A stretch of 64,000 nt of DNA from Ideonella livida (GTDB taxonomy: Bacteria > Pseudomonadota > Gammaproteobacteria > Burkholderiales > Burkholderiaceae_C). Under the pieces are notes generated by a model that saw only the letters and a program-made list of their open reading frames with translations, had not been told where the DNA came from and made no database searches. Location: the NCBI RefSeq assembly GCF_010499455.1, contig NZ_JAAGOH010000001.1, forward strand, positions 186,001-250,000, read 5' to 3'. Positions 1 through 64,000 of this stretch are shown piece after piece. The first letter of the stretch is position 1. Every line of letters begins with the position of its first letter. The translations under genes and the position numbers were made by a program.

Positions 1-186
1 GACCTTGACCGCACGCCCTGCGCAGGCGCCCAGGAATTCAGGCGACATGGGCAAGGCAGCCCGGTCTTCCTCGAAGTCTGGGAAACTGCCGACGCACGGG
101 ATGCCGCCAGCGAACAGCATTTGCATGGCCAGACTTGAGCCGCACCGGCCAAGCCCGCTCACGACGACGGAGGCTCCGCTCACCAC
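1..186 (-). CDS. P-loop sulfotransferase-like phage protein (5' part only)
   Basis: The reading frame is open from a GTG at 186 (or 183) to the left edge, giving the first 62 residues. It contains SGLGRCGSSLAMQML near residues 10 to 24, which resembles the PAPS-binding 5' loop of sulfotransferase-like P-loop proteins, usually written GLPRSGTSL. A purine-rich GAGGGG lies just upstream of the two GTG codons. The gene follows the 299..598 gene on the same strand and so belongs to the leftward operon. The C-terminal part, including any second nucleotide-binding motif, lies outside the window. It could therefore be another P-loop protein, and its substrate is unknown. Confidence 0.6.
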   Translation of the reverse strand, partial: MVSGASVVVSGLGRCGSSLAMQMLFAGGIPCVGSFPDFEEDRAALPMSPEFLGACAGRAVKV

Positions 187-298
187 GCGACCCCCTCAGC
201 CCGAGCTGCGCTCATTCCTGACCTCCCCAGCTCTCCCGGACCCACGGTTGCGAACCGTGCGCGCCGATGGCGTCCCACTGCCGCCACTTCTTGCGCTG

Positions 299-598
299 TC
301 ATGCAACGCCAACAGCCGCCCGCGCCGCCTTCTGTTCTTCCCTCGTGGCAAGCCTGCGCCCAAGGCCGGAGCTGACAAGCATCGGCTCCTTTTCGCGCCA
401 GCCGGAAACGTCGCGCTCAAAGAACAAGCGCGGCTTGTTGCAATTCCAGGATGCCATGCAGCGGCGCTGCTCGGAATCAACCTCAACGATCCGCACGGGC
501 CAAACAGCAACAGTGCTCATCGTGGTGTTGCCCATCTTGTGCCGGCCAACGCTATAGACAGTCATGCCGGGCTTCAGCTTCTCGAATTTCATGCTCAC
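299..598 (-). CDS. Phage protein of unknown function, 99 aa
   Basis: This soluble protein of 99 residues has no family I recognise. Residues 5 to 40 look like a small beta-rich domain (KFEKLKPGMTVYSVGRHKMG followed by several valine-rich strands), and the C-terminal third is rich in arginine, glutamate and alanine and probably helical. ATG at 598 or the second methionine two codons later may be the start. It sits in the leftward operon, 100 bases after the transporter gene, and that 100-base gap shows no other reading frame that I can support. Confidence 0.6.
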   Translation of the reverse strand: MSMKFEKLKPGMTVYSVGRHKMGNTTMSTVAVWPVRIVEVDSEQRRCMASWNCNKPRLFFERDVSGWREKEPMLVSSGLGRRLATREEQKAARAAVGVA

Positions 599-699
599 TC
601 CATCTGTGCCGCGCTTTTCACCAGGCGCTGCATAACACGTCGTTGCAGCGGGACCTCATCCGGCAAGCCGGCCTCAGCCCCTGAACTCTGCGTTGTGCG

Positions 700-1185
700 T
701 CACGCGGCAACTCGCTGCGCCGTGCGTGCCAGCACCCAGGCCCACAGCGAGCCCCCCGCGATCTTTGCCACGAACTGCAGCGCCACGATTTGTGGCATCA
801 ACGCACCAAAGGCCAGCGTCGGGAAGATCAGCGAGTCCACCGCCGCGCCCGCCACGTTTGAGCCGTTGGCCCGGAACAACCACGAACCGCGCAGCCGGGC
901 GAAGGTGGCCCAATCAACCAGCGCCGCAGCCGTGAACGCGGCTGAGCTGGCGACCGCGATCTTCCCGGCCGCCGGATTCAGCGGGTAGGTCAGCGCGCCG
1001 GCCGCAACGATCAGCGCGAACATCTGCCACGCCTTCAGCCGAACGTGCAGCCAGTCGCGCAGCGCCAGGTCCATCCCGATCAGCACGAAGGCATTGATGG
1101 GCGAGACTGCCGGCCCCCAGGTGGCGACGGAAAGGTTCGCCAGCGTCATCGCGGCGGCGTAGATCACGATTGCGAAAGTCAGCAC
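700..1185 (-). CDS. VUT/YhhQ-family preQ0 (queuosine precursor) transporter-like membrane protein
   Basis: This 161-residue polytopic membrane protein is very hydrophobic throughout. It has the segments LTFAIVIYAAAMTLANLSV, a SPINAFVLIGMDLALRDWLH loop and GALMPQIVALQFVAKIAGG, which match the VUT family (PF02592) that includes the E. coli preQ0 transporter YhhQ. I choose a GTG start at 1185 because AGGAGG lies six bases upstream and the family normally begins at this point. That start also overlaps the stop of the preceding gene (1179..1853) and implies translational coupling. The neighbour is a tRNA-guanine-transglycosylase-like protein, so the likely job is to bring in a 7-deazaguanine base for incorporation into phage DNA. 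Substrate specificity is inferred from family and context only. Confidence 0.82.
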   Translation of the reverse strand: MLTFAIVIYAAAMTLANLSVATWGPAVSPINAFVLIGMDLALRDWLHVRLKAWQMFALIVAAGALTYPLNPAAGKIAVASSAAFTAAALVDWATFARLRGSWLFRANGSNVAGAAVDSLIFPTLAFGALMPQIVALQFVAKIAGGSLWAWVLARTAQRVAA

Positions 1186-1853
1186 AGGGCCTCCTGAATT
1201 GGCCGCTCCGTCCACAGAGTCGGCGGGTTGGTTGAATCAATGCGGTGGGCCATACAGTCGGCGCACTTGCCGTAGTCCTTGAAGTTCCGCGCCACGTTCA
1301 CGCTGTCAGCGCTGGCCAGCGGCCACGGGCCAGAAGACTGGCCAAGCATCCGCAGGCCGTGAACCCACGGCAGCGGGCCGCGCTTGGCCAGCGCGTTGAA
1401 TGCCTCGTCCATGCGCCGGCACCATGCGTCGGTGCCGATCTGCCAGAACTGCGCAGTCGATCCAAAGCACACGCGCTCCCACTCGTCGCACAGCTCCAGC
1501 AAGTAGTCAACCGGCAAGCCCATGTGCCACACAGGCAGGCCCAGGCTGCGCCTAAACGGCCATGTCTTGACCATCGCGCGCTGTTGCTCCACGGTGCCGT
1601 CTATTGCGTCGGGCACAACTGCCCAATGTGGATGCGCCAGGTGCGGCTCGATCCATTCGTAGAAGCCGGGCAAGTCGAACGGGATGCCGCGCGTGTGCAC
1701 GCTGAATGCCCCGTTGTCCAGCATCACAGACTGGCCGATTCGCAGGCACACGTCCAAGTCGCGCGGTTCGGCTGCGCTCACGCAAAAGCACTTGCCGCCC
1801 ATCTTCAGGAGCTGTGCTCGTGGCGTCAGTGGTGTGCCGTGATAGTGGATCAT
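1179..1853 (-). CDS. TGT-like / DpdA-like 7-deazaguanine base-exchange enzyme
   Basis: This 224-residue protein appears to have a TIM-barrel architecture. A VMLDNGAFS motif lies near residues 43 to 51 and resembles the DSGGFQ active-site segment of tRNA-guanine transglycosylases. A later HGLRMLG plus SADSVNVARN pair resembles the final barrel strands of DpdA-type enzymes. The segment KCADCMAH near the C terminus could bind metal. ATG at 1853 is chosen because the conserved-looking start MIHYHGTPLTPR begins there, but a TTG at 1889 overlapping the upstream stop is possible. DpdA proteins exchange guanine in DNA for preQ0-type bases, and the partner transporter gene follows directly. Enzyme class is well supported by motifs only; activity on DNA rather than tRNA is inferred from the phage context. 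Confidence 0.65.
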   Translation of the reverse strand: MIHYHGTPLTPRAQLLKMGGKCFCVSAAEPRDLDVCLRIGQSVMLDNGAFSVHTRGIPFDLPGFYEWIEPHLAHPHWAVVPDAIDGTVEQQRAMVKTWPFRRSLGLPVWHMGLPVDYLLELCDEWERVCFGSTAQFWQIGTDAWCRRMDEAFNALAKRGPLPWVHGLRMLGQSSGPWPLASADSVNVARNFKDYGKCADCMAHRIDSTNPPTLWTERPIQEALC

Positions 1854-1885
1854 TTCGCTTCGGTTAGGGCCGCACAACAGGTCGC

Positions 1886-2560
1886 TCAAACGGACGGCCC
1901 TGGTGGGCCGCCGTTTAGCTTTGCGATAGCCGATCCCCCGGGGGTTGCGGCCGGCTGCGCGCCAGTCGTCGCCTCACCACGCAGCGCCAGGAACATCGCA
2001 TAGGCCGCAACGTCCAGCGGATCGCCCTTCGCCGCGTGCTCATGCAACTGGCGGTTGATGTCAGCGGCGGGCCACGCCGGATCGTCCCAGCCGCTTCGGC
2101 CCTTGGCGCGGGCCTTGGCCAGTTTGGCCTTGAGCATCCCGGCGAAGCGGTCCACGGCCAAATTGTCGGGATGCGGAGCCGGAGAGCTGACACCGAGCGC
2201 AGCGTCAATGGCAACGTCCAGTTCTTCGGGAAAAGGTGCTGACGCGCGCCCGTTACCCTCGCCAACAAGGATGGACGAGAAGCCGCCAAGATCGAACTCT
2301 TCATCCTCGGCTCGACTGGCAGTCTGGTTTTGACGGATGAACAAATACCGCCGCGCATTGGCCTTGAGGTCAAGGCAGTAGCCCCGATGCTGGCAGCCGT
2401 TGAACGGGCTTGCGATGTTGTCGTCACCGGGCCAGCGCTCATCTTGCTTCACCACCGGCTGCGCAGCCAGGGATACCAAAGCCGCGTACCACCCCCGCTT
2501 CATGTCGCCCACACAGCCCGCCGGCTGGGTCTCTCTCAGCCAATCGTCAAACGTCATCAT
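1886..2560 (-). CDS. Phage protein of unknown function with helical C-terminal domain, 224 aa
   Basis: The N-terminal part (MMTFDDWLRETQPAG..., residues 1 to about 65) has the look of a small phage-specific domain with a lysine- and tryptophan-containing helix. The C-terminal part (about residues 140 to 195, VDRFAGMLKAKLAKARAKGR then GWDDPAWPAADINRQLHEH) is a type of segment I have seen in many phage proteins of unknown role, ending in a GDPLDVAAYAMFLALRGE helix. The tail is proline-, glycine- and alanine-rich. The ATG at 2560 overlaps the stop of the upstream small gene as ATGA and is preferred to GTG at 2566. No catalytic motif is visible. Confidence 0.7.
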   Translation of the reverse strand: MMTFDDWLRETQPAGCVGDMKRGWYAALVSLAAQPVVKQDERWPGDDNIASPFNGCQHRGYCLDLKANARRYLFIRQNQTASRAEDEEFDLGGFSSILVGEGNGRASAPFPEELDVAIDAALGVSSPAPHPDNLAVDRFAGMLKAKLAKARAKGRSGWDDPAWPAADINRQLHEHAAKGDPLDVAAYAMFLALRGEATTGAQPAATPGGSAIAKLNGGPPGPSV

Positions 2561-2658
2561 TGACACCCCACCAGTAGCCCCACGGCCGCGCAGACGGCCA
2601 CCAGGGCGAACATGTACAGAGCCGCGGCGCCGCGGTTGGCGGCGTCTTGCGCAGTCAC
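2557..2658 (-). CDS. Small membrane protein, 33 aa
   Basis: This very short reading frame starts at a GTG that overlaps the stop of the preceding gene as GTGA and ends with a TGA that overlaps the next ATG as ATGA. The peptide carries one hydrophobic segment, MFALVAVCAAVGLLVGC, at its C terminus. The last-but-one residue is cysteine, but the sequence is not a lipoprotein box at an N terminus. The double coupling to neighbours, the pattern used throughout this operon, is the main support. Function is unknown. Confidence 0.5.
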   Translation of the reverse strand: MTAQDAANRGAAALYMFALVAVCAAVGLLVGCQ

Positions 2659-2927
2659 GCCTTGGCGACCTTGCCCCGCTTCGCCACCCGGCACAGGGCG
2701 TTCACACGGGGCCAGTACAGCTTGAGCTTGGCCTTGTCGGTCTTGCCGGACTTCACGGCGACGATGTAGCTCTCGTGGTCCCGGGGCGAGCCGGCGCCGG
2801 TGATCTGGAACCCATCGGGGATGGCTCCTCGGACGGGGACCACTGCCACCACCTCGCCAAACTTTTGCTTCGTGCTGCCCTGGGCCTGGCTGGACCAAGA
2901 GACCGAATCGCCGACTTTGAAACTCAT
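2655..2927 (-). CDS. Small Tudor/HVA1-like beta-barrel protein, 90 aa
   Basis: The sequence begins MSFKVGDSVSW and continues with GEVVAVVPVRG, the pattern of small SH3/Tudor-like proteins of the HVA1 (DUF2945) type, and it is followed by a basic C-terminal tail rich in lysine. The start at 2927 is preceded by AGGAG at good spacing. A longer upstream extension is open but has out-of-frame composition and is rejected. Small basic Tudor-like proteins often bind nucleic acid, but the role here is unknown. Its stop overlaps the GTG of the next small gene. Confidence 0.65.
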   Translation of the reverse strand: MSFKVGDSVSWSSQAQGSTKQKFGEVVAVVPVRGAIPDGFQITGAGSPRDHESYIVAVKSGKTDKAKLKLYWPRVNALCRVAKRGKVAKA

Positions 2928-3003
2928 GACTGACTCCTGAAAGAAACAGGGCCTCAGTCTCCGGCGAGACTGGCGCCAACCCCGCGCCGATACCCCAGAG
3001 CAG

Positions 3004-3552
3004 TCAGAGGGCGCTCGACGTGTCATCCAGGCTCGCAGACTCCCGGGCCACTCTTGCCGCGGTCGCAAAGCCAATCTCCAGGGCCTCACGCTGGCTCAGG
3101 AACGCAAGGGACTGGTCATAGACCGCAAGTAGGTCCTCCAGCGCCTCAAGGCCGCAGGAGTCGAACGTCAAGCCTCCACCAGTTCGGCACGACTCCGACG
3201 CCAGCGCAAGGCAGCGAAAGGCGCGAGTCATGTGCTCGTCCGTCTCTGCCCGCTGGAGATTCCCGGCCTGTTCCATGGTGCGGATGTGCTGCACCAGGTC
3301 AGCCAAAACACGCCAGTCTTCCACCGCGGCGCACCCCGCCCGGGCTCGGGCGAGACTTGCTGCCATGACCCCGACCACCTCCAGGCGCTTGCTATCAGGC
3401 ACCAACTCATCGTCCGGGGACTGCTCCAAGAGCTTCGTCCGGACTGATTCAATCCGCGCCTTTGCGTTCATCGCCGTCGCCTGAGCCACTAGGCGCTGCA
3501 GGGGGCTCGGCTTGCTCGGCACAAACGGCCGTCGTGCGCGCTTCGCCATCAA
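3004..3552 (-). CDS. Phage protein of unknown function, 182 aa
   Basis: This is a mostly alpha-helical protein with a basic N terminus (KRARRPFVPSKPSPLQRLV) followed by amphipathic helices and several alanine-rich stretches. It has no membrane segment and no recognisable catalytic motif. It overlaps the end of the terminase small subunit gene as ATGA and is probably translated together with it. The position next to TerS makes a role in packaging or head assembly possible, but nothing in the sequence shows it. Confidence 0.65.
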   Translation of the reverse strand: MMAKRARRPFVPSKPSPLQRLVAQATAMNAKARIESVRTKLLEQSPDDELVPDSKRLEVVGVMAASLARARAGCAAVEDWRVLADLVQHIRTMEQAGNLQRAETDEHMTRAFRCLALASESCRTGGGLTFDSCGLEALEDLLAVYDQSLAFLSQREALEIGFATAARVARESASLDDTSSAL

Positions 3553-4553
3553 TCGCCATCCATCCCGGACGCCGCGCGACGAGACCGAACCTGTTCGGCG
3601 GTCTCTCTGGACTTGGCCATTGCGGCGCCGAAGGTGGCCCCCAACGCTGCAGCAGAGGCCACATCAGTGGCATCAGGTTCTTGGTCCCGATCCTTGAACG
3701 CGCCGATGATCCGACCCATGTTGGCCCAGTGGGCATCTTGATCTGCGGTCTTCATCTCCAGCCCATCTTTACCGACACGCAGCCCACGGAAGAGCTTACG
3801 GGCCGACCCTTTGAGCGCCCGGGTATCAGCAAAGAACGGCTGCACCTCCCCTTCCCCTCGGCACTCCAGACACTCCGGATTCGGGTCCTGCTTGGGGTTG
3901 TACCAAGCGACCGGCTCCTCAAACTCCGGCATCACATCCTTGCCGGACTTGGCCAGCAGTTCAGCCCGCCGGGCCTCATGCTCCTGCCGGGCCGCCGTGA
4001 CCTCGCTGGGCTTCATCAGCGGCTTGGTAGGGTCCGGCGAATGGCAGTAGCGACAGCAGACCCGCCGCATTTGCATCAACTCCTGGGGGTCCGCCGTAGC
4101 CATCGCCATGGTTTCCCGGGCGTACTCTTCAATCGAAATCCCCAAATGCTTGGCCAGGGCCGCCTCGTGGGCCTGGATTACCGCCTTGACCTTAGGGTCC
4201 GATAGCAAGCGGAATGCGGTGACGCTGGCCCCATTCGGACTGAACCCGGCCTTGATCGCGGACTGCAGGCCATTGCGGTCGACGAGGTAGTGAAGGATGA
4301 AGGTTCTCCAGCGGGCGAACTTCGATCCGGACAGGGCAGCATCCCATCCGGGCTCAAGCCCGACAGGAAGCCTTTCCCCGCTCGCGTCAATGGCGGAAGG
4401 CAGTTCGACCGATGGGGGCTTGCGCAAAGGCTTTCGCTGTTTCTTGCCTTTGGTCTTGCTCGGTGGCTTGTCGGTAGGTTTGGATTTGGTCTTGGGCGAT
4501 GGCTTGTCGAAAGGCTTGGAGGAAGCCTTGTCGGTTGGCTTACTTGCGCTCAT
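3549..4553 (-). CDS. Terminase small subunit (TerS)
   Basis: The first 50 residues are an unusual lysine-, proline- and serine-rich tract with a repeated KPTDKPSPKTKSKP pattern. Residues about 75 to 135 (KFARWRTFILHYLVDRNGLQ, then AIKAGFSPNGASVTAFRLLS) match the helix-turn-helix DNA-binding domain of terminase small subunits (Terminase_2 type). A pair of cysteine motifs follows: CCRYCHS near residue 167 and ECLECRGEGE near residue 230, which could form a zinc site. TerS recognises the phage pac or cos site and recruits the large subunit, which must be encoded outside the window. The gene overlaps both neighbours by ATGA. The lysine-rich leader may add non-specific DNA affinity. Confidence 0.82.
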   Translation of the reverse strand: MSASKPTDKASSKPFDKPSPKTKSKPTDKPPSKTKGKKQRKPLRKPPSVELPSAIDASGERLPVGLEPGWDAALSGSKFARWRTFILHYLVDRNGLQSAIKAGFSPNGASVTAFRLLSDPKVKAVIQAHEAALAKHLGISIEEYARETMAMATADPQELMQMRRVCCRYCHSPDPTKPLMKPSEVTAARQEHEARRAELLAKSGKDVMPEFEEPVAWYNPKQDPNPECLECRGEGEVQPFFADTRALKGSARKLFRGLRVGKDGLEMKTADQDAHWANMGRIIGAFKDRDQEPDATDVASAAALGATFGAAMAKSRETAEQVRSRRAASGMDGD

Positions 4554-5245
4554 TGCGGCTCCTTATGGGTGACGAGCAGGCTCGCTGCGGCAGCGGTCAG
4601 GCCGGACAGCAGGTCGGGAGCTGCGCGGCTGGTGCGGTGGGCCAGGGCGCGGTGCGCTCGATCACGGCGAGCGACGATGACCCTGGCCAGTTCTGAGGCC
4701 GCCTCACTCTTGAGGATGACGGTCGCGAGACCCTTGGCCTGGTCGTCAAGGTCTGGGTTGAGGCGGCGCATCGTGGCGATGGCCCGATCAAGTTCCAGGG
4801 TGGCGGCGCTCAGGCGCATGGTCTCAGCGATGTCCACGCCCATCGTCCGGACTGCAGCGACGTTGGTTGAGACCATGGCCTTCGCCAGTTCGCCCAGCTG
4901 GGAGGTGACATAGGAGGCGATCTGGCGCTGGGCGCTTGCTGCGGGGTCCTTGTCGGAGTCTTCGGCGAGGCCGAAAAGGTAGTCCAGCGTGGTGCCGTAC
5001 AGGCGAGCGAGCTTCACCATCTTGTCCGCCCCGAGAAGGCGCGAGCCGGACTCTGCAATGCAGAGCTGGACAGCGGTCTTGTAGCCTACGGCTGTGGCTG
5101 CTTCGATCTGCTGCATTCCGGCGATCTCGCGAGCTGCGACCAGGCGCTCTCCGACGAGCTTGGTGAGCTCTCGCATCTGTTGCTCGGACGCCAGGCGGCG
5201 AGCCTTGTTCTGCATGCCAGCGTCAATGGGGTGATCAGGCTGCAT
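4550..5245 (-). CDS. XRE-type helix-turn-helix regulator upstream of terminase
   Basis: Residues about 29 to 95 (VGERLVAAREIAGMQQIEAA and later MVKLARLYGTTLDYLFGL) form a typical XRE/HTH_3 DNA-binding domain. The C-terminal half is an alanine-rich helical region with no peptidase motif. The gene is the first of the terminase unit, separated by 100 bases from the divergent gene at 5346, so it may start its own transcript and control late genes. Its final codons overlap the TerS start as ATGA. A second methionine ten codons in is an alternative start. Confidence 0.75.
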   Translation of the reverse strand: MQPDHPIDAGMQNKARRLASEQQMRELTKLVGERLVAAREIAGMQQIEAATAVGYKTAVQLCIAESGSRLLGADKMVKLARLYGTTLDYLFGLAEDSDKDPAASAQRQIASYVTSQLGELAKAMVSTNVAAVRTMGVDIAETMRLSAATLELDRAIATMRRLNPDLDDQAKGLATVILKSEAASELARVIVARRDRAHRALAHRTSRAAPDLLSGLTAAAASLLVTHKEPQ

Positions 5246-5345
5246 TTTTCGGGCCCAACGTGGTTGATGGGCGCGGATTATTTGGAAATCTTGCCTGGGG
5301 TATTAAGGCTAAAGTTCAGCGGTTACCGGACAAGAGCGGCGCAGC

Positions 5346-5708
5346 ATGAGCGAGTTGAAGTTTTTCGAGCACAACGGCGTGATGGTGACGAACGCCCGGC
5401 TGGTTGTGGACGGCCAAACCTACGCGATGGCGAACATCACCTCTGTCAGGGTGAGCGTCGTCAAGCCGAACCGTGTGCCCCCCATCGCTGTGGGCGCTCT
5501 GGGCCTGCCCGGCCTGTACGCGCCTCACCTTGAAATGACCGTCCTGTTCGTGCTGCTGGCTGCGGTGATCTGGCGGCTGCAGAAGACCTGGTACACGGTG
5601 GCGATGACGACGAACTCAGGCGAGGTCAATGCAATCAGGAGCCATCAGCGGGCGTTTGCCGAGGCCGTTGTCGGTGCGCTCAACAAAGCAATCGTCTCGC
5701 GAGGGTAG
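5346..5708 (+). CDS. DUF6232-family membrane protein, 120 aa
   Basis: The N terminus (MSELKFFEHNGVMVTNARLV, then VDGQTYAMANITSVRV) matches small bacterial and phage proteins of the DUF6232 type, with a soluble beta-rich N-terminal part. One or two hydrophobic segments follow near residues 42 to 76 (VGALGLPGLYAP and EMTVLFVLLAAVIWRL), then a short soluble tail. It is the only rightward gene in the leftward block. Its last 64 bases overlap the end of the NinG-like gene tail to tail. It may be a lysogenic-conversion (moron) gene with its own promoter; function is unknown. Confidence 0.75.
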   Translation: MSELKFFEHNGVMVTNARLVVDGQTYAMANITSVRVSVVKPNRVPPIAVGALGLPGLYAPHLEMTVLFVLLAAVIWRLQKTWYTVAMTTNSGEVNAIRSHQRAFAEAVVGALNKAIVSRG

Positions 5709-6211
5709 CCATCTGGCCATGGGAGCCCAGCCGGCCATGCGCCAGAGGCGAGGATTTCCAGCGCCGTCTCAATGCCCCATGTGACCTCAAGTGCCCGGCG
5801 CTCCTGCCTGGAGTAGAGAGCGTGCTGATCAAACAGGCCGTGACAGCCGACCACCAGTGCGCCACCGAGGCCGGGGTGCACCGTGCACAAGGGAAAGCAG
5901 AGGTTGTCGTCCGCCTTCATGCCCGCCCCTTTTCCGGTGTTCGGGTGCGCGGCCTGGCTGTACCCATGGACACCGCAGCGCTTGCACGGCATAGCGGCCA
6001 CCAGGCGCCGGTAGCCTTCGTGCCTCACGGCTATCCGCTTGGGGTCCGGCGATGCGGCATCTTGGAGATCATGAGCCGTCGCCATCCTGGCCCGGGCAGT
6101 CATCAACGCTGGACTCGAAAGCGGCGTGGGAACCTTCCGAATCCGCGCCGCAGCCATCGCAGCAGGCTTCGCCCTCAGTGGCGTCTTGCGCTGCAGGGCC
6201 GTTCTCTTCAT
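5645..6211 (-). CDS. NinG/DUF1364-like HNH-type recombination protein
   Basis: The start MKRTALQRKTPLRAK is the hallmark N terminus of phage NinG-like and DUF1364 proteins. A metal-binding core follows: CKRCGVHGYSQAAHPN near residues 76 to 91, then LCFPLC and GCHGLFDQ, with cysteines and histidines arranged as in HNH-type nucleases. Lambda NinG acts with NinB in phage recombination; nuclease activity here is inferred. The first 143 bases lie out of frame inside the end of the NinB-like gene, so either the overlap is real or the protein starts further in. I keep the ATG at 6211 because of the conserved N-terminal motif. Confidence 0.72.
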   Translation of the reverse strand: MKRTALQRKTPLRAKPAAMAAARIRKVPTPLSSPALMTARARMATAHDLQDAASPDPKRIAVRHEGYRRLVAAMPCKRCGVHGYSQAAHPNTGKGAGMKADDNLCFPLCTVHPGLGGALVVGCHGLFDQHALYSRQERRALEVTWGIETALEILASGAWPAGLPWPDGYPRETIALLSAPTTASANAR

Positions 6212-6626
6212 CCGGGAATCCTTCCTCGTCATCATCGAACACGACACCCAGGTCCGTGACGGCGTAGGCCTGGACTTGCAGCAGGTAGTCCGCGCGCTCT
6301 GAGCTGGTCAGCTTGGCCGTGCTACGTCGGGTGCGCCGCACCTTGCCGCCGGCCACCGTCTGGAACTCCCATCCCAAGAACACCTCGGCAAAGTGGATGT
6401 GCCACGCTTCGGGCGTGTAACGCGCGCCAGACACGCGGGCCTGCTCCGAGATCTGAGCCAGGATCACGCCCCAGTAGTACCGCAGGGCCGGCAGGCTCCA
6501 CCCTGCTGGGGACTCCTCGACGGAGATCAAGGGCCGGCCTCCGCGCTGCAGCATTTGCTGGGCGACGGCCTCAACACGCTTGGCTGCGGTTCTGGCGCCG
6601 TCCTTCGTTCTGGGTGTGAATTGCAT
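6069..6626 (-). CDS. NinB-like recombination protein
   Basis: Residues about 45 to 125 (LPALRYYWGVILAQISEQAR, then YTPEAWHIHFAEVFLG and RRSTAKLTSSERADYL) fit the NinB/Orf family, which binds single-stranded DNA and RecA-coated DNA and mediates strand annealing. The gene directly precedes a NinG-like gene, as in lambda. The last 50 residues are an acidic, cysteine-containing tail rich in aspartate, glutamate and glycine, encoded where the NinG-like gene overlaps. The tail could be a by-product of the overlap. The start ATG at 6626 lies inside the end of the upstream membrane-protein gene. Confidence 0.6.
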   Translation of the reverse strand: MQFTPRTKDGARTAAKRVEAVAQQMLQRGGRPLISVEESPAGWSLPALRYYWGVILAQISEQARVSGARYTPEAWHIHFAEVFLGWEFQTVAGGKVRRTRRSTAKLTSSERADYLLQVQAYAVTDLGVVFDDDEEGFPDEENGPAAQDATEGEACCDGCGADSEGSHAAFESSVDDCPGQDGDGS

Positions 6627-6864
6627 GAGTGGGGGTTGGCTTCAGCGCTCGCCAGCATGCGGCCCCCCATACCAGGGTGTAGGCGCCACTTACCAAGGCC
6701 ATGCCCGAATGCCCACCGGTCCAGGCGATCAAAAGCCACGCAGGCTGGCCAGCCAACCCCAGGAACGGGGCAATGCGCCGGCTCCTGGGGCCGCCAAGTA
6801 GGGAGCCCGCCAGCGCACTCAGCCCGGTGACGGAGACCCAGATATCCAGGAAACTGAAGGCCAT
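6571..6864 (-). CDS. Small phage membrane protein, 97 aa
   Basis: Three hydrophobic stretches are visible: IWVSVTGLSALAGSLLGG, IAPFLGLAGQPAWLLIAW and MALVSGAYTLVWGAACW. The C-terminal tail is short and basic. The ATG at 6864 overlaps the stop of the preceding gene as TGATG. The size and topology would fit a holin-like or antiholin-like protein. However, it sits among recombination genes and no endolysin is near, so I leave it as an unassigned inner-membrane protein. Confidence 0.6.
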   Translation of the reverse strand: MAFSFLDIWVSVTGLSALAGSLLGGPRSRRIAPFLGLAGQPAWLLIAWTGGHSGMALVSGAYTLVWGAACWRALKPTPTHAIHTQNEGRRQNRSQAC

Positions 6865-7112
6865 CACGGAAACACGCTCTCTGGAATCGGGTGGGACTTG
6901 AACTCTGTGCACCGAACCAGCGGACGGCCATCTTGGACCCACACAACGCGCAACCCCCCCAGCGGCACAAGGCAGTCGACCGGCCCCCGGTCGCATCGCA
7001 GGCACTGGCCCGGAACGGGTGCCACTTGGCCGACGGGCCGGCGGGACACACGACCCGGGCAGCGGGAGTCTGTGCAGCCTTCTGGGCCGCAGCGGCAGGG
7101 TCGCGCGGTCAT
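6864..7112 (-). CDS. Small cysteine-rich protein, 82 aa
   Basis: The N terminus has a dense cysteine cluster (PCRCGPEGCTDSRCPG, residues 5 to 20). Another pair follows, at CLRCDRGPVDC near residues 37 to 47, and the C-terminal part looks like a small beta sheet (LRVVWVQDGRPLVRC). A zinc-binding role is likely from the cysteine spacing. The start at 7112 is placed where the cysteine-rich, well-composed part begins; further upstream the frame is antisense to good coding sequence. It ends in a TGATG overlap. Confidence 0.55.
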   Translation of the reverse strand: MTARPCRCGPEGCTDSRCPGRVSRRPVGQVAPVPGQCLRCDRGPVDCLVPLGGLRVVWVQDGRPLVRCTEFKSHPIPESVFP

Positions 7113-7122
7113 TTGTCGTCGC

Positions 7123-7509
7123 TCACTTGAGAACCTCTGGAATTTCAATCCCGAGCCACGCAAAGCACTGGCGGACGTGCGCAGGCTCCAGATCCTTGCG
7201 AGCGAGCCCGGCGTTGATGGACGCAGACAGCCGGCGCAGGAGCATCTCGGCCTCCACGCTGCGCACCAAATCCTCGCGTGTCGCCCATGCCATGAGCCCG
7301 AGCGGGTAGCGAATCCCCTTCGATGGGACTGCAACATCCCGCCCAAGATCTGGCCGCCATGCGGCGATCCCCGCGGGGGACTTGGCGACGATGTACTGCT
7401 TAGACAGGCTCAAGACCGGTATCTCCATCGCTTGCGCCGGCGCAAAGTCGTAGAGCTTCAGGATCCAGATCGTTCCAAGAGGCTTGGTCGGTTTCGCAGC
7501 CTTCGTCAT
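7123..7509 (-). CDS. Phage protein of unknown function, 128 aa
   Basis: The basic N terminus (MTKAAKPTKPLGTIWILKLY) leads into a mixed alpha/beta sequence without known motifs. The C-terminal half has amphipathic helices (LVRSVEAEMLLRRLSASINA). It overlaps the upstream small coiled-coil gene as ATGA and lies 10 bases before the cysteine-rich gene. No function can be given. Confidence 0.6.
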   Translation of the reverse strand: MTKAAKPTKPLGTIWILKLYDFAPAQAMEIPVLSLSKQYIVAKSPAGIAAWRPDLGRDVAVPSKGIRYPLGLMAWATREDLVRSVEAEMLLRRLSASINAGLARKDLEPAHVRQCFAWLGIEIPEVLK

Positions 7510-7739
7510 GGATCAACCCCCCGGCTCTTGTCCGCATACTGCCGGTCCCAATCGTCCAGCGCCTTGCGCAGGGGCGCCGCTATCCTCTTCCTGTCCGCCA
7601 GATCCTTGCGGCGCTCCCTCACCACGCACTCGGCTTCGGCCAGTGCGGTGGCGTCCTTGGCGATGCGGGCATCGTATTCAGCCAGCGTGCGGCGGGCGTC
7701 GGCGATCTTTTCGGCCAGGGTGGGGAGTTCGATGCTCAC
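7506..7739 (-). CDS. Small coiled-coil protein, 77 aa
   Basis: Almost the whole protein is predicted helix with heptad-like spacing, for example LAEKIADARRTLAEYDARIA and then alternating charged residues. The GTG start at 7739 overlaps the stop of the preceding gene as GTGA, matching the coupling used throughout the operon. The protein contains no membrane segment or catalytic motif. It may assemble with one of its neighbours. Confidence 0.55.
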   Translation of the reverse strand: MSIELPTLAEKIADARRTLAEYDARIAKDATALAEAECVVRERRKDLADRKRIAAPLRKALDDWDRQYADKSRGVDP

Positions 7740-8263
7740 AGCTCCACCCCCAGGCGCTTCAGCACGCCGGCAACGGCTTCCTGAGAGCGCTCGCCGTACA
7801 CGGGACCGAACGGCCCGATCTTCTCCAGCTCTTCCCGCGCCGCCTCGCGCAGCTGACCCCGGAACTCCCGCCGCAGCTCGATGCCGGCACAGTCCCGCGC
7901 CTCCACGGCGGCGATGCGCTCTTGCTGAGCCTGGATGCGACGGGTGACCTCTTGCTCTCGCATCACGGCTTCCACGCGCCCAATGTCCCACGCTGGCTTC
8001 AGCCAGTGCCCGACAGGCGGCGGATTGGTGTCTTGGGAGCCGAAAGCCAGTGCCCCGGTGATCGCGGACATGAACAGCTCTTGCAGCCGCGGATCGTCCA
8101 GGGGCTTGGGGTGCGCGGCCTGGGCTTCCAGCGCATCGGCAGCGACCAGCAGGTCCGCCATCCGCTCGGGCGTCGCAAGAACACGCAGCACGCCCTGGAA
8201 TCCCGCCGGGACCGCAGCCGCATGCATGCCGCGAAGGCGGCTGGCCAAATCTCGGTATTCCAT
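7736..8263 (-). CDS. Phage protein of unknown function, 175 aa
   Basis: The N-terminal half has helices such as MEYRDLASRLRGMHAAA and ADLLVAADALEAQAA. The C-terminal half includes a long charged helix (VMREQEVTRRIQAQQERIAA) that may form a coiled coil. ATG at 8263 overlaps the stop of the VRR-NUC gene as TGATG. Ead/Ea22-like phage proteins have a similar start and a similar 'LLVAADALEA' motif, but the match is not strong enough to name it. Confidence 0.6.
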   Translation of the reverse strand: MEYRDLASRLRGMHAAAVPAGFQGVLRVLATPERMADLLVAADALEAQAAHPKPLDDPRLQELFMSAITGALAFGSQDTNPPPVGHWLKPAWDIGRVEAVMREQEVTRRIQAQQERIAAVEARDCAGIELRREFRGQLREAAREELEKIGPFGPVYGERSQEAVAGVLKRLGVEL

Positions 8264-8631
8264 CAAGAGAACTCCAGTTTGATCATCCCCGCGTAGCCTT
8301 TGACCACTCGAGAGGCGGCCTCCCAATCCCAGCAGAGCACGGCCAGCCAGCCGGCCATCTGCAGAGCGTTGATACGGTCGCGCTGCTCTTTGGTCGGGCC
8401 CTCTCCAGGGCTCTTGAACTCAATGGCCAAGCCGATGTAACCGCCGCGCGCCACAGGCCACTGCCAGTCCGGCACGCCCGGCTTGACCCCCTCAGCCTTG
8501 AGCCTTCCGGCCGTCGCCTTGCTCCGCTGGCCACCGTTGGGCACCGCGTGAGACAGCTCAATCTCCGGGATCCGGCAGACGGAGGTCCAGCGGACAAAGG
8601 CCGCCTGCATGGCATGTTCAACGTCCCTCAT
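8263..8631 (-). CDS. VRR-NUC domain nuclease
   Basis: This 122-residue protein carries the VRR-NUC core of the PD-(D/E)XK nuclease superfamily: VKPGVPDWQWP gives the acidic residue after G-V-P-D, and IGLAIEFKSPGEGPTKEQ gives the E-x-K pair. The motif spacing and length match stand-alone phage VRR-NUC proteins, which are thought to cut branched DNA or act in replication and recombination. The ATG at 8631 overlaps the stop of the Rha-type gene by ATGA. Confidence 0.85.
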   Translation of the reverse strand: MRDVEHAMQAAFVRWTSVCRIPEIELSHAVPNGGQRSKATAGRLKAEGVKPGVPDWQWPVARGGYIGLAIEFKSPGEGPTKEQRDRINALQMAGWLAVLCWDWEAASRVVKGYAGMIKLEFS

Positions 8632-9341
8632 GCAGCCTCCTTTATTGCCTTGCGCGCCTGGTGCTTGGCCCACTCCCCGGCCACCCACTCCACGCCCTTC
8701 GGGGTGAATCGGGCCCGGGTGTAGGCATGCCCGTGCTTCGCGCCAGTGCGAACCTCAAACCGGCCGGCGCCGATGTGTTCGGCATAGGCCGTCAAATCAC
8801 CGCCCAGGCGGTACATCACCCGTCGATCCAGCAGCCAATCACGAAACTCGCCTTCCTTGGCGCCCAGCAACTTGGCCACCTGGCGGAAGCCCTGCGACCC
8901 AGTGGATGCGGTCGCATACCGGTCTGCAAACTCAACCTTTGGCGCGGCAAGCTGAAGCGCCCTCTGCTGGCGCTCGATCTGCTCGGCCTGGTCGGCGGCC
9001 AGGCGCAGCGCCGCAGATAGCGAGCGTGGGATCAGCGCCACTCCGCTTTCCAACTCCTGCCAGCGCGCCACGATCCGATGACGCATCAGGACCGAGTAGC
9101 CAGCCACCAGGGTGATCGTCAAATCCTTGGGTAGCGCCAGCATCGGGTAGCTCTGGCCGTTCTGGGGGTCGGTCCAGTTCTGGGCATACCCCTGCTCCGC
9201 CAGCCCCAGCTCGCTCAGCATGACCCGTGCGTCACGCAAGATGTGCTTGTGCTCTTTCCCTGTCAACTCCGCGATCTCACGGCTGGTCATGGTCACAGGC
9301 GCGATGCCGGACATGCCCCCGGCCTCAACGAGTTGTTGCAT
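8628..9341 (-). CDS. Rha-family phage regulator with KilA-C-like C terminus
   Basis: The N-terminal domain (VTMTSREIAELTGKEHKHIL, about residues 16 to 35, followed by MLALPKDLTITLVAGYS) is the pRha domain found in phage regulatory proteins. The C-terminal part (about residues 130 to 235, FRQVAKLLGAKEGEFRDWLL then YTRARFTPKGVEWVA) resembles the phage antirepressor KilAC DNA-binding domain. Such proteins relieve repression or affect host infection. ATG at 9341 is preferred because GAAGGA precedes it at a suitable distance, over an in-frame TTG five codons upstream. Confidence 0.8.
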   Translation of the reverse strand: MQQLVEAGGMSGIAPVTMTSREIAELTGKEHKHILRDARVMLSELGLAEQGYAQNWTDPQNGQSYPMLALPKDLTITLVAGYSVLMRHRIVARWQELESGVALIPRSLSAALRLAADQAEQIERQQRALQLAAPKVEFADRYATASTGSQGFRQVAKLLGAKEGEFRDWLLDRRVMYRLGGDLTAYAEHIGAGRFEVRTGAKHGHAYTRARFTPKGVEWVAGEWAKHQARKAIKEAA

Positions 9342-9352
9342 TGTTGGGTCCT

Positions 9353-9649
9353 TCAAATCATGGCCGCCTGGCCAGCCACAAACTCATCCACCCAGTCCCG
9401 CTGGGATTCGTCCCGAACCGGAGCGTCTTGGCCGGCTCCTTGACGCCGGCAGACCTGAGACCTTTGAGACTCGCCCGCCCGACGCGAGGAGCGCTTGCGC
9501 ACCGGCACGCGACCCTTGCCCACCGGGATACCTGCACGCTTGGCGCAGTGCCGGCCGACGGGAACACCGTTCGGGAGAGGTGTCAGCAGTCCGCGCCCAC
9601 AGAGCGCGCACCGCAGAACGCCGGGGATCGTCTGCTTAGGCTTGGTCAT
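9353..9649 (-). CDS. Small zinc-ribbon-like protein, 98 aa
   Basis: The N-terminal third has LRCALCGRGLLTPLPNGVPV followed by GRHCAKRAG, a C-x2-C...H-C arrangement that would fit a zinc ribbon. The rest is basic (many arginines) and then acidic at the C terminus. It overlaps the end of the upstream gene by 14 bases and ends 11 bases before the Rha gene start. The function is unknown; a nucleic-acid-binding role is plausible from charge only. Confidence 0.6.
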   Translation of the reverse strand: MTKPKQTIPGVLRCALCGRGLLTPLPNGVPVGRHCAKRAGIPVGKGRVPVRKRSSRRAGESQRSQVCRRQGAGQDAPVRDESQRDWVDEFVAGQAAMI

Positions 9650-10082
9650 GCCACTGGAAGGTAAGCTGATTTGCCGCCTCCTTGCGCCCTGATACCCCAG
9701 CCGCGCGCCTTGTCGTCCGGGTCGGTGGTTTGCCGTCCGCTGGGGCGATCAGGTGGAGTTGCTCTCCCGCAGTGGGGCCCGTAAACATGGCCCCGGCATA
9801 TCGGGACGCCAACGCCCAGATGCTGTTGATCGTGTCGGCCACAGTCCACCGCGAAGCGCCGTCTGGGATAGCCCTGTACTCCAGGTACATCCGGTCCCCG
9901 ATCCGCGCCTCTCGGGCCTCGAACCAGCCAGTCCCCACTGCATTGCGCAGGAGTCGACTGGGCGCCGATTCGCTGGATGGCTCACCGATTGCGGCGAGCA
10001 CATCGGAGACCCGGAACCAGCGGCGATCTTTCAGCCCCCAGTCCCTAGCCCGCGCAGTCCACTCCGAACGAGGGGCGCTCAT
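9636..10082 (-). CDS. Phage protein of unknown function, 148 aa
   Basis: The N-terminal portion (ARDWGLKDRRWFRVSDVLAA, then APSRLLRNAVGTGWFEAREA) looks like a winged-helix or other small DNA-binding fold. The middle contains VADTINSIWALASRYAGAM, and the C-terminal tail is basic. The gene follows the O-like replication gene with an ATGA overlap, so a part in replication is possible. I do not recognise a named family. Confidence 0.6.
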   Translation of the reverse strand: MSAPRSEWTARARDWGLKDRRWFRVSDVLAAIGEPSSESAPSRLLRNAVGTGWFEAREARIGDRMYLEYRAIPDGASRWTVADTINSIWALASRYAGAMFTGPTAGEQLHLIAPADGKPPTRTTRRAAGVSGRKEAANQLTFQWHDQA

Positions 10083-11299
10083 GCTCCAGCCTCCTCTTCG
10101 TTCGGCTCAGGACTCCGTCGGAGTCGCTCACGAAGCGAGGCAGGAGGCGGCACTGCCTCACGATGCCGGCGCTCGATCTCAGCCAACACCGCCCGCCCGG
10201 CTTCACGCCGGGCCTCAGCCTTCTCCGGCGATTCTCCCTGTGAGGGCTGAAACCCGGCGGCCCGCGGAGCCTGATGGGCCATGGGGCTCCGGCACCAGTT
10301 GCGCCAAGTGGCCAGCCAGTCCGCCTTGGTCGCATCCTTGCCGGTCTTGGCACACCAGTGATCCCGGAACTTCTGCGCCTCCAGCCGGACCTTGGCCTCA
10401 TCCCACTGCGAAAACTCAGCCAGCGCCCACAAGCCCCAAGCCTTCGGGAGCGACCAGTCCCCCGGGAGGCGGGCCCCACGTGCCGACGCCTTGCCGGGCC
10501 CTGCCGCCTCAGGTCCGGTAGCGTCTGGGTCGGCATCATAGCCATCGCCGTTGACGGGCACGTCCTCGGAAAACTCAGTTGTTGCCGGCGCGGCAGCGCC
10601 GGGGGCCGTGACATCGCGGCTCGAATCTGCGCCCTCTTGCGCCGAATCGGCCGATTCGCCCGGCAAACAACTAATACCTTTCTCTTCCTGCTCCTGTTTC
10701 TGCTCCTGCTCCTGCTCCTGATTCCCGGTAGTCTTTTTCTTAGGCTTGGAGAAAGCCTTTCCGGGTGTCTTTCCGCGCGGCGGCTGAACTGGTGGGTGAT
10801 CCGGCCTTTCCCCGGGCACGACACCATCAAAAGCCGAGCAATAGCAGGAGGTTACGAATGCTCGCTCGTAGGATGGGCCCAACTCGCGCAGGGCAGCGCG
10901 AAGCACCTTCCAGGCCTCCTCTTTCAGCGGGCACTCAGGAATGCGCGACCACGTCGCCGCCCAGCTCTTGACGACGTTGGGGCTCTGGGGGTGGTTGTAG
11001 ACGATAGCCTTCGGCACCCAGATGAGGCGGGCTTTCCAGTCGGCCAGCGCCATGCCTTGCTTAGAGACTTCAGCGAAGGCTTTGTCAAAGTCTTCGATTT
11101 CCCACCCGAGCATCTCGGACAGGCCCGCCCGCCCGACGGGCTGCAGGCCGGGAATGTTGGTCGTCTGCGGCCCCATCAGCAGGACCATCCACAGGGCCTG
11201 CCCGCTGGCGTGCAGCGGGCTCAACGCGTTGAATTTGCGGTCAGACCAGGTCTGCACCGAAACCTTGCGGTAGGGAGACATTTCGGGCGCGTCATGCAT
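10079..11299 (-). CDS. Phage replication protein O-like, with QE-repeat linker
   Basis: This 406-residue protein has an N-terminal helix-turn-helix region (residues 5 to about 120, VQTWSDRKFNALSPLHASGQ, AGLSEMLGWEIEDFDKAF). A flexible middle contains six Gln-Glu/Gln-Lys dipeptides, and the C-terminal domain (DWSLPKAWGLWALAEFSQW then KADWLATWRNWCRSP) is widespread in phage O-like replication initiators. The protein would bind the phage origin and recruit the host helicase system. I pick ATG at 11299 because GGAGG lies eight bases upstream; it overlaps the preceding stop by eight bases. No separate helicase loader gene is visible nearby. Confidence 0.72.
   Translation of the reverse strand: MHDAPEMSPYRKVSVQTWSDRKFNALSPLHASGQALWMVLLMGPQTTNIPGLQPVGRAGLSEMLGWEIEDFDKAFAEVSKQGMALADWKARLIWVPKAIVYNHPQSPNVVKSWAATWSRIPECPLKEEAWKVLRAALRELGPSYERAFVTSCYCSAFDGVVPGERPDHPPVQPPRGKTPGKAFSKPKKKTTGNQEQEQEQKQEQEEKGISCLPGESADSAQEGADSSRDVTAPGAAAPATTEFSEDVPVNGDGYDADPDATGPEAAGPGKASARGARLPGDWSLPKAWGLWALAEFSQWDEAKVRLEAQKFRDHWCAKTGKDATKADWLATWRNWCRSPMAHQAPRAAGFQPSQGESPEKAEARREAGRAVLAEIERRHREAVPPPASLRERLRRSPEPNEEEAGA
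10685..10720 (-). repeat. Hexanucleotide repeat encoding Gln-Glu dipeptides
   Basis: Six hexamers in a row (CAGGAG-type on the minus strand, two with single changes) encode the QE/QK run in the middle of the O-like protein. It is in frame, so repeat expansion or loss would change linker length without breaking the gene. Origins of lambdoid phages often lie inside the O gene as short repeats (iterons), but these hexamers are too short and simple to be called iterons. Confidence 0.6.
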
Positions 11300-12242
11300 T
11301 GGCGAGCCCTCCAGCCAACTCCCAAACGCTACGCGGTACGCTGGCATGCGGGACTACAGAGCGAGACAATGGCACGTCGTCGCCGGAAACAACCGTGACG
11401 CCCCTGGCGACCGCCTTCCGCCTGACGCCCACCTTGCTGAATACGGGAATTTCTGGGGCGCTGAACACCAGTTGGCCCTCAGTGCCGCGGAGCTGGGCAA
11501 TCTTGCCGTTGCGCAATCCCGGCTCCACCAGGTTGGGAATGAGGTCAGGATCCACCCCGAGCACCTCAGCGAGGCCGGGGCTCGTCATTTGGGACTTGGC
11601 CTGCCGAAGCGCCGCCAGAGCGTCCTCCCAGGTTGCGCGGATCGCGCTCCGGGGATTGGCCTTGAGCTTGGTACGCACGTGGTAGCGGGCGCATCGCTCA
11701 GCATTGGTGTAGGCAATCGGGCGCTCAACGTTGTGCACACCCATGCCCCAAAGCGGCGTTGGAGACCCGCCCCAGCCTTCGCGGCGAACCCACTCGACCA
11801 CGGATGCGAGCCGAAGCCCTTTCATCCGGTTGAGGTTGCTTCGAATCGCAGCGGGCGTAAGGCCGCACGCATGGTGCAGGTCGGCAACGCTTGCTGGACC
11901 TGCCCGCAGGCGCTTCACGAGAGCGCCAAACGCGATCAGGTCAGGCCATACCACCGCCGCAGCTTTGCTGCGCAGAAAGTCTGGCTCAACTTCACCGGGG
12001 TAAGCCACATCCTCTGGGATTGGCGCGCCCCACACCGGGCTGTAGGGCCCGCGCCCCTTGCGTCGGGTCCACCCGTGGATGGAGATCAAGCCATCTGCGT
12101 GGAACCGGACCAGGATCCGCTGCAGGTGCTGGATGCACGCTCCCCCAATCTGCTCGGAAACGTCCAGCCCAGACAAGCCGCCGGCTTTAGACCCAGCGTA
12201 GACGCAGGCGAGGATGTTGACCAGTGCGTTGATCTTCTTCAT
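11292..12242 (-). CDS. Phage DNA-binding protein of unknown function, 316 aa
   Basis: Several winged-helix-like segments are visible. The first is residues 5 to 60 (ALVNILACVYAGSKAGGLSG, QHLQRILVRFHADGLISIHG). A second copy lies near residues 105 to 160 (ALVKRLRAGPASVADLHHAC, LTPAAIRSNLNRMKGLRLA). A third helical part covers 205 to 245. The repeated marR-like or HTH-like layout suggests DNA binding. It lies between SSB and the O-like gene and may take part in replication initiation. No enzyme motif is seen. Confidence 0.65.
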   Translation of the reverse strand: MKKINALVNILACVYAGSKAGGLSGLDVSEQIGGACIQHLQRILVRFHADGLISIHGWTRRKGRGPYSPVWGAPIPEDVAYPGEVEPDFLRSKAAAVVWPDLIAFGALVKRLRAGPASVADLHHACGLTPAAIRSNLNRMKGLRLASVVEWVRREGWGGSPTPLWGMGVHNVERPIAYTNAERCARYHVRTKLKANPRSAIRATWEDALAALRQAKSQMTSPGLAEVLGVDPDLIPNLVEPGLRNGKIAQLRGTEGQLVFSAPEIPVFSKVGVRRKAVARGVTVVSGDDVPLSRSVVPHASVPRSVWELAGGLANA

Positions 12243-12251
12243 GCCTTCACC

Positions 12252-12788
12252 TCAGAAGGGGATGTCATCATCCATGTCCTCGAAACTGGAGCCGGACTTG
12301 GCCGGGCCCCTGGGTGCGGGCGCAGGCGCCACGGGACGGCGCTCTGCCATCCGTTCGCCATGCGTCCGGCCGCCGCCACGGTCCTCAGGCGACCCAGCCG
12401 GCCGGCGGGTGGCCCTTTGTTGGCTACGAGGCTCACCCTCAGGCTCTTCACTTTCTCGGCCGCCCAGCAGCTGCAACTGCTCGGCCACGATCTCGGTGGT
12501 GTAGTGGTCTTTGCCGTCCTTGTCCTGCCACTTGCGGGTCTTCAGGCGGCCCTCGATGTAGGCCGGGCGGCCCTTGCGCAGGTACTCGCCGGCCACTTCG
12601 GCCAGGCGGTCATAGAGCACGACGGAGTGCCACTCGGTTTCTTCCACGCGCTCGCCGCTGTCGCGACTCTTCCAGTTGCGGGTGGTGGCCAGGCGCAGGT
12701 TGCACACCGCCGAACCGCTGGGGGTGTAGCGGACCTCGGGGTCGCGCCCCAGGTTGCCGATGAGGATGACTTTGTTGATGCTGGCCAT
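12252..12788 (-). CDS. ssb: Single-stranded DNA-binding protein
   Basis: The 178-residue protein is a complete bacterial-type SSB. It has the start [20 protein letters not shown], the OB-fold core including [20 protein letters not shown] and the [20 protein letters not shown] motif. The disordered linker is rich in arginine and proline, and the conserved acidic tip DDDIPF is at the C terminus. It coats single-stranded DNA in phage replication and recombination and can recruit host partners through the tip. It is phage-encoded, lying in the leftward early operon. Confidence 0.97.
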
Positions 12789-12791
12789 GGG

Positions 12792-13052
12792 TCAGTCCCC
12801 CTTGTTCTTGGCGGTCATGACGGCGGGCGGCTTGAGCGACTGCCGTGCCGCTGCGCAGTCCCCACAGCGATAGACGCCCTGGAGTCCTTTGCGCTTGCGG
12901 CAGAGGCCAATCGGGCGGTAACGGTTGCAGTCCAGGCACCACACAGTCACGCCCTTGTCCTGGGGAATCAGCGCTTTGCCGTGGGTCGGTACGTAAGACC
13001 CGCGCACAGCGGAGCCCTCCCGGCGCAGTGCCGGGCCCTTCTCTTCAATCAT
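12792..13052 (-). CDS. Small zinc-ribbon-like protein, 86 aa
   Basis: The core VWCLDCNRYRPIGLCRKRKG followed by VYRCGDCAAARQ gives the pattern C-x2-C...C...C-x2-C of a zinc ribbon. The ATG at 13052 has AAGGGA upstream. The C terminus is basic. It precedes ssb by three bases and is therefore likely co-translated with it. Function is unknown; nucleic-acid binding is plausible. Confidence 0.65.
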   Translation of the reverse strand: MIEEKGPALRREGSAVRGSYVPTHGKALIPQDKGVTVWCLDCNRYRPIGLCRKRKGLQGVYRCGDCAAARQSLKPPAVMTAKNKGD

Positions 13053-13267
13053 CGGAATCCCTTCTTCGACTGACGGATGCCAGTCCCAACGTGGAATAGC
13101 CCGCAGCAACGACAGAGGTACGGAGACGCCCGACCGTCGCTGCGCTCTCGATTTCTTCGGGCCCGCTTGGCAGCCCTCTCGGCTCTCCCGAGGTAGCGAT
13201 GGGCAACCTTGCCCACGCAAGACGCGGCGGCATCACGGGAACCTCTGTCAACGCGACTGCCGCTCAT
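13049..13267 (-). CDS. Small basic CxxC protein, 72 aa
   Basis: The protein has a highly basic helix (HRYLGRAERAAKRARRNRER) followed by YLCRCCGLFHVG near the C terminus. This C-x-x-C-G-x-x-H-V-G ending is common in small phage-encoded zinc-finger-like proteins. ATG at 13267 has GAGGG upstream. It overlaps the next small gene by four bases. No function is known. Confidence 0.6.
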   Translation of the reverse strand: MSGSRVDRGSRDAAASCVGKVAHRYLGRAERAAKRARRNRERSDGRASPYLCRCCGLFHVGTGIRQSKKGFR

Positions 13268-13274
13268 CACACCC

Positions 13275-13772
13275 TCAGCTCAACTCGCGCAGCGCGTAGG
13301 CGCGCCGCTCCAGTGAATCCGCCTTCCTGGCCCGCATCGCCTGGATGAATGCGAGTGCGGCCTGAACGGCAGCGATCAACTCGCCAGCCTCGCGCTGGCA
13401 GTCGTGCAGCTCGTTCTCGGTGATGTCGTCATCTGCCAGAGACGAGCTCACCTTGGCCACCAGTTCGGCGAACTGTTTGGCCAGCTCCGCGATGTGAGCG
13501 TGGCCAGTTCCTGCAGCCGCTCCGCCGGGCATAGGGACGACAACCGCCCCGACTTCGGCCGCGAACGCATTGAGAAACACCCAGTTGGCCGTGTACTGAG
13601 TGGCAGTCACCACATCCACGGCGCCGGCCTTGGCCATGCGGTTCCTCGGGTCAACCTCTTTGTAGAGGGTGTCCCGCGGCTTCCCGAGCCAATCGGCGAT
13701 GTCTTGGGCGCTCACTCCTGGGGAGTTGTGCACCAGGTCATACAACGCGCGCTCAAGCGCTGCCCTGCTCAT
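13275..13772 (-). CDS. CII-like phage regulatory protein (CP76 type)
   Basis: Residues about 4 to 60 (ALERALYDLVHNSPGVSAQD, IADWLGKPRDTLYKEVDPRN) form an HTH unit typical of P2-type/YmfL phage regulatory CII proteins, and the C-terminal helices match the same family. These proteins help choose between lysis and lysogeny. The position just downstream of Cro in the leftward operon agrees with this role. It ends eight bases before the next start. Confidence 0.78.
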   Translation of the reverse strand: MSRAALERALYDLVHNSPGVSAQDIADWLGKPRDTLYKEVDPRNRMAKAGAVDVVTATQYTANWVFLNAFAAEVGAVVVPMPGGAAAGTGHAHIAELAKQFAELVAKVSSSLADDDITENELHDCQREAGELIAAVQAALAFIQAMRARKADSLERRAYALRELS

Positions 13773-14029
13773 TGCAGCACCCCCTGCCCTGCTGGAATAG
13801 ACCGATCCCCGACACAGGGCGACAGTCCGGCCCCATGAACAGAAAGCACTCGACCCCGCGAATCCCGGTCCCCGTGGTCATCACTGAAGACGAAGCCCTG
13901 TGGGCGCGTCGGGCGCTTATCCGCCTGTTGGTGCGCGTCATGGAGCGCATCAACCGCGGTGACCCGGTGTGACACGGGCCGCGCGGCGGGCCATTGCGCG
14001 GCGCTGGAAGCAGTTCCATGACGCGTCAC
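13769..14029 (-). CDS. Possible small phage protein, 86 aa (doubtful)
   Basis: This frame starts with a GTG overlapping the stop of the small membrane gene (GTGA) and ends overlapping the start of the CII-like gene (ATGA), the typical arrangement here. The encoded peptide, though, is rich in histidine, arginine and alanine without secondary-structure pattern. A 45-residue rightward frame at 13835..13972 looks at least as protein-like. I therefore give it only moderate belief. Confidence 0.35.
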   Translation of the reverse strand: MTRHGTASSAAQWPAARPVSHRVTAVDALHDAHQQADKRPTRPQGFVFSDDHGDRDSRGRVLSVHGAGLSPCVGDRSIPAGQGVLQ

Positions 14030-14148
14030 GACTCACCCCCGTCAGTCCCCCAGTCCGGATCCACAGCAATGGCGAACAGGGCAACGACCACAAGGAGCGG
14101 GACGATCAGGACCGACAGCCACCGGGGCCACCAAGGATCTCGGGACAT
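14026..14148 (-). CDS. Small membrane protein, 40 aa
   Basis: ATG at 14148 is preceded by AAGGGG at good distance. The peptide begins MSRDPWWPRWLSVLIVPLL and continues with a valine/alanine-rich membrane segment before a short acidic tail. It lies 9 bases after the end of the Cro-like gene. Single-span small proteins near the switch are common in phages; the role is unknown. Confidence 0.55.
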   Translation of the reverse strand: MSRDPWWPRWLSVLIVPLLVVVALFAIAVDPDWGTDGGES

Positions 14149-14157
14149 GGCAACCCC

Positions 14158-14415
14158 TTAACTGCTGGTTTTTTGTTGGACACTGACCCGGCTCAACACT
14201 GCCGGCTGACGGGTGGCCAGCTTGGTGGAGCCGCTGCATGCCCGAGCGAGTTCCGCCCCGAAGTGCATTCGGGCCCAGGCCGCCACGACCCTGTCGGCAG
14301 CGATTGAGTGCAACTCTTCAGGCCACTGGCTAACAGCCGATGGTGTGAGGCCAGTCAGCGCGGCGACCTTCTTCACGGACCCACCCAGGAGATGGATTGC
14401 TTGCGCTTTTTTCAT
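14158..14415 (-). CDS. Cro-like repressor
   Basis: The 85-residue protein starts MKKAQAIHLLGGSVKKVAAL and continues LTGLTPSAVSQWPEEL, the typical helix-turn-helix of lambdoid Cro-like proteins. The C-terminal third is basic and unstructured. It is transcribed leftward, divergent from the CI-like gene, with a perfect operator between them. It is the first gene of the leftward early operon and would repress CI expression during lytic growth. Confidence 0.82.
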   Translation of the reverse strand: MKKAQAIHLLGGSVKKVAALTGLTPSAVSQWPEELHSIAADRVVAAWARMHFGAELARACSGSTKLATRQPAVLSRVSVQQKTSS

Positions 14416-14424
14416 GCCCTGGAT

Positions 14425-14439
14425 GTTAACGCGTTTAAC
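14425..14439. promoter_or_regulatory. Phage operator between cro and cI
   Basis: GTTAA-CGCGT-TTAAC is a perfect five-base inverted repeat with a five-base centre. The surrounding 20-base string ATGTTAACGCGTTTAACTCT (14423..14442) occurs again at 15654..15673. On the minus strand a TTGTCT hexamer lies seven bases upstream of the operator and would serve as a -35 for the Cro operon, with TAACAT as a weak -10. The position next to the Cro start fits an operator that represses leftward transcription. Confidence 0.8.
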
Positions 14440-14487
14440 TCTATGCAGACAAGCCCGCTTAACTGCCCCGCTGTTCTAATCCGTGAA

Positions 14488-15108
14488 ATGAGTTCACTTC
14501 GCGAGCGGCTGGAAGAGGTCATGGCCGCAAAAAAGTGGACCCGCTCCGACCTGCTCCGGATCACCGGACAGTCGCAATCCCTCGTGTCCCAGTGGCTCGG
14601 GAAGGGGTCCAAAGAAATCAACGAGATGCACAAGCTCGGCGCTGCCGTTGCCCTAGCGCGCGAGTCGGGCTATTCGGCCCTTTGGATCGCAATCGGCGAA
14701 GGCCCAAAGTTCGTGCGCGATGTCGAAGACGCGCGCTTGGTCGGACAGAGCGCCACCCAGAAACAAGACCTAGGGGCGGCCTTGACGCTGTTGGCCGGAG
14801 CAGTGGCGCACCGAACGCGTGTCGAAAGAGCCCAGCTTGCAGCCCTGCTGCGCATGCTGGCCGAGGAGCCGGACGACCGCGAGGAGACTTGCGCAGCAGT
14901 CATGGCCTGCCTTGAGCCCAAGAGCTACTTCCGCTATCTGCAGACCTGGGAGGAAACCGCCCGCAGCGTCGCACTCCGTCTCAACCCGGAATGGCTGGGC
15001 ACAGGGCAGGACTTCGTGGATCTCGTAGATGAGATGCGGGCAAAGGGCGAAGGCGGCATGCTGGCCGAGGTGCCCAAGCTCCCCGATCTGACGCGCAAAG
15101 CAAAGTAA
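14488..15108 (+). CDS. CI-like phage repressor (no peptidase domain)
   Basis: The N-terminal domain (MSSLRERLEEVMAAKKWTRS, LLRITGQSQSLVSQWLGKGS, residues 1 to about 65) is an XRE-type helix-turn-helix. The remainder (about 140 residues) is helical and shows no S24 serine-lysine protease motif. It may therefore be released from DNA by another route than RecA-stimulated self-cleavage. ATG at 14488 was chosen; the frame is open further upstream, but the upstream part is antisense to Cro. Its end overlaps a terminator that acts on the opposite strand. Confidence 0.82.
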   Translation: MSSLRERLEEVMAAKKWTRSDLLRITGQSQSLVSQWLGKGSKEINEMHKLGAAVALARESGYSALWIAIGEGPKFVRDVEDARLVGQSATQKQDLGAALTLLAGAVAHRTRVERAQLAALLRMLAEEPDDREETCAAVMACLEPKSYFRYLQTWEETARSVALRLNPEWLGTGQDFVDLVDEMRAKGEGGMLAEVPKLPDLTRKAK

Positions 15109-15137
15109 AAAGGCCCCATCCATCCCTGGATGAGGCC
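15107..15137 (-). terminator. Rho-independent terminator for the 15216..15578 gene
   Basis: Read leftward, GGCC-T-CATCCA, loop GGGA and TGGATG-G-GGCC form an 11-base-pair stem with one T-G pair, followed by five T residues. It ends the leftward transcript of the membrane-protein gene and at the same time overlaps the CI stop codon, so the two convergent genes are cleanly separated. No T run follows in the other direction. Confidence 0.75.
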
Positions 15138-15215
15138 CCAGCAACGGCCGCGGCCGTTGCTAATTTGATCGGGTGACTGGACGACCACGCGAGTAGCCAT
15201 CCCTCCTAGTCCACG

Positions 15216-15578
15216 TCACGCCGCTCGACGCTCCTCGCGCGCCACACCTGATCCGTGGCTCGCCTCGGCCTTCGACCAATGCACTGTCTCTGCATTGATG
15301 ATGACCTGACCGCCGTGGATGGTGATGGTCTGCGCTGGGCGCGGGTCGGCCGGTGGCACTTGCCCACCGGCGGAAACCTCCCGGCCCGTTCGGGTCGAGA
15401 GGTTCGCGATGACATCCGATCTCATGGTTCTCCCTAACTGGCAAATCGCCAGGAGGGCGCTTGTAACCGACAGTGAGATGACGGTCAATGGCGGCAGCGC
15501 CGCCTCCCAGACCGAGTTTGCCAACACGCCCGCCGCCGCGAGCATGTGGACTACCAAAAACGGCAATTGGTACAGCAT
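15216..15578 (-). CDS. Two-span membrane protein convergent with cI, 120 aa
   Basis: Two hydrophobic segments are visible near residues 3 to 20 (YQLPFLVVHMLAAAGVLA) and 28 to 47 (LPPLTVISLSVTSALLAICQ). A soluble tail of about 70 residues follows, including TITIHGGQVIINAETVHW. The gene is convergent with the repressor and starts 80 bases from the second operator, so it may be expressed in the lysogen. Superinfection exclusion would be a plausible role for such a gene, but there is no diagnostic motif. Confidence 0.65.
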   Translation of the reverse strand: MLYQLPFLVVHMLAAAGVLANSVWEAALPPLTVISLSVTSALLAICQLGRTMRSDVIANLSTRTGREVSAGGQVPPADPRPAQTITIHGGQVIINAETVHWSKAEASHGSGVAREERRAA

Positions 15579-15644
15579 CCCCGAGTCATCGGCGGCCCTC
15601 GGACGAAAGTCAAACTCATCGACACCCGGAATAGCCCTGTTTTT

Positions 15645-15692
15645 TTGTCAACAATGTTAACGCGTTTAACTCTTCGACTTAAACGAGTTAAA
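15645..15692 (+). promoter_or_regulatory. PL-like promoter with two operators for the recombination operon
   Basis: TTGTCA (15645..15650) is a good -35 match; the -10 is weak. The perfect operator GTTAACGCGTTTAAC follows at 15656..15670, identical to the one beside Cro. A related site CTTAA-ACGAG-TTAAA lies at 15678..15692 with the same five-base centre. The arrangement implies that CI and Cro control this rightward promoter, which precedes the 15730 gene by about 40 bases. Confidence 0.7.
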
Positions 15693-15729
15693 CTTCTTCC
15701 ATCGCATCCAACGACAGGAAGGAGAGCAG

Positions 15730-16101
15730 TTGAACCCGCAAAAGCTGATCGCCAAGAGCCGCGCCGCAGCGGACCGGCACTGCAAGGCAGCCGGGGTCTC
15801 CAACGACCCCGGGCAAGTCGCGGCGGCCCGCCTGGAGGCCCTGGAGCGAGCAGTGAAGGCTGCCGCCGCCGAACTGGCGCCCAAGACCGCCAACCCCTGG
15901 GTGGAGGTCGAGGACAACGGCGTTGTCTTCGAGGTCTCCGAGGAAGAAGATGGATTCGCCGTCTGGCACATGGGCTCGCAGATGAGCGAGCACCTGGATG
16001 ACCAGGTGATCGCTGCACTGGTCCGCCAAGCGGCCGCCCCCTTGGCCGCCCTGCAGGCCCAGGGCCGTGAGGAATTCGCCCCCCTGGAGGCGATCCTGTG
16101 A
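15730..16101 (+). CDS. Phage protein of unknown function, 123 aa, TTG start
   Basis: This is the first gene of the rightward operon. The TTG start at 15730 has a very strong Shine-Dalgarno region, AGGAAGGAGAG, just upstream, and no ATG fits. The protein has a helical N-terminal half (ARLEALERAVKAAAAELAPK) and a beta/acidic segment (WVEVEDNGVVFEVSEEEDGF). The stop overlaps the next start as GTGA. No family is recognised. Confidence 0.65.
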   Translation: MNPQKLIAKSRAAADRHCKAAGVSNDPGQVAAARLEALERAVKAAAAELAPKTANPWVEVEDNGVVFEVSEEEDGFAVWHMGSQMSEHLDDQVIAALVRQAAAPLAALQAQGREEFAPLEAIL

Positions 16102-16313
16102 CCCCCGCGGCAAAGGCCCAGGCCGCCCGGGTGGTCGTCTTCACCCGCAACCCGGAAGCCCATATCGCTGGGCTGCTTGCTGAGTCCCGCCGCCGAGCGG
16201 CCGGGACGGCGCCACGGATTCCCGTGACCCTGGCCGGAAGCTACCGCCGGCCTTCCCTTCTTCGCAGTCTCTGGGCGTTCCTGACCGCCCCGAGCCCCGA
16301 CCTCTCCCGCTAA
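16098..16313 (+). CDS. Small phage protein, 71 aa
   Basis: The GTG start at 16098 overlaps the previous stop (GTGA). The protein is basic, with an alanine-rich N terminus (MTPAAKAQAARVVVFTRNPE) and a short C-terminal hydrophobic stretch SLLRSLWAFLTAP. It is followed after 11 bases by the ERF gene, whose Shine-Dalgarno lies in that gap. Unknown function. Confidence 0.5.
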   Translation: MTPAAKAQAARVVVFTRNPEAHIAGLLAESRRRAAGTAPRIPVTLAGSYRRPSLLRSLWAFLTAPSPDLSR

Positions 16314-16324
16314 GGAGTCAGAAC

Positions 16325-17101
16325 ATGAACAACACCGCCAACTCGGTGGTGCAGGCGGAGCCCTGCCTGCCCGCAACACAACCCGCCTCCCCCGCCTTTG
16401 CGGGCCTTGACCTGATCGCAAAGGCCGTAGAGCGCGGCTGCTCAAGCGAGCAAATCGACCAGCTGGCCGCACTGGCGGAGCGGATGGCCCGCGACGCCAA
16501 GAAGGCCGCATGGTCTCGCGCCATGGCCGCTTTCAGCCGTGAGCCCATCGAAGTCTTGAAGAACAAGACGGCGGACTTCCCTGGGAAGAACGGGCGCGTG
16601 AGCTACAACTTCGCTGACCTCACGTCGGTCACGGACGCCATTCGCCCTGCGATGGCCAAGCACGGTCTGTTTTACCGGTGGGAAGAGCGCACCGAGGGAA
16701 CCACGGTGCATTGCACCTGCTACGTGGGCCACGCAGACGGCCACGAAGAGAAGGGCTCCACCCTTTCCGCGCCGAAGGACGACTCGGGGTCGAAGAACAC
16801 GATCCAAGCCAGCGGCTCAACGATCTCCTACCTGCGCCGGTACACACTTCTTGGTTTCTTCGGCCTGGCGCCGCGCGATGGCGCTGACGACGATGGGCGG
16901 ACCGCGGCTCCCACTCCGGGCACCCAAGCCAAGGGCGCTGGTGCGGCAGAAGAGGCTGTTGACTACAAGCGCAACCTTGAGGCCTGCCGCAACCCGCAGG
17001 CATTGGCCCGCGTGATGAACGGCATCCCGTCGTCCGTTCGCCAGAAGTTCCTGCCGACCTACCACGCCTGCCTGGCCGTACTGCAGGAGGCCGCGGCGTG
17101 A
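16325..17101 (+). CDS. ERF-family single-strand annealing recombinase
   Basis: Residues about 60 to 195 carry the ERF superfamily pattern: AMAAFSREPIEVLKNKTADF, GRVSYNFADLTSVTDAIRPA, MAKHGLFYRWEER and later GSTISYLRRYTLLGFFGLAP ending in DGADDDG. Such proteins anneal complementary single strands during phage recombination, replication and genome circularisation. It is paired with the YqaJ exonuclease next to it, with a GTGA overlap, forming an exonuclease-annealase module. The C-terminal tail is alanine- and glycine-rich. Confidence 0.93.
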   Translation: MNNTANSVVQAEPCLPATQPASPAFAGLDLIAKAVERGCSSEQIDQLAALAERMARDAKKAAWSRAMAAFSREPIEVLKNKTADFPGKNGRVSYNFADLTSVTDAIRPAMAKHGLFYRWEERTEGTTVHCTCYVGHADGHEEKGSTLSAPKDDSGSKNTIQASGSTISYLRRYTLLGFFGLAPRDGADDDGRTAAPTPGTQAKGAGAAEEAVDYKRNLEACRNPQALARVMNGIPSSVRQKFLPTYHACLAVLQEAAA

Positions 17102-17895
17102 TCCGAGACCCCTCCCCGCAGGGGTCGCCGGAGTGGCACCAGGCGCGGTGCGGCGTGCTGACTGCCTCCCTGTTTGCCCAGGCCATCGGGACCACTTCCA
17201 GGGGGTCTGCTGGGCGGACCCGTGGAGACGCTACGGCATCCTCGGAAGAACTGGCGGCCATCCTGGCGTGCGAGCGGATCTCCGGCAAACCCTACCGCGC
17301 GCTGCTGGACAACGAGTGGACGAGCTTTGGCCATGAGCAGGAGCCCATGGCCAAGATCGAGTACCTGGAGCGCACAGGCATTGCGACTGATGACGCCGGC
17401 CTGATCCTGACCGACGACCGCAAATTCGGGTACTCCACCGACGGCGAGGCCGAAGACAGGCACGGCCTTGGCCTTGTTGAAGTCAAAAGCCTTGCAAGCG
17501 CCCGCCGGATCGCTGAGTTCTTGTGTGCCCCCGACAAGCGCGAATGGGCCATGGGTCAGTTCAAGCCGCAGTGCAAGGGCGGGCTTTGGCTCACCAACCG
17601 GGCTTGGCTGGACCTGATTGTCTGGATCCCCAGTATGGAGTCCGTCAACAAGCATTTCTGGTCTTGGCGGATCTGGCGTGACGACGACGAGCTGGAGCAA
17701 ATGGAAGAGCAGTTGTGGCGGTTCATGCGCCGCGTTGACGGGCTCGAAGCCATCTTCCGTGCGCCCCCACTTCAGGACGAACTGATTTCCCTGGGGCTCC
17801 CGCCGGCGATCCGGCACGGCGCCCCGACCGAACAGCCCGAGCTTGTCGCTGCGCAGGCCGCAACCACCACCGAACTCCCCCTTTCCCTCTTCTGA
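17098..17895 (+). CDS. YqaJ-type viral recombinase exonuclease
   Basis: The start GSPEWHQARCGVLTASLFAQ (residues 7 to 26), the EWTSFGHEQEPMAKIEYLER segment and the GLGLVEVKSLA catalytic E-x-K motif match YqaJ nucleases (PD-(D/E)XK fold, related to lambda exonuclease). GTG at 17098 is the start. It would digest one strand of double-stranded DNA to give ends for the ERF annealase. The length of 265 residues is normal for this family. Confidence 0.92.
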   Translation: MIRDPSPQGSPEWHQARCGVLTASLFAQAIGTTSRGSAGRTRGDATASSEELAAILACERISGKPYRALLDNEWTSFGHEQEPMAKIEYLERTGIATDDAGLILTDDRKFGYSTDGEAEDRHGLGLVEVKSLASARRIAEFLCAPDKREWAMGQFKPQCKGGLWLTNRAWLDLIVWIPSMESVNKHFWSWRIWRDDDELEQMEEQLWRFMRRVDGLEAIFRAPPLQDELISLGLPPAIRHGAPTEQPELVAAQAATTTELPLSLF

Positions 17896-17905
17896 GGATC
17901 CCGCA

Positions 17906-19000
17906 ATGATCGACACCACGACGACCCTGGAGCGCCCGGCTCCCTCCACCGACCTGACCCCCGCCGCACGCGCCGTGCTGGCCCTGGGCTCTACCCGGGC
18001 AGAAACCGAGCTGCGGGCTTTGGTGAGCCTGAGCGAAGGCCTGACTGCGGTGGCCGACGACGCCGGCCGCGATCAGGTGCACCGCGCTGCGATGCAGCTT
18101 CGCACCGCCCGCACCAATCTGGAGAAGAAGGGCAAGGCCGCCCGTGATGACGCCCAAAGCTTCTCCAAGGCGGTGATCGCCGAAGAGAAGCGCCTGATCG
18201 CCATCGTGCAGCCCGAAGAGCAGCGATTGCTGGTGATCCGCGACGAATGGGACGACCGCAAGGCCGCCCAGGAGCGCGCCCGGGTTGAATCCCACGAGAA
18301 GCGCCTGGCCCAGCTGCAGGGCCTGCGCCTGATCCCCGCCGATGCCCTGACCAAGACCCCCAGCGAACTGGAAGGCGCCATCGCCAAGCTGGTGGGCTAC
18401 GCCATTGACCCGGCCGTTTGGGAGGAGTTCTCCAAGAGGGCTGAGACCGTCAAACTGGAAATCATCGGCGAGCTGCAGTCCTACTTGGTCCAGGCCAAGG
18501 ACCGCGAAACCCTGAAGGCATCACTCCGGGAAATGGCGATCCTGCTGCAGGCCCAGCAGGCAGAGCAAGAGCGCGAGGCTGCCCAACGCCGCGCGCTGTG
18601 GCTGGAAGAGCAGGCCAAGACCGACCCCGCGCCGATCCCGATGCAGCCCGTCACGCGGGAAACCATGGACGACATTGCGCAGGAAGTCCCCGCAGACCCT
18701 GCGCCTGCCGAGCCGGCTGCAGCAGCAGAACCCCCCTCCGCCACTGTGGTCACTGTGGCCCAGCCCACGGGCCCCAACCTCTCCGGCGCTCCGGCTCTGA
18801 AGCTGGCCGAACTGTGCGCCGTGTTGGGCGTCAGCCTCACGGCGGGCGACCTCCTTGACCTGGGCTTTGCCCACCACTCCGGGGAGAACAGCCGCAACGC
18901 CAAGTTGTACCGGGCTGACCAAGTCCAAGCCATCGGTAAAGCCGTGAAGGCCCGCATCGATTCCGGCATTGCCAAGTGGGCCGCCGCCGTCTCCGCCTGA
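17906..19000 (+). CDS. Coiled-coil phage protein of unknown function, 364 aa
   Basis: The middle (about residues 60 to 240) is a long coiled coil rich in lysine, glutamate and glutamine, for example LEKKGKAARDDAQSFSKAVI and AQQAEQEREAAQRRALWLEE. A proline/alanine-rich linker follows. A small C-terminal domain (LKLAELCAVLGVSLTAGDLL, QVQAIGKAVKARIDSG) looks like a helical DNA- or protein-binding module. It sits between YqaJ and RdgC in the recombination operon, so it may be a recombination accessory or host-nuclease inhibitor. No direct evidence exists in the sequence. Confidence 0.65.
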   Translation: MIDTTTTLERPAPSTDLTPAARAVLALGSTRAETELRALVSLSEGLTAVADDAGRDQVHRAAMQLRTARTNLEKKGKAARDDAQSFSKAVIAEEKRLIAIVQPEEQRLLVIRDEWDDRKAAQERARVESHEKRLAQLQGLRLIPADALTKTPSELEGAIAKLVGYAIDPAVWEEFSKRAETVKLEIIGELQSYLVQAKDRETLKASLREMAILLQAQQAEQEREAAQRRALWLEEQAKTDPAPIPMQPVTRETMDDIAQEVPADPAPAEPAAAAEPPSATVVTVAQPTGPNLSGAPALKLAELCAVLGVSLTAGDLLDLGFAHHSGENSRNAKLYRADQVQAIGKAVKARIDSGIAKWAAAVSA

Positions 19001-19014
19001 ACGAGGAACCAACC

Positions 19015-19899
19015 ATGATCAAGTCCGCCATCATCTTCGCTCTGGCCGCTGAAAACGGTTTCGATCTGGACCGCGACAGCGCCGCCATTGCGCCCCAGGC
19101 CTTCCTCCCCTGCGGCCCGTCCCAAGCTCAGTCCATCGGCTGGGTTCCGCCGCGTGGCGAGAAGCACGGCCCGCTGATTGAGTCGGTCAACTCTCAGTGG
19201 ATCCTGCGGGTCCGCATTGAAACCAAGGTGCTGCCCGCATCCGTGGTGAAGGCTCGCACGGCTGAACTCGCTGCAGAAATGGAGCGGAACACCGGCCGCA
19301 CCCCCGGCAAGAAGGCCCTCCGGGAGCTGAAGGAGCAGGCCATTCAGGAGCTGATGCCGCAGGCCTTTGTGCGGCAGCGTGGCTGCCTGGTCTGGATCGA
19401 CCCCAAGGCCAGCCGCATGGTGATTGACGCTTCCCCTGCGGTTTGCGAGGACATCATCGGCCTGCTGGTGAAGGCCTGGCCTGGCGTCACTGTGCAGAAC
19501 CTGCAACCCCACACGCCGCCCAGCCTGGTCATGGCCGGCTGGCTCCAGCATGGCCCCCAAACCCCGTTTGCGCTGGGCCGCTCCTGCACCCTGAAAGCTC
19601 ACGAAGCCACCCGGGCCATGGTTCGCTATGCCCGCCACGCCCTGGACATTGACGAGGTGCGCGAACACCTGGAGCAGGGAAAGTACGTCACCTCACTGGA
19701 GCTGTCCTGGCATGGCCGCGTTGGGTTCAAGCTGCAGGACAACTTCCATTTCAAGGGCATTGACTTCGCCGATGTGGTGTACGAGCAGAAGTCGCAAGAC
19801 GTCGACCACTTCGACGCCGATGTGGCCATCACCACCGGCGAACTGTCCATGCTGATTGATGACCTGGTGGACGCCATGGGCGGCCCGCTGCAGGCCTGA
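19015..19899 (+). CDS. rdgC: Recombination-associated protein RdgC (phage copy)
   Basis: The 294-residue protein has the typical RdgC order. These are RVRIETKVLPASVVKAR, GRTPGKKALRELKEQAIQEL, MPQAFVRQRGCLVWIDPKAS and SLELSWHGRVGFKLQDNFHF. RdgC is a ring-shaped DNA-binding protein that modulates RecA filaments. Here it is part of the phage recombination operon after ERF and YqaJ, so it probably serves the phage. ATG at 19015 has AGGAA upstream. A host copy would be expected elsewhere in the genome. Confidence 0.93.
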   Translation: MIKSAIIFALAAENGFDLDRDSAAIAPQAFLPCGPSQAQSIGWVPPRGEKHGPLIESVNSQWILRVRIETKVLPASVVKARTAELAAEMERNTGRTPGKKALRELKEQAIQELMPQAFVRQRGCLVWIDPKASRMVIDASPAVCEDIIGLLVKAWPGVTVQNLQPHTPPSLVMAGWLQHGPQTPFALGRSCTLKAHEATRAMVRYARHALDIDEVREHLEQGKYVTSLELSWHGRVGFKLQDNFHFKGIDFADVVYEQKSQDVDHFDADVAITTGELSMLIDDLVDAMGGPLQA

Positions 19900-19906
19900 G
19901 GAAGCC

Positions 19907-20395
19907 GTGAAGTTCGACCGAGTCGTGCGATGGGAGTCCGCCACCTGGACCCCGCGCAAGCTGGCGATGCACATGAGCAAGCCCGCGCGCCAAGCAGCAA
20001 GCCAGGCCGCGAAATACCCGTTGCTGGCTGATGTGCTGGAGGCACCTCCTCCCGCCAGGGATCCGGCGGCTGAACTCCGGGCCCGCCAAGCCCGGATGAC
20101 ATCGGCGGAGAGCTCCATGCGCAACCTCCACGCGTCGCAGTGGCGAAATGCAAGGGCCAAGTACCGCGCGTGCACCCAAGAACAACGGGACGAGATTGAC
20201 GCGAAATGGGCGACGTGGACCGGCCCACGCAATCCGGTGTGTTTCAGCTACCTAGTGCGCGTGGCCTCCGGCGAGTACCAGGCGATCACCGACCGCATGC
20301 GCCAGCGAGATCGTGAACTGAAGGCGGCCATCGATGCCCAGCGGATGGCAGAGGCGGCATGCAAACCCCAACTCTTTGAGGACGACTCCAAATGA
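19907..20395 (+). CDS. Phage protein of unknown function, 162 aa
   Basis: GTG at 19907 has TGAGGAAG upstream. The protein is basic and helical, with the segment TPRKLAMHMSKPARQAASQA near the N terminus and several arginine-rich helices (AELRARQARMTSAESSMRNL, YQAITDRMRQRDRELKAAID). It might bind nucleic acid. It overlaps the start of the acetyltransferase-like gene by four bases. No family is recognised. Confidence 0.6.
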   Translation: MKFDRVVRWESATWTPRKLAMHMSKPARQAASQAAKYPLLADVLEAPPPARDPAAELRARQARMTSAESSMRNLHASQWRNARAKYRACTQEQRDEIDAKWATWTGPRNPVCFSYLVRVASGEYQAITDRMRQRDRELKAAIDAQRMAEAACKPQLFEDDSK

Positions 20396-20772
20396 GCGAC
20401 CGCATCAATACCCCCTACGGGGCTTTCGAAATCGGGCCCATGCCCAGCCAACCCCAGGTTGCGCTGTGCCACGGCTTTTTTGTGCACCACGCCAAGCGCG
20501 GCCAAGGTTTCGGGCACCAGCTCAAGGCCCACCAGAACCGCATCCTGCGCGAGCGCCTGTACGACTTCAGCATCTGCACCGTGGACGGCGCCAACGAGCG
20601 GCAGAAGGCCGTGCTGACCCGGGCCGGCTGGCACTGGATGGCCAGCTTCCGCAACAGCAAGACCGGCGGCCACACCGAAATGTGGGGCTGGCATGTGCAG
20701 CCTACCGCCGCCGAAGCGAACACCTCCGCTCAGGCGGATCTGGCTCTGGAACTGGAAGGAGTCACAGCATGA
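20392..20772 (+). CDS. GNAT-like acetyltransferase, 126 aa
   Basis: The segment HHAKRGQGFGHQLKAHQNRI near residues 29 to 48 gives the R-G-x-G-x-G acetyl-CoA loop of GNAT proteins. Flanking strands (VALCHGFFV, FSICTVDGAN) fit motif A and B. The protein ends with ALELEGVTA. Phage GNAT-like proteins of this size are known, but their targets are not. The overlaps with both neighbours are four bases. Confidence 0.7.
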   Translation: MSDRINTPYGAFEIGPMPSQPQVALCHGFFVHHAKRGQGFGHQLKAHQNRILRERLYDFSICTVDGANERQKAVLTRAGWHWMASFRNSKTGGHTEMWGWHVQPTAAEANTSAQADLALELEGVTA

Positions 20773-21062
20773 GCAGCGGCGTCTTCAAGAAGCTGGCCAA
20801 GGCGCGCAAGGTGGCCCATGGCGCCGGGTTCCTCCTCCAGAAGCTGGAGGCGCAGTTCGGCGCCGAGTTCGGCGAAGGCATGCGGATCCAGGTCCGCCAG
20901 GCCATCAACGAGTGCCGCCAGCAAGGCGCGGCACTGGACGCGGTCACGGCGCAGAACGCAGTGGAAGCCGAGCGCATGCACGAGAAGCGTGCGCAGAACA
21001 TCAAGGAGGCAGCCATCGCCAAAGCCACCGCCATCGCCAAAGCCACCGGGGACCATCCATGA
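20769..21062 (+). CDS. Helical phage protein of unknown function, 97 aa
   Basis: The protein is almost entirely helical. A basic start (MSSGVFKKLAKARKVAHGAG) is followed by LQKLEAQFGAEFGEGMRIQV and RQAINECRQQGAALDAVTAQ, ending in an alanine/lysine-rich helix. It overlaps both neighbours by four bases. Nothing more can be said. Confidence 0.6.
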   Translation: MSSGVFKKLAKARKVAHGAGFLLQKLEAQFGAEFGEGMRIQVRQAINECRQQGAALDAVTAQNAVEAERMHEKRAQNIKEAAIAKATAIAKATGDHP

Positions 21063-21820
21063 CTGACGCCACCAAGACCCTGGCCCAAGCCGCCCAGGCG
21101 GTGCTCGAGCGTTGGGATTCGCCGCAGTGGAAGTGGCTGAAGGAAGGGCCGACTGCCGACCTCATGCACGACATGCGCCGGGCCCTGGCCGCGCAGGAAG
21201 GAGCCAAGCCGGTGGCCGTTTGGGAATGCAAGGCCGGCGGGCTCAGGCCGTTGACGCAGACGCAGTACGAAAAGCAACCCGGCAACATCAAGAGGCATTA
21301 CACGCGGATCGCCACGCATCCGGTGGCGGTGCCTGCCGACCCGCTGGACTGGCCGCTCCCGTGCGACGTGACAGTCGGGCATGTCACGATCAAACGCGGC
21401 TGCGATCTGCGGGCGTTGGTTTCCCGCATGCAGGTGCTCTATGACATGGTGGCGGCGCCTTTCGTCACGCGAGGTGAAGCCGCATGGGATGCGTTGACTG
21501 AGCAGTTCGTGGACGAGTTCCTTGAGGGCTACGAGCGCTTGGGCAACGACGAAGAAGGTCGTGACGCGCTTCATGTCCCGAGCGAAGCCGAGCGATTCGT
21601 CATCAAGGACGCGATCATGGGCCTGTTGGCGGAAGCTGATGGTGTCGCGCGCCGGCTCGCCGCCGCCCCTGCCGCGCCGGCCCAGGCGCAAGCCGAGCGC
21701 TTGGACCTGGATCACCTGATTTCGGAGTGTGTCCCGGGCGGGTCGATCTGCGACCCGCAGCATGTGGCGGACGCCATTCGGGCCTACTTCGATTCCCGGC
21801 GTGCCGCGCCCGCCGCCTGA
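21059..21820 (+). CDS. Phage protein of unknown function, 253 aa
   Basis: The N-terminal half has an alanine-rich helical start (TLAQAAQAVLERWDSPQWKW) typical of phage proteins that carry small C-terminal domains. The middle has DVTVGHVTIKRGCDLRALVS and a helix with ALTEQFVDEFLEGYERLGND. The C-terminal tail includes LISECVPGGSICDPQHVADA. No catalytic residues are recognisable. It overlaps the previous gene and precedes the methyltransferase by 28 bases. Confidence 0.6.
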   Translation: MTDATKTLAQAAQAVLERWDSPQWKWLKEGPTADLMHDMRRALAAQEGAKPVAVWECKAGGLRPLTQTQYEKQPGNIKRHYTRIATHPVAVPADPLDWPLPCDVTVGHVTIKRGCDLRALVSRMQVLYDMVAAPFVTRGEAAWDALTEQFVDEFLEGYERLGNDEEGRDALHVPSEAERFVIKDAIMGLLAEADGVARRLAAAPAAPAQAQAERLDLDHLISECVPGGSICDPQHVADAIRAYFDSRRAAPAA

Positions 21821-21848
21821 AGGCAGCGCGACCGAAAGAGAAATCACC

Positions 21849-23621
21849 ATGAACCGCGTAGACGTTGAAATCCGCCACTTCCATCTCTTCTCTGGCATCG
21901 GCATGGGCGCCAAGGGGTTCAACCGTGGCAGTGCCCGTGTTGGCAACCTGACCGCAAAGTTCCGGTGCCTTGGCGGCATCGATGTGGACCCCGCCGCCGT
22001 CCGTGACTTTGGCCGCGTGGCCGGCGTCCCGGGCACTGTCATGGACCTTTTCGACCGGGAGCAGTACCGCGCTTTCCACGGCGAGGAGCCGCCGGCAGAC
22101 TGGCGCGAAGCCACCCCACAGGACATTCACCGGGCCGCGGGCAATGAGCGGCCCCATATCGTGTTCCTCTCTGCCCCGTGCAAGGGCTTCAGTGGCTTGC
22201 TGAGCGAGAGCAAGAGCAAGACTGACAAGTACCAGGCGCTGAACCGCCTCACGCTGCGCGGCGTGTGGCTGATGCTGGAGGCCTGGCAGCAAGACCCGCC
22301 GGAACTGGTGCTGTTCGAGAACGTGCCCCGCCTGGCAACCCGTGGCCGGGCCCTGCTGGACCAGATCACCGCCATGCTGCGCTCCTACGGCTACGCAACG
22401 GCCGAGACCACACACGACTGCGGCGAGCTGGGCGGCCTGGCCCAGAGCCGCAAGCGCTTCTTGCTGGTGGCTCGCCACCTGGAGAAGGTGCCCCCCCTGC
22501 TCTACCAACCGCAGACCCGGCCGCTGCGTGCTGTGGGCGATGTGCTGGGGCGGATGCCCCTTCCCGGAGACCTGCGCGCTGGCCCGATGCACCGCGTCCC
22601 CTCATTGCAGTGGAAGACCTGGGTTCGTCTTGCCTTTGTCGAGGCCGGCAGCGACTGGCGCAGCCTCAACCGTCTGGCCGTCGCTGATGGCGTGCTGAGC
22701 GATTACCTGATCGTCCCTGGTCACCACAACGGCCAGATTGGCGTGATGGCGCATGACCCGAGCGGGACTTTCGCTGACGTGGAGGCCGGCTCGTTTTCCG
22801 TGGCAGACCCGCGGGCCCGCCGGGGAGCAGCCCAGTACCAGCAGTACGGCGTCCGCCGCTGGAGCGACACCAGCGGCGCCGTGACAGGCCAATCTGCGCC
22901 GGGCGGTGGCTCTCACTCTGTCGCTGATCCGCGTTGCCCGAACGTGCTGCACAACAACGCATTCCGCGTCGTGCGGTACAGCGACCACGCCCAAGCCGTC
23001 ACGGGCGGCACAGGCTCAGTTGGCGGCTGCGTTGCCGACCCGCGGCGCAGCGGCCCGGCATTCGGCAAGTACGCCGTGGCCCCCTGGGAGTCCGCCGCAG
23101 GGACGGTGATTGCAGGCAGCACGACGGGACAGGGCGCATATGCCGTGGCCGACCCCCGAAGCGGCATGGCAGCCGACCGGGAGGCCTATCAGTCCGGCGG
23201 GCACTACGGCGTGCTGCGCTGGGATGAGCCGAGCGGAGCAGTCAGTGCCGCCGCCTGCCACGACAACGGGCGCTGGAGCGTTGCGGACCACCGACTGCCG
23301 GTGTGCACCGAACACCTGGCCGCCGTCATCCTGTCTGAGGACGCCACCTGGCACCGGCCGTTCACCACTCTGGAGCTTGCCGCTCTTCAAAGTCTGGTCG
23401 ATCCGGAGGAACAGATCGAACTGGACGGGCTGAGCGATCAAGCATGGCGTGAGCGCATTGGCAACGGCGTCCCGCCGGCAGCAGCCGAGGCCATCGCCAG
23501 CGAGATGGGCCGCACCCTGCTGCTGGCCTGGAGCGGGGAGACGTTCGCCCTGTCCATGGCTCCCGTGTGGGTCCGCCCCACGGTTGCAGCACTGATGGTC
23601 GCCCAAGGAAACATCGCCTGA
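21849..23621 (+). CDS. C5 cytosine DNA methyltransferase with repeat-built target region
   Basis: The 590-residue protein has all catalytic motifs of C5 methyltransferases: motif I HLFSGIGMGAKGF (12 to 24), motif IV SAPCKGFS (108 to 115, catalytic Cys111), motif VI FENV (156 to 159), motif VIII QSRKRF (199 to 204) and motif X IGNGVPPAAAEA (537 to 548). Between VIII and X, residues 316 to 483 are made of modules beginning VADPR at 318, 358, 395 and 433, and VADHR at 478. The spacing is 37 to 45 residues, and each module contains a Y-x-V...W/Y...AV/TV pattern. This region sits where the target-recognition domain normally lies. The enzyme probably methylates phage DNA against host restriction; the target sequence is unknown. 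Confidence 0.9.
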   Translation: MNRVDVEIRHFHLFSGIGMGAKGFNRGSARVGNLTAKFRCLGGIDVDPAAVRDFGRVAGVPGTVMDLFDREQYRAFHGEEPPADWREATPQDIHRAAGNERPHIVFLSAPCKGFSGLLSESKSKTDKYQALNRLTLRGVWLMLEAWQQDPPELVLFENVPRLATRGRALLDQITAMLRSYGYATAETTHDCGELGGLAQSRKRFLLVARHLEKVPPLLYQPQTRPLRAVGDVLGRMPLPGDLRAGPMHRVPSLQWKTWVRLAFVEAGSDWRSLNRLAVADGVLSDYLIVPGHHNGQIGVMAHDPSGTFADVEAGSFSVADPRARRGAAQYQQYGVRRWSDTSGAVTGQSAPGGGSHSVADPRCPNVLHNNAFRVVRYSDHAQAVTGGTGSVGGCVADPRRSGPAFGKYAVAPWESAAGTVIAGSTTGQGAYAVADPRSGMAADREAYQSGGHYGVLRWDEPSGAVSAAACHDNGRWSVADHRLPVCTEHLAAVILSEDATWHRPFTTLELAALQSLVDPEEQIELDGLSDQAWRERIGNGVPPAAAEAIASEMGRTLLLAWSGETFALSMAPVWVRPTVAALMVAQGNIA

Positions 23622-23682
23622 CCAGAGACGCCCCAGTTCGCCTGGGGTACTAGCGGCAGGCCCACCCCATTTGCGGCAGAAC

Positions 23683-24009
23683 ATGTCAGTCATGAACAGC
23701 CAGATCCAGCCCAGCACGCAATTCATCGTCATCCAGGCCCCGCCCACCGTTGACCTGGCTGGCGCAGCCGAGCTGATGAAGGTCCACCCGGAGAGTGTTC
23801 GGGAAATGATCCAGACCGGGGAGCTTGCCGCTGGCCAGCTTGGTCGTGGCTACGTCATCCGCACGGCCGATGTGATGGCCCTGGTGGACCGCAGCGTCAT
23901 GGAGCAAACGGCGGCCCGCGTTGCCGCCCGCCAACGGTCTGGGCTCCCGACTGCCGGTGTGGTGGCCAAGTCGCCGGCCCGGCGCGTGCTGGGGAGGGCC
24001 CCGAAGTGA
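23683..24009 (+). CDS. Excisionase-like / MerR-like helix-turn-helix protein
   Basis: The core VDLAGAAELMKVHPESVREM, IQTGELAAGQLGRGYVIRTA (residues 24 to 63) fits the HTH_17/excisionase helix-turn-helix pattern. The C-terminal tail is basic and alanine-rich. ATG at 23683 or 23692 may be used. The gene is the last clear phage gene of the operon before the accessory genes. It could act as Xis for the integrase at 26695, although it is separated from int by 2.7 kb. Confidence 0.65.
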   Translation: MSVMNSQIQPSTQFIVIQAPPTVDLAGAAELMKVHPESVREMIQTGELAAGQLGRGYVIRTADVMALVDRSVMEQTAARVAARQRSGLPTAGVVAKSPARRVLGRAPK

Positions 24010-24095
24010 GAGGCAGAGCGCCGCCATCACCGGCGCAGACACGGTGTTCGGTGCATGAAGTGTTGTGGCTCACCCCACCCGAAGCGAGAAAGACC

Positions 24096-24464
24096 ATGCA
24101 AGAGAAACTGCAACGACTGACCCGGTCCACGATGACCGAGGCCCAGCGCGCGTGCCACGACCTGCTGTGCGACGTGTTCCACGGCGAGCACCACGCGCCC
24201 GAGCGCATCTATGCCTTCGGGCGCGGCATCAAGTGCCACGCCGAGAGTCACCGGCTTTCGACGTTCGACTTCGACTACCTGACGCGGCTTGTGGTGCTGG
24301 CCCATGACGCCTGCGTGCGGGTGGAAGTGGTCAGCAGCGGCCCCGGGCGCATCGGCCTGGTGCTGCACAAGCGCGCCGGCCGCACCGGCAGCAGCTACGA
24401 CCGGCACCCGACGATGGAAGAAGCCATCGAGCGCGTGCGGCCCAAGCGGCTGCAGGCAGCGTGA
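24096..24464 (+). CDS. Accessory protein of unknown function, 122 aa
   Basis: The protein has segments MTEAQRACHDLLCDVFHGEH, FDFDYLTRLVVLAHDACVRV and IGLVLHKRAGRTGSSYDRHP, which suggest a small alpha/beta fold. It is preceded by CGAAGCGAGAAAGACC, very similar to the leaders of the two following genes, and its stop codon is directly followed by an attC-like inverted repeat. It is therefore the first gene of a cassette-like set. Function is not recognised. Confidence 0.6.
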   Translation: MQEKLQRLTRSTMTEAQRACHDLLCDVFHGEHHAPERIYAFGRGIKCHAESHRLSTFDFDYLTRLVVLAHDACVRVEVVSSGPGRIGLVLHKRAGRTGSSYDRHPTMEEAIERVRPKRLQAA

Positions 24465-24465
24465 G

Positions 24466-24537
24466 GCCCAACGCCAAGGGTAACCGGCCCGCGTAGGCGG
24501 GACGCCGTAGCGGGTCCGGTTGACCCGCCTGTTCGGC
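24466..24537 (+). repeat. attC-like inverted repeat, first copy
   Basis: GCCCAAC immediately after the stop codon matches the integron R'' box (RYYYAAC). GTTCGGC at the other end resembles the R' box (GTTRRRY) except for one position. Inside, GGGTAACCGG (24478..24487) pairs with CCGGTTGACCC (24516..24526) with a single extra base, like the extrahelical bases of attC sites. The length of 72 bases is normal for attC. The match to consensus is imperfect, so this remains a candidate. Confidence 0.45.
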
Positions 24538-24564
24538 CTCTGGTGCCGAAGCGAAAGGACAGAC

Positions 24565-24918
24565 ATGCCGACACTGAGATTCGAGGGCTACAGCGACGAC
24601 ACATTCGGCGAGGTGCTGCACACGAAGGACGACTACGACAACTGCGCCAGCGGCCGACCGATCGAGTACCTCGTGAGCGACCCGGCCACGGGCTTGGGCA
24701 TTGTGGTGACGGGCCAGCACTGCCCCGGCGCCAGCGGTAGCTGGATGATCGGCGTGGCGAACCACGACCCCGACTACAGCGACCGCGATTTTCCGCGCTG
24801 GCCGATGCGGCTGGAGGCGCAGAACTACCGCAACGGATTCCAGCCGGCACTGGTGATCGAGGCGCCAGAAGGTGTGAAGCTCACCTGCTTGACCCGCGAC
24901 GGTGGCGACGAGGACTGA
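24565..24918 (+). CDS. Accessory protein of unknown function, 117 aa
   Basis: The protein is acidic and beta-rich: LRFEGYSDDTFGEVLHTKDD, IEYLVSDPATGLGIVVTGQH, NHDPDYSDRDFPRWPMRLEA. The leader CGAAGCGAAAGGACAGAC precedes the ATG at 24565. Its stop is followed directly by GGCCGAACGCC, nearly the same as after the previous gene. It looks like a cassette gene. I do not recognise the family. Confidence 0.6.
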   Translation: MPTLRFEGYSDDTFGEVLHTKDDYDNCASGRPIEYLVSDPATGLGIVVTGQHCPGASGSWMIGVANHDPDYSDRDFPRWPMRLEAQNYRNGFQPALVIEAPEGVKLTCLTRDGGDED

Positions 24919-24919
24919 G

Positions 24920-25008
24920 GCCGAACGCCTAAGTTCAGCTGCGAACCTAAACGAGCCGCCCACCCTTGCAGACAGCCGATGGCCGTCCGCTGCAACGCAG
25001 AGTTAGGC
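24920..25008 (+). repeat. attC-like inverted repeat, second copy
   Basis: GTTAGGC at 25002..25008 matches the GTTRRRY core site exactly and pairs with GCCTAAG (24927..24933) except for the last base. CTGCG near 24939 pairs with CGCAG at 24996..25000. The element follows directly after a stop codon and is followed within 30 bases by the next gene leader, as in integron gene cassettes. The total length is 89 bases. Confidence 0.5.
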
Positions 25009-25035
25009 ATGGTGCACGAAGCGAAAGGACAAGGA

Positions 25036-25524
25036 ATGCGAAAGACACTGCTGCGCGTGGTGCCCTGCGACCTGAAGACCGCGAACGATTTTGTACGCAA
25101 ACTGCACCGGCACAGTCGGCCCGTGGTGGGGCACAAGTTCGCGGTAGGCGTGGAGGCCTGCACGCGCACCGTTGAAGGCGAACAGTGGGAATTGGTGGGC
25201 GTGGCGATTGTGGGGCGCCCCGTGGCACCGCGCCTGGACAACGGCAAGGCCGCCGAAGTGACCCGCCTTTGCACCGATGGCACGCGCAACGCATGCAGCA
25301 TGCTCTACGGGGCTGCCCGCCGCGCTGCGCGTGCCCTTGGGCATGCACCGATCTACACCTACACGCTGCCCGATGAGGGCGGCGCCAGTTTGCGGGCCGC
25401 TGGATTCAGGATCGACAAAGAGGACGCGGGCGGAAGCGCCGCGATGTGGCATAGCCGCCCCGGCCGGACGGCCGAGCCCGTTGGCGATGACCTCGTGGGC
25501 GGTAAGTGGCGGTGGGTTGGCTGA
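25036..25524 (+). CDS. XF1762-family protein (GNAT-fold-like)
   Basis: Residues 1 to 120 carry the XF1762 pattern: LRVVPCDLKTANDFVRKLHR, VGHKFAVGVEACTRT, VGVAIVGRPVAPRLDNG and EVTRLCTDGTRNACSMLYGA. The end includes IYTYTLPDEGGASLRAAGFR and a basic tail. The family is frequent on phages and plasmids, and its fold looks like a GNAT acetyltransferase. ATG at 25036 follows the leader GCGAAAGGACAAGG, shared with the two upstream cassette-like genes. Confidence 0.8.
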   Translation: MRKTLLRVVPCDLKTANDFVRKLHRHSRPVVGHKFAVGVEACTRTVEGEQWELVGVAIVGRPVAPRLDNGKAAEVTRLCTDGTRNACSMLYGAARRAARALGHAPIYTYTLPDEGGASLRAAGFRIDKEDAGGSAAMWHSRPGRTAEPVGDDLVGGKWRWVG

Positions 25525-25535
25525 AAGAAGCCGCG

Positions 25536-25640
25536 ATGAGCGACCAAGAGACGACGAACGAGGTGCAAGTGCTGCGCAAAGAAATGCGCCGCGTGCTGCA
25601 AGCGCCCAACGCCGAAGGTGAGCACCATGCCCAAGACTGA
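25536..25640 (+). CDS. Possible short protein, 34 aa
   Basis: An ATG at 25536, preceded by AAGAAG, opens a frame for a charged helical peptide (MSDQETTNEVQVLRKEMRRV). It ends inside the start region of the next gene. The composition is protein-like and the arrangement fits phage style, but a peptide this short cannot be confirmed from sequence alone. Confidence 0.35.
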   Translation: MSDQETTNEVQVLRKEMRRVLQAPNAEGEHHAQD

Positions 25641-25923
25641 CCACGACACCAATCCGGCAGAAGACGGGCATGTGTGGTCGACCGCAGAGCTGGGCCGGTG
25701 CCAAGCCGATAGCGACGGAGACTGCTGCCACGCAGATTGCCCGCAGTTGCGAGACAACGAACCGCACGCCACTGGGCGGCACTGCCCGCTTGATGTGGGC
25801 GACAACGTTGACGACTCATGGCTTGATGACAGCGAGCCGGAGTGCGAGCGTTGCGGAGACGATGGCCGCGACCCAATGAACGACTACCTGTTGCCGTGCC
25901 CGGACTGCGGCGGGAGCTGCTGA
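25627..25923 (+). CDS. Cysteine-rich acidic protein, 98 aa
   Basis: Many aspartates and 11 cysteines are present, including CCHADC, ECERC and PCPDCGGSC near the C terminus. This spacing would support one or two zinc sites. GGTGAGC precedes the ATG at 25627. The stop overlaps the next ATG as TGATG. Similar small metal-binding proteins are common in phage accessory regions; function is unknown. Confidence 0.55.
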   Translation: MPKTDHDTNPAEDGHVWSTAELGRCQADSDGDCCHADCPQLRDNEPHATGRHCPLDVGDNVDDSWLDDSEPECERCGDDGRDPMNDYLLPCPDCGGSC

Positions 25924-26192
25924 TGCGTGTTGCGTGCATCCTAGGGCAGGAAACCTACAAACCAGGTGACCAGGCCCCCGATGGCTACCTGGCGTGGCAC
26001 GAATGGGCCGAGGTGCAGCACAAAGCTGGCCTGCGGCAGAAGCAATGCGGCCGGTGCGGGTTGTGGCACTACCCGCAGCAGTTGAGCGCAACGGTTGACC
26101 GCACAGAGATGACGCGCGTGGTGAAGCGCCGGCCGACGGCCGTGACGGTTGAGACGCCAGTCTGCAACGACTGCAACAAAGGGGCCAGCTGA
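25923..26192 (+). CDS. Small zinc-finger-like protein, 89 aa
   Basis: The core RQKQCGRCGLWHYPQQLSAT and the end ETPVCNDCNKGAS give two C-x2-C knuckles. The N-terminal part has GYLAWHEWAEVQHKAGL, a pattern shared by small phage proteins that bind zinc. It is the last rightward gene of the operon. It is translated through a TGATG overlap with the previous gene. Confidence 0.6.
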   Translation: MRVACILGQETYKPGDQAPDGYLAWHEWAEVQHKAGLRQKQCGRCGLWHYPQQLSATVDRTEMTRVVKRRPTAVTVETPVCNDCNKGAS

Positions 26193-26227
26193 AGCGGCGA
26201 CAAGTTCAGGGAATCGACACATCACCG

Positions 26228-26263
26228 CGACATGTCGATTTTCTGGCTGAATTTCGACATGTC
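26228..26263. repeat. Repeated palindrome CGACATGTCG
   Basis: CGACATGTCG occurs at 26228..26237 and CGACATGTC at 26255..26263, 27 bases apart start to start, with the partly matching CGACACATC just upstream at 26215. They lie in a low-GC gap between the rightward operon and the leftward gene at 26318. They may be binding sites for a regulator or for an integrase/excisionase arm. Nothing else supports either reading. Confidence 0.45.
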
Positions 26264-26317
26264 AGCCCAAAAGAAGGCTACGGCGCATGCACAGGCCAGT
26301 TGCCGTCGGGGTCTACA

Positions 26318-26608
26318 TCACGAAGGTCGCTTGAGCGCCATCATGAGGCTTTCAAACTCGCCTTCAGCTGCATTCAAATCCCCATAGCAGTCGCGATTCG
26401 ACATTTCAAAGCCGAGCGCACACGAAAGCCAGTGGACGACGTAGCTTGCCTTTTCACGAGCGTACCCGTCCTCGGTAGCGCTGCAAAACTCTTTCCCCAG
26501 TGCAGTCACAGCGGCAAATACAGCCGCCTTTTCAAAGGAGGTTGACGCCTCCCTTGCAAGCTGAATAAGCTCGCCAAGCTTTTGAGCAGTGAATACAGGA
26601 TCGTTCAT
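26318..26608 (-). CDS. Small helical protein of unknown function, 96 aa
   Basis: The protein (MNDPVFTAQKLGELIQLARE, STSFEKAAVFAAVTALGKEF, KASYVVHWLSCALGFEM) is helical and soluble. Its GC content is lower than that of the surrounding phage genes, suggesting a separate origin. It lies between the accessory genes and the integrase on the integrase strand, where cargo genes are common. No known family is seen. Confidence 0.65.
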   Translation of the reverse strand: MNDPVFTAQKLGELIQLAREASTSFEKAAVFAAVTALGKEFCSATEDGYAREKASYVVHWLSCALGFEMSNRDCYGDLNAAEGEFESLMMALKRPS

Positions 26609-26694
26609 GGTGGTTCAACCACGTTGGTTTGAAGACCATCACAATAACTCGAAACGCCCGAACAAAAACCAATACAAATATTTTTCTCTCCGGA

Positions 26695-27825
26695 TCACCA
26701 CAACTGCGCTGCCAAGTCCGAACCCCGCAAGTTGGCGTATCGCATCATCATCCGATGCGACTTGTGCCCGGTGATCTTCATGATCTGCGCTTCGGACAGG
26801 CGGGTGCGCTCGAACAAGCGCGACGTTGCTTCGTGCCGCAAGTCGTGGAACCGAAGGCCTTTGGCGCCGGCCTGGTTGAACACCCCAGCGAAGCGCTTGG
26901 ACAGGTAGTCCGACACCGCGACCAGGTGCCGTTTGTCATGGGTTCCGTCCCACCACGGGAACAGGATGTCGGGAGGTTGATCCGGGTCTGGGGTCCGCGC
27001 CTCGGTGTAGATCTCGAGTTCTGCCAGCGCAACAGATGACAGCGGGACCTGTCGCTTATCCCCGTTCTTGGTCCGGTCCAGGAACACCGTCCGCCGGGCC
27101 TTGTCGATCTGGGGGAGCGTCAGGGTGTACATCTCACGCAGGCGCATTGCTGACTCGACGGCCAGCACATACAAGAACCGATGGGCGGCTGGATGCTCCA
27201 TCGCCAGGGGCCTGTGGGACCTATGCAGCACCCCGGAGGCTATGACCGCCAGGATGGCCTCGTGCTCGCCAGGCTCCAGCCGGCGGTCCCGCTCAACGTC
27301 TTCCCGCTTCACCCCGCCTGATGCCTGCACGTCCGCCACGCTGTACTGGGCGTAGCCGTCCGGCAACGTCCGCAGCGGGTGATCTGGCAAAGTCAGGAAC
27401 CCTTTGCGCATGCCCCAGTCTGTGCACCGGGCCACAGCACCAACGCGGGCCCGAATGGACGCAGGCGCAAGCGCCTCCAAGCGCTTCATGTCAGCAATCC
27501 ACGCGTCCACCCATTGCGCGTTGATGGTCCTCAGCGGGGTATCACCTCTGCTCCGGAGGACGGCGGACAAGGCCTGCTGGTCTTTGTCACTGGGGTGCGC
27601 CTGTCGCTCGTACTCGCTCACCAGGTCGCGCAGCACCATCACGGACACCGGCCGCTCAAGATCTGTCGGGACTATCCCTCGGTCTAGCAGCGCATCAAGC
27701 TTGGCCGCATACGCGTCCCCCTCCTCTTCGGAGTCGAACGTCAGGTAGAGCGGCCGGTCCAGCACCCCAGAGCGCTTGAAGACGTATTGCCACTTTCCGT
27801 TTGGGGTCTTTTTCTTTCCTGCCAT
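26695..27825 (-). CDS. int: Tyrosine-type phage integrase
   Basis: The 376-residue protein begins with an arm/SAM-like N-terminal part (MAGKKKTPNGKWQYVFKRSG) and a core-binding domain. The catalytic domain (about residues 190 to 376) has VESAMRLREMYTLTL for the first arginine, RFHDLRHEATSRLFE for the H-x-x-R box, ITGHKSHRMMMRY for the H and the nucleophile Tyr363. It catalyses integration and excision at attP/attB. The gene lies at the prophage edge, reading away from the tRNA-Val whose 3' end it faces. An inverted repeat lies directly upstream of its start. Confidence 0.97.
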   Translation of the reverse strand: MAGKKKTPNGKWQYVFKRSGVLDRPLYLTFDSEEEGDAYAAKLDALLDRGIVPTDLERPVSVMVLRDLVSEYERQAHPSDKDQQALSAVLRSRGDTPLRTINAQWVDAWIADMKRLEALAPASIRARVGAVARCTDWGMRKGFLTLPDHPLRTLPDGYAQYSVADVQASGGVKREDVERDRRLEPGEHEAILAVIASGVLHRSHRPLAMEHPAAHRFLYVLAVESAMRLREMYTLTLPQIDKARRTVFLDRTKNGDKRQVPLSSVALAELEIYTEARTPDPDQPPDILFPWWDGTHDKRHLVAVSDYLSKRFAGVFNQAGAKGLRFHDLRHEATSRLFERTRLSEAQIMKITGHKSHRMMMRYANLRGSDLAAQLW

Positions 27826-27834
27826 CCCGAGACT

Positions 27835-27855
27835 CTACGCCGTTTCTAGGCGTAG
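27835..27855. promoter_or_regulatory. Inverted repeat upstream of int
   Basis: CTACGCC and GGCGTAG form a perfect seven-base inverted repeat with a seven-base centre, ten bases upstream of the int start. It may be an operator controlling int. The right half is the first part of GGCGTAGCTCAGTTGGT, which resembles the 5' half of a tRNA gene. Confidence 0.4.
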
Positions 27856-27930
27856 CTCAGTTGGTGAAGTCTGAATTTTGGTTGGTCAAGACTGGCTTTG
27901 GCGGGTCATTCGGCGGGCGAAACGCACAAA

Positions 27931-27960
27931 GAAAAACGGCCCGGATCGCTCCAGGCCGTT
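27931..27960 (-). terminator. Rho-independent terminator downstream of tRNA-Val
   Basis: Read leftward, AACGGCC-loop-GGCCGTT forms a seven-base stem followed by a run of T residues. It lies 30 bases beyond the CCA end of the tRNA and would end its transcript. If integration occurred in the tRNA, this hairpin came in with the phage. Confidence 0.7.
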
Positions 27961-28010
27961 GATTTCATTGTATTTTTTCTGGGAGACGGTGGTGGGTGCT
28001 AACGGGCTCG
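27960..28010. other. Probable prophage attachment region at the tRNA-Val 3' end
   Basis: The integrase gene lies directly beside the 3' end of a tRNA gene, the classic arrangement for tyrosine-integrase prophages. In such cases the core identity covers the 3' part of the tRNA, so the gene remains complete after insertion. The exact core cannot be set, because the second copy is not in the window. Confidence 0.45.
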
Positions 28011-28065
28011 AACCGCTGACCTACGCCTTGTAAGGGCGCCGCTCTACCAACTGAGCTAAGCACCC
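27990..28065 (-). tRNA. tRNA-Val (anticodon TAC)
   Basis: The minus strand reads GGGTGCTTAGCTCAGTTGGT at the 5' end. The anticodon arm is GCGCC-CTTACAA-GGCGT with anticodon TAC, the T arm contains GGTTCGAGCC, the acceptor 3' strand is AGCACCC-A, and CCA is encoded. The full length is 76 bases and all arms pair. The gene lies between hup and the prophage and is most likely the phage attachment site. Confidence 0.97.
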
Positions 28066-28077
28066 GTCTCCTGGGTC

Positions 28078-28365
28078 TCAGTCCTTCTGGGGACTGTTGA
28101 CCGCGTCCTTCAAGCCCTTGCCAGCCTTGAAGCGTGGCAGCTTGGCGGCCTCGATGGCCACCGGCTCGCCGGTCCGGGGGTTGCGGCCCGTGCCGGCCTC
28201 GCGCTGGCTGAGACTGAAGCTGCCGAAGCCTGGGATCGAGACCGACTCCCCCCGGGCCAGGGCCTGGGTGATGCCTTCCAGCACGGCCTCCAGAGCCCGG
28301 GTGGCGGACAGCTTGGACAGGTCGGCTTGACGGGCCAGATGGTCGATCAGTTCAGTCTTGTTCAT
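28078..28365 (-). CDS. hup: HU-family nucleoid protein
   Basis: The 95-residue protein MNKTELIDHLARQADLSKLS... has the HU signature VSIPGFGSFSLSQREAGTGR and RNPRTGEPVAIEAA followed by KLPRFKAGKGLKD. HU binds and bends DNA and organises the nucleoid. The start at 28365 is chosen by family length; the upstream extension is not typical. It lies 12 bases before the tRNA-Val on the same strand. Confidence 0.95.
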   Translation of the reverse strand: MNKTELIDHLARQADLSKLSATRALEAVLEGITQALARGESVSIPGFGSFSLSQREAGTGRNPRTGEPVAIEAAKLPRFKAGKGLKDAVNSPQKD

Positions 28366-28442
28366 GGGCCGTGTGGCGCCTGCGGCCGCTTTAGCATCGC
28401 AGGCCTGGACCCGACGCAACGCTGAGCGGCGTGTATGTTACT

Positions 28443-29357
28443 TCACTTTGCAGCTGGGGCAGGGGCCGCTGCGCCACGAACCACCAGCGCCACGCCACAG
28501 GCAATGAGCAGCACGCCCGGCAGGGCCCAGCCACCCGGGGTCTCGCCAAAGAGCCACCAGGCCAGCGCAACGGTGCAGGGGGGCACCAGGTACATGAGGC
28601 TGGCCACCTGCGTGGCCGCCCCGCGTTGGATGAGCAGGTAGAGCAGCGAGCTGGCCCCCAGGGTCAACGCGCCCACGCTCCAGGCCAGGGCCCCCATCAT
28701 CTCGGGCGCCCAGTCGACAGCCTCCGGCTCCAGCAGTGCCAGCGGAAGGCTCACCAGACCCGCTGCGGTGAGCTGCACGATGCCGGCGGTGCGGACGTCG
28801 CAGGGGCGGACAAAGCGCTTCTGATAGAGCGTGCCCCCGGTGATGGACAGCAGCGCGGTAACGGCCATGGCCAAGTTGGCGGCATGCACTTCACCGCCGC
28901 CGAGCTTGTGGGCCACCACCATGAACAGGCCGCCAAACCCCAGGGCCAGTCCGACCCATTGACGACGCGCCACATGATGGCCACCCGACCAAGACAGCCA
29001 CAGCCCGGTCAGGATGGGCTGCAGGCCCACGATGAGCGCCGAGGTCCCGGCCCCCATGCCGTCCTTGACTGCCGCCCAGACCCCGCCCAGGTAGCCGGCG
29101 TGCATCAGGACCCCAGTGACGGCCAGATGCAGCAGTTGCCGGCGGTCAGACGGCCAGGCCGGCCGCGCCCAGGCCACCCACAGGCAGAAAGCCAGCACGG
29201 AGAACAGGTAGCGCAGGCAGAGGAAGGTGAAGGGCGGCGCATGCGGCATGCCATAGCGCGCAACGATGAAGCCCGTGCTCCAGATGAGCACGAACACGGC
29301 CGGCATCAGCCGCACCACCTGGGGGGGCAGTGCGCCCGCGGCAGAGGAAGAGGTCAT
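28443..29357 (-). CDS. DMT-superfamily EamA-type transporter
   Basis: The 304-residue protein has about ten hydrophobic segments in two EamA repeats, starting VVRLMPAVFVLIWSTGFIVA and ending VLLIACGVALVVRGA. These are exporters or importers of metabolites in the inner membrane; the substrate cannot be read from the sequence. It is a single gene downstream of pgsA on the same strand. It is likely co-transcribed with pgsA, since the gap is 30 bases. Confidence 0.9.
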   Translation of the reverse strand: MTSSSAAGALPPQVVRLMPAVFVLIWSTGFIVARYGMPHAPPFTFLCLRYLFSVLAFCLWVAWARPAWPSDRRQLLHLAVTGVLMHAGYLGGVWAAVKDGMGAGTSALIVGLQPILTGLWLSWSGGHHVARRQWVGLALGFGGLFMVVAHKLGGGEVHAANLAMAVTALLSITGGTLYQKRFVRPCDVRTAGIVQLTAAGLVSLPLALLEPEAVDWAPEMMGALAWSVGALTLGASSLLYLLIQRGAATQVASLMYLVPPCTVALAWWLFGETPGGWALPGVLLIACGVALVVRGAAAPAPAAK

Positions 29358-29387
29358 GAAAGAGGGACAAAAGATCCGCAGCGGCGC

Positions 29388-29954
29388 TCAACGCGCCTTG
29401 GCTCGGATCTCAGGCAGGGCCTTCTGGAGGTAGTACACCATGGACCAGATGGTCAGCACGGCCGCCGCGATGATCAAGGCCGTGCCCCAGATGCGCGTGT
29501 CCACGACGCCAAACAGGGCCCCGTCGAAGAGCAGGAAGGGGATGGCCACCATCTGTACCATGGTCTTGAGCTTGCCCAGCATGTGGACCGCCACGCTGCG
29601 CGAGGCGCCGATCTGGGCCATCCACTCGCGCAGGGCAGAGATGGCGATCTCGCGGCCGATGATGACCAGGGCGATCAGCGCGTTGACGCGGTCCAGCTGC
29701 ACCAGGATCAGCAGCGCCGCGCAGACCAGGAACTTGTCGGCCACGGGATCGAGGAAGGCGCCGAAGGCCGAGCTCTGGTTGAGCCGACGCGCCAGGTAGC
29801 CGTCGAGCCAGTCGGTGAGCGCCACGACCACGAACAGCACGGTCGCCACCTGGTTACGGGTGGCGGCCTCCCAGGGCAGGTAGAACACCCCGACGATGAG
29901 CGGGATGGCCACGATGCGGGCCCAGGTGAGCAGCGTGGGAACGGTGAAAAACAT
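29388..29954 (-). CDS. pgsA: CDP-diacylglycerol-glycerol-3-phosphate 3-phosphatidyltransferase
   Basis: The 188-residue membrane protein has the CDP-alcohol phosphotransferase motif DGYLARRLNQSSAFGAFLDP extended by VADK, i.e. D-G-x2-A-R-x8-G-x3-D-x3-D. The start MFFTVPTLLTWARIVAIPLI matches PgsA. It makes phosphatidylglycerol phosphate for acidic phospholipid synthesis at the inner membrane. The gene follows uvrC with a 119-base gap that contains a 14-base palindrome but no T run. Confidence 0.95.
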   Translation of the reverse strand: MFFTVPTLLTWARIVAIPLIVGVFYLPWEAATRNQVATVLFVVVALTDWLDGYLARRLNQSSAFGAFLDPVADKFLVCAALLILVQLDRVNALIALVIIGREIAISALREWMAQIGASRSVAVHMLGKLKTMVQMVAIPFLLFDGALFGVVDTRIWGTALIIAAAVLTIWSMVYYLQKALPEIRAKAR

Positions 29955-30073
29955 GGACAGGATTGTGCCGCGGGATTCCTTCAGCCCTGTGTCGCCCGAT
30001 CGGGCGGCCCAGGGCGGCGCAAGGCCAAGGGAATCGAAGCCGGCGCCAGCACCGGGCGACGGCCCCGGCCGGG

Positions 30074-32119
30074 TCAGTGCAGGGCCTTGTAGATGTCCTC
30101 GGCCAGCTCGCGCGAAATGCCTTCGACGCTGGCCAAGTCGTCCACGCTGGCGGCGGTGACGCCCCGCACACCGCCAAAGCGCTGCAGCAGCCGGGCGCGC
30201 TTCTTGGGGCCGACGCCGGGGATCTCCTCCAGCCGGCTGCCGCCGGTGCGCACACTGGCGCGCTTGGCACGCATGCCGGTGATGGCAAAGCGGTGCGCCT
30301 CGTCGCGGATCTGCGCCACCAGCATCAGGGCCGCGGAATCAGGCGGCAGGCTGAGCTTATCGCGGCCGTCGGCGAAGACCAGCTCCTCCAGTCCGACCTT
30401 GCGGCCCTCGCCCTTCTCCACCCCCACCAGCAGGGACAGTGGCAGGCCCAGGGACTCGAAGACCTCGCGTGCCACGCCGATCTGGCCCTTGCCCCCGTCC
30501 ACCAGGACTACATCCGGGAGGCGGACCTTGGCGGTGGCAGGCGGCGGCCCCTCCTGGGCCACCTGGTCGGCCAGCTTGGCATAGCGGCGGGTCAGCACCT
30601 GGCGCATGGCGGCGTAGTCGTCGCCTCCGGTGATGCCCTCGATGTTGAAGCGGCGGTACTCGCCACTCTGCATCTTGTGGCCCTGGAAGACCACGCAGGA
30701 GGCTTGGGTGGCCTCGCCGGCGGTGTGGCTGATGTCAAAGCACTCCACGCGGAAGGTATCCAGGTCCTCCAGCGGCAGGTCCAGCACATCCACCAGCGCA
30801 CGGGTGCGCGCCTTCTGGGAACCTTCCTCGGCCAGCAGGCGGGCCAGGGCCAGGTCGCAGCCGGTGATGGCCATGTCCAGCCAGATGCGCCGCTGGTCGC
30901 GGGGCTGGTGCTGGGCGGTCAGGCGCACGCCGGTCTGGGCCGAAACGGCCGCCAGCAGGGCCTTGTCCACAGGTTGGCTGCAGACCAGCAGCGGCGGGGT
31001 GAAACCGTCCAGATAGTGCTGGGCGATGAAAGCATGCAGCACCGCCCGCTCGGCGCGGGCTAGCCGTTCCTCGGCGCTCAACGCGGCCGCCGGGGCCTCC
31101 CCGTCCTGCAGGGCGACGGCCTCGTCGGCCTCCAGGGTGGTCGCGTCGTCCACATGCGCCGGAAAGAAGGCACGGTCACCCAGGTGCCGCCCACCACGCA
31201 CCATGGCCAGGTTGACGCAGGCCCGGCCACCGGCCACCTTGACCGCAAGGATGTCCACGTCGCGGCTGGCCCCGGACAGGCTGCTCTCGTCCACCGACTG
31301 CTGGTGCTGCACCTTGGCCAGGGCCGCCAGCCGGTTGCGGATCTCGGCCGCCTTCTCGAACTCCAGCACCTCGGCATGGGCCATCATCTGGCCCTGCAGC
31401 GCCTCCACCACCTCCTGCTGCTCACCCAGCAGGAAGCGTTCGGTATCTCGCACATCACGGGCGTAGTCCTGCGGCGAGATGAAGCCCACGCAAGGCCCCG
31501 AACAGCGCTTGATCTGGTACAGCAGACAGGGGCGTGACCGGTTGGCGTACACCGTGTCCTCGCAGGTGCGCAGCCGGAAGACCTTCTGGATCAGCTGGAT
31601 GGTTTCCTTGACCGCCCAGGCCCCCGGATAGGGCCCGAAGTAGCGGTGGCGCCGGTCCACTGCGCCCCGGTAGTAGGCCACCCGGGGAAAGGCATGGCTG
31701 GCCAGCTTGAGGTAGGGGTAGCTCTTGTCGTCGCGGAAGAGGATGTTGAACCGTGGATTGAGCGCCTTGATGAGGTTGTTCTCCAGCAGCAGGGCCTCGG
31801 CCTCGCTGCGCACCACCGTGGTCTCCAGCCGGGCAATGCGCGAGACCATCAGGCCGATGCGGGTGCCGCCCAGGTCCTTCTGGAAATAGGTGGAGACACG
31901 CTTCTTCAGGTCCTTGGCCTTGCCCACATAGAGCACCTGCCCGGCGGCGTCGAAATAGCGGTAAACCCCGGGCAGACCGGGCAGGGCCGCCACCTCGGCG
32001 AGCAGGCGTTCACGCTGCGCCGCGCTGGGGGCGGGCGCGGTCGGCTCGGCGGGCCTGGGGTCCGGGACGTCACCGGGCGGGGGGGGCAGGCCTTCTGCGG
32101 CCGGGTCGGAGGCAGTCAT
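30074..32119 (-). CDS. uvrC: Excinuclease ABC subunit C
   Basis: The 681-residue protein has, in order, the GIY-YIG nuclease domain ([20 protein letters not shown] near residues 50 to 70), a UVR segment ([15 protein letters not shown]), the RNase H-like endonuclease domain ([20 protein letters not shown]) and two helix-hairpin-helix motifs at the C terminus ([20 protein letters not shown]). It makes both incisions in nucleotide excision repair. The frame is open far upstream; the ATG at 32119 is chosen because upstream sequence is antisense to earP. The uvrC-pgsA order is usual in this order of bacteria. Confidence 0.97.
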
Positions 32120-32156
32120 CAGGCGCGGATTGTGCCGCCGGGATAATGCCCGGCCC

Positions 32157-33275
32157 ATGCCCGACGCCGCGCCCGCCAGCCCCCCACTCCCCTCCCCCAC
32201 CGCCCCGCGCCCCTGGGACCTGTTCTGCCGGGTGATCGACAACTTCGGCGACATCGGCGTGTGCTGGCGGCTGGCCGCCGACCTGGCCGACCGGGGCCAG
32301 CCGGTGCGCCTGTGGGTAGACGACCCGGGCGCCCTGGCCTGGATGGCTCCAGGGGGCCACCCGGGGGTGCGGGTGGGCCGCTGGGATGCGCACACCTGCT
32401 GGCCGGCGCCTGGCGCCGTGGTGGTCGAAGCTTTTGGTTGCGACCCGCCGACGGAATTCGTCGCCGCGATGGACCGGCAGCGCGCCCAAGGCCACCCGCC
32501 GGTATGGATCAACCTCGAGTACCTCAGCGCCGAGGATTACGTGGAGCGCTCCCACCGTCTGCCCTCGCCACAGTGGCGGCCGCCGGCACAGGGCCTGGTG
32601 AAGTGGTTCTTCTACCCCGGCTTCACCCCTGCCACCGGTGGCCTGCTGCGCGAGCCCGGCCTGTTGTCACGGCTGGCGGCTGCGCCGCCGCCGTGGCAGC
32701 AGGCGGGGGCCACGCCGCGACCTGGCGAGACCGTGGTCAGCCTGTTCTGCTACCCCCACGCCCCGCTGGCGGAGCTGCCCACGCTGCTGGGCCTGCAGTC
32801 ACAGCCCGTGCTGCTGCTGCTCACCCCCGGCGCAGCCACCCGGGCCTGGCCACAGGCTTGGCCTGACGGCCCGCCACCGGGCTGGCGCGTCCACCCACTG
32901 CCTTGGCTGACCCAGCCAGACTTTGACCGCCTGCTGGCCGCCTGCGACCTGAACCTGGTGCGGGGCGAAGACTCCTTCGTGCGCGCCCAGTGGGCTGGCC
33001 GGCCGATGCTCTGGCACATCTACGCCCAGGACGACGGGGCGCATGCCGCCAAGCTCGACGCCTTCCTCGACCTCCTGACCCGGGACGCTCCCCCGGCGCT
33101 GGCGGACGCGGTGCGCCACCTGCACCACCGCTGGAATGGCATGCCCACCGGCGGTGTCTGGGCGCCTCCGGCGCTGCAAGACTGGCAGACGCTGGCACGG
33201 TCGTGGCGGTCCCGTCTGGCCCTGCAGGACGACCTCACCAGCCAGCTGCTGCGCTTTGTCACCCAATCTGGGTAA
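32157..33275 (+). CDS. earP: EF-P arginine rhamnosyltransferase EarP
   Basis: The 372-residue protein carries [20 protein letters not shown] near the N terminus, with the two aspartates used for binding and catalysis, and [20 protein letters not shown] near residue 275 with the conserved glutamate. EarP transfers rhamnose from dTDP-rhamnose to Arg32 of EF-P. It is directly upstream of efp, the standard pair in betaproteobacteria. It is divergent from uvrC with a 37-base gap. Confidence 0.95.
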
Positions 33276-33547
33276 AATCCCGGGTTTTGCGGAATTCGGC
33301 TGCCTCTCCAGGCATCTGGCACCGGCGGGGTCTTGCACGGACCCATCCAGGCGCCGGGTGGGCGTGACGGCCAGAACCGCCCGATACGCCGGCCAAGCCC
33401 CAAGGGGGCGGTCCGGACCGGGCGCCCGCCAGAACCTTCCCAGCTGAACCTCAACACCCTGGCCCCGTGCCCGCCGGCAACTTCCGCCGCCCGGACGCCC
33501 GGCCGACACCGCCCGCACCGGGCGGTCATTCCCTACGGAACCGCACC

Positions 33548-34102
33548 ATGAAACTCGCTCAGGAAATCCGCGCCGGCAACGTGATCATGCAGGGCAAGGA
33601 CCCGATGGTCGTCCAGAAGACCGAATACAGCCGTGGCGGCCGCGGCGCGGCCACCGTGCGCATCAAGATGAAGAACCTGTTGAACGGCGGCGGCGCCGAG
33701 ACGGTGTTCAAGGCCGACGAGAAGATGGACCTGGTGATCCTCGACAAGAAGGACTGCACCTACACCTACTTCGCCGACCCGATGTACGTCTTCATGGACA
33801 CCGAGTACAACCAGTACGAAGTGGAAGCCGACAACATGGGCGACGCCATCTCCTACCTGCAAGACGAGATGGCCGTGGAAGTGACCTTCTACGACGGTAA
33901 GGCCATTTCCGTGGAACTGCCCACCACCGTGGTGCGTGAGATCGAGACCGAGCCCGCCGTCAAGGGCGACACCTCCGGCAAGGTCATGAAGCCCGCCCGC
34001 ATCGTCGGCACCGGCTTCGAAATCGCGGTGCCGCTGTTCGTGGAAAACGGCGACAAGGTCGAAATCGACACCCGCACCCACGAATACAAGAAGCGCGTCT
34101 GA
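33548..34102 (+). CDS. efp: Translation elongation factor P
   Basis: The 184-residue protein [20 protein letters not shown]... has Arg32 in the loop [12 protein letters not shown], the site modified by EarP, and the three beta-barrel domains, ending [12 protein letters not shown] relieves ribosome stalling at polyproline. The 272-base gap from earP contains TAAAAT at 33273..33278, a possible promoter element, but no good partner -35. A strong terminator follows the gene. Confidence 0.98.
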
Positions 34103-34141
34103 TCCCGCGCCGGCTGGAAGTCCGCTTCCGGCCCAAGAATG

Positions 34142-34166
34142 GGGGCACCTGCTGGTGCCCCTTTTT
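34142..34166 (+). terminator. Rho-independent terminator after efp
   Basis: GGGGCACC-TGCT-GGTGCCCC forms a perfect eight-base-pair stem with a four-base loop, followed by TTTTT. It ends the efp transcript about 40 bases after the stop codon. Confidence 0.9.
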
Positions 34167-34196
34167 CATTCCTGCAGCCCGCGTCCGGTCCCGCCC

Positions 34197-35201
34197 ATGT
34201 CCGTCGAAACCCCGCCCGCCTTCGACTTCGCGCACGCCCTGACCGTGCCTTTCCGCATGCAGCCAGGCCTGCGCCGGCTGCCCGAAGGGGCCGTGCAGCT
34301 CACCCCGGTGCGTGCAGGCGCCCGGCACCTGCGCGAGAAGCTCGCCGTGCTGCTGAACTGGCCGGACCAGGCGCTGCTGACCCTGCCGGACTTTGACGCC
34401 GAGCCCGCCCTGCAGGCACTGGCCACCCACGCCGCAGCAGAACACCCCCAGGCCTGGACGGTGGACCCGGACGGCAGCTGGCGGGCCCGCGCCCTGGGCT
34501 GCACAGTCCGGCCGGACGGCAGCCTGCAAACCTTGCCCCAGGCCTGGGTGGAACCTGCCCAGGCCCTGCACGCCTTGCCCACCGCCTGGCGCCGGGCCGC
34601 ACTGCTGGCGCTGGCCTTCGAGGAGGACTTCGCCATCGTCGACGGGGCCAGCGCCACGCTGCCGTGGCTGGCGGTGTGCCTGCCCTCGCACTGGGCGCCG
34701 GCCCAGAAGCTGGGGCAGCACTTTGCCCAAGTGCACGCACCGGTGGCCGACGCCGAGCTGCTGCGCCAGTCGGGGGCGCACCTCATGGCCCTGGTCAGCG
34801 GCCCGCAGCGCTGGGAGCGGTTTGTCTGGACCCTGACCCGCCATCCCCGTCTGCACGCCCATCCCGACCGCTGCGACCCGGCTCCCTGGCCCGAGACGGT
34901 CACGCCGGACGCGCTGGCTGCCCAGTGCTGGTGGCGCACCGAGCGCCAGACCTTCATCCCCTTGCCGGAACGGCGCCAGGCGGTCTTCACGATCCGTGTG
35001 CAGAGCACCCGCCTGCCGGAAGTGCCCTTCACCCCCGAACAGGCCCAGCGTCTGCATGACAGCCTGGCCTCGATGAGCCCCGCCGTGCTGGACTACCGCA
35101 GCCTGAGCCCGGCCCGCGACCGCCTGCTGCACTGGCTGTCCGGGCAAGCCCGCCCCCTGGACGACCGCCTGGGCACCGGACCGGCCGCCGCCTGGCGCTG
35201 A
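34197..35201 (+). CDS. Heme-dependent oxidative N-demethylase-like protein (DUF3445)
   Basis: The 334-residue protein starts FDFAHALTVPFRMQPGLRRL and contains VPFTPEQAQRLHDSLASMSP and RERFVWTLTRHPRLHAHP-like segments typical of the HODM alpha-subunit-like family (DUF3445). Some members use heme to demethylate amines; most are uncharacterised. It starts 31 bases after the terminator of efp and is followed after 15 bases by mnmC, so the two may be co-transcribed. Confidence 0.8.
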   Translation: MSVETPPAFDFAHALTVPFRMQPGLRRLPEGAVQLTPVRAGARHLREKLAVLLNWPDQALLTLPDFDAEPALQALATHAAAEHPQAWTVDPDGSWRARALGCTVRPDGSLQTLPQAWVEPAQALHALPTAWRRAALLALAFEEDFAIVDGASATLPWLAVCLPSHWAPAQKLGQHFAQVHAPVADAELLRQSGAHLMALVSGPQRWERFVWTLTRHPRLHAHPDRCDPAPWPETVTPDALAAQCWWRTERQTFIPLPERRQAVFTIRVQSTRLPEVPFTPEQAQRLHDSLASMSPAVLDYRSLSPARDRLLHWLSGQARPLDDRLGTGPAAAWR

Positions 35202-35216
35202 ATCGAGAAGCAGGCT

Positions 35217-37349
35217 ATGCAGACCCATCCGATCCAGCCCGCCCAGGTGGCCTTTGACGATCCGGCACACGGTGGCACCCCCTACGCCCCCGACTTCGGC
35301 GACGTCTACCACGCCAAGGCTGGAGCCTTCGCGCAGGCGCGGCAGGTGTTTCTGGGTGGCAACGGCCTGCCTGCCCGCTGGGCAGGCCGAGAGCGCTTTG
35401 TCATCGCCGAGACCGGTTTCGGCCTGGGCAACAACTTCCTGGCCACCTGGCAGGCGTGGCGCGAAGACCCGCAGCGCCCCGCCCGGTTGGTGTTTCTCTC
35501 CGTGGAGAAGCACCCGCTGCGCGCGGCAGACCTGGAACGCGCCCATGCCCACAGCCCGGCGCCGGCGCTGGCCCACGCGTTGCAGGCGCAGTGGCCGCCC
35601 CTGACCCACGACCTGCACACCCTGACTTTCGACGGTGGGGCCGTAACCCTGCTGCTGGCCCTGGGCGATGCCCATACCTGGCTGCCCCAGTGGGTGGCCG
35701 AGGTGGACGCCTTCTACCTAGACGGCTTCGCCCCGGCCGCCAACGCGCGGATGTGGGACGCACGCCTGCTACAGGCCTGCGGCCGCCTGGCTGCGCCCGA
35801 CGCCACCGCCGCCACCTGGAGCGCCGCGCGTGCCGTGCGCGACGGATTGTCGGCCGCGGGCTTCGAGGTGCGGCGGGTGCCCGGCTTTGGTGGCAAGCGC
35901 GACATGACGGTGGCCGGACGGCGCGCACGGGACATTCCCCTGGCCCACCGGGTGCCGCCGGGGCGGTGGAGCGCTGCGCACACCGGTCGACCGGCCCGGC
36001 ACGCGCTGGTGATCGGTGCGGGCCTGGCGGGTGCGTCCGCCGCGCGCGCCCTGGCCGCCCAGGGCCTGAGGGTGACGGTGCTGGAGCGGTGCGCCGGCGC
36101 CGCCCGGGAGACCTCCGGCAACCCCGCGGGCATCTTCCACCCCGTGGTGCATGCCCACGACGGCGCCCATGCCCAGCTGCTGCGGGCGGGCGCGCGACGC
36201 ACCTGCCAACTGCTGCGCACCGCCCTGGCCGAGGGCGCTCCCCTGCCCGGTGAGGCCCACGGCCTGCTGCGTGGCACCCAAGCCGCCGACGAGGGCGAAA
36301 CCGACCCGCACGGCCCCCCTGGGGCTGACCCCTTGCCAGGCATGGAGGCACTCATCGCCCGGCACGGCCTGCCGGCCGACTGGGTGCAAGCCCTGGCGCA
36401 GCCTCAGGCCTCGGCCCTGGCGGACCAGCCGCTGGCCGGCCCTGCCTGGCATTTCCAGGACGCCGGCTGGGTCAGCCCCGCGGTGCTGGTCCACCACTGG
36501 CTGAGCCTGCCCGGCGTGACGCTGCGCACCGGTGCTGAGGTGGCGGCGCTGCACCCGCCATCCCCCGACGGCGAGAGCAACGGCACGCCCACGGGCTGGC
36601 AGGCCCGGGACGCCCAGGGCGCCGTGCTGGCCCAGGCCGACGTGGTGGTGCTGGCCAATGCCCGGGGGCTGGCTCCACTGCTGCACGCGCTGCTGCCCGA
36701 CGTGGAGGGCTGGCCCTGGGGGCAAAGCCGTGGCCAGGTGAGCTGGTGGCCGCAAGAGGCGGCCAGCGCGGTCAGCCTGCCCACTCTCTCGCGCCCGCTG
36801 GCCAGCGGCGGCTACGCCCTGGCCCTGCCGCCCGCGCTGGGCGGCGGGCTGCTCTGCGGCGCCACCAACCAACGGGAAGACGACGATCCGCAGGTCCGCG
36901 TCGCCGACCATGCCCGCAACCTGGACCGCCTGGGGGAATTGCTGGCGGCGCCCCTGCCCCAGGCCCAGCGCGAGGCCGCACTGGCGGCCGGCCCGCGGGG
37001 CAAAGTGGGCTGGCGGCTGATGGTCGATGACCGGTTGCCACTGATGGGCCCGGTGCCGCTGCCCGCGCGGACCCTTTCCGCCCAGGGGGCCCGTCGGCTG
37101 GAACAGCCACGTTTTGTGCCGCGGCAGCCCGGGCTCTACCTGCTGTCCGCCCTGGGCTCACGCGGGCTGACCGTGGCCCCGCTGCTGGGCGAGGCGCTGG
37201 CCGCTTGCATCACCGGGGCCCCGAACCCCCTGCCGGCCGACCTGCTGGACGCGGTGGACCCGGCACGCTTCATCGCCCGGGCGGCGCGCCGGCCTCCGAC
37301 GAAGGGCCAACCGCCCGCCGATGCGGGCGGCGGCGATGCCCCGGCCTGA
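35217..37349 (+). CDS. mnmC: Bifunctional tRNA modification enzyme MnmC
   Basis: The 710-residue protein joins an N-terminal SAM methyltransferase (ERFVIAETGFGLGNNFLATW; VDAFYLDGFAPAANARMWDA) to a C-terminal FAD oxidoreductase (HALVIGAGLAGASAARALAA near residue 262). It converts cmnm5s2U34 to nm5s2U34 and then mnm5s2U34 in tRNA wobble positions. The length is normal for fused MnmC. A GC-rich hairpin within its last codons lacks a T run. It ends 15 bases from the end of the convergent rpiA. Confidence 0.95.
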   Translation: MQTHPIQPAQVAFDDPAHGGTPYAPDFGDVYHAKAGAFAQARQVFLGGNGLPARWAGRERFVIAETGFGLGNNFLATWQAWREDPQRPARLVFLSVEKHPLRAADLERAHAHSPAPALAHALQAQWPPLTHDLHTLTFDGGAVTLLLALGDAHTWLPQWVAEVDAFYLDGFAPAANARMWDARLLQACGRLAAPDATAATWSAARAVRDGLSAAGFEVRRVPGFGGKRDMTVAGRRARDIPLAHRVPPGRWSAAHTGRPARHALVIGAGLAGASAARALAAQGLRVTVLERCAGAARETSGNPAGIFHPVVHAHDGAHAQLLRAGARRTCQLLRTALAEGAPLPGEAHGLLRGTQAADEGETDPHGPPGADPLPGMEALIARHGLPADWVQALAQPQASALADQPLAGPAWHFQDAGWVSPAVLVHHWLSLPGVTLRTGAEVAALHPPSPDGESNGTPTGWQARDAQGAVLAQADVVVLANARGLAPLLHALLPDVEGWPWGQSRGQVSWWPQEAASAVSLPTLSRPLASGGYALALPPALGGGLLCGATNQREDDDPQVRVADHARNLDRLGELLAAPLPQAQREAALAAGPRGKVGWRLMVDDRLPLMGPVPLPARTLSAQGARRLEQPRFVPRQPGLYLLSALGSRGLTVAPLLGEALAACITGAPNPLPADLLDAVDPARFIARAARRPPTKGQPPADAGGGDAPA

Positions 37350-37364
37350 AGCCGGGACGCGCTT

Positions 37365-38027
37365 TCAGAAAGTCAGGGTGCGCACGCCTTCGGGCGTGCC
37401 CAGGAGGCAGACCTTGGCCTTGTGACGGGCAAAGATGCCCACCGTCACCACGCCAGGCCACTGGCTCACCTCGGCCTCCATGGCCAGCGGGTCGGTGATC
37501 TGCAGACCACGCACGTCGACGATGACGTTGCCGTTGTCGGTGGTCACGCCCGCACGCACCTGCGCCTGCCCGCCATAGGCCTGGCCAAAGCGGCGGATGA
37601 CCTGGGTGGCGGCCATGGGAATGACCTCCACCGGCAGCGGGAAGGCACCCAGGGTGTCCACCAGCTTGCTGGCGTCGGCGATGCAGATGAAGCGTTCGGC
37701 CAGGTCAGCCACGATCTTTTCGCGCGTGAGCGCTGCGCCACCGCCCTTGATCATGTGGCCGCCATGGTCGATCTCGTCGGCGCCGTCGATGTAGACCGGG
37801 ATGGACGAGACCTCGTTGGCGTCCAGCACCTTGATGCCCAGGGCCAGCAGGCGCTCGGTGCTCTTGACCGAGGACGACACCGCACCGGCGATTTGGTCCT
37901 TCAGGGGGGCCAGCGCGTCGATGAAGCAGTTCACCGTCGAGCCCGTGCCCACCCCCACGATGCTGCCCGGGACCACATGGGCCACGGCAGCCTGGCCCAC
38001 GAGGGCCTTGAGTTCGTCTTGCGTCAT
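37365..38027 (-). CDS. rpiA: Ribose-5-phosphate isomerase A
   Basis: The 220-residue protein has [22 protein letters not shown] and [11 protein letters not shown], the sugar-phosphate binding and catalytic motifs of RpiA. It interconverts ribose 5-phosphate and ribulose 5-phosphate in the pentose phosphate pathway in the cytosol. ATG at 38027 is chosen by family length. It is divergent from pyrD with a 58-base gap. Confidence 0.97.
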
Positions 38028-38085
38028 GCGCCGATTATCCCCAACTCGGCGAAAATCAAGGGTTTTCCGCCTCCGCTCCCGCCCC

Positions 38086-40321
<2,236 letters not shown>

Positions 40322-40343
40322 TCGGTGCAGGCCGCGCCGGGGC

Positions 40344-41510
40344 TCAGTACACCAGGGCGCCGTCGCGGCCGATCATCGACAGGCTGCGGTAGCCCGGCGC
40401 CCGCCGGTTGACCGCCACCGGCAGGTCGGCCACCTGCACCTGTGGCGGCAGACCCGCCAGGGTGCGCCACACGCCGGCCGCCGTGGGGCGCGGGCCACTG
40501 CGGCGCAGGCTGTCCAGCAGCAGCCGGGCGGCGATGTAGGACTCCGTCATCGCCAGCGTCGGGCTCAGGTCGGCCGGCCCCCACCGCTTGTAGGCCGCCA
40601 GGAACTCGCGCGAGAGCAGGCGCTTGGGGTCCCGCGGGTTGGGCACCAGCTGCGAGATCAACACCCCACGCGCGGCCTGAGGCCCCACCACCGCCGCCAG
40701 CTGCGTGGCCTCGGCCGACGACAGCGCGATGAGCTGCGCCCGCCCGCCAGCCTGGGTGTAGAGCTTGGCGAAGTTGGCCACCGCCGCGGTGTTGGAGGCC
40801 AGGATCACCGCATCCACGCCCTGCCCGGCCAGGGTCTGGGCCGCCGCCATCACCTCGGCGCTGCCCGTGGGATGGGTGTGCACCCCCAGCAGCCCCACCT
40901 TCTCGGCCTGGGCCTGCTGGCGCACCAGGGCGCTGACCTCCTCCCCGTCGGCATCGTCGGTGGTCACCAGGGCCACCCGCCGGCTGGCGATGGTGCCCAG
41001 GTGGCGGAAGACCGACTCCACCTCATCGGCATAACTGCCCCGGGTGAGGACCACCCCCGCCGGCAGCGGGGCCAGGGCCTGCACGCTGCCACTGAAAACC
41101 CCGACCAACGGCAGCTGCCACTGCGTCAGCCAGCCGCCCGGAGTCCCCTGGGCCAGCTCTTGCACGCTGTGGCGGCCCACCAGACCGAACAGGGCCACCG
41201 GCTGACGGGCCAGCGCTTGGCGCACCTGCTGCACCACCTGGCCACGCTGCTCGTCCAGGGTCAACAGGCTGACCGGCCCGCCCGGCACCGGGTCCTGGGC
41301 ATTGGCCTCGTCAAAGGCGATCTGGGCCCCCAGGCGGACGTGATACCCCAGTCCCCCGTCCACGCCGGTCAGCGGCGCCACCTGCAGCACGGTCAGCTGG
41401 GCCAGGGCGGCCGGGGATCCGGCCATCAGGCTGCCAGCCAGGGCGGCGCAGCGCCACAGGCGGCCCGGGGCCGCGGGTCGGACCGCCTGCGGCGGCAGTG
41501 TCTTTGGCAT
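40344..41510 (-). CDS. Periplasmic amino-acid-type binding protein (Peripla_BP_6)
   Basis: A Sec-type signal peptide of about 38 residues (WRCAALAGSLMAGSPAALAQ) precedes a two-lobe domain: LTVLQVAPLTGVDGGLGYHV, GAQIAFDEANAQDPVPGGPV and later ALVTTDDADGEEVSALVRQQ. This is the LivK-like class 1 binding-protein fold used for branched-chain amino acids, urea and similar ligands. No permease or ATPase genes are adjacent, so it may work with a distant transporter or as a sensor. An inverted repeat lies just upstream of its start. Confidence 0.88.
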   Translation of the reverse strand: MPKTLPPQAVRPAAPGRLWRCAALAGSLMAGSPAALAQLTVLQVAPLTGVDGGLGYHVRLGAQIAFDEANAQDPVPGGPVSLLTLDEQRGQVVQQVRQALARQPVALFGLVGRHSVQELAQGTPGGWLTQWQLPLVGVFSGSVQALAPLPAGVVLTRGSYADEVESVFRHLGTIASRRVALVTTDDADGEEVSALVRQQAQAEKVGLLGVHTHPTGSAEVMAAAQTLAGQGVDAVILASNTAAVANFAKLYTQAGGRAQLIALSSAEATQLAAVVGPQAARGVLISQLVPNPRDPKRLLSREFLAAYKRWGPADLSPTLAMTESYIAARLLLDSLRRSGPRPTAAGVWRTLAGLPPQVQVADLPVAVNRRAPGYRSLSMIGRDGALVY

Positions 41511-41518
41511 ACACCCTC

Positions 41519-41544
41519 ACGTTCATTGCAAAACAATTGAACGT
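41519..41544. promoter_or_regulatory. Imperfect inverted repeat upstream of the binding-protein gene
   Basis: ACGTTCATTG, spacer CAAAA and CAATTGAACGT pair over ten bases with one extra base. The element sits 9 bases before the binding-protein start in an AT-rich gap and could be the site of a repressor. The gap between this gene and hoxJ is 117 bases long and also holds AT-rich promoter-like sequence. Confidence 0.5.
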
Positions 41545-41627
41545 TAATATCTTGTTCATTTTCAAGACATCGGGGAATGCCCTGCGGCGTCCAACGCTGC
41601 ACCCGCCCCAGCGGGGCCGGTGCGGGC

Positions 41628-43012
41628 TCAGGCCGGGGCGGCGGTCTGCAGGTGCGGCAACTCCAGCAGGAACACGGCCCCATTGCCGCCGGGACGGTTC
41701 TCCGCCCACAGCCGCCCGCCGTGCTGCTCCAGGATGCCGTAGCTGATGGACAGGCCCAGGCCGGTGCCCTTGCCCACGGGCTTGGTGGTGAAGAAGGGGT
41801 CAAACAGCCGGGTGAGGTGCTCGGGCTGGATGCCGGTGCCGTTGTCGGCAAAGGCCAGGCGGGTCCAGCGGCCGTCGCCGTGCCCACTGATCTCCAGCCG
41901 GGGTGTCACACCGGGCCGGCCGCTGGCGGCGTCCCAGGCGTTCTGGATGAGGTTCATCATCACCTGCAGCAACTGGCCGGCACTGCCCATGACCATACAC
42001 GGCGGCCCCGGCGTCCAGACCACCTCGAAGCCGGGGGCCGTGCCCTTGCGCACCCAGTGGATGGCCCGCTCGATGACCCCATTGAGGTCCAGCGGTGCGC
42101 GCTCTCCCCGGTCCATGGCCGAGAAGCGCTTGAGCCCGTTGACGATGTCGGCCGTGCGCTGCGCGCCCTCCAGCGTGCCATCCATCAGCGAGGGCAGGTC
42201 CGCCAGCAGGTGGTCGATGCGCAGCTTGACCCTCAGGGCGGCCCGCTCGGCCTCGGGCAGCCCCGCATGCACCGCACCCAGATAGGTGCGCAGCCGTTCG
42301 GTGTAGCGCTGCAGGGCGTGCACATTGCCCAGCACAAAGCTGATGGGGTTGTTCAGCTCATGGGCCACGCCCGCCACCAGCCGCCCCAGCGAGGCCATCT
42401 TCTCGCTGTGCAGCAGCTGCTGCTGGGTGCGCTTGAGGGCCTCATGCGCCTCGCGCAGCTGGTGATAGGCCCGTTTGATCTCGCCCATGGGCCGGCCCAC
42501 GAAGACCATGCCCACCCGCCGCCCGCTGGCGTCCATGCGCGGGGTGCAGTTGAAGTCCACCGGCACGCGCTGGCCCTGGGCGTCGGTCAGCTCCACCTCC
42601 ACCACGGTGCCGCTGCGCTGCGGTGCCGGCGTGGCCAGCACATGGCGGATGCGCGCGGCGCCGCCCTCGTCGGCCACCAGTTCGGTCAGGGGCAGGCCAC
42701 GCAGGGCCTGCTCGGGCCGCCCCACCAGCTCACACAGGGCGGCATTGGTCTCCTCGATGCAGCCCGCCTCGTTGCAGGCGGCCAGCACGTCGCTCATGGC
42801 CGTGAGCAGGCTGAAGATGAACTGCTGGCTCTGCTCCAACTCGGCGTTCTTGTGCTCCAGGGCGATCTCGTCGGCCACCAGCTGGGAGTAGACCTCGTCC
42901 ATCTTGTGGATCACGTCCAGCCAGGTGGACTCGTCCACGCCTTCCAGCTCCGGTCCGGGCAGGCCCGGTGCGGCAGGAGGCAGAAGGCTGGCGTGTCGGG
43001 GGGCGGGAGGCA

Positions 43013-43013
<1 letters not shown>
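41628..43013 (-). CDS. hoxJ: Hydrogen-responsive histidine kinase HoxJ
   Basis: The 461-residue soluble kinase has a PAS domain (residues about 65 to 178), H-box SLGRLVAGVAHELNNPISFV with His218, and an ATPase domain with FADNGTGI and FFTTKPVGKGTGLGLS. HoxJ/HupT partners regulatory hydrogenase HoxBC and phosphorylates HoxA when hydrogen is absent. No membrane segments are seen, which fits the family. The glycine box is intact, whereas the well-known C. necator H16 HoxJ has a Gly-to-Ser change that inactivates it. The gene is last in the hydrogenase set and follows the hybrid kinase by one base. Confidence 0.93.
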
Positions 43014-46774
<3,761 letters not shown>

Positions 46775-46929
46775 GCGCGTCTCCATCGACGTCCCACGCC
46801 TCGTGTCTCCTCAACGCGCGGCCTCTTGGGACCGGCAGAGGCCCGATGCTGCCACGACCGGACAGATCATGGCGGCAACGCCCGTCCGGCGGTGGGGGCC
46901 GCCCGGCCGCCGACGCGGGCCGGACGGTC

Positions 46930-48492
46930 TCAATGCACCGTGCAGACCATGCAGGGGTCGAAGGAACGCACGATGTGCTGCACCGCCACCGGCTGGGTCT
47001 CACCCGGTCGCACCGGGGCGCCGGCCAGCGCGGCCTCCAGGGCCCCGGGGCGGCCTGCGGCGTCACGGGGCGAGAAGTTCCAGCTGGTGGGCGCCACGAT
47101 CTGGTAGTGCGCCAGCCGGCCACCCTCGATGCGCAGCCAGTGGCCCAGGCTGCCGCGGGCGGCCTCGGTGAAGCCGGCTCCTTGGCCCTCCTCGGGCAGG
47201 ACCGTGGGGACGGCAAACGGCTCACGCGGCACGATGGCGCCCAGCCAGCCCTCCATCATCGGCAGCACCCGGGCCAGTTCCAGCAGACGCGCCAGCACCC
47301 GGGCCAGCACCGAGGACCCGGCCCGCGCCACCAGCGCGGCCACCAGCGGCTGGCCGCTGGCCAGCTGCCGGGCCAGGGCGCCGGTCTCGACCACCTGACC
47401 GGCCAGGCGCGGGGCCTTGTTCCAGGTGTAGGCCCCCGGTTTGTCGGGATCGGGCCGGGTGAGGCCCCGGGCCGGGTGCAGGGGGCCGCCGGCGTCGGCC
47501 AGCCAGGCGTGGGTGCAGTCCTCGGTGATGCGGCCGGTGTCCACGGGCTGCAGCCCGCCGTCGCGCCACACCCCGCCGGCCAGGGCATGCCCGCCGCCGG
47601 GCAACCGGTAGGCGCCCAGGCTCAAGGTCTGGCCGGGCCCGGGGCCCAGGCGGTCCAGCCCCAGGTCGGCGGCCACGGTGAGGAACAGGCGCAGATCGCC
47701 GCGGCCGGGGTCCCGGGCCTGCCAGGCGGCCAGGGCGGTCTCGTCGGCCAGCGCGGCCACCTCCTCCAGCGGGGCGGCAAAGAGCACCTGCTCCAGAAAG
47801 GCACGGAACTCCCGCAGCTTGGCCAGCAGCCGGATGCGCTCGGCCGGCTCCAGGGCCCGCGAACTGCCGCCCGGCAGCACGGCGTGGGTATGGGGCCACC
47901 GCCCGCCCAGGGTGCCCAGCAGCGTGAACCAGCGCTGGCGGGCGGCCAGGGCCTGGCGGGCATGCAGGCCCTGGCCGCAGGGGGCGGCCGGCCCGCCACC
48001 GCCAGGCCCGTCTTGGACGACCGCGGCCAGGCGGTCGGCGGCGCTGGGGGCGGACCAGCGGCGGCAGGCCTCGGCATGCCAGGGGCGGTCGGCATAGACC
48101 GGCCGGGTGAAATCCGGGGTGAAGAACAGGTAGAAGTGCGCCAGGTGGTCGGCCAGGTTCTCGCAGGCCAGCATGAGGTTGGTGGCCAACAGGCCGTTGG
48201 GCGGCGGGCTCACCCCGGCGGCGTCGGCCAGGGCCTGGGCCGCGGCCACCGACTGGGAGACCGAGCAGATGCCGCAGATGCGGGGCACGATGACCAGCGC
48301 GTCCAGCGGGTCGCGCCCGGGCAGGATCTGCTCGAAGCCGCGGTACATGGTGGCATTGACCTGGGCGGCCGCCACCCGGCCGTCCTGCACCGTCAGCTGC
48401 ACCTCCAGGTCCCCCTCCACGCGGTTGAAAGGGCCCATGAGCAGGCGGCGGGTGCCGGCGGGCGGGGTCGCGGGGGCATCGGGATCGGGCAT
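46930..48492 (-). CDS. hoxC: Regulatory [NiFe] hydrogenase large subunit HoxC
   Basis: The 520-residue protein has RICGICSVSQ (Cys73, Cys76) and, at the very end, DPCMVCTVH (Cys514, Cys517). It ends on the last histidine, so there is no C-terminal peptide to be removed by an endopeptidase, the hallmark of regulatory hydrogenases. It holds the NiFe(CN)2CO site and senses hydrogen together with HoxB. ATG at 48492 gives the family length; the upstream open frame overlaps hoxB. Confidence 0.95.
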   Translation of the reverse strand: MPDPDAPATPPAGTRRLLMGPFNRVEGDLEVQLTVQDGRVAAAQVNATMYRGFEQILPGRDPLDALVIVPRICGICSVSQSVAAAQALADAAGVSPPPNGLLATNLMLACENLADHLAHFYLFFTPDFTRPVYADRPWHAEACRRWSAPSAADRLAAVVQDGPGGGGPAAPCGQGLHARQALAARQRWFTLLGTLGGRWPHTHAVLPGGSSRALEPAERIRLLAKLREFRAFLEQVLFAAPLEEVAALADETALAAWQARDPGRGDLRLFLTVAADLGLDRLGPGPGQTLSLGAYRLPGGGHALAGGVWRDGGLQPVDTGRITEDCTHAWLADAGGPLHPARGLTRPDPDKPGAYTWNKAPRLAGQVVETGALARQLASGQPLVAALVARAGSSVLARVLARLLELARVLPMMEGWLGAIVPREPFAVPTVLPEEGQGAGFTEAARGSLGHWLRIEGGRLAHYQIVAPTSWNFSPRDAAGRPGALEAALAGAPVRPGETQPVAVQHIVRSFDPCMVCTVH

Positions 48493-48512
48493 GGGCGGCA
48501 CGGGGCGGGGGT

Positions 48513-49508
48513 TCACTTCAGGCGGGTGCGGCGCACCACGGGGGGCGTCACCACATGGTCGGCCGTGGCGTTGGTCTTGACGCGCTTGGGGGTGGCGCTC
48601 TTGCTCAGGCTGGCCAGGGCCACGAACCAGGCCTTGGGCATGTCGGTGGGCAGGCCGATGGGGATGCCGGCGACCTTGGGCGTGGCATGGAAGGGGTGGC
48701 CGGGGTCCTGGAAACCGGGCTCGGTGCAGCTGATGCAGGCGTAGCCGCCGCGGGTGCAGCTGCCCTCGCCGTTCCACAGCCGGGTGTTGCAGTCGGCATG
48801 GGCCTGGGTGCCCTTGCAGCCCATGTGCTCCATCATGCAGCCCAGGTCGCTGGGCTTCTCGGCACTGGCCTTGAATTCGTAGAACTCATTGCGGGTGCAG
48901 CCGTGGTGCACCAGCTGGTCGGCATAGAAGCGCGGGCGCTGCAGCGGATCCAGGTCGGCGGCGCTGAACTGGTTGGCCGCCAGGGCCATGAGGCTGTCCA
49001 TCACCCAGCCGGGGTGGGTGGGGCAGCCGGCGATGTTGACCACCGGCAGACCGTCCCCCGCGCGGAAATCAGCGCCCAGCAGGCCACCGGGCACGTCGTC
49101 GTCGTACTGCAGGCCGCAGGCTTCGGTGGGGTTGGGCCCGGCGGCGGTGACGCCGCCCCAGGCGGCGCAGGCGCCCACGGCCACCACATGGCGGGCCACG
49201 CCGGCCAGGCGCCGCACCCACTGCACCATGGGCACGCCGGTGCCTGCCAGCAGGTGGAAGCGGCCGGTGCCCTGCGGCCCTTGCAGCAGCGAGCCCTCCA
49301 CCGCCAGCACGTCCAGCGCCACCCGGCCCTGCAGGCAGTCCTCCAGCACGGCCAGCAGCTCGTCGCCGCTCTCCAGCGACAGCGAGGGGTGCCACAGCAG
49401 GCGGATGCCGGCGGCCTGGAGCTGCCCCATGAAGTCGGGCGTCTCGTCGTTGAGCAGGGACATGCTGCAGCCGCCGCAGCCCCCCGATTGCAGCCAGAGC
49501 AGATTCAT
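48513..49508 (-). CDS. hoxB: Regulatory [NiFe] hydrogenase small subunit HoxB
   Basis: The 331-residue protein begins [20 protein letters not shown] with proximal cluster cysteines at 11 and 14 and lacks any Tat signal peptide, as expected for a cytosolic sensor. Other cluster cysteines are in [37 protein letters not shown] and [10 protein letters not shown]. It carries the Fe-S clusters that feed electrons from HoxC. It overlaps hoxA by four bases. Confidence 0.95.
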
Positions 49509-51016
49509 GCGGACGCTCCTGCGTGAAACGGGGCCTCGTCCAGGCCCAGGCGTTGCAGCTTGGCCCTCAAGCCCATGCGCGAGAGGCCCAGCTCGGCCGC
49601 CGCGCGGGTTTTGTTCCAGCGGTGGCGCAGCAGCACTTCGCGCAGCACCATCGCCTCCACCGCCTCCAGGCGCTCCTGCAGGGTGCCGCTGGCGGGCAGG
49701 CCCGGCTGGCCGGCGGGATCGGGCAGGCGGGTGCCGGCACGGCCCCGCAACACGCGCGGCGAGAAGGCGGCGGCCGGCAGCTCGGCGCCCTCGCTCAGGG
49801 CGATGGCGCGGGCGATCTCGTTGCGCAGCTCGCGGATGTTGCCGGGCCAGGGGTAGGCCACCAGGCAGGCCAGGGCATCGTCGCCCAGGCGCAGGCCCGG
49901 CCGGCCCAGCTCGGCCCCCACGTCCTGCAGCAGACGCTGGGCGATGGGGGCGACGTCGCCCGGACGCTCGCGCAGGGCGGGCATCTGCAGGGTGACGCCG
50001 GCGATGCGGTAGTACAGGTCCTCGCGGAAGCGACCGGCCCGCACCTCCTCCTCCAGCTGGCGGTGGGTGGCCGCCACCACGCGCACATCCACCGGCACGG
50101 CACGCGGCGAGCCCACCGGGCGCAGCTCACCTTCCTGCAACACCCGCAGCAGCTTGACCTGGAAGGCGGGCGAGGTCTCGCCGATCTCGTCGAGGAAGAC
50201 GGTGCCGCCGTGGGCGCGCTGGAACAGGCCCACATGGTCCTCAAAGGCGCCGGTGAAGGCACCGCGCTTGTGGCCGAAGAGCTCGCTCTCCAGCAGGGTG
50301 TCGGGGATGGCAGCGCAGTTCTCCAGCACGAAGGGGCCCGCATGGCGCGGGCTGGCGTAATGCAGGGCACGGGCCAGCAGCTCCTTGCCGGTGCCGGACT
50401 CGCCCAGGATGAGCACCGGCAGGTCATAGCGGGCCAGGCGGGCGGCCATGTCGCACACCCCGTCCAGCGGACTGCCCGGGGCCCGCACGATGCGCTCGAA
50501 GTCGAAGGCCGCCCGGGCTTCGCCCAGGCGGCGCTGGCGCCGCTCGCGCAGGGCAGGCGCGCCGGCGCGCAGGTCCAGCTCCAGGCGGCTCAGGCCGCGC
50601 TGCAGGTGGCGGGCCTCCACCGCGGTGCGCACGGTCTGCAGCAGGTGGTCGGGCACCCAGGGCTTGAGGATGTACTGGTAGATGCCGGCGTCGTTGATGC
50701 CGGCAATGATGTCCTCGCTGTCGGTGTAGCCGCTGATGACGATGCGCACCGTCTCGGGCCAGCGCTCGCGCACCTCCTTGAGGAAGGCCACGCCGGTCTG
50801 GCCGGGCATGCGCTGGTCGCAGAGGATGACGTCCACCTCCTGGCGCTGCAGCCAGTCGCGGGCCTCGTCGGCACTGCCGGCGGTGAGCACGCGAAAGTCT
50901 TCGTCCAGCGTGCGGCGCATGGCGTCCTGGGAGCGCACCTCGTCGTCCACCACCAGGACCAGGGGCAGGTCGTCGGCCGGTGGCACAGGAGGCGGCAGGA
51001 AGGAATCAGCGGACAT
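49505..51016 (-). CDS. hoxA: NtrC-type hydrogenase regulator HoxA
   Basis: The 503-residue protein has an N-terminal receiver domain ([10 protein letters not shown]; phosphoacceptor Asp67 in [12 protein letters not shown]), an AAA+ domain with Walker A GESGTGKE (205 to 212) and the sigma-54 loop GAFTGA (252 to 257), and a C-terminal Fis-type helix-turn-helix ([20 protein letters not shown]). It activates sigma-54-dependent hydrogenase promoters, probably in its unphosphorylated form, as in related species. No -24/-12 element is identifiable in the window; the target promoter should be upstream of hoxK, outside. Confidence 0.95.
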
Positions 51017-51092
51017 GGGGAGACGGCGGGTCGGTCGATTGTGCCGGCGGGGGGCCGGGGCGCGGGCCCGGGCGGACCCGCAGGGGGGACGC

Positions 51093-53078
51093 TCAGCGGT
51101 GAAGCGCCAGGTGGCGCGGGGTCCAGGCCTCGGGGCTGCGGTACACAAAGTGATGCCGCGCCACGTGGTAACTGGGGTCGAAGCCGTAGAAGTTACGGCG
51201 CATGCGCGCCAGCTCCTCGGCGCGGTAGACGGCCAGGGGCTTGGCGGCCTCATCGGCGGCGCGGCGCGCCTGCTTGGCCGCCAGCGTGGCGGGCAGCGCC
51301 GGGTCGGCGGCCAAGGCCAGGGCACGGTCCAGGGCGGCCTGCTCCAGCCCGGCGCTGGCGGGGGTGAGCACCGCGTCCAGCAGGCCCAGCGCCTGCGCGG
51401 CCGCCGCCCCCAGGGGCAGGCGGCCCTGCGTGATCTCACGGGCCCGCTCGGCGCCCACGCGGCGCGGCAGGGTGTAGGTCCAGTACTCGCTGCCGTAAAG
51501 GTTGCCCATGTTCTTGTAGTGCGGGTTGAGCACCACGCCGGCATGGCTCCAGAGCTGGTCCGCGGCCAGGGCCAGAAAACAACCGCCCGCTCCGGCATTG
51601 CCGCGCAGCAGCGCCACGGTGAGCTTGCCGGTGCACTGCAGCACGGCCAGTGCGGCATCGTCCATCGCCTCGATGTGGCGCCAGGAGGCGTCGGCCGCGC
51701 TGTCTCCCGGCCGGTGGGCCGCCGCCTCGATCTCATGCAGGTGGATGCCGTTGCTGAAGAAATCCGGTCCGCCGGCCAGCACCAGCACCCGGGTGTCGTC
51801 CTGCGCCACCTCGGCCAGGGCGGCGGCCAGGCGCCGGCACTGGCGCTCGCTCATCGCCCCGTTGTGGAAGGCAAAACGCAGCCAGCCCACCTGCGCGCCA
51901 GGCGGGCCCAGGCGCTGGTAGTGCAGTTCGTCCCACTCCAGCGGCTCCGGCAGGCCGCCGGCCGCAGGGTGGCTGGGGCGCTGCAGCGGCACGGGCAGCT
52001 CGGGCAGCGCGGCGGCTTGCGCATCAAACGCCAGGGTGGTGGCCAGCTTGAGGCCGGCCGCCGGGCCGCAGGGGGCGGCGCCGGCCGTCCACGGCGCCTG
52101 CGGGCGCCGCACCTGGCCCACCCACAGGCCGGCCAGGGGCTGGCCGTCGTCATCGGCGGGCCAGGGCAGTGCGTCCGGGCTGAGGGCGCCGTCGCCGGCG
52201 CGGCAGGCCAGCAGCACGGCCGGACCGCGCCGTGCCAGCAACTGCCCGGGGTGGGCCGCCACGCCGCGGGCGCGGGCGGCGGCCACGGCCTGGGCCAGGG
52301 ACGCGGCCGTGGCGGCATGGCCGTCAAACATGCGGCAGGGCTGGCCCCAGAGGGTGGCCGGCAGGCCGGGATGGCCGTCGGCGGCGTTCAAGTGGGCCCG
52401 CAACTCGGGCAGCGTCGCGGTGGCCAGGTCCAGGGTGCGATCGGCCGCGCGCAGCAGGGGTTGCCAGCCCAGGGTGGCGGGCGGCTCGAGGGCGTCGGGC
52501 AGGTCAGCGCGCCAGTCTTGGGCACCGCCAGGCAGGGACGGGGCCCCCTCACCCGCCGTGACCGACGGGGCCTGGCGGCGGGCTTGCACCCACCGCGCCA
52601 GGGCGCGGGCCACGGCGCGGCTGGCGGCGACGTTCACCTCATGGCGGTACAGGCTGCTCTTGGGCACGTCCGGGCGCAGTGCAAAACCGGCGCTGGCCCA
52701 GACGCGGCCGGTGTCCAGCCCTTCGTCGGCCTGCAGCACGGTCACGCCCCAGGCGCCGGGCGGGCGCAGCACGGCCCAGTCCAGCGCGCTGGGACCGCGG
52801 TCACCCGGCGGGCCGGGGTGCACGATCAGGCAGGGCAGGCGCTGCCAGATCGCCTCGGGCAGGCGTCGCTTCAAAAAGGGCGCAAGCAGCAAGTCGGGCT
52901 GGAACAGCGCCAGCGCCTCCTCGGTCACGGCGTCGGCAATGTCCAGCTCCACCGACACGGTGTGGCCGGCCGCGCGCAGGTCCGCCCACAAGCGCTGGCT
53001 CAGGCCATTGAAGCTGTGGCACAGCAGCAGGAGGCGCAGCGGGCGGCCCGCCGCCGCGGGGAAGGTCTCAGCCCACAC
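51093..53078 (-). CDS. hypX: HypX/HoxX, formyl-CoA-dependent CO ligand synthesis
   Basis: The 661-residue protein joins an N-terminal formyltransferase-like half ([40 protein letters not shown]) to a C-terminal enoyl-CoA hydratase/isomerase-like half ([39 protein letters not shown]). HypX makes the CO ligand of [NiFe] hydrogenase from N10-formyl-tetrahydrofolate via formyl-CoA, allowing maturation in air. Its presence points to an oxygen-tolerant enzyme. ATG at 53078 is a reasonable start. Confidence 0.95.
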
Positions 53079-53090
53079 GGTCTTTGGGTC

Positions 53091-53645
53091 TCAGTGGTGA
53101 AGATCGGCCAACAGGGCCCGGGCGGCCTTGCGGCCCATGTGGATGGCCAGCCGGGCGGCAATGTCGTCCAGCCCGGCGTTGAACTCGCGCCAGCCTGTGG
53201 CCTGCAGCGCGCGCTGCGCCACGCGTGGGGCGTCGGGCCCAAAGTGCTCCAACAAGCGGGGCATCAGGGCCTGGCGGGCCTGAGCCAGGGTCGCCGCGTC
53301 GGCTGGCGCCTCAGGTGGCTGGTGTTCCGCCGTGTCGGGCCCCGCCCGCAGGCGGGAGCCGAAGCTGCGGCTGTTCACCTCGACCACGGCCACACCGGCG
53401 GCTTCTATCCATCCCGCCTCCTGCAACAGGCGCAGGCCCTGCCGGGCCTCGGCCTGGCGCTCGGAGCCGGCCTCGGCCACCTGCAGCAGCAGTTTGCCGG
53501 CCGCATCCCGCCCGTTGACCATCACCAGCAGCGCCCGCAGCCGGGGGGTCAGGCTGACGGTGGCGGCCTGCGCCGCGTCGTGGCGCGACAGCGCGGCCTG
53601 CCCGGCGGCGGTCTTGCGGAAGATGGTCTCGGACAGCAGGGCCAT
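53091..53645 (-). CDS. Unknown protein in hydrogenase cluster, 184 aa
   Basis: The ATG at 53645 is preceded by AGGAG-type purine sequence. The protein starts MALLSETIFRKTAAGQAALS and contains LTPRLRALLVMVNGRDAAGK, LRLLQEAGWIEAAG and a final helical part (RVAQRALQATGWREFNAGLD, IAARLAIHMGRKAARALLAD). The first half looks like a small winged helix, which would fit a DNA-binding or regulatory protein. No metal site or maturation motif is seen. It sits between hypE and hypX, where the classic locus has none. Confidence 0.75.
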   Translation of the reverse strand: MALLSETIFRKTAAGQAALSRHDAAQAATVSLTPRLRALLVMVNGRDAAGKLLLQVAEAGSERQAEARQGLRLLQEAGWIEAAGVAVVEVNSRSFGSRLRAGPDTAEHQPPEAPADAATLAQARQALMPRLLEHFGPDAPRVAQRALQATGWREFNAGLDDIAARLAIHMGRKAARALLADLHH

Positions 53646-53739
53646 GGGGGTCTCCTCTTTTGTGGGTGTGGCGGGGCCGGCGGGCCGAGCCGGCGCAGGC
53701 AGGTCAGGTGGGCGGCAGGCTCCTGTGGGGGTAACGGGT

Positions 53740-54798
53740 TCAGCAGATGCGCGGCAGGGGCTCACCGCTGAGCCAGTCCACCACGCGCTGGCCGCCAAAG
53801 CGGGTGGCCATCTGCACAAAGTGGTGCGGGTCGTCGGTGAGCACACCGATGCGCGCAGCCTGGCGGCCCAGGGGGTGGGCGCGCAGGGCCGCCAGCGCGG
53901 CGTCGGCCGCCTCAGGCGCGACGATGGCGATCAGCTTGCCTTCGTTGGCGATGTAGAGCGGGTCCAGGCCCAGCAACTCGCAGGCGGCTTCCACCTGGGG
54001 CAGCATGGGGATGGCGGCTTCTTGCAGCAGCATGCCGGCGCCGCTTTGTGCGGCGATTTCATTGAGGGTGGTGGCCAGGCCGCCGCGGGTGGGGTCACGC
54101 AGGGTGCGCACCGCGCCTTCGGGCACGGCGGCCAGCAGGTCGGCCACCAAGGTGTGCAGGGCGGCGGTGTCGGAGGTGATGGCAGTCTCAAACTCCAGCG
54201 ATTCACGCAGCGAGAGCACGGCCACACCATGCTCGCCCATCGTGCCCGAGACCAGCACCACATCACCCGGCCGGCCACGGGCGCCGCCCATTTGCCGGCC
54301 CGGCGGCAGCGCGCCCAGGCCGGTGGTGCTGATGAAGACACCGTCGCCATGGCCCTGCTCCACCACCTTGGTGTCGCCGGTGACGATGGGCACGCCGGCC
54401 TCGGCCGCCGCAGCGGCCATGGACTGGACGATGCGTTTCAGATCCGCCAGCGGAAAGCCTTCTTCGAGGATGAAGCTGGCGGAGAGGTACAGGGGCTGGG
54501 CGCCCATCATGGCCACGTCGTTCAAGGTGCCGTGCACGCTGAGGCAGCCGATGTCGCCGCCAGGAAAGAACAGCGGGGAGATGACGTGCCCGTCGGTGGC
54601 CATGACGAGGCGGTGGCCCGGGGGCGGTGCGGGGAGCGCGGCACCGTCGTCGCCTTGGCGGAGGAATTCGTTGTCAAAGGCGCTGGCGAACAGCTCGCGG
54701 ATGAGCTGGGCGCTGGCCCGGCCGCCGGCGCCGTGGTTCATGTCCACGCGGCCGGTTTTGAAGTCCAGGGGGCGGACGTAGTCTTTTTTGGCGGTCAT
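53740..54798 (-). CDS. hypE: Hydrogenase maturation factor HypE
   Basis: The 352-residue protein is an AIRS/PurM-like ATPase: VRPLDFKTGRVDMNHGAGGR at the start, ATDGHVISPLFFPGGDIGCL, VTGDTKVVEQGHGDGVFIST, and TRGGLATTLNEIA. It ends with the conserved PRIC, whose cysteine accepts the carbamoyl group that becomes cyanide. It works with HypF and hands the ligand to HypCD. ATG at 54798 is chosen by family length. Confidence 0.97.
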   Translation of the reverse strand: MTAKKDYVRPLDFKTGRVDMNHGAGGRASAQLIRELFASAFDNEFLRQGDDGAALPAPPPGHRLVMATDGHVISPLFFPGGDIGCLSVHGTLNDVAMMGAQPLYLSASFILEEGFPLADLKRIVQSMAAAAAEAGVPIVTGDTKVVEQGHGDGVFISTTGLGALPPGRQMGGARGRPGDVVLVSGTMGEHGVAVLSLRESLEFETAITSDTAALHTLVADLLAAVPEGAVRTLRDPTRGGLATTLNEIAAQSGAGMLLQEAAIPMLPQVEAACELLGLDPLYIANEGKLIAIVAPEAADAALAALRAHPLGRQAARIGVLTDDPHHFVQMATRFGGQRVVDWLSGEPLPRIC

Positions 54799-54854
54799 GG
54801 GGTGGGGTGGATTCAGGTCGTGTGGGGGCTGGGCATCAGGCAGAGGTGGGCGTG

Positions 54855-54942
54855 CACAGGCGAGGGGTGCGCCATGGGGCTCGTGTCCCCCGGCCTGCGG
54901 CCTCCTCCTTGACCTCGCCCCACGGCACACCCCTCACCTGTG
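54855..54942. repeat. Large inverted repeat between hypE and hypD, element 1
   Basis: The 26-base arms at 54855..54880 and 54917..54942 match at 23 of 26 positions as reverse complements, leaving a 36-base centre. The core sequences GGCCGCAGGCCGGGG and GTCAAGGAGGAGG on the minus strand reappear in similar form in element 2. Together with element 2 it fills the 324-base gap without genes. It could form a long hairpin in the hypD-hypE messenger. Confidence 0.65.
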
Positions 54943-54990
54943 TTCGACGGCTGGAGGCTGGCCACGGTGGGCAGGCCACAGGGCGTACCC

Positions 54991-55096
54991 GATCAGGCGG
55001 GTGGGTGGCCCTGCAGAGCGAAGTCAAGGGGGAGACCCGCGCCGCAGGCGAGGGTCGGAGGACATGAGCGGCGCAGGGCCACCCGCCCGCCTGATC
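54991..55096. repeat. Large inverted repeat between hypE and hypD, element 2
   Basis: The 24-base arms at 54991..55014 and 55073..55096 match as reverse complements except for one base. The centre contains GTCAAGGGGGAGACCCG and GCCGCAGGCGAGGGTCGG, related in reverse orientation to the centre of element 1. The pair looks like two copies of one dispersed palindromic element of this genome. It may slow transcription or stabilise the upstream messenger. Confidence 0.65.
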
Positions 55097-55122
55097 CCAC
55101 GCCACGCTGCGCAAGTAAGTCA

Positions 55123-56280
55123 TCACGCCGCCACCACCGGAATGTCGCGGAAGCGGCCGTAGCTGTAGTGGGCGGCGCAGGCGCCCTCGGAGGACACCAT
55201 GCAGGAGCCCATGGGGTTTTCGGGCGTGCAGACGGTGCCGAAGAGTTTGCAGTCGGTGGGGCGCTTGACGCCGCGCAGGATGGCGCCGCATTCGCACTGC
55301 TTGTGGTCGGGCACGGGCTGGTAGCGCAGGCCGAATTTGCGCTCGGCGTCAAACGCGGCATAGGCCGGGCGCAGTTGCAGCGCGCTGTAGGGCACTTCAC
55401 CCAGGCCGCGCCATTCAAAGCTGGGGCGCAGTTCCATCACCTCACTCACCACGGCCTGGGCGGCCAGGTTGCCCTCGGGCGTGACGGCGCGGGTGAATTC
55501 GTTTTCCACCTCGGCGCGGCCGGCGTTGACCTGGCGCACCAGCATCAGCACCGCCTGCATCACGTCCAGCGGCTCAAAGCCGGCGATGACCACGGGCTTG
55601 CGGTACTCCTCGGCAAAGTGCTCGTAGGGGCCGCTGCCGATGATGATGCTCACATGGGCCGGGCCGATGAAACCGTCCAGCGGCACGGTGCCCCACTGCC
55701 GCACCTCCGGGCTTTGCAGGATGTGGGTGATGGCGCTGGGCGTGAGCACGTGGTGGCACAGCACGCTGAAATTGCCCACGCCGCGCTGCTGCGCTTGGCG
55801 CACCACCAGCGCGGTGGGCGGGGTGGTGGTCTCAAAGCCGATGGCCAGGAACACCACCTCACGGTCGGGATGGGCCAGGGCCAGTTTCAGCGCATCGGCG
55901 GCGGAATAGACCATGCGGATGTCGGCGCCGCGGGCCTTGGCTTTCATCAGGCTGAGGCTCTGGCTGGCCGGCACCCGCATCACGTCGCCATAGGTGCAGA
56001 GGATCACGCCGTCGGTGCCGTCGCCCGCGGGGCCCAGCGCCAGCGCAATGGCCTGGTCCACCCGGCCGATGGGCAGCACGCAGACGGGGCAGCCAGGGCC
56101 GTGGATCATGCGCACCGCCGCCGGCAGCAGCTCGGTGATGCCGTAGCGTGAGATGGCGTGGGTGTGGCCGCCGCAAAACTCCATGAAGTGGTAGCGGCGG
56201 CCGGGCTGCACCTCGGCGGCAATGCGGCCGGCCAGGCCCTGGGCCAGGGCACCGTCGCGGAATTCGTCGATGTACTTCAT
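55123..56280 (-). CDS. hypD: Hydrogenase maturation factor HypD
   Basis: The 385-residue iron-sulfur protein has FMEFCGGHTHAISRYGI, MIHGPGCPVCVLPIGRVD, AIGFETTTPP and near the C terminus CECGAILRGVKRPTDCKLFG and GSCMVSSEGACAAHYSYGRF, the conserved cysteines for the [4Fe-4S] cluster and Fe(CN)2CO assembly. HypD works in complex with HypC. It overlaps hypC by four bases. Confidence 0.97.
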   Translation of the reverse strand: MKYIDEFRDGALAQGLAGRIAAEVQPGRRYHFMEFCGGHTHAISRYGITELLPAAVRMIHGPGCPVCVLPIGRVDQAIALALGPAGDGTDGVILCTYGDVMRVPASQSLSLMKAKARGADIRMVYSAADALKLALAHPDREVVFLAIGFETTTPPTALVVRQAQQRGVGNFSVLCHHVLTPSAITHILQSPEVRQWGTVPLDGFIGPAHVSIIIGSGPYEHFAEEYRKPVVIAGFEPLDVMQAVLMLVRQVNAGRAEVENEFTRAVTPEGNLAAQAVVSEVMELRPSFEWRGLGEVPYSALQLRPAYAAFDAERKFGLRYQPVPDHKQCECGAILRGVKRPTDCKLFGTVCTPENPMGSCMVSSEGACAAHYSYGRFRDIPVVAA

Positions 56281-56543
56281 GCGGCGGCTCCCGGGGCAGT
56301 GGCGATATCGCCTGGCGCGGCGGCGTCCAGCGCGGCCATTTCAGCGAACAGGGCCAGGGTGCGCTCGGCTTCCTCCGCGTCGATCACGCCGATGGCATGG
56401 CCCACGTGGACGATGACGTACGCGCCCGGCTGCACACCGGGGGTGAGCGCACCGCTGACGGTTTTGCGGATGCCGCCCAGGTCGATCAGCAGTTGATCGT
56501 CCTCACGGCATTCGATCACTCGGGCGGGTAGGGCCAGGCACAT
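56277..56543 (-). CDS. hypC: Hydrogenase assembly chaperone HypC
   Basis: The 88-residue protein starts MCLALPARVIECREDDQLLI, with the essential Cys2 and the usual HypC pattern TPGVQPGAYVIVHVGHAIGV. It carries the Fe(CN)2CO group from HypD to the apo-large subunit. The C terminus is alanine-rich and slightly longer than average. Confidence 0.95.
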   Translation of the reverse strand: MCLALPARVIECREDDQLLIDLGGIRKTVSGALTPGVQPGAYVIVHVGHAIGVIDAEEAERTLALFAEMAALDAAAPGDIATAPGAAA

Positions 56544-56576
56544 GGTGGTGGGGTCTCGCGGATGAGGGGTGTGGGT

Positions 56577-59243
56577 TCAGGGACGGGCCGCCAGGCGCCA
56601 AGCGGCCATTTGGACTTGGCCCAGGCTCAGGCCGCCGTCACCGGGCGGGGCGGCCTGGGCGTGCAGCACGAGCAGGCCAGCGGCTTGCAGCCGGGCCACC
56701 AGGCCTTGGCTGAGCAGGCGGTTGATGAAACAGCCGCCGCCCAGGGCGACGGTGCCCACGCCTTGGGCGCAGGCATGGTGTTGCACCCAGGCGGCCAGGG
56801 CCTGGACCAGGGTGTGGTGGAAAGCGGCGGCAGCTTGGGCTTGAGGGGCTGGCACCTCGGCTGCGGCCCCCCCGGAGGGAACCCCAGGTGCGACCTCCGG
56901 GGCGGCGTCCAGCAAGCGCGCCACCAGGCCCGGCCAATGCAGGGTGCCCGCCGCATCCACCTGCCACGCGCCCGGCCAGGGCGGCACGGCCAAGCCACCG
57001 GCCTGGGTCGCCCAGGCTTCCAGCCGCATGGCGGCCTCGGCCTCATGGTTTTGGTGGCTCAGGCCGCCGATCAAGGCGGCGGCGGCATCAAACCAGCGGC
57101 CGGCGCTGGTGCAACGGGCAGCGGCCAGGGCACTGCGGGTGGCGGCCACCGAGGCCACCGCCCCGCCCTGCCCCGCCGGGCCCCAGGTACTGGCTTGGCG
57201 CTGCAGCCACGACGCCAAGGCGCCTGCGCCGGGCACGGTGGGCCAGCGCTGCACCAGCTCCGCCCCCCTGCCCGCCTGGGCCAGCAGGCCGGCGGCCAGG
57301 CGCCAGGGTTCGGTGGCGGCCTTGTCGCCCCCCGGCAGGGGCAGCGGCGGCAGGTGGGCCAGCCGCCGCACCGGAGCCGCCGCGCCGGGCGCCAGCGCCA
57401 GCAGCTCGCCGCCCCAGACCTGGCCGTCATCGCCCAGGCCGGTGCCGTCCAGCACCAGGGCCAGGGCTGGGCCGGCGTGGCCGTGTTCCGCCAGCACAGC
57501 GGCGGCGTGAGCGGCGTGGTGCTGCACCGGCACGGCGGGCACGCCCCAGCCGGCGGCCAAGGCCTGGGCGTGCTGGGTGCTGAAAAAGTCGGGGTGCAGG
57601 TCATGGGCCACGGCGGCAGGCCGCACCGCCAAGAACTGGCACAGGCGCTCGGCCGACTCCACCAACGCCTGGCGGCTGGCGACGCTGCCCAAATCGCCCA
57701 CGTGAGGCGAGAAAAAGGCCTCAGCCCCCCGGGTGAGGCAGACGGTGGCCTTGAGCCAACCCCCTGTGGCCAGCACGGGCGGCGCCTCGGCGGCCCAGGC
57801 GGGCAGCGGGATGGGGTCGGGCACGTAACCCCGGGCGCGGCGCACGAAGGGGAAGCGGACGGTGGGGGCGGCCGCCTCCATGCCCCGGCTAGGGCCACCC
57901 CCCGTGGCAGGACCCGTGGCAGGCCCCGTCGGTGGCGTGGACACCGCCACCATCGGCCGGCGCACGCTGTCGTCCAGCCGGCCCAGGATCTCGCGGTCAT
58001 TCACCAGCAGCGCGTCCACCAGGGGGCGGCCGTCGGCCTGCAGCGCGGCCAGGCGGCTCAGGGCCTCGGCCTCACGGGTCACCAAGGGCTCACCGCCGGG
58101 GTTGGCGCTGGTCATCACCCACAGCAGGCCGGGCTGGGGCTGCTGACGCCAGGCGGTGCCGGCGGGGCGGCCCAGGGCTTCATGCACCAGCAGCTCATGC
58201 AGCGGGGTGGCGGGCAGCATCACGCCCCACTCGGCCAGGCCCGGGGCCACGCCGGGGTGGGCAGCCGCCACACCGGGCTGGCAGGGCAGCAGCAGGACGG
58301 GGCGGGCCGGGCTGGTCAAGGTGGCCAGCACCTCAGCGGCCGCCTGCTCACGCACAGCCCCGGCGGGCAGGCCCAGACCGGCCTGCACCCACAGGGCGGC
58401 GCTGGCCACGGTGGGCAGCATCAGGGCAAAGGGCTTGCTGGCGCGCTGCTTGGCGGCGCGCAGGCGGGCCAGGGGCTCGGGCTGAAGCGCATCGGCCACC
58501 AGGTGGTAGCCGCCTGCGCCTTTGATGGCCAGCACCTGGCCGGCACGCAGGCAGGCGACGGCGGCGGCCAGGGCGTCACCGGCCTCCACGCATTCGCGCC
58601 CATCGGGCGTCCACAGCGCCAGGCGCGGGCCGCAGGCTGGGCAGGCGATGGGCTGGGCATGGTGGCGGCGGTCGGCGGGGTGGGCGTATTCGGCCGCGCA
58701 GGCCGGGCACAGGGCGAAGCCGGCGAGACTGGTCTGCGGCCGGTCATAGGGCAAGGCGCGGGTGACGGAGAAACGCGGCCCGCACTGCGTGCAGTTGATG
58801 AAGGGGTGACGCCAGCGGCGGTTGGTGGGGTCGAACAACTCGTGCAAGCAGTCCGCGCAGGGGGCGGTGTCGGGCGGCAGGCCGGTGCCGGGGGTGGCGC
58901 CCTGCTCACTGGCGTGGATCTCAAAACGGCCCGCCGGCGCGGCGGCGTCCAACGGCAGCGGCTGCTGGCGGATGGCGCTGATGCGCGCCAGCGGCGGCGG
59001 GCACTGGCGCAGGCGGCGCAGCGCCTCGTGCAAGGCCGCCTCGGGGCCTTGCAGCTCCAGCCGCAGGCCTTGGCCGCCGTTGCGCACCCAGCCGCTCAGG
59101 CCCAACTCCGCCGCCTGCCGCACCCACCAGGGCCGAAAGCCCACGCCCTGCACGGCGCCCTGCACGGCCACCGCCCAGCGGGACAGCGCCGGCGCGGGGG
59201 CCAGCGCGGCGGCGGGCGAACGGGTGGACGGGTCCTGGGCCAT
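56577..59243 (-). CDS. hypF: Carbamoyltransferase HypF
   Basis: The 888-residue protein has an acylphosphatase domain (residues about 22 to 112, VQGAVQGVGFRPWWVRQAAE), two zinc fingers (CADCLHEL, CTQCGPRF, CPACAAEY, CPACGPRL), a YrdC-like domain (KGAGGYHLVADAL, KPFALMLPTV) and a Kae1-like domain (HDLHPDFFST, VPVQHHAAHAAAVLAEHGHA, LDGTGLGDDGQVWGGE). It transfers carbamoyl from carbamoyl phosphate to HypE. It is longer than typical (about 750 to 780) because of proline/glycine/alanine-rich insertions near residues 445 and 800. Confidence 0.97.
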   Translation of the reverse strand: MAQDPSTRSPAAALAPAPALSRWAVAVQGAVQGVGFRPWWVRQAAELGLSGWVRNGGQGLRLELQGPEAALHEALRRLRQCPPPLARISAIRQQPLPLDAAAPAGRFEIHASEQGATPGTGLPPDTAPCADCLHELFDPTNRRWRHPFINCTQCGPRFSVTRALPYDRPQTSLAGFALCPACAAEYAHPADRRHHAQPIACPACGPRLALWTPDGRECVEAGDALAAAVACLRAGQVLAIKGAGGYHLVADALQPEPLARLRAAKQRASKPFALMLPTVASAALWVQAGLGLPAGAVREQAAAEVLATLTSPARPVLLLPCQPGVAAAHPGVAPGLAEWGVMLPATPLHELLVHEALGRPAGTAWRQQPQPGLLWVMTSANPGGEPLVTREAEALSRLAALQADGRPLVDALLVNDREILGRLDDSVRRPMVAVSTPPTGPATGPATGGGPSRGMEAAAPTVRFPFVRRARGYVPDPIPLPAWAAEAPPVLATGGWLKATVCLTRGAEAFFSPHVGDLGSVASRQALVESAERLCQFLAVRPAAVAHDLHPDFFSTQHAQALAAGWGVPAVPVQHHAAHAAAVLAEHGHAGPALALVLDGTGLGDDGQVWGGELLALAPGAAAPVRRLAHLPPLPLPGGDKAATEPWRLAAGLLAQAGRGAELVQRWPTVPGAGALASWLQRQASTWGPAGQGGAVASVAATRSALAAARCTSAGRWFDAAAALIGGLSHQNHEAEAAMRLEAWATQAGGLAVPPWPGAWQVDAAGTLHWPGLVARLLDAAPEVAPGVPSGGAAAEVPAPQAQAAAAFHHTLVQALAAWVQHHACAQGVGTVALGGGCFINRLLSQGLVARLQAAGLLVLHAQAAPPGDGGLSLGQVQMAAWRLAARP

Positions 59244-59273
59244 GGGGGTACGGCGCGGCGTGGGCGTAGGGGG

Positions 59274-60308
59274 TCAGCCCTGCGACTGCAGCCGGGCTTC
59301 CAGCTCGGCGATGCGGGCGCGGGCGGCAGCCAGCTCGGCCGCCAAGGGGTCGGCCGCCGCAGGCGCAGCGGTGGCGGCCGAGGTGGGGGCTTGCAGCAGC
59401 CAGTCCAGCCAGGCGTCCATGCCGGTGCCCGTACGGGCCGAGACCAACAGCACCTCGATGCCGGGGTTCACCCGCCGGGCGTAGTCCATGCACTGGGCGA
59501 CATCAAAGTCCAGGTGCGGCAGCAGGTCCACCTTGTTGAGGATCATCAGCCGCGCCGCAGCGAACATGTCCGGGTACTTGATGGGCTTGTCCTCACCCTC
59601 GGTGACCGAGAGGATGGCCACTTTGCCGGCTTCGCCCAGGTCCCACATGGCCGGGCAGACGAGGTTGCCGACGTTCTCGATGAACAGGATGGGGCCGGCG
59701 TGGTCGTGGTCGTGGCTGTGCGCGTGGCTGTGCGCGTGGTCGTGGTCGTGGTCGTGACCGTGCGCATGGCCATGCAGGTCCAAGCGGCCAAAGGCCTCGC
59801 CCACCATTTGGGCATCCAGGTGGCAGCCCTTGCCGGTGTTGACTTGAATGGCCGGGGCGCCGGTGGCGCGGATGCGGTCAGCGTCGTGGCTGGTCTGCTG
59901 GTCACCTTCGATCACGGCCACGGGCAGGCCGGGGGCGCGGGCCTTGAGCGCCTGGATGGTGGCGCACAGCAGCGTGGTCTTGCCCGAGCCGGGGCTGGAC
60001 ACCAGGTTCCAGGCGGTGACGCCGTGCGCGGCGAAATGCGCCCGGTTCTGCGCGGCCAGGCGGTTGTTCTCGCCCAGCACATCGGCCTCCAGCTTGATGG
60101 CGCGGGCTTGGCTCATGCCCGGCACCGAGACGCGGGCCGCGCCGGCGCCGTAGTGCAGGTCACCATTGGGCAGCACGGCGGCCACGCTGGCGGGGGGGGC
60201 CGGCGCATGGGCGTGGTCATGGGCATGCGGATGGGCATGCGGATGGCCGTGGTCATGTTCGTGGGGGGCGTTCGCCGCGCCGGGGGCGCAACCGCAGACG
60301 ACACACAT
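59274..60308 (-). CDS. hypB: Nickel-inserting GTPase HypB with two histidine-rich regions
   Basis: The 344-residue protein starts MCVVCGC, the CxxCGC nickel site, followed by a histidine-rich stretch (residues 16 to 34). The GTPase domain has the P-loop SSPGSGKTT (104 to 112), [25 protein letters not shown] and [12 protein letters not shown]. Unusually, a second segment with 13 histidines at alternate positions (residues 179 to 203) lies just before FIENVGN. The C-terminal 30 residues form an extra helical tail. HypB, with HypA, loads nickel and stores it through its histidines. Confidence 0.96.
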
Positions 60309-60357
60309 GGGGCAGCTCCTGAAATCGAGGCTTGGGGTGTTGGGGGAGGAAAAGGGC

Positions 60358-60723
60358 TCAGGGCGTGGCGGGCGCCGGGTCATCGTGCACCAGCAGGTCC
60401 ACCACGCGCAGCTCGGTGCCGCTGGTGGGCTGCAGGCGGGCGCTGCCGCAGCTCGGGCAGTCGTCCAGCCGGCTGCGGATGGGCACGCTGCTGTTGCAGC
60501 CCAGGCACCAGGCGGTGCCGGGCGGCTCGTCGATCAGGATGTCGGCGCCGGCCAGCACGGTGCCGGGCGTGAGGGTGGACAGGGCAAAGCGCAGCGCCCG
60601 TACCTCCACGCCGGCCAGGGCACCGGCCTCCAGGCGCAGCTGGCTGACCCGGGTGAAGCGCTCGCGGGCGGCGGCGTCCTCCACCAGGCGCAACACGCCG
60701 CCGGCCAGACTGAGTTCATGCAT
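60358..60723 (-). CDS. hypA: Nickel insertion protein HypA
   Basis: The 121-residue protein starts [20 protein letters not shown], with the N-terminal MHE nickel site. It has the zinc site [20 protein letters not shown] plus [16 protein letters not shown] with C-x2-C...C-x2-C. It delivers nickel to the large subunit with HypB. The gene overlaps hoxV by eight bases. Confidence 0.97.
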
Positions 60724-61885
60724 GGTCGGGGCTCCGGTTCACGTCGATGTCAAAGGCCACGCAGGGGTCAAAGGCCACGGCCAAACGGCGCGCGCCGTCG
60801 GCATCGGCCGCGGGCAGGCGCTGCAGGGCCTGGGCCAGCACGCCCTGGGGGTGAAAGTTCCACTCGGTGGGGGCCAGCACCTGGGCGGCCAGCAGGCGGC
60901 CGGGGTCGGTCGGGTCCAGCGCCACATGGTGCACCAGCAGGCCCCGGGCCATCTCGATCCAGGCGATGCCACGGCCGGGGCCCAGGGGCATGGCCCCCAG
61001 GTCCAGCCAGTGCGCGCCTTGCGGCGCGGCCAGGCGCAGCACCTCCACCAAGCGCGCCAGCAGGCGGGTGCCGGCATGGTGGGCCGGGGCCCACAGCGGG
61101 TCGCCATGGCGCGACCAGGGGCCGGTGTCCGGCACCTCCCCCCGCCAATGCGGCTGCTGGGCGAAGGCGGGAGCACCGGCCGGCGCCGCGTGGCCTTCAT
61201 GCAGCCGCTGGGCCAGCCAGGGCAGGGCCACCGCCGGTTCACGCAGCGGCGCCAGGGCGCAGGCGGGTGTGGTCAGCGTGACCAGGGCAGGCCATTGACG
61301 CCGCAACAGGCGGGCCAGTGCGTGCTCCTGCCGCTGCGCCCAGGCCAGGGCAGCGGCGCCGTCGGGGCGGTCTTCGTGGGCCTTGAGCCAGTCGGCCGGG
61401 GGCTGGCCGAGCCACTTCTGCGCCAGCCAGTCGGGCCAGGCGGCCAATCGGTCGGCGGGAGCCCAGTCGTCGCGCCAGAGCGGGCAGGCCCGCAGCAACA
61501 CGGCGGCGGCAGGGGCGGCGGGTTCACCCGGCAGCAGGGCGGGCCAGTCTTGGGTGATGCGCAGCACCTGCTCCCGCGCGGTGGCCAGCCGGTGACGCTG
61601 CCGGGCTTCGTCGGTGGGCACCGGGGCCCGCCCCTGTGCGGCGGCAATGGCCTGCTGCGCGGCCCAGCGGTGGGCATGGCCGCACAGGCTGAAGACGGTG
61701 GCCAGCAGGCCAGGCCAGGCGGCTGCCGATTGGCCCCGCGCCAGGCGCGGCACCCAGTCAGGCCGGGTGCTGACCACAGCGCGGGGCCCCGGCCCCGGGC
61801 GCAGCGTGACCCGGCCGGCCAACGCCTCCGGCCCAGTGCCGGGCGCCGCCCGCTGGTCGGTGAGGGGCAGGTCGGGCGCGTTCAT
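60716..61885 (-). CDS. hoxV: Hydrogenase accessory protein HoxV/HupK
   Basis: The 389-residue protein resembles a degenerate hydrogenase large subunit: VFSLCGHAHRWAAQQAIAAA takes the place of the N-terminal cysteine pair, and FDPCVAFDIDVNR resembles the C-terminal site. HoxV/HupK acts as a scaffold that receives the Fe(CN)2CO unit in aerobic maturation. Order between hoxT and hypA matches the classic locus. It overlaps both neighbours. Confidence 0.92.
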   Translation of the reverse strand: MNAPDLPLTDQRAAPGTGPEALAGRVTLRPGPGPRAVVSTRPDWVPRLARGQSAAAWPGLLATVFSLCGHAHRWAAQQAIAAAQGRAPVPTDEARQRHRLATAREQVLRITQDWPALLPGEPAAPAAAVLLRACPLWRDDWAPADRLAAWPDWLAQKWLGQPPADWLKAHEDRPDGAAALAWAQRQEHALARLLRRQWPALVTLTTPACALAPLREPAVALPWLAQRLHEGHAAPAGAPAFAQQPHWRGEVPDTGPWSRHGDPLWAPAHHAGTRLLARLVEVLRLAAPQGAHWLDLGAMPLGPGRGIAWIEMARGLLVHHVALDPTDPGRLLAAQVLAPTEWNFHPQGVLAQALQRLPAADADGARRLAVAFDPCVAFDIDVNRSPDHA

Positions 61886-62505
61886 GCCGACCCCTGCGGT
61901 CCCAGGGCGGAGCGGCCCAGCAAAAAGCCGCGCCGTGCTGGCACCGGGGGCAAGGCCGGCGGTGGCAGGGCTGTGGCGGCTGGCGTGGCGGGGGCGGCCG
62001 CCCCGGCCATGGGGGCCTGCCGCAGCTGGCGCAGCACCTCCAGCCCGGTGGCAACGGCGGCGCCATGGTCGGCAAAGCCCTGCATGGGCGAGAACAGGGA
62101 ACAGACCTCCAGGGCGCCCAGCTCACCGGCCATGCCGCTGCCCTCGAAGGCGCCGATGAAGTCAAGTTCGTGGCCGCCGAGGCGGCGCCAAGCCCGCTCA
62201 CCCGCGGCCAGCCAGCCCGCGGTGACGGCGGCCACCGCGTCCTGCCGCAGCAGGGGCAGGCGCACCAGGTTCATGAACCAGGGGGTGACCAGCACGCCGC
62301 AGGCCCAGGGCAGGCGCTCGTTCTCTTGCACCATGGCCGGCTGCAGCTCAAAGCCCAGGGCCTGCACCCGCAGGCCAGGGTGCAGCAGCGGCATGCCGGC
62401 CATGCGGGTAGTGGCGATGTGGCGGTAGTGCGCCTCCATCACCTGCAGCCGGTGCACCAGGCGCTGGGCGGGCGCCAGGGCATCGGGGTAAGAGTTCGGG
62501 GTCAT
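61882..62505 (-). CDS. hoxT: HybE/HupJ-family chaperone HoxT
   Basis: The 207-residue protein contains HRLQVMEAHYRHIATTRMAG and MPLLHPGLRVQALGFELQPA followed by VLVTPWFMNLVRLPL. This is the pattern of the [NiFe] hydrogenase assembly chaperone family HybE/HupJ. The C-terminal end is proline- and alanine-rich. HoxT and HoxR are needed to assemble an oxygen-tolerant enzyme. ATG at 62505 gives the family length. Confidence 0.92.
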   Translation of the reverse strand: MTPNSYPDALAPAQRLVHRLQVMEAHYRHIATTRMAGMPLLHPGLRVQALGFELQPAMVQENERLPWACGVLVTPWFMNLVRLPLLRQDAVAAVTAGWLAAGERAWRRLGGHELDFIGAFEGSGMAGELGALEVCSLFSPMQGFADHGAAVATGLEVLRQLRQAPMAGAAAPATPAATALPPPALPPVPARRGFLLGRSALGPQGSA

Positions 62506-62543
62506 GGCGGACAGGGGTGAAGAACGCACGGCCTTTGCGCCGC

Positions 62544-62768
62544 TCAGTCCAAGACCATGAACTGGTCGGCGGCCCCATCGCATTGGGGGCAACGCCAATG
62601 CGCGGGCAGCTGGGCAAAGGCGGTGCCCGGGGGAACCTGCCACTGCGGGTCGCCGGTGGCGGGGTCGTACACCCACCAGCAGATCTTGCATTCCAGGCGC
62701 GAGGCCGGGTCCAGCCGGCTGCGGTCGCCCAGGTAGCTGCCTTCAAAGCGCGGAGAGGTGGCGTCCAT
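62544..62768 (-). CDS. hoxR: Rubredoxin-like HoxR/HupI
   Basis: The 74-residue protein has LECKICWWVYDPATGD and HWRCPQCDGAADQFMVLD, the two C-x2-C knuckles of a rubredoxin iron centre. HoxR helps assemble the unusual [4Fe-3S] cluster needed for oxygen tolerance. It lies between hoxQ and hoxT as in the classic locus. Confidence 0.96.
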   Translation of the reverse strand: MDATSPRFEGSYLGDRSRLDPASRLECKICWWVYDPATGDPQWQVPPGTAFAQLPAHWRCPQCDGAADQFMVLD

Positions 62769-62785
62769 GCGGTGCTCCCGGGCGG

Positions 62786-63673
62786 TCAGCCCTGCTCCAC
62801 CCAGGCCAGCACTTCGTGCAGGCGCTCGGCGGAGTCGGCCAGGTCTTCGGGGGCGGCGCAGGCCACCTCGGGGATGCGCACCACCTCCACGGCGTTGAGG
62901 ATGACCGTGTCCTGGGAGTTGTAGTACACGACCCGCCAGGTGTGGGGCACGCAGGCGTTGGTGATGCGGCAGTTGCCGTAGCCACGCGAGAGGATGAGCA
63001 CGCGGCCGGTGCCGATCTGAGCGTCCAGGTAGGCGATGTCCTCGGGCGCCAGCGGCAGCAGCGAGAGGTTGACCACCTCCGCCGGCTGGCCGGCCCGCCA
63101 GGTTTGGCGGTGGGCAGCCAGCTCGGTCAGCACCGAGCGGGCGTTGAGCACCCCGGGCGGCAGGGGCAGTGGCGCAGGCGCATGGCGGCCGTCCTCCTGG
63201 GCGGCGTGCACCAGCACCTCGGGCACCGGGCCGATCTCGATCCAGTCGTGCTGGCGGCCGTCGTCGGCCTGCAGCACCACCCGCCAGACGCCGGCAAACA
63301 CCGACTCCTGCACCCGGACCTGGGCGCCACCGGCCATGTCGCCGGGCCGGCGCAGCACCTGGGCGCTGACCTCCCCTTCCCCCAGCACCTGGTTGACCAG
63401 CTGCAGGTCGGCCGGGGCCAGGCCGCCCAGGTCGATGGCGCTCACCGGCTGGCCGGCCACCGCCTGGTGCAGGTGGGCCAAGGCTTGGCGCAGCACCCCC
63501 ACCGCGCCGTCGTGGCCGGCCAGGTCTTCGGGCTCGGGCAGCACAGGCGCGCGGTAGGTGGCCATGCCGCTGGGCATTTGCAGCACCTCCAGCCCCTCCT
63601 CAGTGGGCTGGCTGCCGGCGCCCAGGGCGACGACGGGGATGGGAAAGGGCTTGGCGGCGAAGTCGGGGTTCAT
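62786..63673 (-). CDS. hoxQ: Hydrogenase accessory protein HoxQ/HupH
   Basis: The 295-residue protein carries DFAAKPFPIPVVALGAGSQP at the start and the C-terminal RVLILSRGYGNCRITNACVP, HTWRVVYYNSQDTVILNAVE, typical of HupH/HoxQ. HoxQ and HoxO form a complex that protects the small subunit during assembly in air. ATG at 63673 fits the family length. Confidence 0.94.
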   Translation of the reverse strand: MNPDFAAKPFPIPVVALGAGSQPTEEGLEVLQMPSGMATYRAPVLPEPEDLAGHDGAVGVLRQALAHLHQAVAGQPVSAIDLGGLAPADLQLVNQVLGEGEVSAQVLRRPGDMAGGAQVRVQESVFAGVWRVVLQADDGRQHDWIEIGPVPEVLVHAAQEDGRHAPAPLPLPPGVLNARSVLTELAAHRQTWRAGQPAEVVNLSLLPLAPEDIAYLDAQIGTGRVLILSRGYGNCRITNACVPHTWRVVYYNSQDTVILNAVEVVRIPEVACAAPEDLADSAERLHEVLAWVEQG

Positions 63674-63734
63674 TGGGGGGGTTCCGGGTGCGTGAGGTGC
63701 GGGGCGTGGGCGTTGCAGGACGGCGGCGGTGGTC

Positions 63735-64000
63735 TCAGTGGCAGCCGCTGGCGGCGCCGTGGCCACTCACCAAGGCAATGGGGGGGCGGCTGGCCGGGGT
63801 GGCCAGGGCCCGGCCCACCTGCTCCACATAGTCGGTCCAGTCCAGCATGCCGGCCACCGTGGCCACGTACTGGCCATCGCGCAGAAAGACCAGCGAGGGC
63901 CAGCGCTGGGCGCCGTAGCGCCGGGCCACCTCGTCCTCGCCTTCCCGGCGCACCACCCCCACGCTGAAGCGGCCGGGAAAGGCCTTCTGCAGCTCGGGCA
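63735..64000 (-). CDS. hoxO: Hydrogenase accessory protein HoxO/HupG (3' part)
   Basis: The frame is open to the right edge and encodes the last 88 residues of a thioredoxin-like protein: ELQKAFPGRFSVGVVRREGE, ARRYGAQRWPSLVFLRDGQY. This matches HoxO/HupG, the chaperone of the hydrogenase small subunit that acts with HoxQ. The N-terminal part lies outside the window. It ends with a histidine-containing tail SGHGAASGCH. Confidence 0.88.
   Translation of the reverse strand, partial: PELQKAFPGRFSVGVVRREGEDEVARRYGAQRWPSLVFLRDGQYVATVAGMLDWTDYVEQVGRALATPASRPPIALVSGHGAASGCH

Follow-up and report, generated by a model that had tools for sequence, protein, structure and literature searches.

An overlapping transporter gene and small DpdA-type enzyme gene in an Ideonella livida prophage: a candidate salvage route for 7-deazaguanine DNA modification

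A prophage of Ideonella livida encodes a VUT/YhhQ-type membrane transporter and, in the gene it overlaps, a relative of tRNA-guanine transglycosylases (TGT), which raises the question of what this combination does for a phage. The window analysed here is a stretch of 64,000 nucleotides. A first-pass annotation, made from the sequence alone, had proposed that the two proteins import a 7-deazaguanine precursor and exchange it into phage DNA as protection from restriction, and had marked the minimal two-gene form in an integrated betaproteobacterial prophage as worth confirming. The open reading frame list and the sequence place both genes where that annotation had put them, on the minus strand. 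The enzyme gene occupies 1179..1853 (224 aa); the listed frame runs over 1179-1889 from a TTG, and relatives start at the residue encoded by the ATG at 1853. The transporter gene occupies 700..1185 (161 aa), within a listed frame of 700-1215. Its probable start, judged from the sequence, is the GTG at 1185, four bases past an AGGAGG ribosome-binding site (1190..1195, minus strand) that lies within the 3' end of the enzyme gene. This start overlaps the enzyme stop by seven bases (GTGCTGA, 1179..1185, minus strand), in line with the proposal that the transporter is translated directly after the enzyme.

The pair sits between the terminase small-subunit gene (3549..4553, minus strand; Pfam PF03592, PHROG 51) and the large-subunit gene terL (PHROG 2), located just left of the window (L002:17320-18918). 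Upstream, a gene read in the same direction, its function unknown (PHROG 8298; 1886..2566, minus strand), overlaps the longest form of the enzyme frame. The prophage context comprises both terminase genes, tail genes and an integrase (PHROG 1; 26695..27825, minus strand) at the right end, adjoining a tRNA-Val detected by ARAGORN (27990-28065). IMG/VR contains the same prophage as a record of 77,934 bases, whose right end falls at window position 27825 by offset arithmetic. The nearest match in named genomes was from a Betaproteobacteria MAG (67% identical). Elsewhere in this prophage, a 630-aa DNA methyltransferase-like protein (PHROG 116; window 21729-23621, plus strand) might modify the DNA as well, as a second layer.

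The product of 1179-1853 is a DpdA-type base-exchange enzyme. It matched PHROG 887, named 'queuine tRNA-ribosyltransferase' (E 1.6e-41), and no Pfam family: PF01702 (TGT) gave no match, nor did PF23859, the Pfam DpdA family, at E values up to 1. The family listings of the 85 sequences in the alignment behind our enzyme profile (A1) did not include PF23859 either; the DpdA of phage 7-11 (L311, NC_015938) is one of these sequences. Searched against phage genomes, the profile gave a single match in Escherichia phage 9g, its DpdA (E 8.5e-15), a single match in Pantoea phage Vid5, again the DpdA (E 1.6e-13), a match in MED16 (E 1.0e-80) and nothing at E 0.001 in Vibrio phage nt-1, which encodes DpdA2. 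Alignment of the profile with 9g DpdA by hhalign (probability 96.9, E 1.3e-10, 149 columns) lined up the LDSGAF, HAGEP, VHGFG and SCDSS motifs, and BLASTP of the window enzyme against the same protein, one comparison, gave 23% identity over 101 residues (E 3e-7). A direct sequence link to TGT was rejected, hhalign of the profile against E. coli TGT and against a 21-row TGT alignment giving a probability of 0.2; the tie to TGT runs via 9g DpdA and via the fold. Searches of PDB sequences with the A1 profile and with the transporter profile (A2) returned nothing relevant, and neither window protein matched a PADLOC model. Both genes are under purifying selection, with dN/dS of 0.03-0.21 in seven of eight pairs for the enzyme (the eighth saturated) and 0.14-0.30 in six of eight for the transporter (the other two saturated).

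The AlphaFold model of the enzyme (pLDDT 95.6) is an eight-strand barrel. Its top VIA-align rows were chains of TGT fold (Z 13.7-14.9, about 201-212 residues), with Cap10, archaeal TGT and bacterial TGT tied and Cap10-CdnD (9ntn, Z 14.9) first. Foldseek against the PDB placed ribulose-phosphate epimerases on top (E 3.6e-3, TM about 0.5), and TGT was not among the 50 matches listed. The predicted barrel fits the TGT fold and, together with the profile match to 9g DpdA, bears out the description of the protein as TGT/DpdA-like. The DNGAF and SADSVNVARN motifs singled out at first pass are present, and residues D46, D82, H110, G131, D183 and S184 are invariant in all 85 aligned sequences. H165, kept in 84 of the 85, aligns with the histidine at position 196 of 9g DpdA, which PMC6884629 describes as a DpdA trait absent from DpdA2. 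In the model, strands 3 to 8 or the positions just past them carry D46, D82, H110, G131, H165 and D183, the conserved aspartates falling on the active-site face. From motifs and strand order we infer by analogy that D46, D82, H110, G131 and D183 correspond to D89, D143, Q187, G213 and D264 of TGT (E. coli numbering); sequence profiles leave the two families unaligned. In a transglycosylase mechanism, D183 would be the nucleophile and D46 the general acid/base, and the base pocket would contain D82, H110 and G131.

What does the enzyme act on? The TGT fold and the PHROG name would suit an enzyme that modifies host or phage tRNA and alters decoding during infection, and PF02592 is a family of queuosine-precursor transporters, fused with TGT in some bacteria (PMC11130926); the transporter could then feed queuosine precursors to the enzyme or to the host TGT. 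We regard this as quite unlikely, given that the enzyme has 224 aa against 375 in E. coli TGT, that PF01702 is unmatched and that the sequence link leads to the DNA-modifying 9g DpdA. Moreover, the Cys3-His zinc set that is invariant in TGT (C302, C304, C307 and H333) is missing from the conserved columns, no cysteine occurring among those conserved at 90% or more in the 85 sequences. The leading VIA-align row, level with the TGTs, recalls a different target, since Cap10 of CBASS, in which the TGT fold is remodelled to bind a deazaguanylated N-terminus, has a TGT-type barrel like the window enzyme, and protein deazaguanylation exists (PMC11996544): the enzyme might conjugate or recognise 7-deazaguanine on a protein, for example to counter or imitate defence. 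This is very improbable in view of the invariant catalytic aspartates, a sequence similarity to Cap10 that is undetectable and a family profile that resembles no relevant PDB chain; the QueC-family partner of Cap10 (PF06508) is likewise missing from all 50 whole records searched. DNA is the likely target of the DpdA-type enzyme.

The transporter had been called VUT/YhhQ-type at first pass, and a profile search agreed, with a PF02592 score of 43.6 bits (cut-off 27.2; E 5.2e-11, positions 43-140 of 152). It also matched PHROG 4899 (E 2e-34), and hhalign against E. coli YhhQ gave a probability of 91.4 (E 9e-7). By sequence, the product of 700-1185 is assigned to VUT/QPTR (COG1738, PF02592), a family of transporters for preQ0, preQ1 or queuine, as a predicted preQ0-type member. 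Six helices are predicted in its AlphaFold model (pLDDT 92.6), and the first 11 VIA-align rows were ECF S-components or similar subunits (Z 9.5-10.6; next unrelated row, 8.3). For a helical bundle, such matches are no more than suggestive of an S-component-like fold.

If the enzyme needs a 7-deazaguanine base, where would it come from? The first-pass annotation saw no queuosine genes nearby, and this holds as far as we searched: QueD and QueC had no match in the 77,934-base prophage record, and one home-made profile found no QueE in the locus neighbourhood. QueC, QueF and TGT are present in the host genome (a draft of 104 contigs, 99.2% complete), where the sole Vut_1 match is the prophage copy. 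Therefore preQ0 should exist in the cell, with the prophage adding an import route; because the host itself makes preQ0, import is not obviously needed.

We then measured how often enzyme and transporter pair up. With the window transporter as query in IMG/VR, DpdA lay directly upstream on the same strand in all 80 of the best loci of 225 relatives, the window's own prophage among them. With the window enzyme as query, the transporter adjoined in 70 of the best 80 of 382 relatives and was lacking in 10, three of these near a contig end; the 160 loci from the two queries share contigs and are related. The proportion fell elsewhere in the enzyme family. A MED16-clade query gave 5 of 80 loci with the transporter, 60 lacking it and 15 close to a contig end; for the Pam5 enzyme the corresponding counts were 14 of 41, 18 and 9. 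The transporter was present in 3 of 5 loci for the PEAT2 enzyme and in 7 of 23 enzyme loci of named genomes, where 15 lacked it and 1 was close to an end. The enzyme-transporter association is thus clade-dependent. A distant transporter clade, reached with the Pam5 transporter, had an A1-type DpdA within 1.5 kb in 35 of 45 loci, at least five of the 45 being contigs already in other locus sets. Both gene orders occur among these pairs, 29 with the enzyme first and 6 with the transporter first. The two-gene form is therefore not special to this prophage, the pair being widespread in IMG/VR loci.

The remaining ten loci of the Pam5 transporter clade comprise five near a contig end and five without an A1-type DpdA (L391, L356, L357, L370 and L396). 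A PF23859 DpdA lies near the transporter in L391 (hhalign against A1, probability only 1.5), and a PAPS-reductase-like gene (PF01507) in L396. The LHE71 transporter found no relative in IMG/VR (15 stretches matched, none confirmed). The transporter occurred in 21 records of our phage collection; DpdA adjoined in 14 of these, as judged from coordinates, annotation or profile, PEAT2 and Flyfo Tbat1_6 each being counted twice through duplicate records. The other seven, mEp021-like, had no adjoining DpdA, and the A1 profile found none anywhere in the three of them searched (mEp010, mEp021 and MagusPhagus).

In these three phages an overlapping putative DNA methyltransferase follows the transporter (L109:3956-5247, L322:1456-2723 and L323:1465-2729). 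The mEp010 protein gp45 had been guessed to be a DpdA from its place after the VUT gene, and was rejected as such when PHROGs identified it as a DNA methyltransferase (phrog_757).

Part of the transporter-less loci carry QueD or QueE beside the enzyme. In 91 clusters formed at 85% identity, 6 of them near contig ends and set aside, QueD or QueE was found near the enzyme in none of the 46 with the transporter versus 11 of the 39 without it (Fisher p 7.9e-5, for clusters that are related by descent); 28 of the 39 had neither transporter nor QueD/QueE. A set of 50 whole records, selected by length, had QueD in none of the 24 with the transporter (23 called by Pfam, LHE71 by a custom profile) versus 7 of the 26 without it, three of the seven matches falling below the Pfam cut-off. 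For part of the enzyme family, the transporter and genes of preQ0 synthesis thus alternate.

Adjacency might nevertheless reflect shared inheritance within phage lineages, the transporter serving the lysogen, by salvage of queuosine precursors, and not the enzyme. The pair loci come mostly from related freshwater-type contigs, many members of the enzyme family lack the transporter, the transporter of the mEp021 group adjoins a putative methyltransferase, and the host has no other Vut_1, all of which fit such a history. Passive linkage would hardly give both gene orders together with overlapping starts: of 152 enzyme-first loci, 64 have a best-scored transporter start that overlaps the enzyme stop by 4 bases, and 36 have one that overlaps it by 7. 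The states are also scattered over the enzyme tree. A count of label changes forced by its starred branches gives minima of 11 for the enzyme-first order, 10 for the transporter-first order and 6 for QueD/QueE; the changes for the two pair orders argue in the same direction, as do the PF23859 DpdA beside the transporter in L391 and the alternation with QueD/QueE. We consider shared inheritance unlikely. The recurrence of the pair in many phages suggests that some of them import the base rather than make it.

Other genes recur beside these enzymes and transporters. PHROG 15826 proteins, of 'unknown function', adjoin phage VUT genes in three of the loci named above (L356:3381-3992, L357:3355-3987 and L370:2937-3563) and carry the DpdA-like motifs DNGG/DNGC, PD(I/V)VG and VH(V/M)GRVN. 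They are possibly a further base-exchange family; because hhalign against A1 backs the L370 protein (probability 75, E 2.5e-5) and not that of L356 (probability 0.9), we treat the likeness to DpdA as a lead. A PAPS-reductase-like PP-loop gene lies near the enzyme in 39 loci (for example L007, L040, L064, L173 and L299), often within less than 1 kb on the same strand and with or without the transporter, PF01507 matching in L007; it is found within 1.5 kb of the enzyme in 4 of 91 cluster representatives, and its profile had no match near the window pair. In L112 (4705-5001), L281-L290, L301 and L304 the enzyme is directly preceded by a QueD-like protein of no more than about 100 aa, which matches part of PF01242. 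In Pam5 and RHph_X2_30, a small PHROG 9572 frame lies between enzyme and VUT (L114:5687-5947 and L113:4512-4757).

Salvage of preQ0 through a VUT protein for phage DNA modification is not a new idea: it was proposed in 2018 for Vid5, reported to be the first phage carrying a preQ0/preQ1 transporter, its VUT being closest to bacterial ones (PMC6266253). Vid5 shares the transporter superfamily with the window prophage, its 9g-type DpdA is a distant relative of the window enzyme, and according to its authors it also has queD, queE and folE-type genes, none of which was found in the window prophage. In 9g the DpdA has 317 aa and lies inside a full synthesis cluster, whereas the window enzyme, with 224 aa, has in common with it homology, motifs and the histidine at 196. 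Closer kin are the singleton DpdA proteins of phages 7-11 and MED16 (in Hutinet 2019, group 3; in the MED16 paper, cluster DpdA/TGT_1), which belong to the same enzyme family; these phages likewise have no preQ0-synthesis genes found, but lack Vut_1, whereas the window prophage has an overlapping transporter. YhhQ has been noted in HCTV-1 and HCTV-16 (PMC8651126) and, in PMC6884629, in 'some phages', with no correlation drawn. DpdA and VUT genes adjoin or lie within about 0.5 kb in AB3P2, PEAT2, Phleasolo, Phc, LHE71, Pam5, RHph_X2_30 and other named phages, mostly with VUT first, unlike the window, and with small frames between them in Pam5 and RHph_X2_30. Some of these are already annotated as VUT and queuine tRNA-ribosyltransferase; in the literature searched, whose coverage of recent work on these bases was incomplete, we found no functional study of such pairs, nor any paper that describes the minimal DpdA-VUT pair. 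What the present loci add is the close link of small DpdA and VUT in part of one family, in both orders, and its alternation with QueD/QueE.

How much modification should be expected? DNA of phage 7-11 contains 50 dADG per million nucleotides, about 0.02% of G (PMC6884629), and that of MED16 contains 354 per million, about 0.13% of G, which did not noticeably affect the restriction enzymes tried (PMC8306585). Both phages are members of the enzyme family without Vut_1, and these traces could also derive from host DNA or a host enzyme. Because the measured relatives hold only traces of dADG, base exchange by the family is likely, and heavy modification and restriction protection remain unproven. 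Of the reading given at first pass, membership in a preQ0-type transporter family, a DpdA-type enzyme with the TGT barrel and a genomic link between the two are supported; protection from restriction is not borne out by 7-11 and MED16.

We think it probable that the two genes are translationally coupled and form a cassette that supplies a 7-deazaguanine base and inserts it, with DNA the likely target. The VUT protein would import the base, most likely preQ0, raising its level above what the host queuosine pathway leaves free, and the small DpdA-type enzyme would swap guanine in phage DNA for it. The benefit may be evasion of a DNA-recognising defence, perhaps at few sites. Substrate, direction of transport, target and benefit are, like the residue roles drawn from TGT, what we infer.

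More tentatively, with the chances close to even but tilting slightly against, an importer with a minimal base-exchange enzyme may represent a widespread, salvage-type form of phage DNA hypermodification, in which the supply half has repeatedly been swapped between VUT and partial synthesis (QueD/QueE), modification depends on the surrounding preQ0, and phage VUT genes guide to unrecognised base-exchange families, here PHROG 15826. The model predicts that DNA is more modified in phages that have the transporter and are supplied with preQ0, so that phages with the importer should exceed 7-11 or MED16 in modified base, depending on external preQ0. If this is true, phage DNA modification would respond to a metabolite from the community around it, and the neighbours of VUT genes could expose new base-exchange enzymes.
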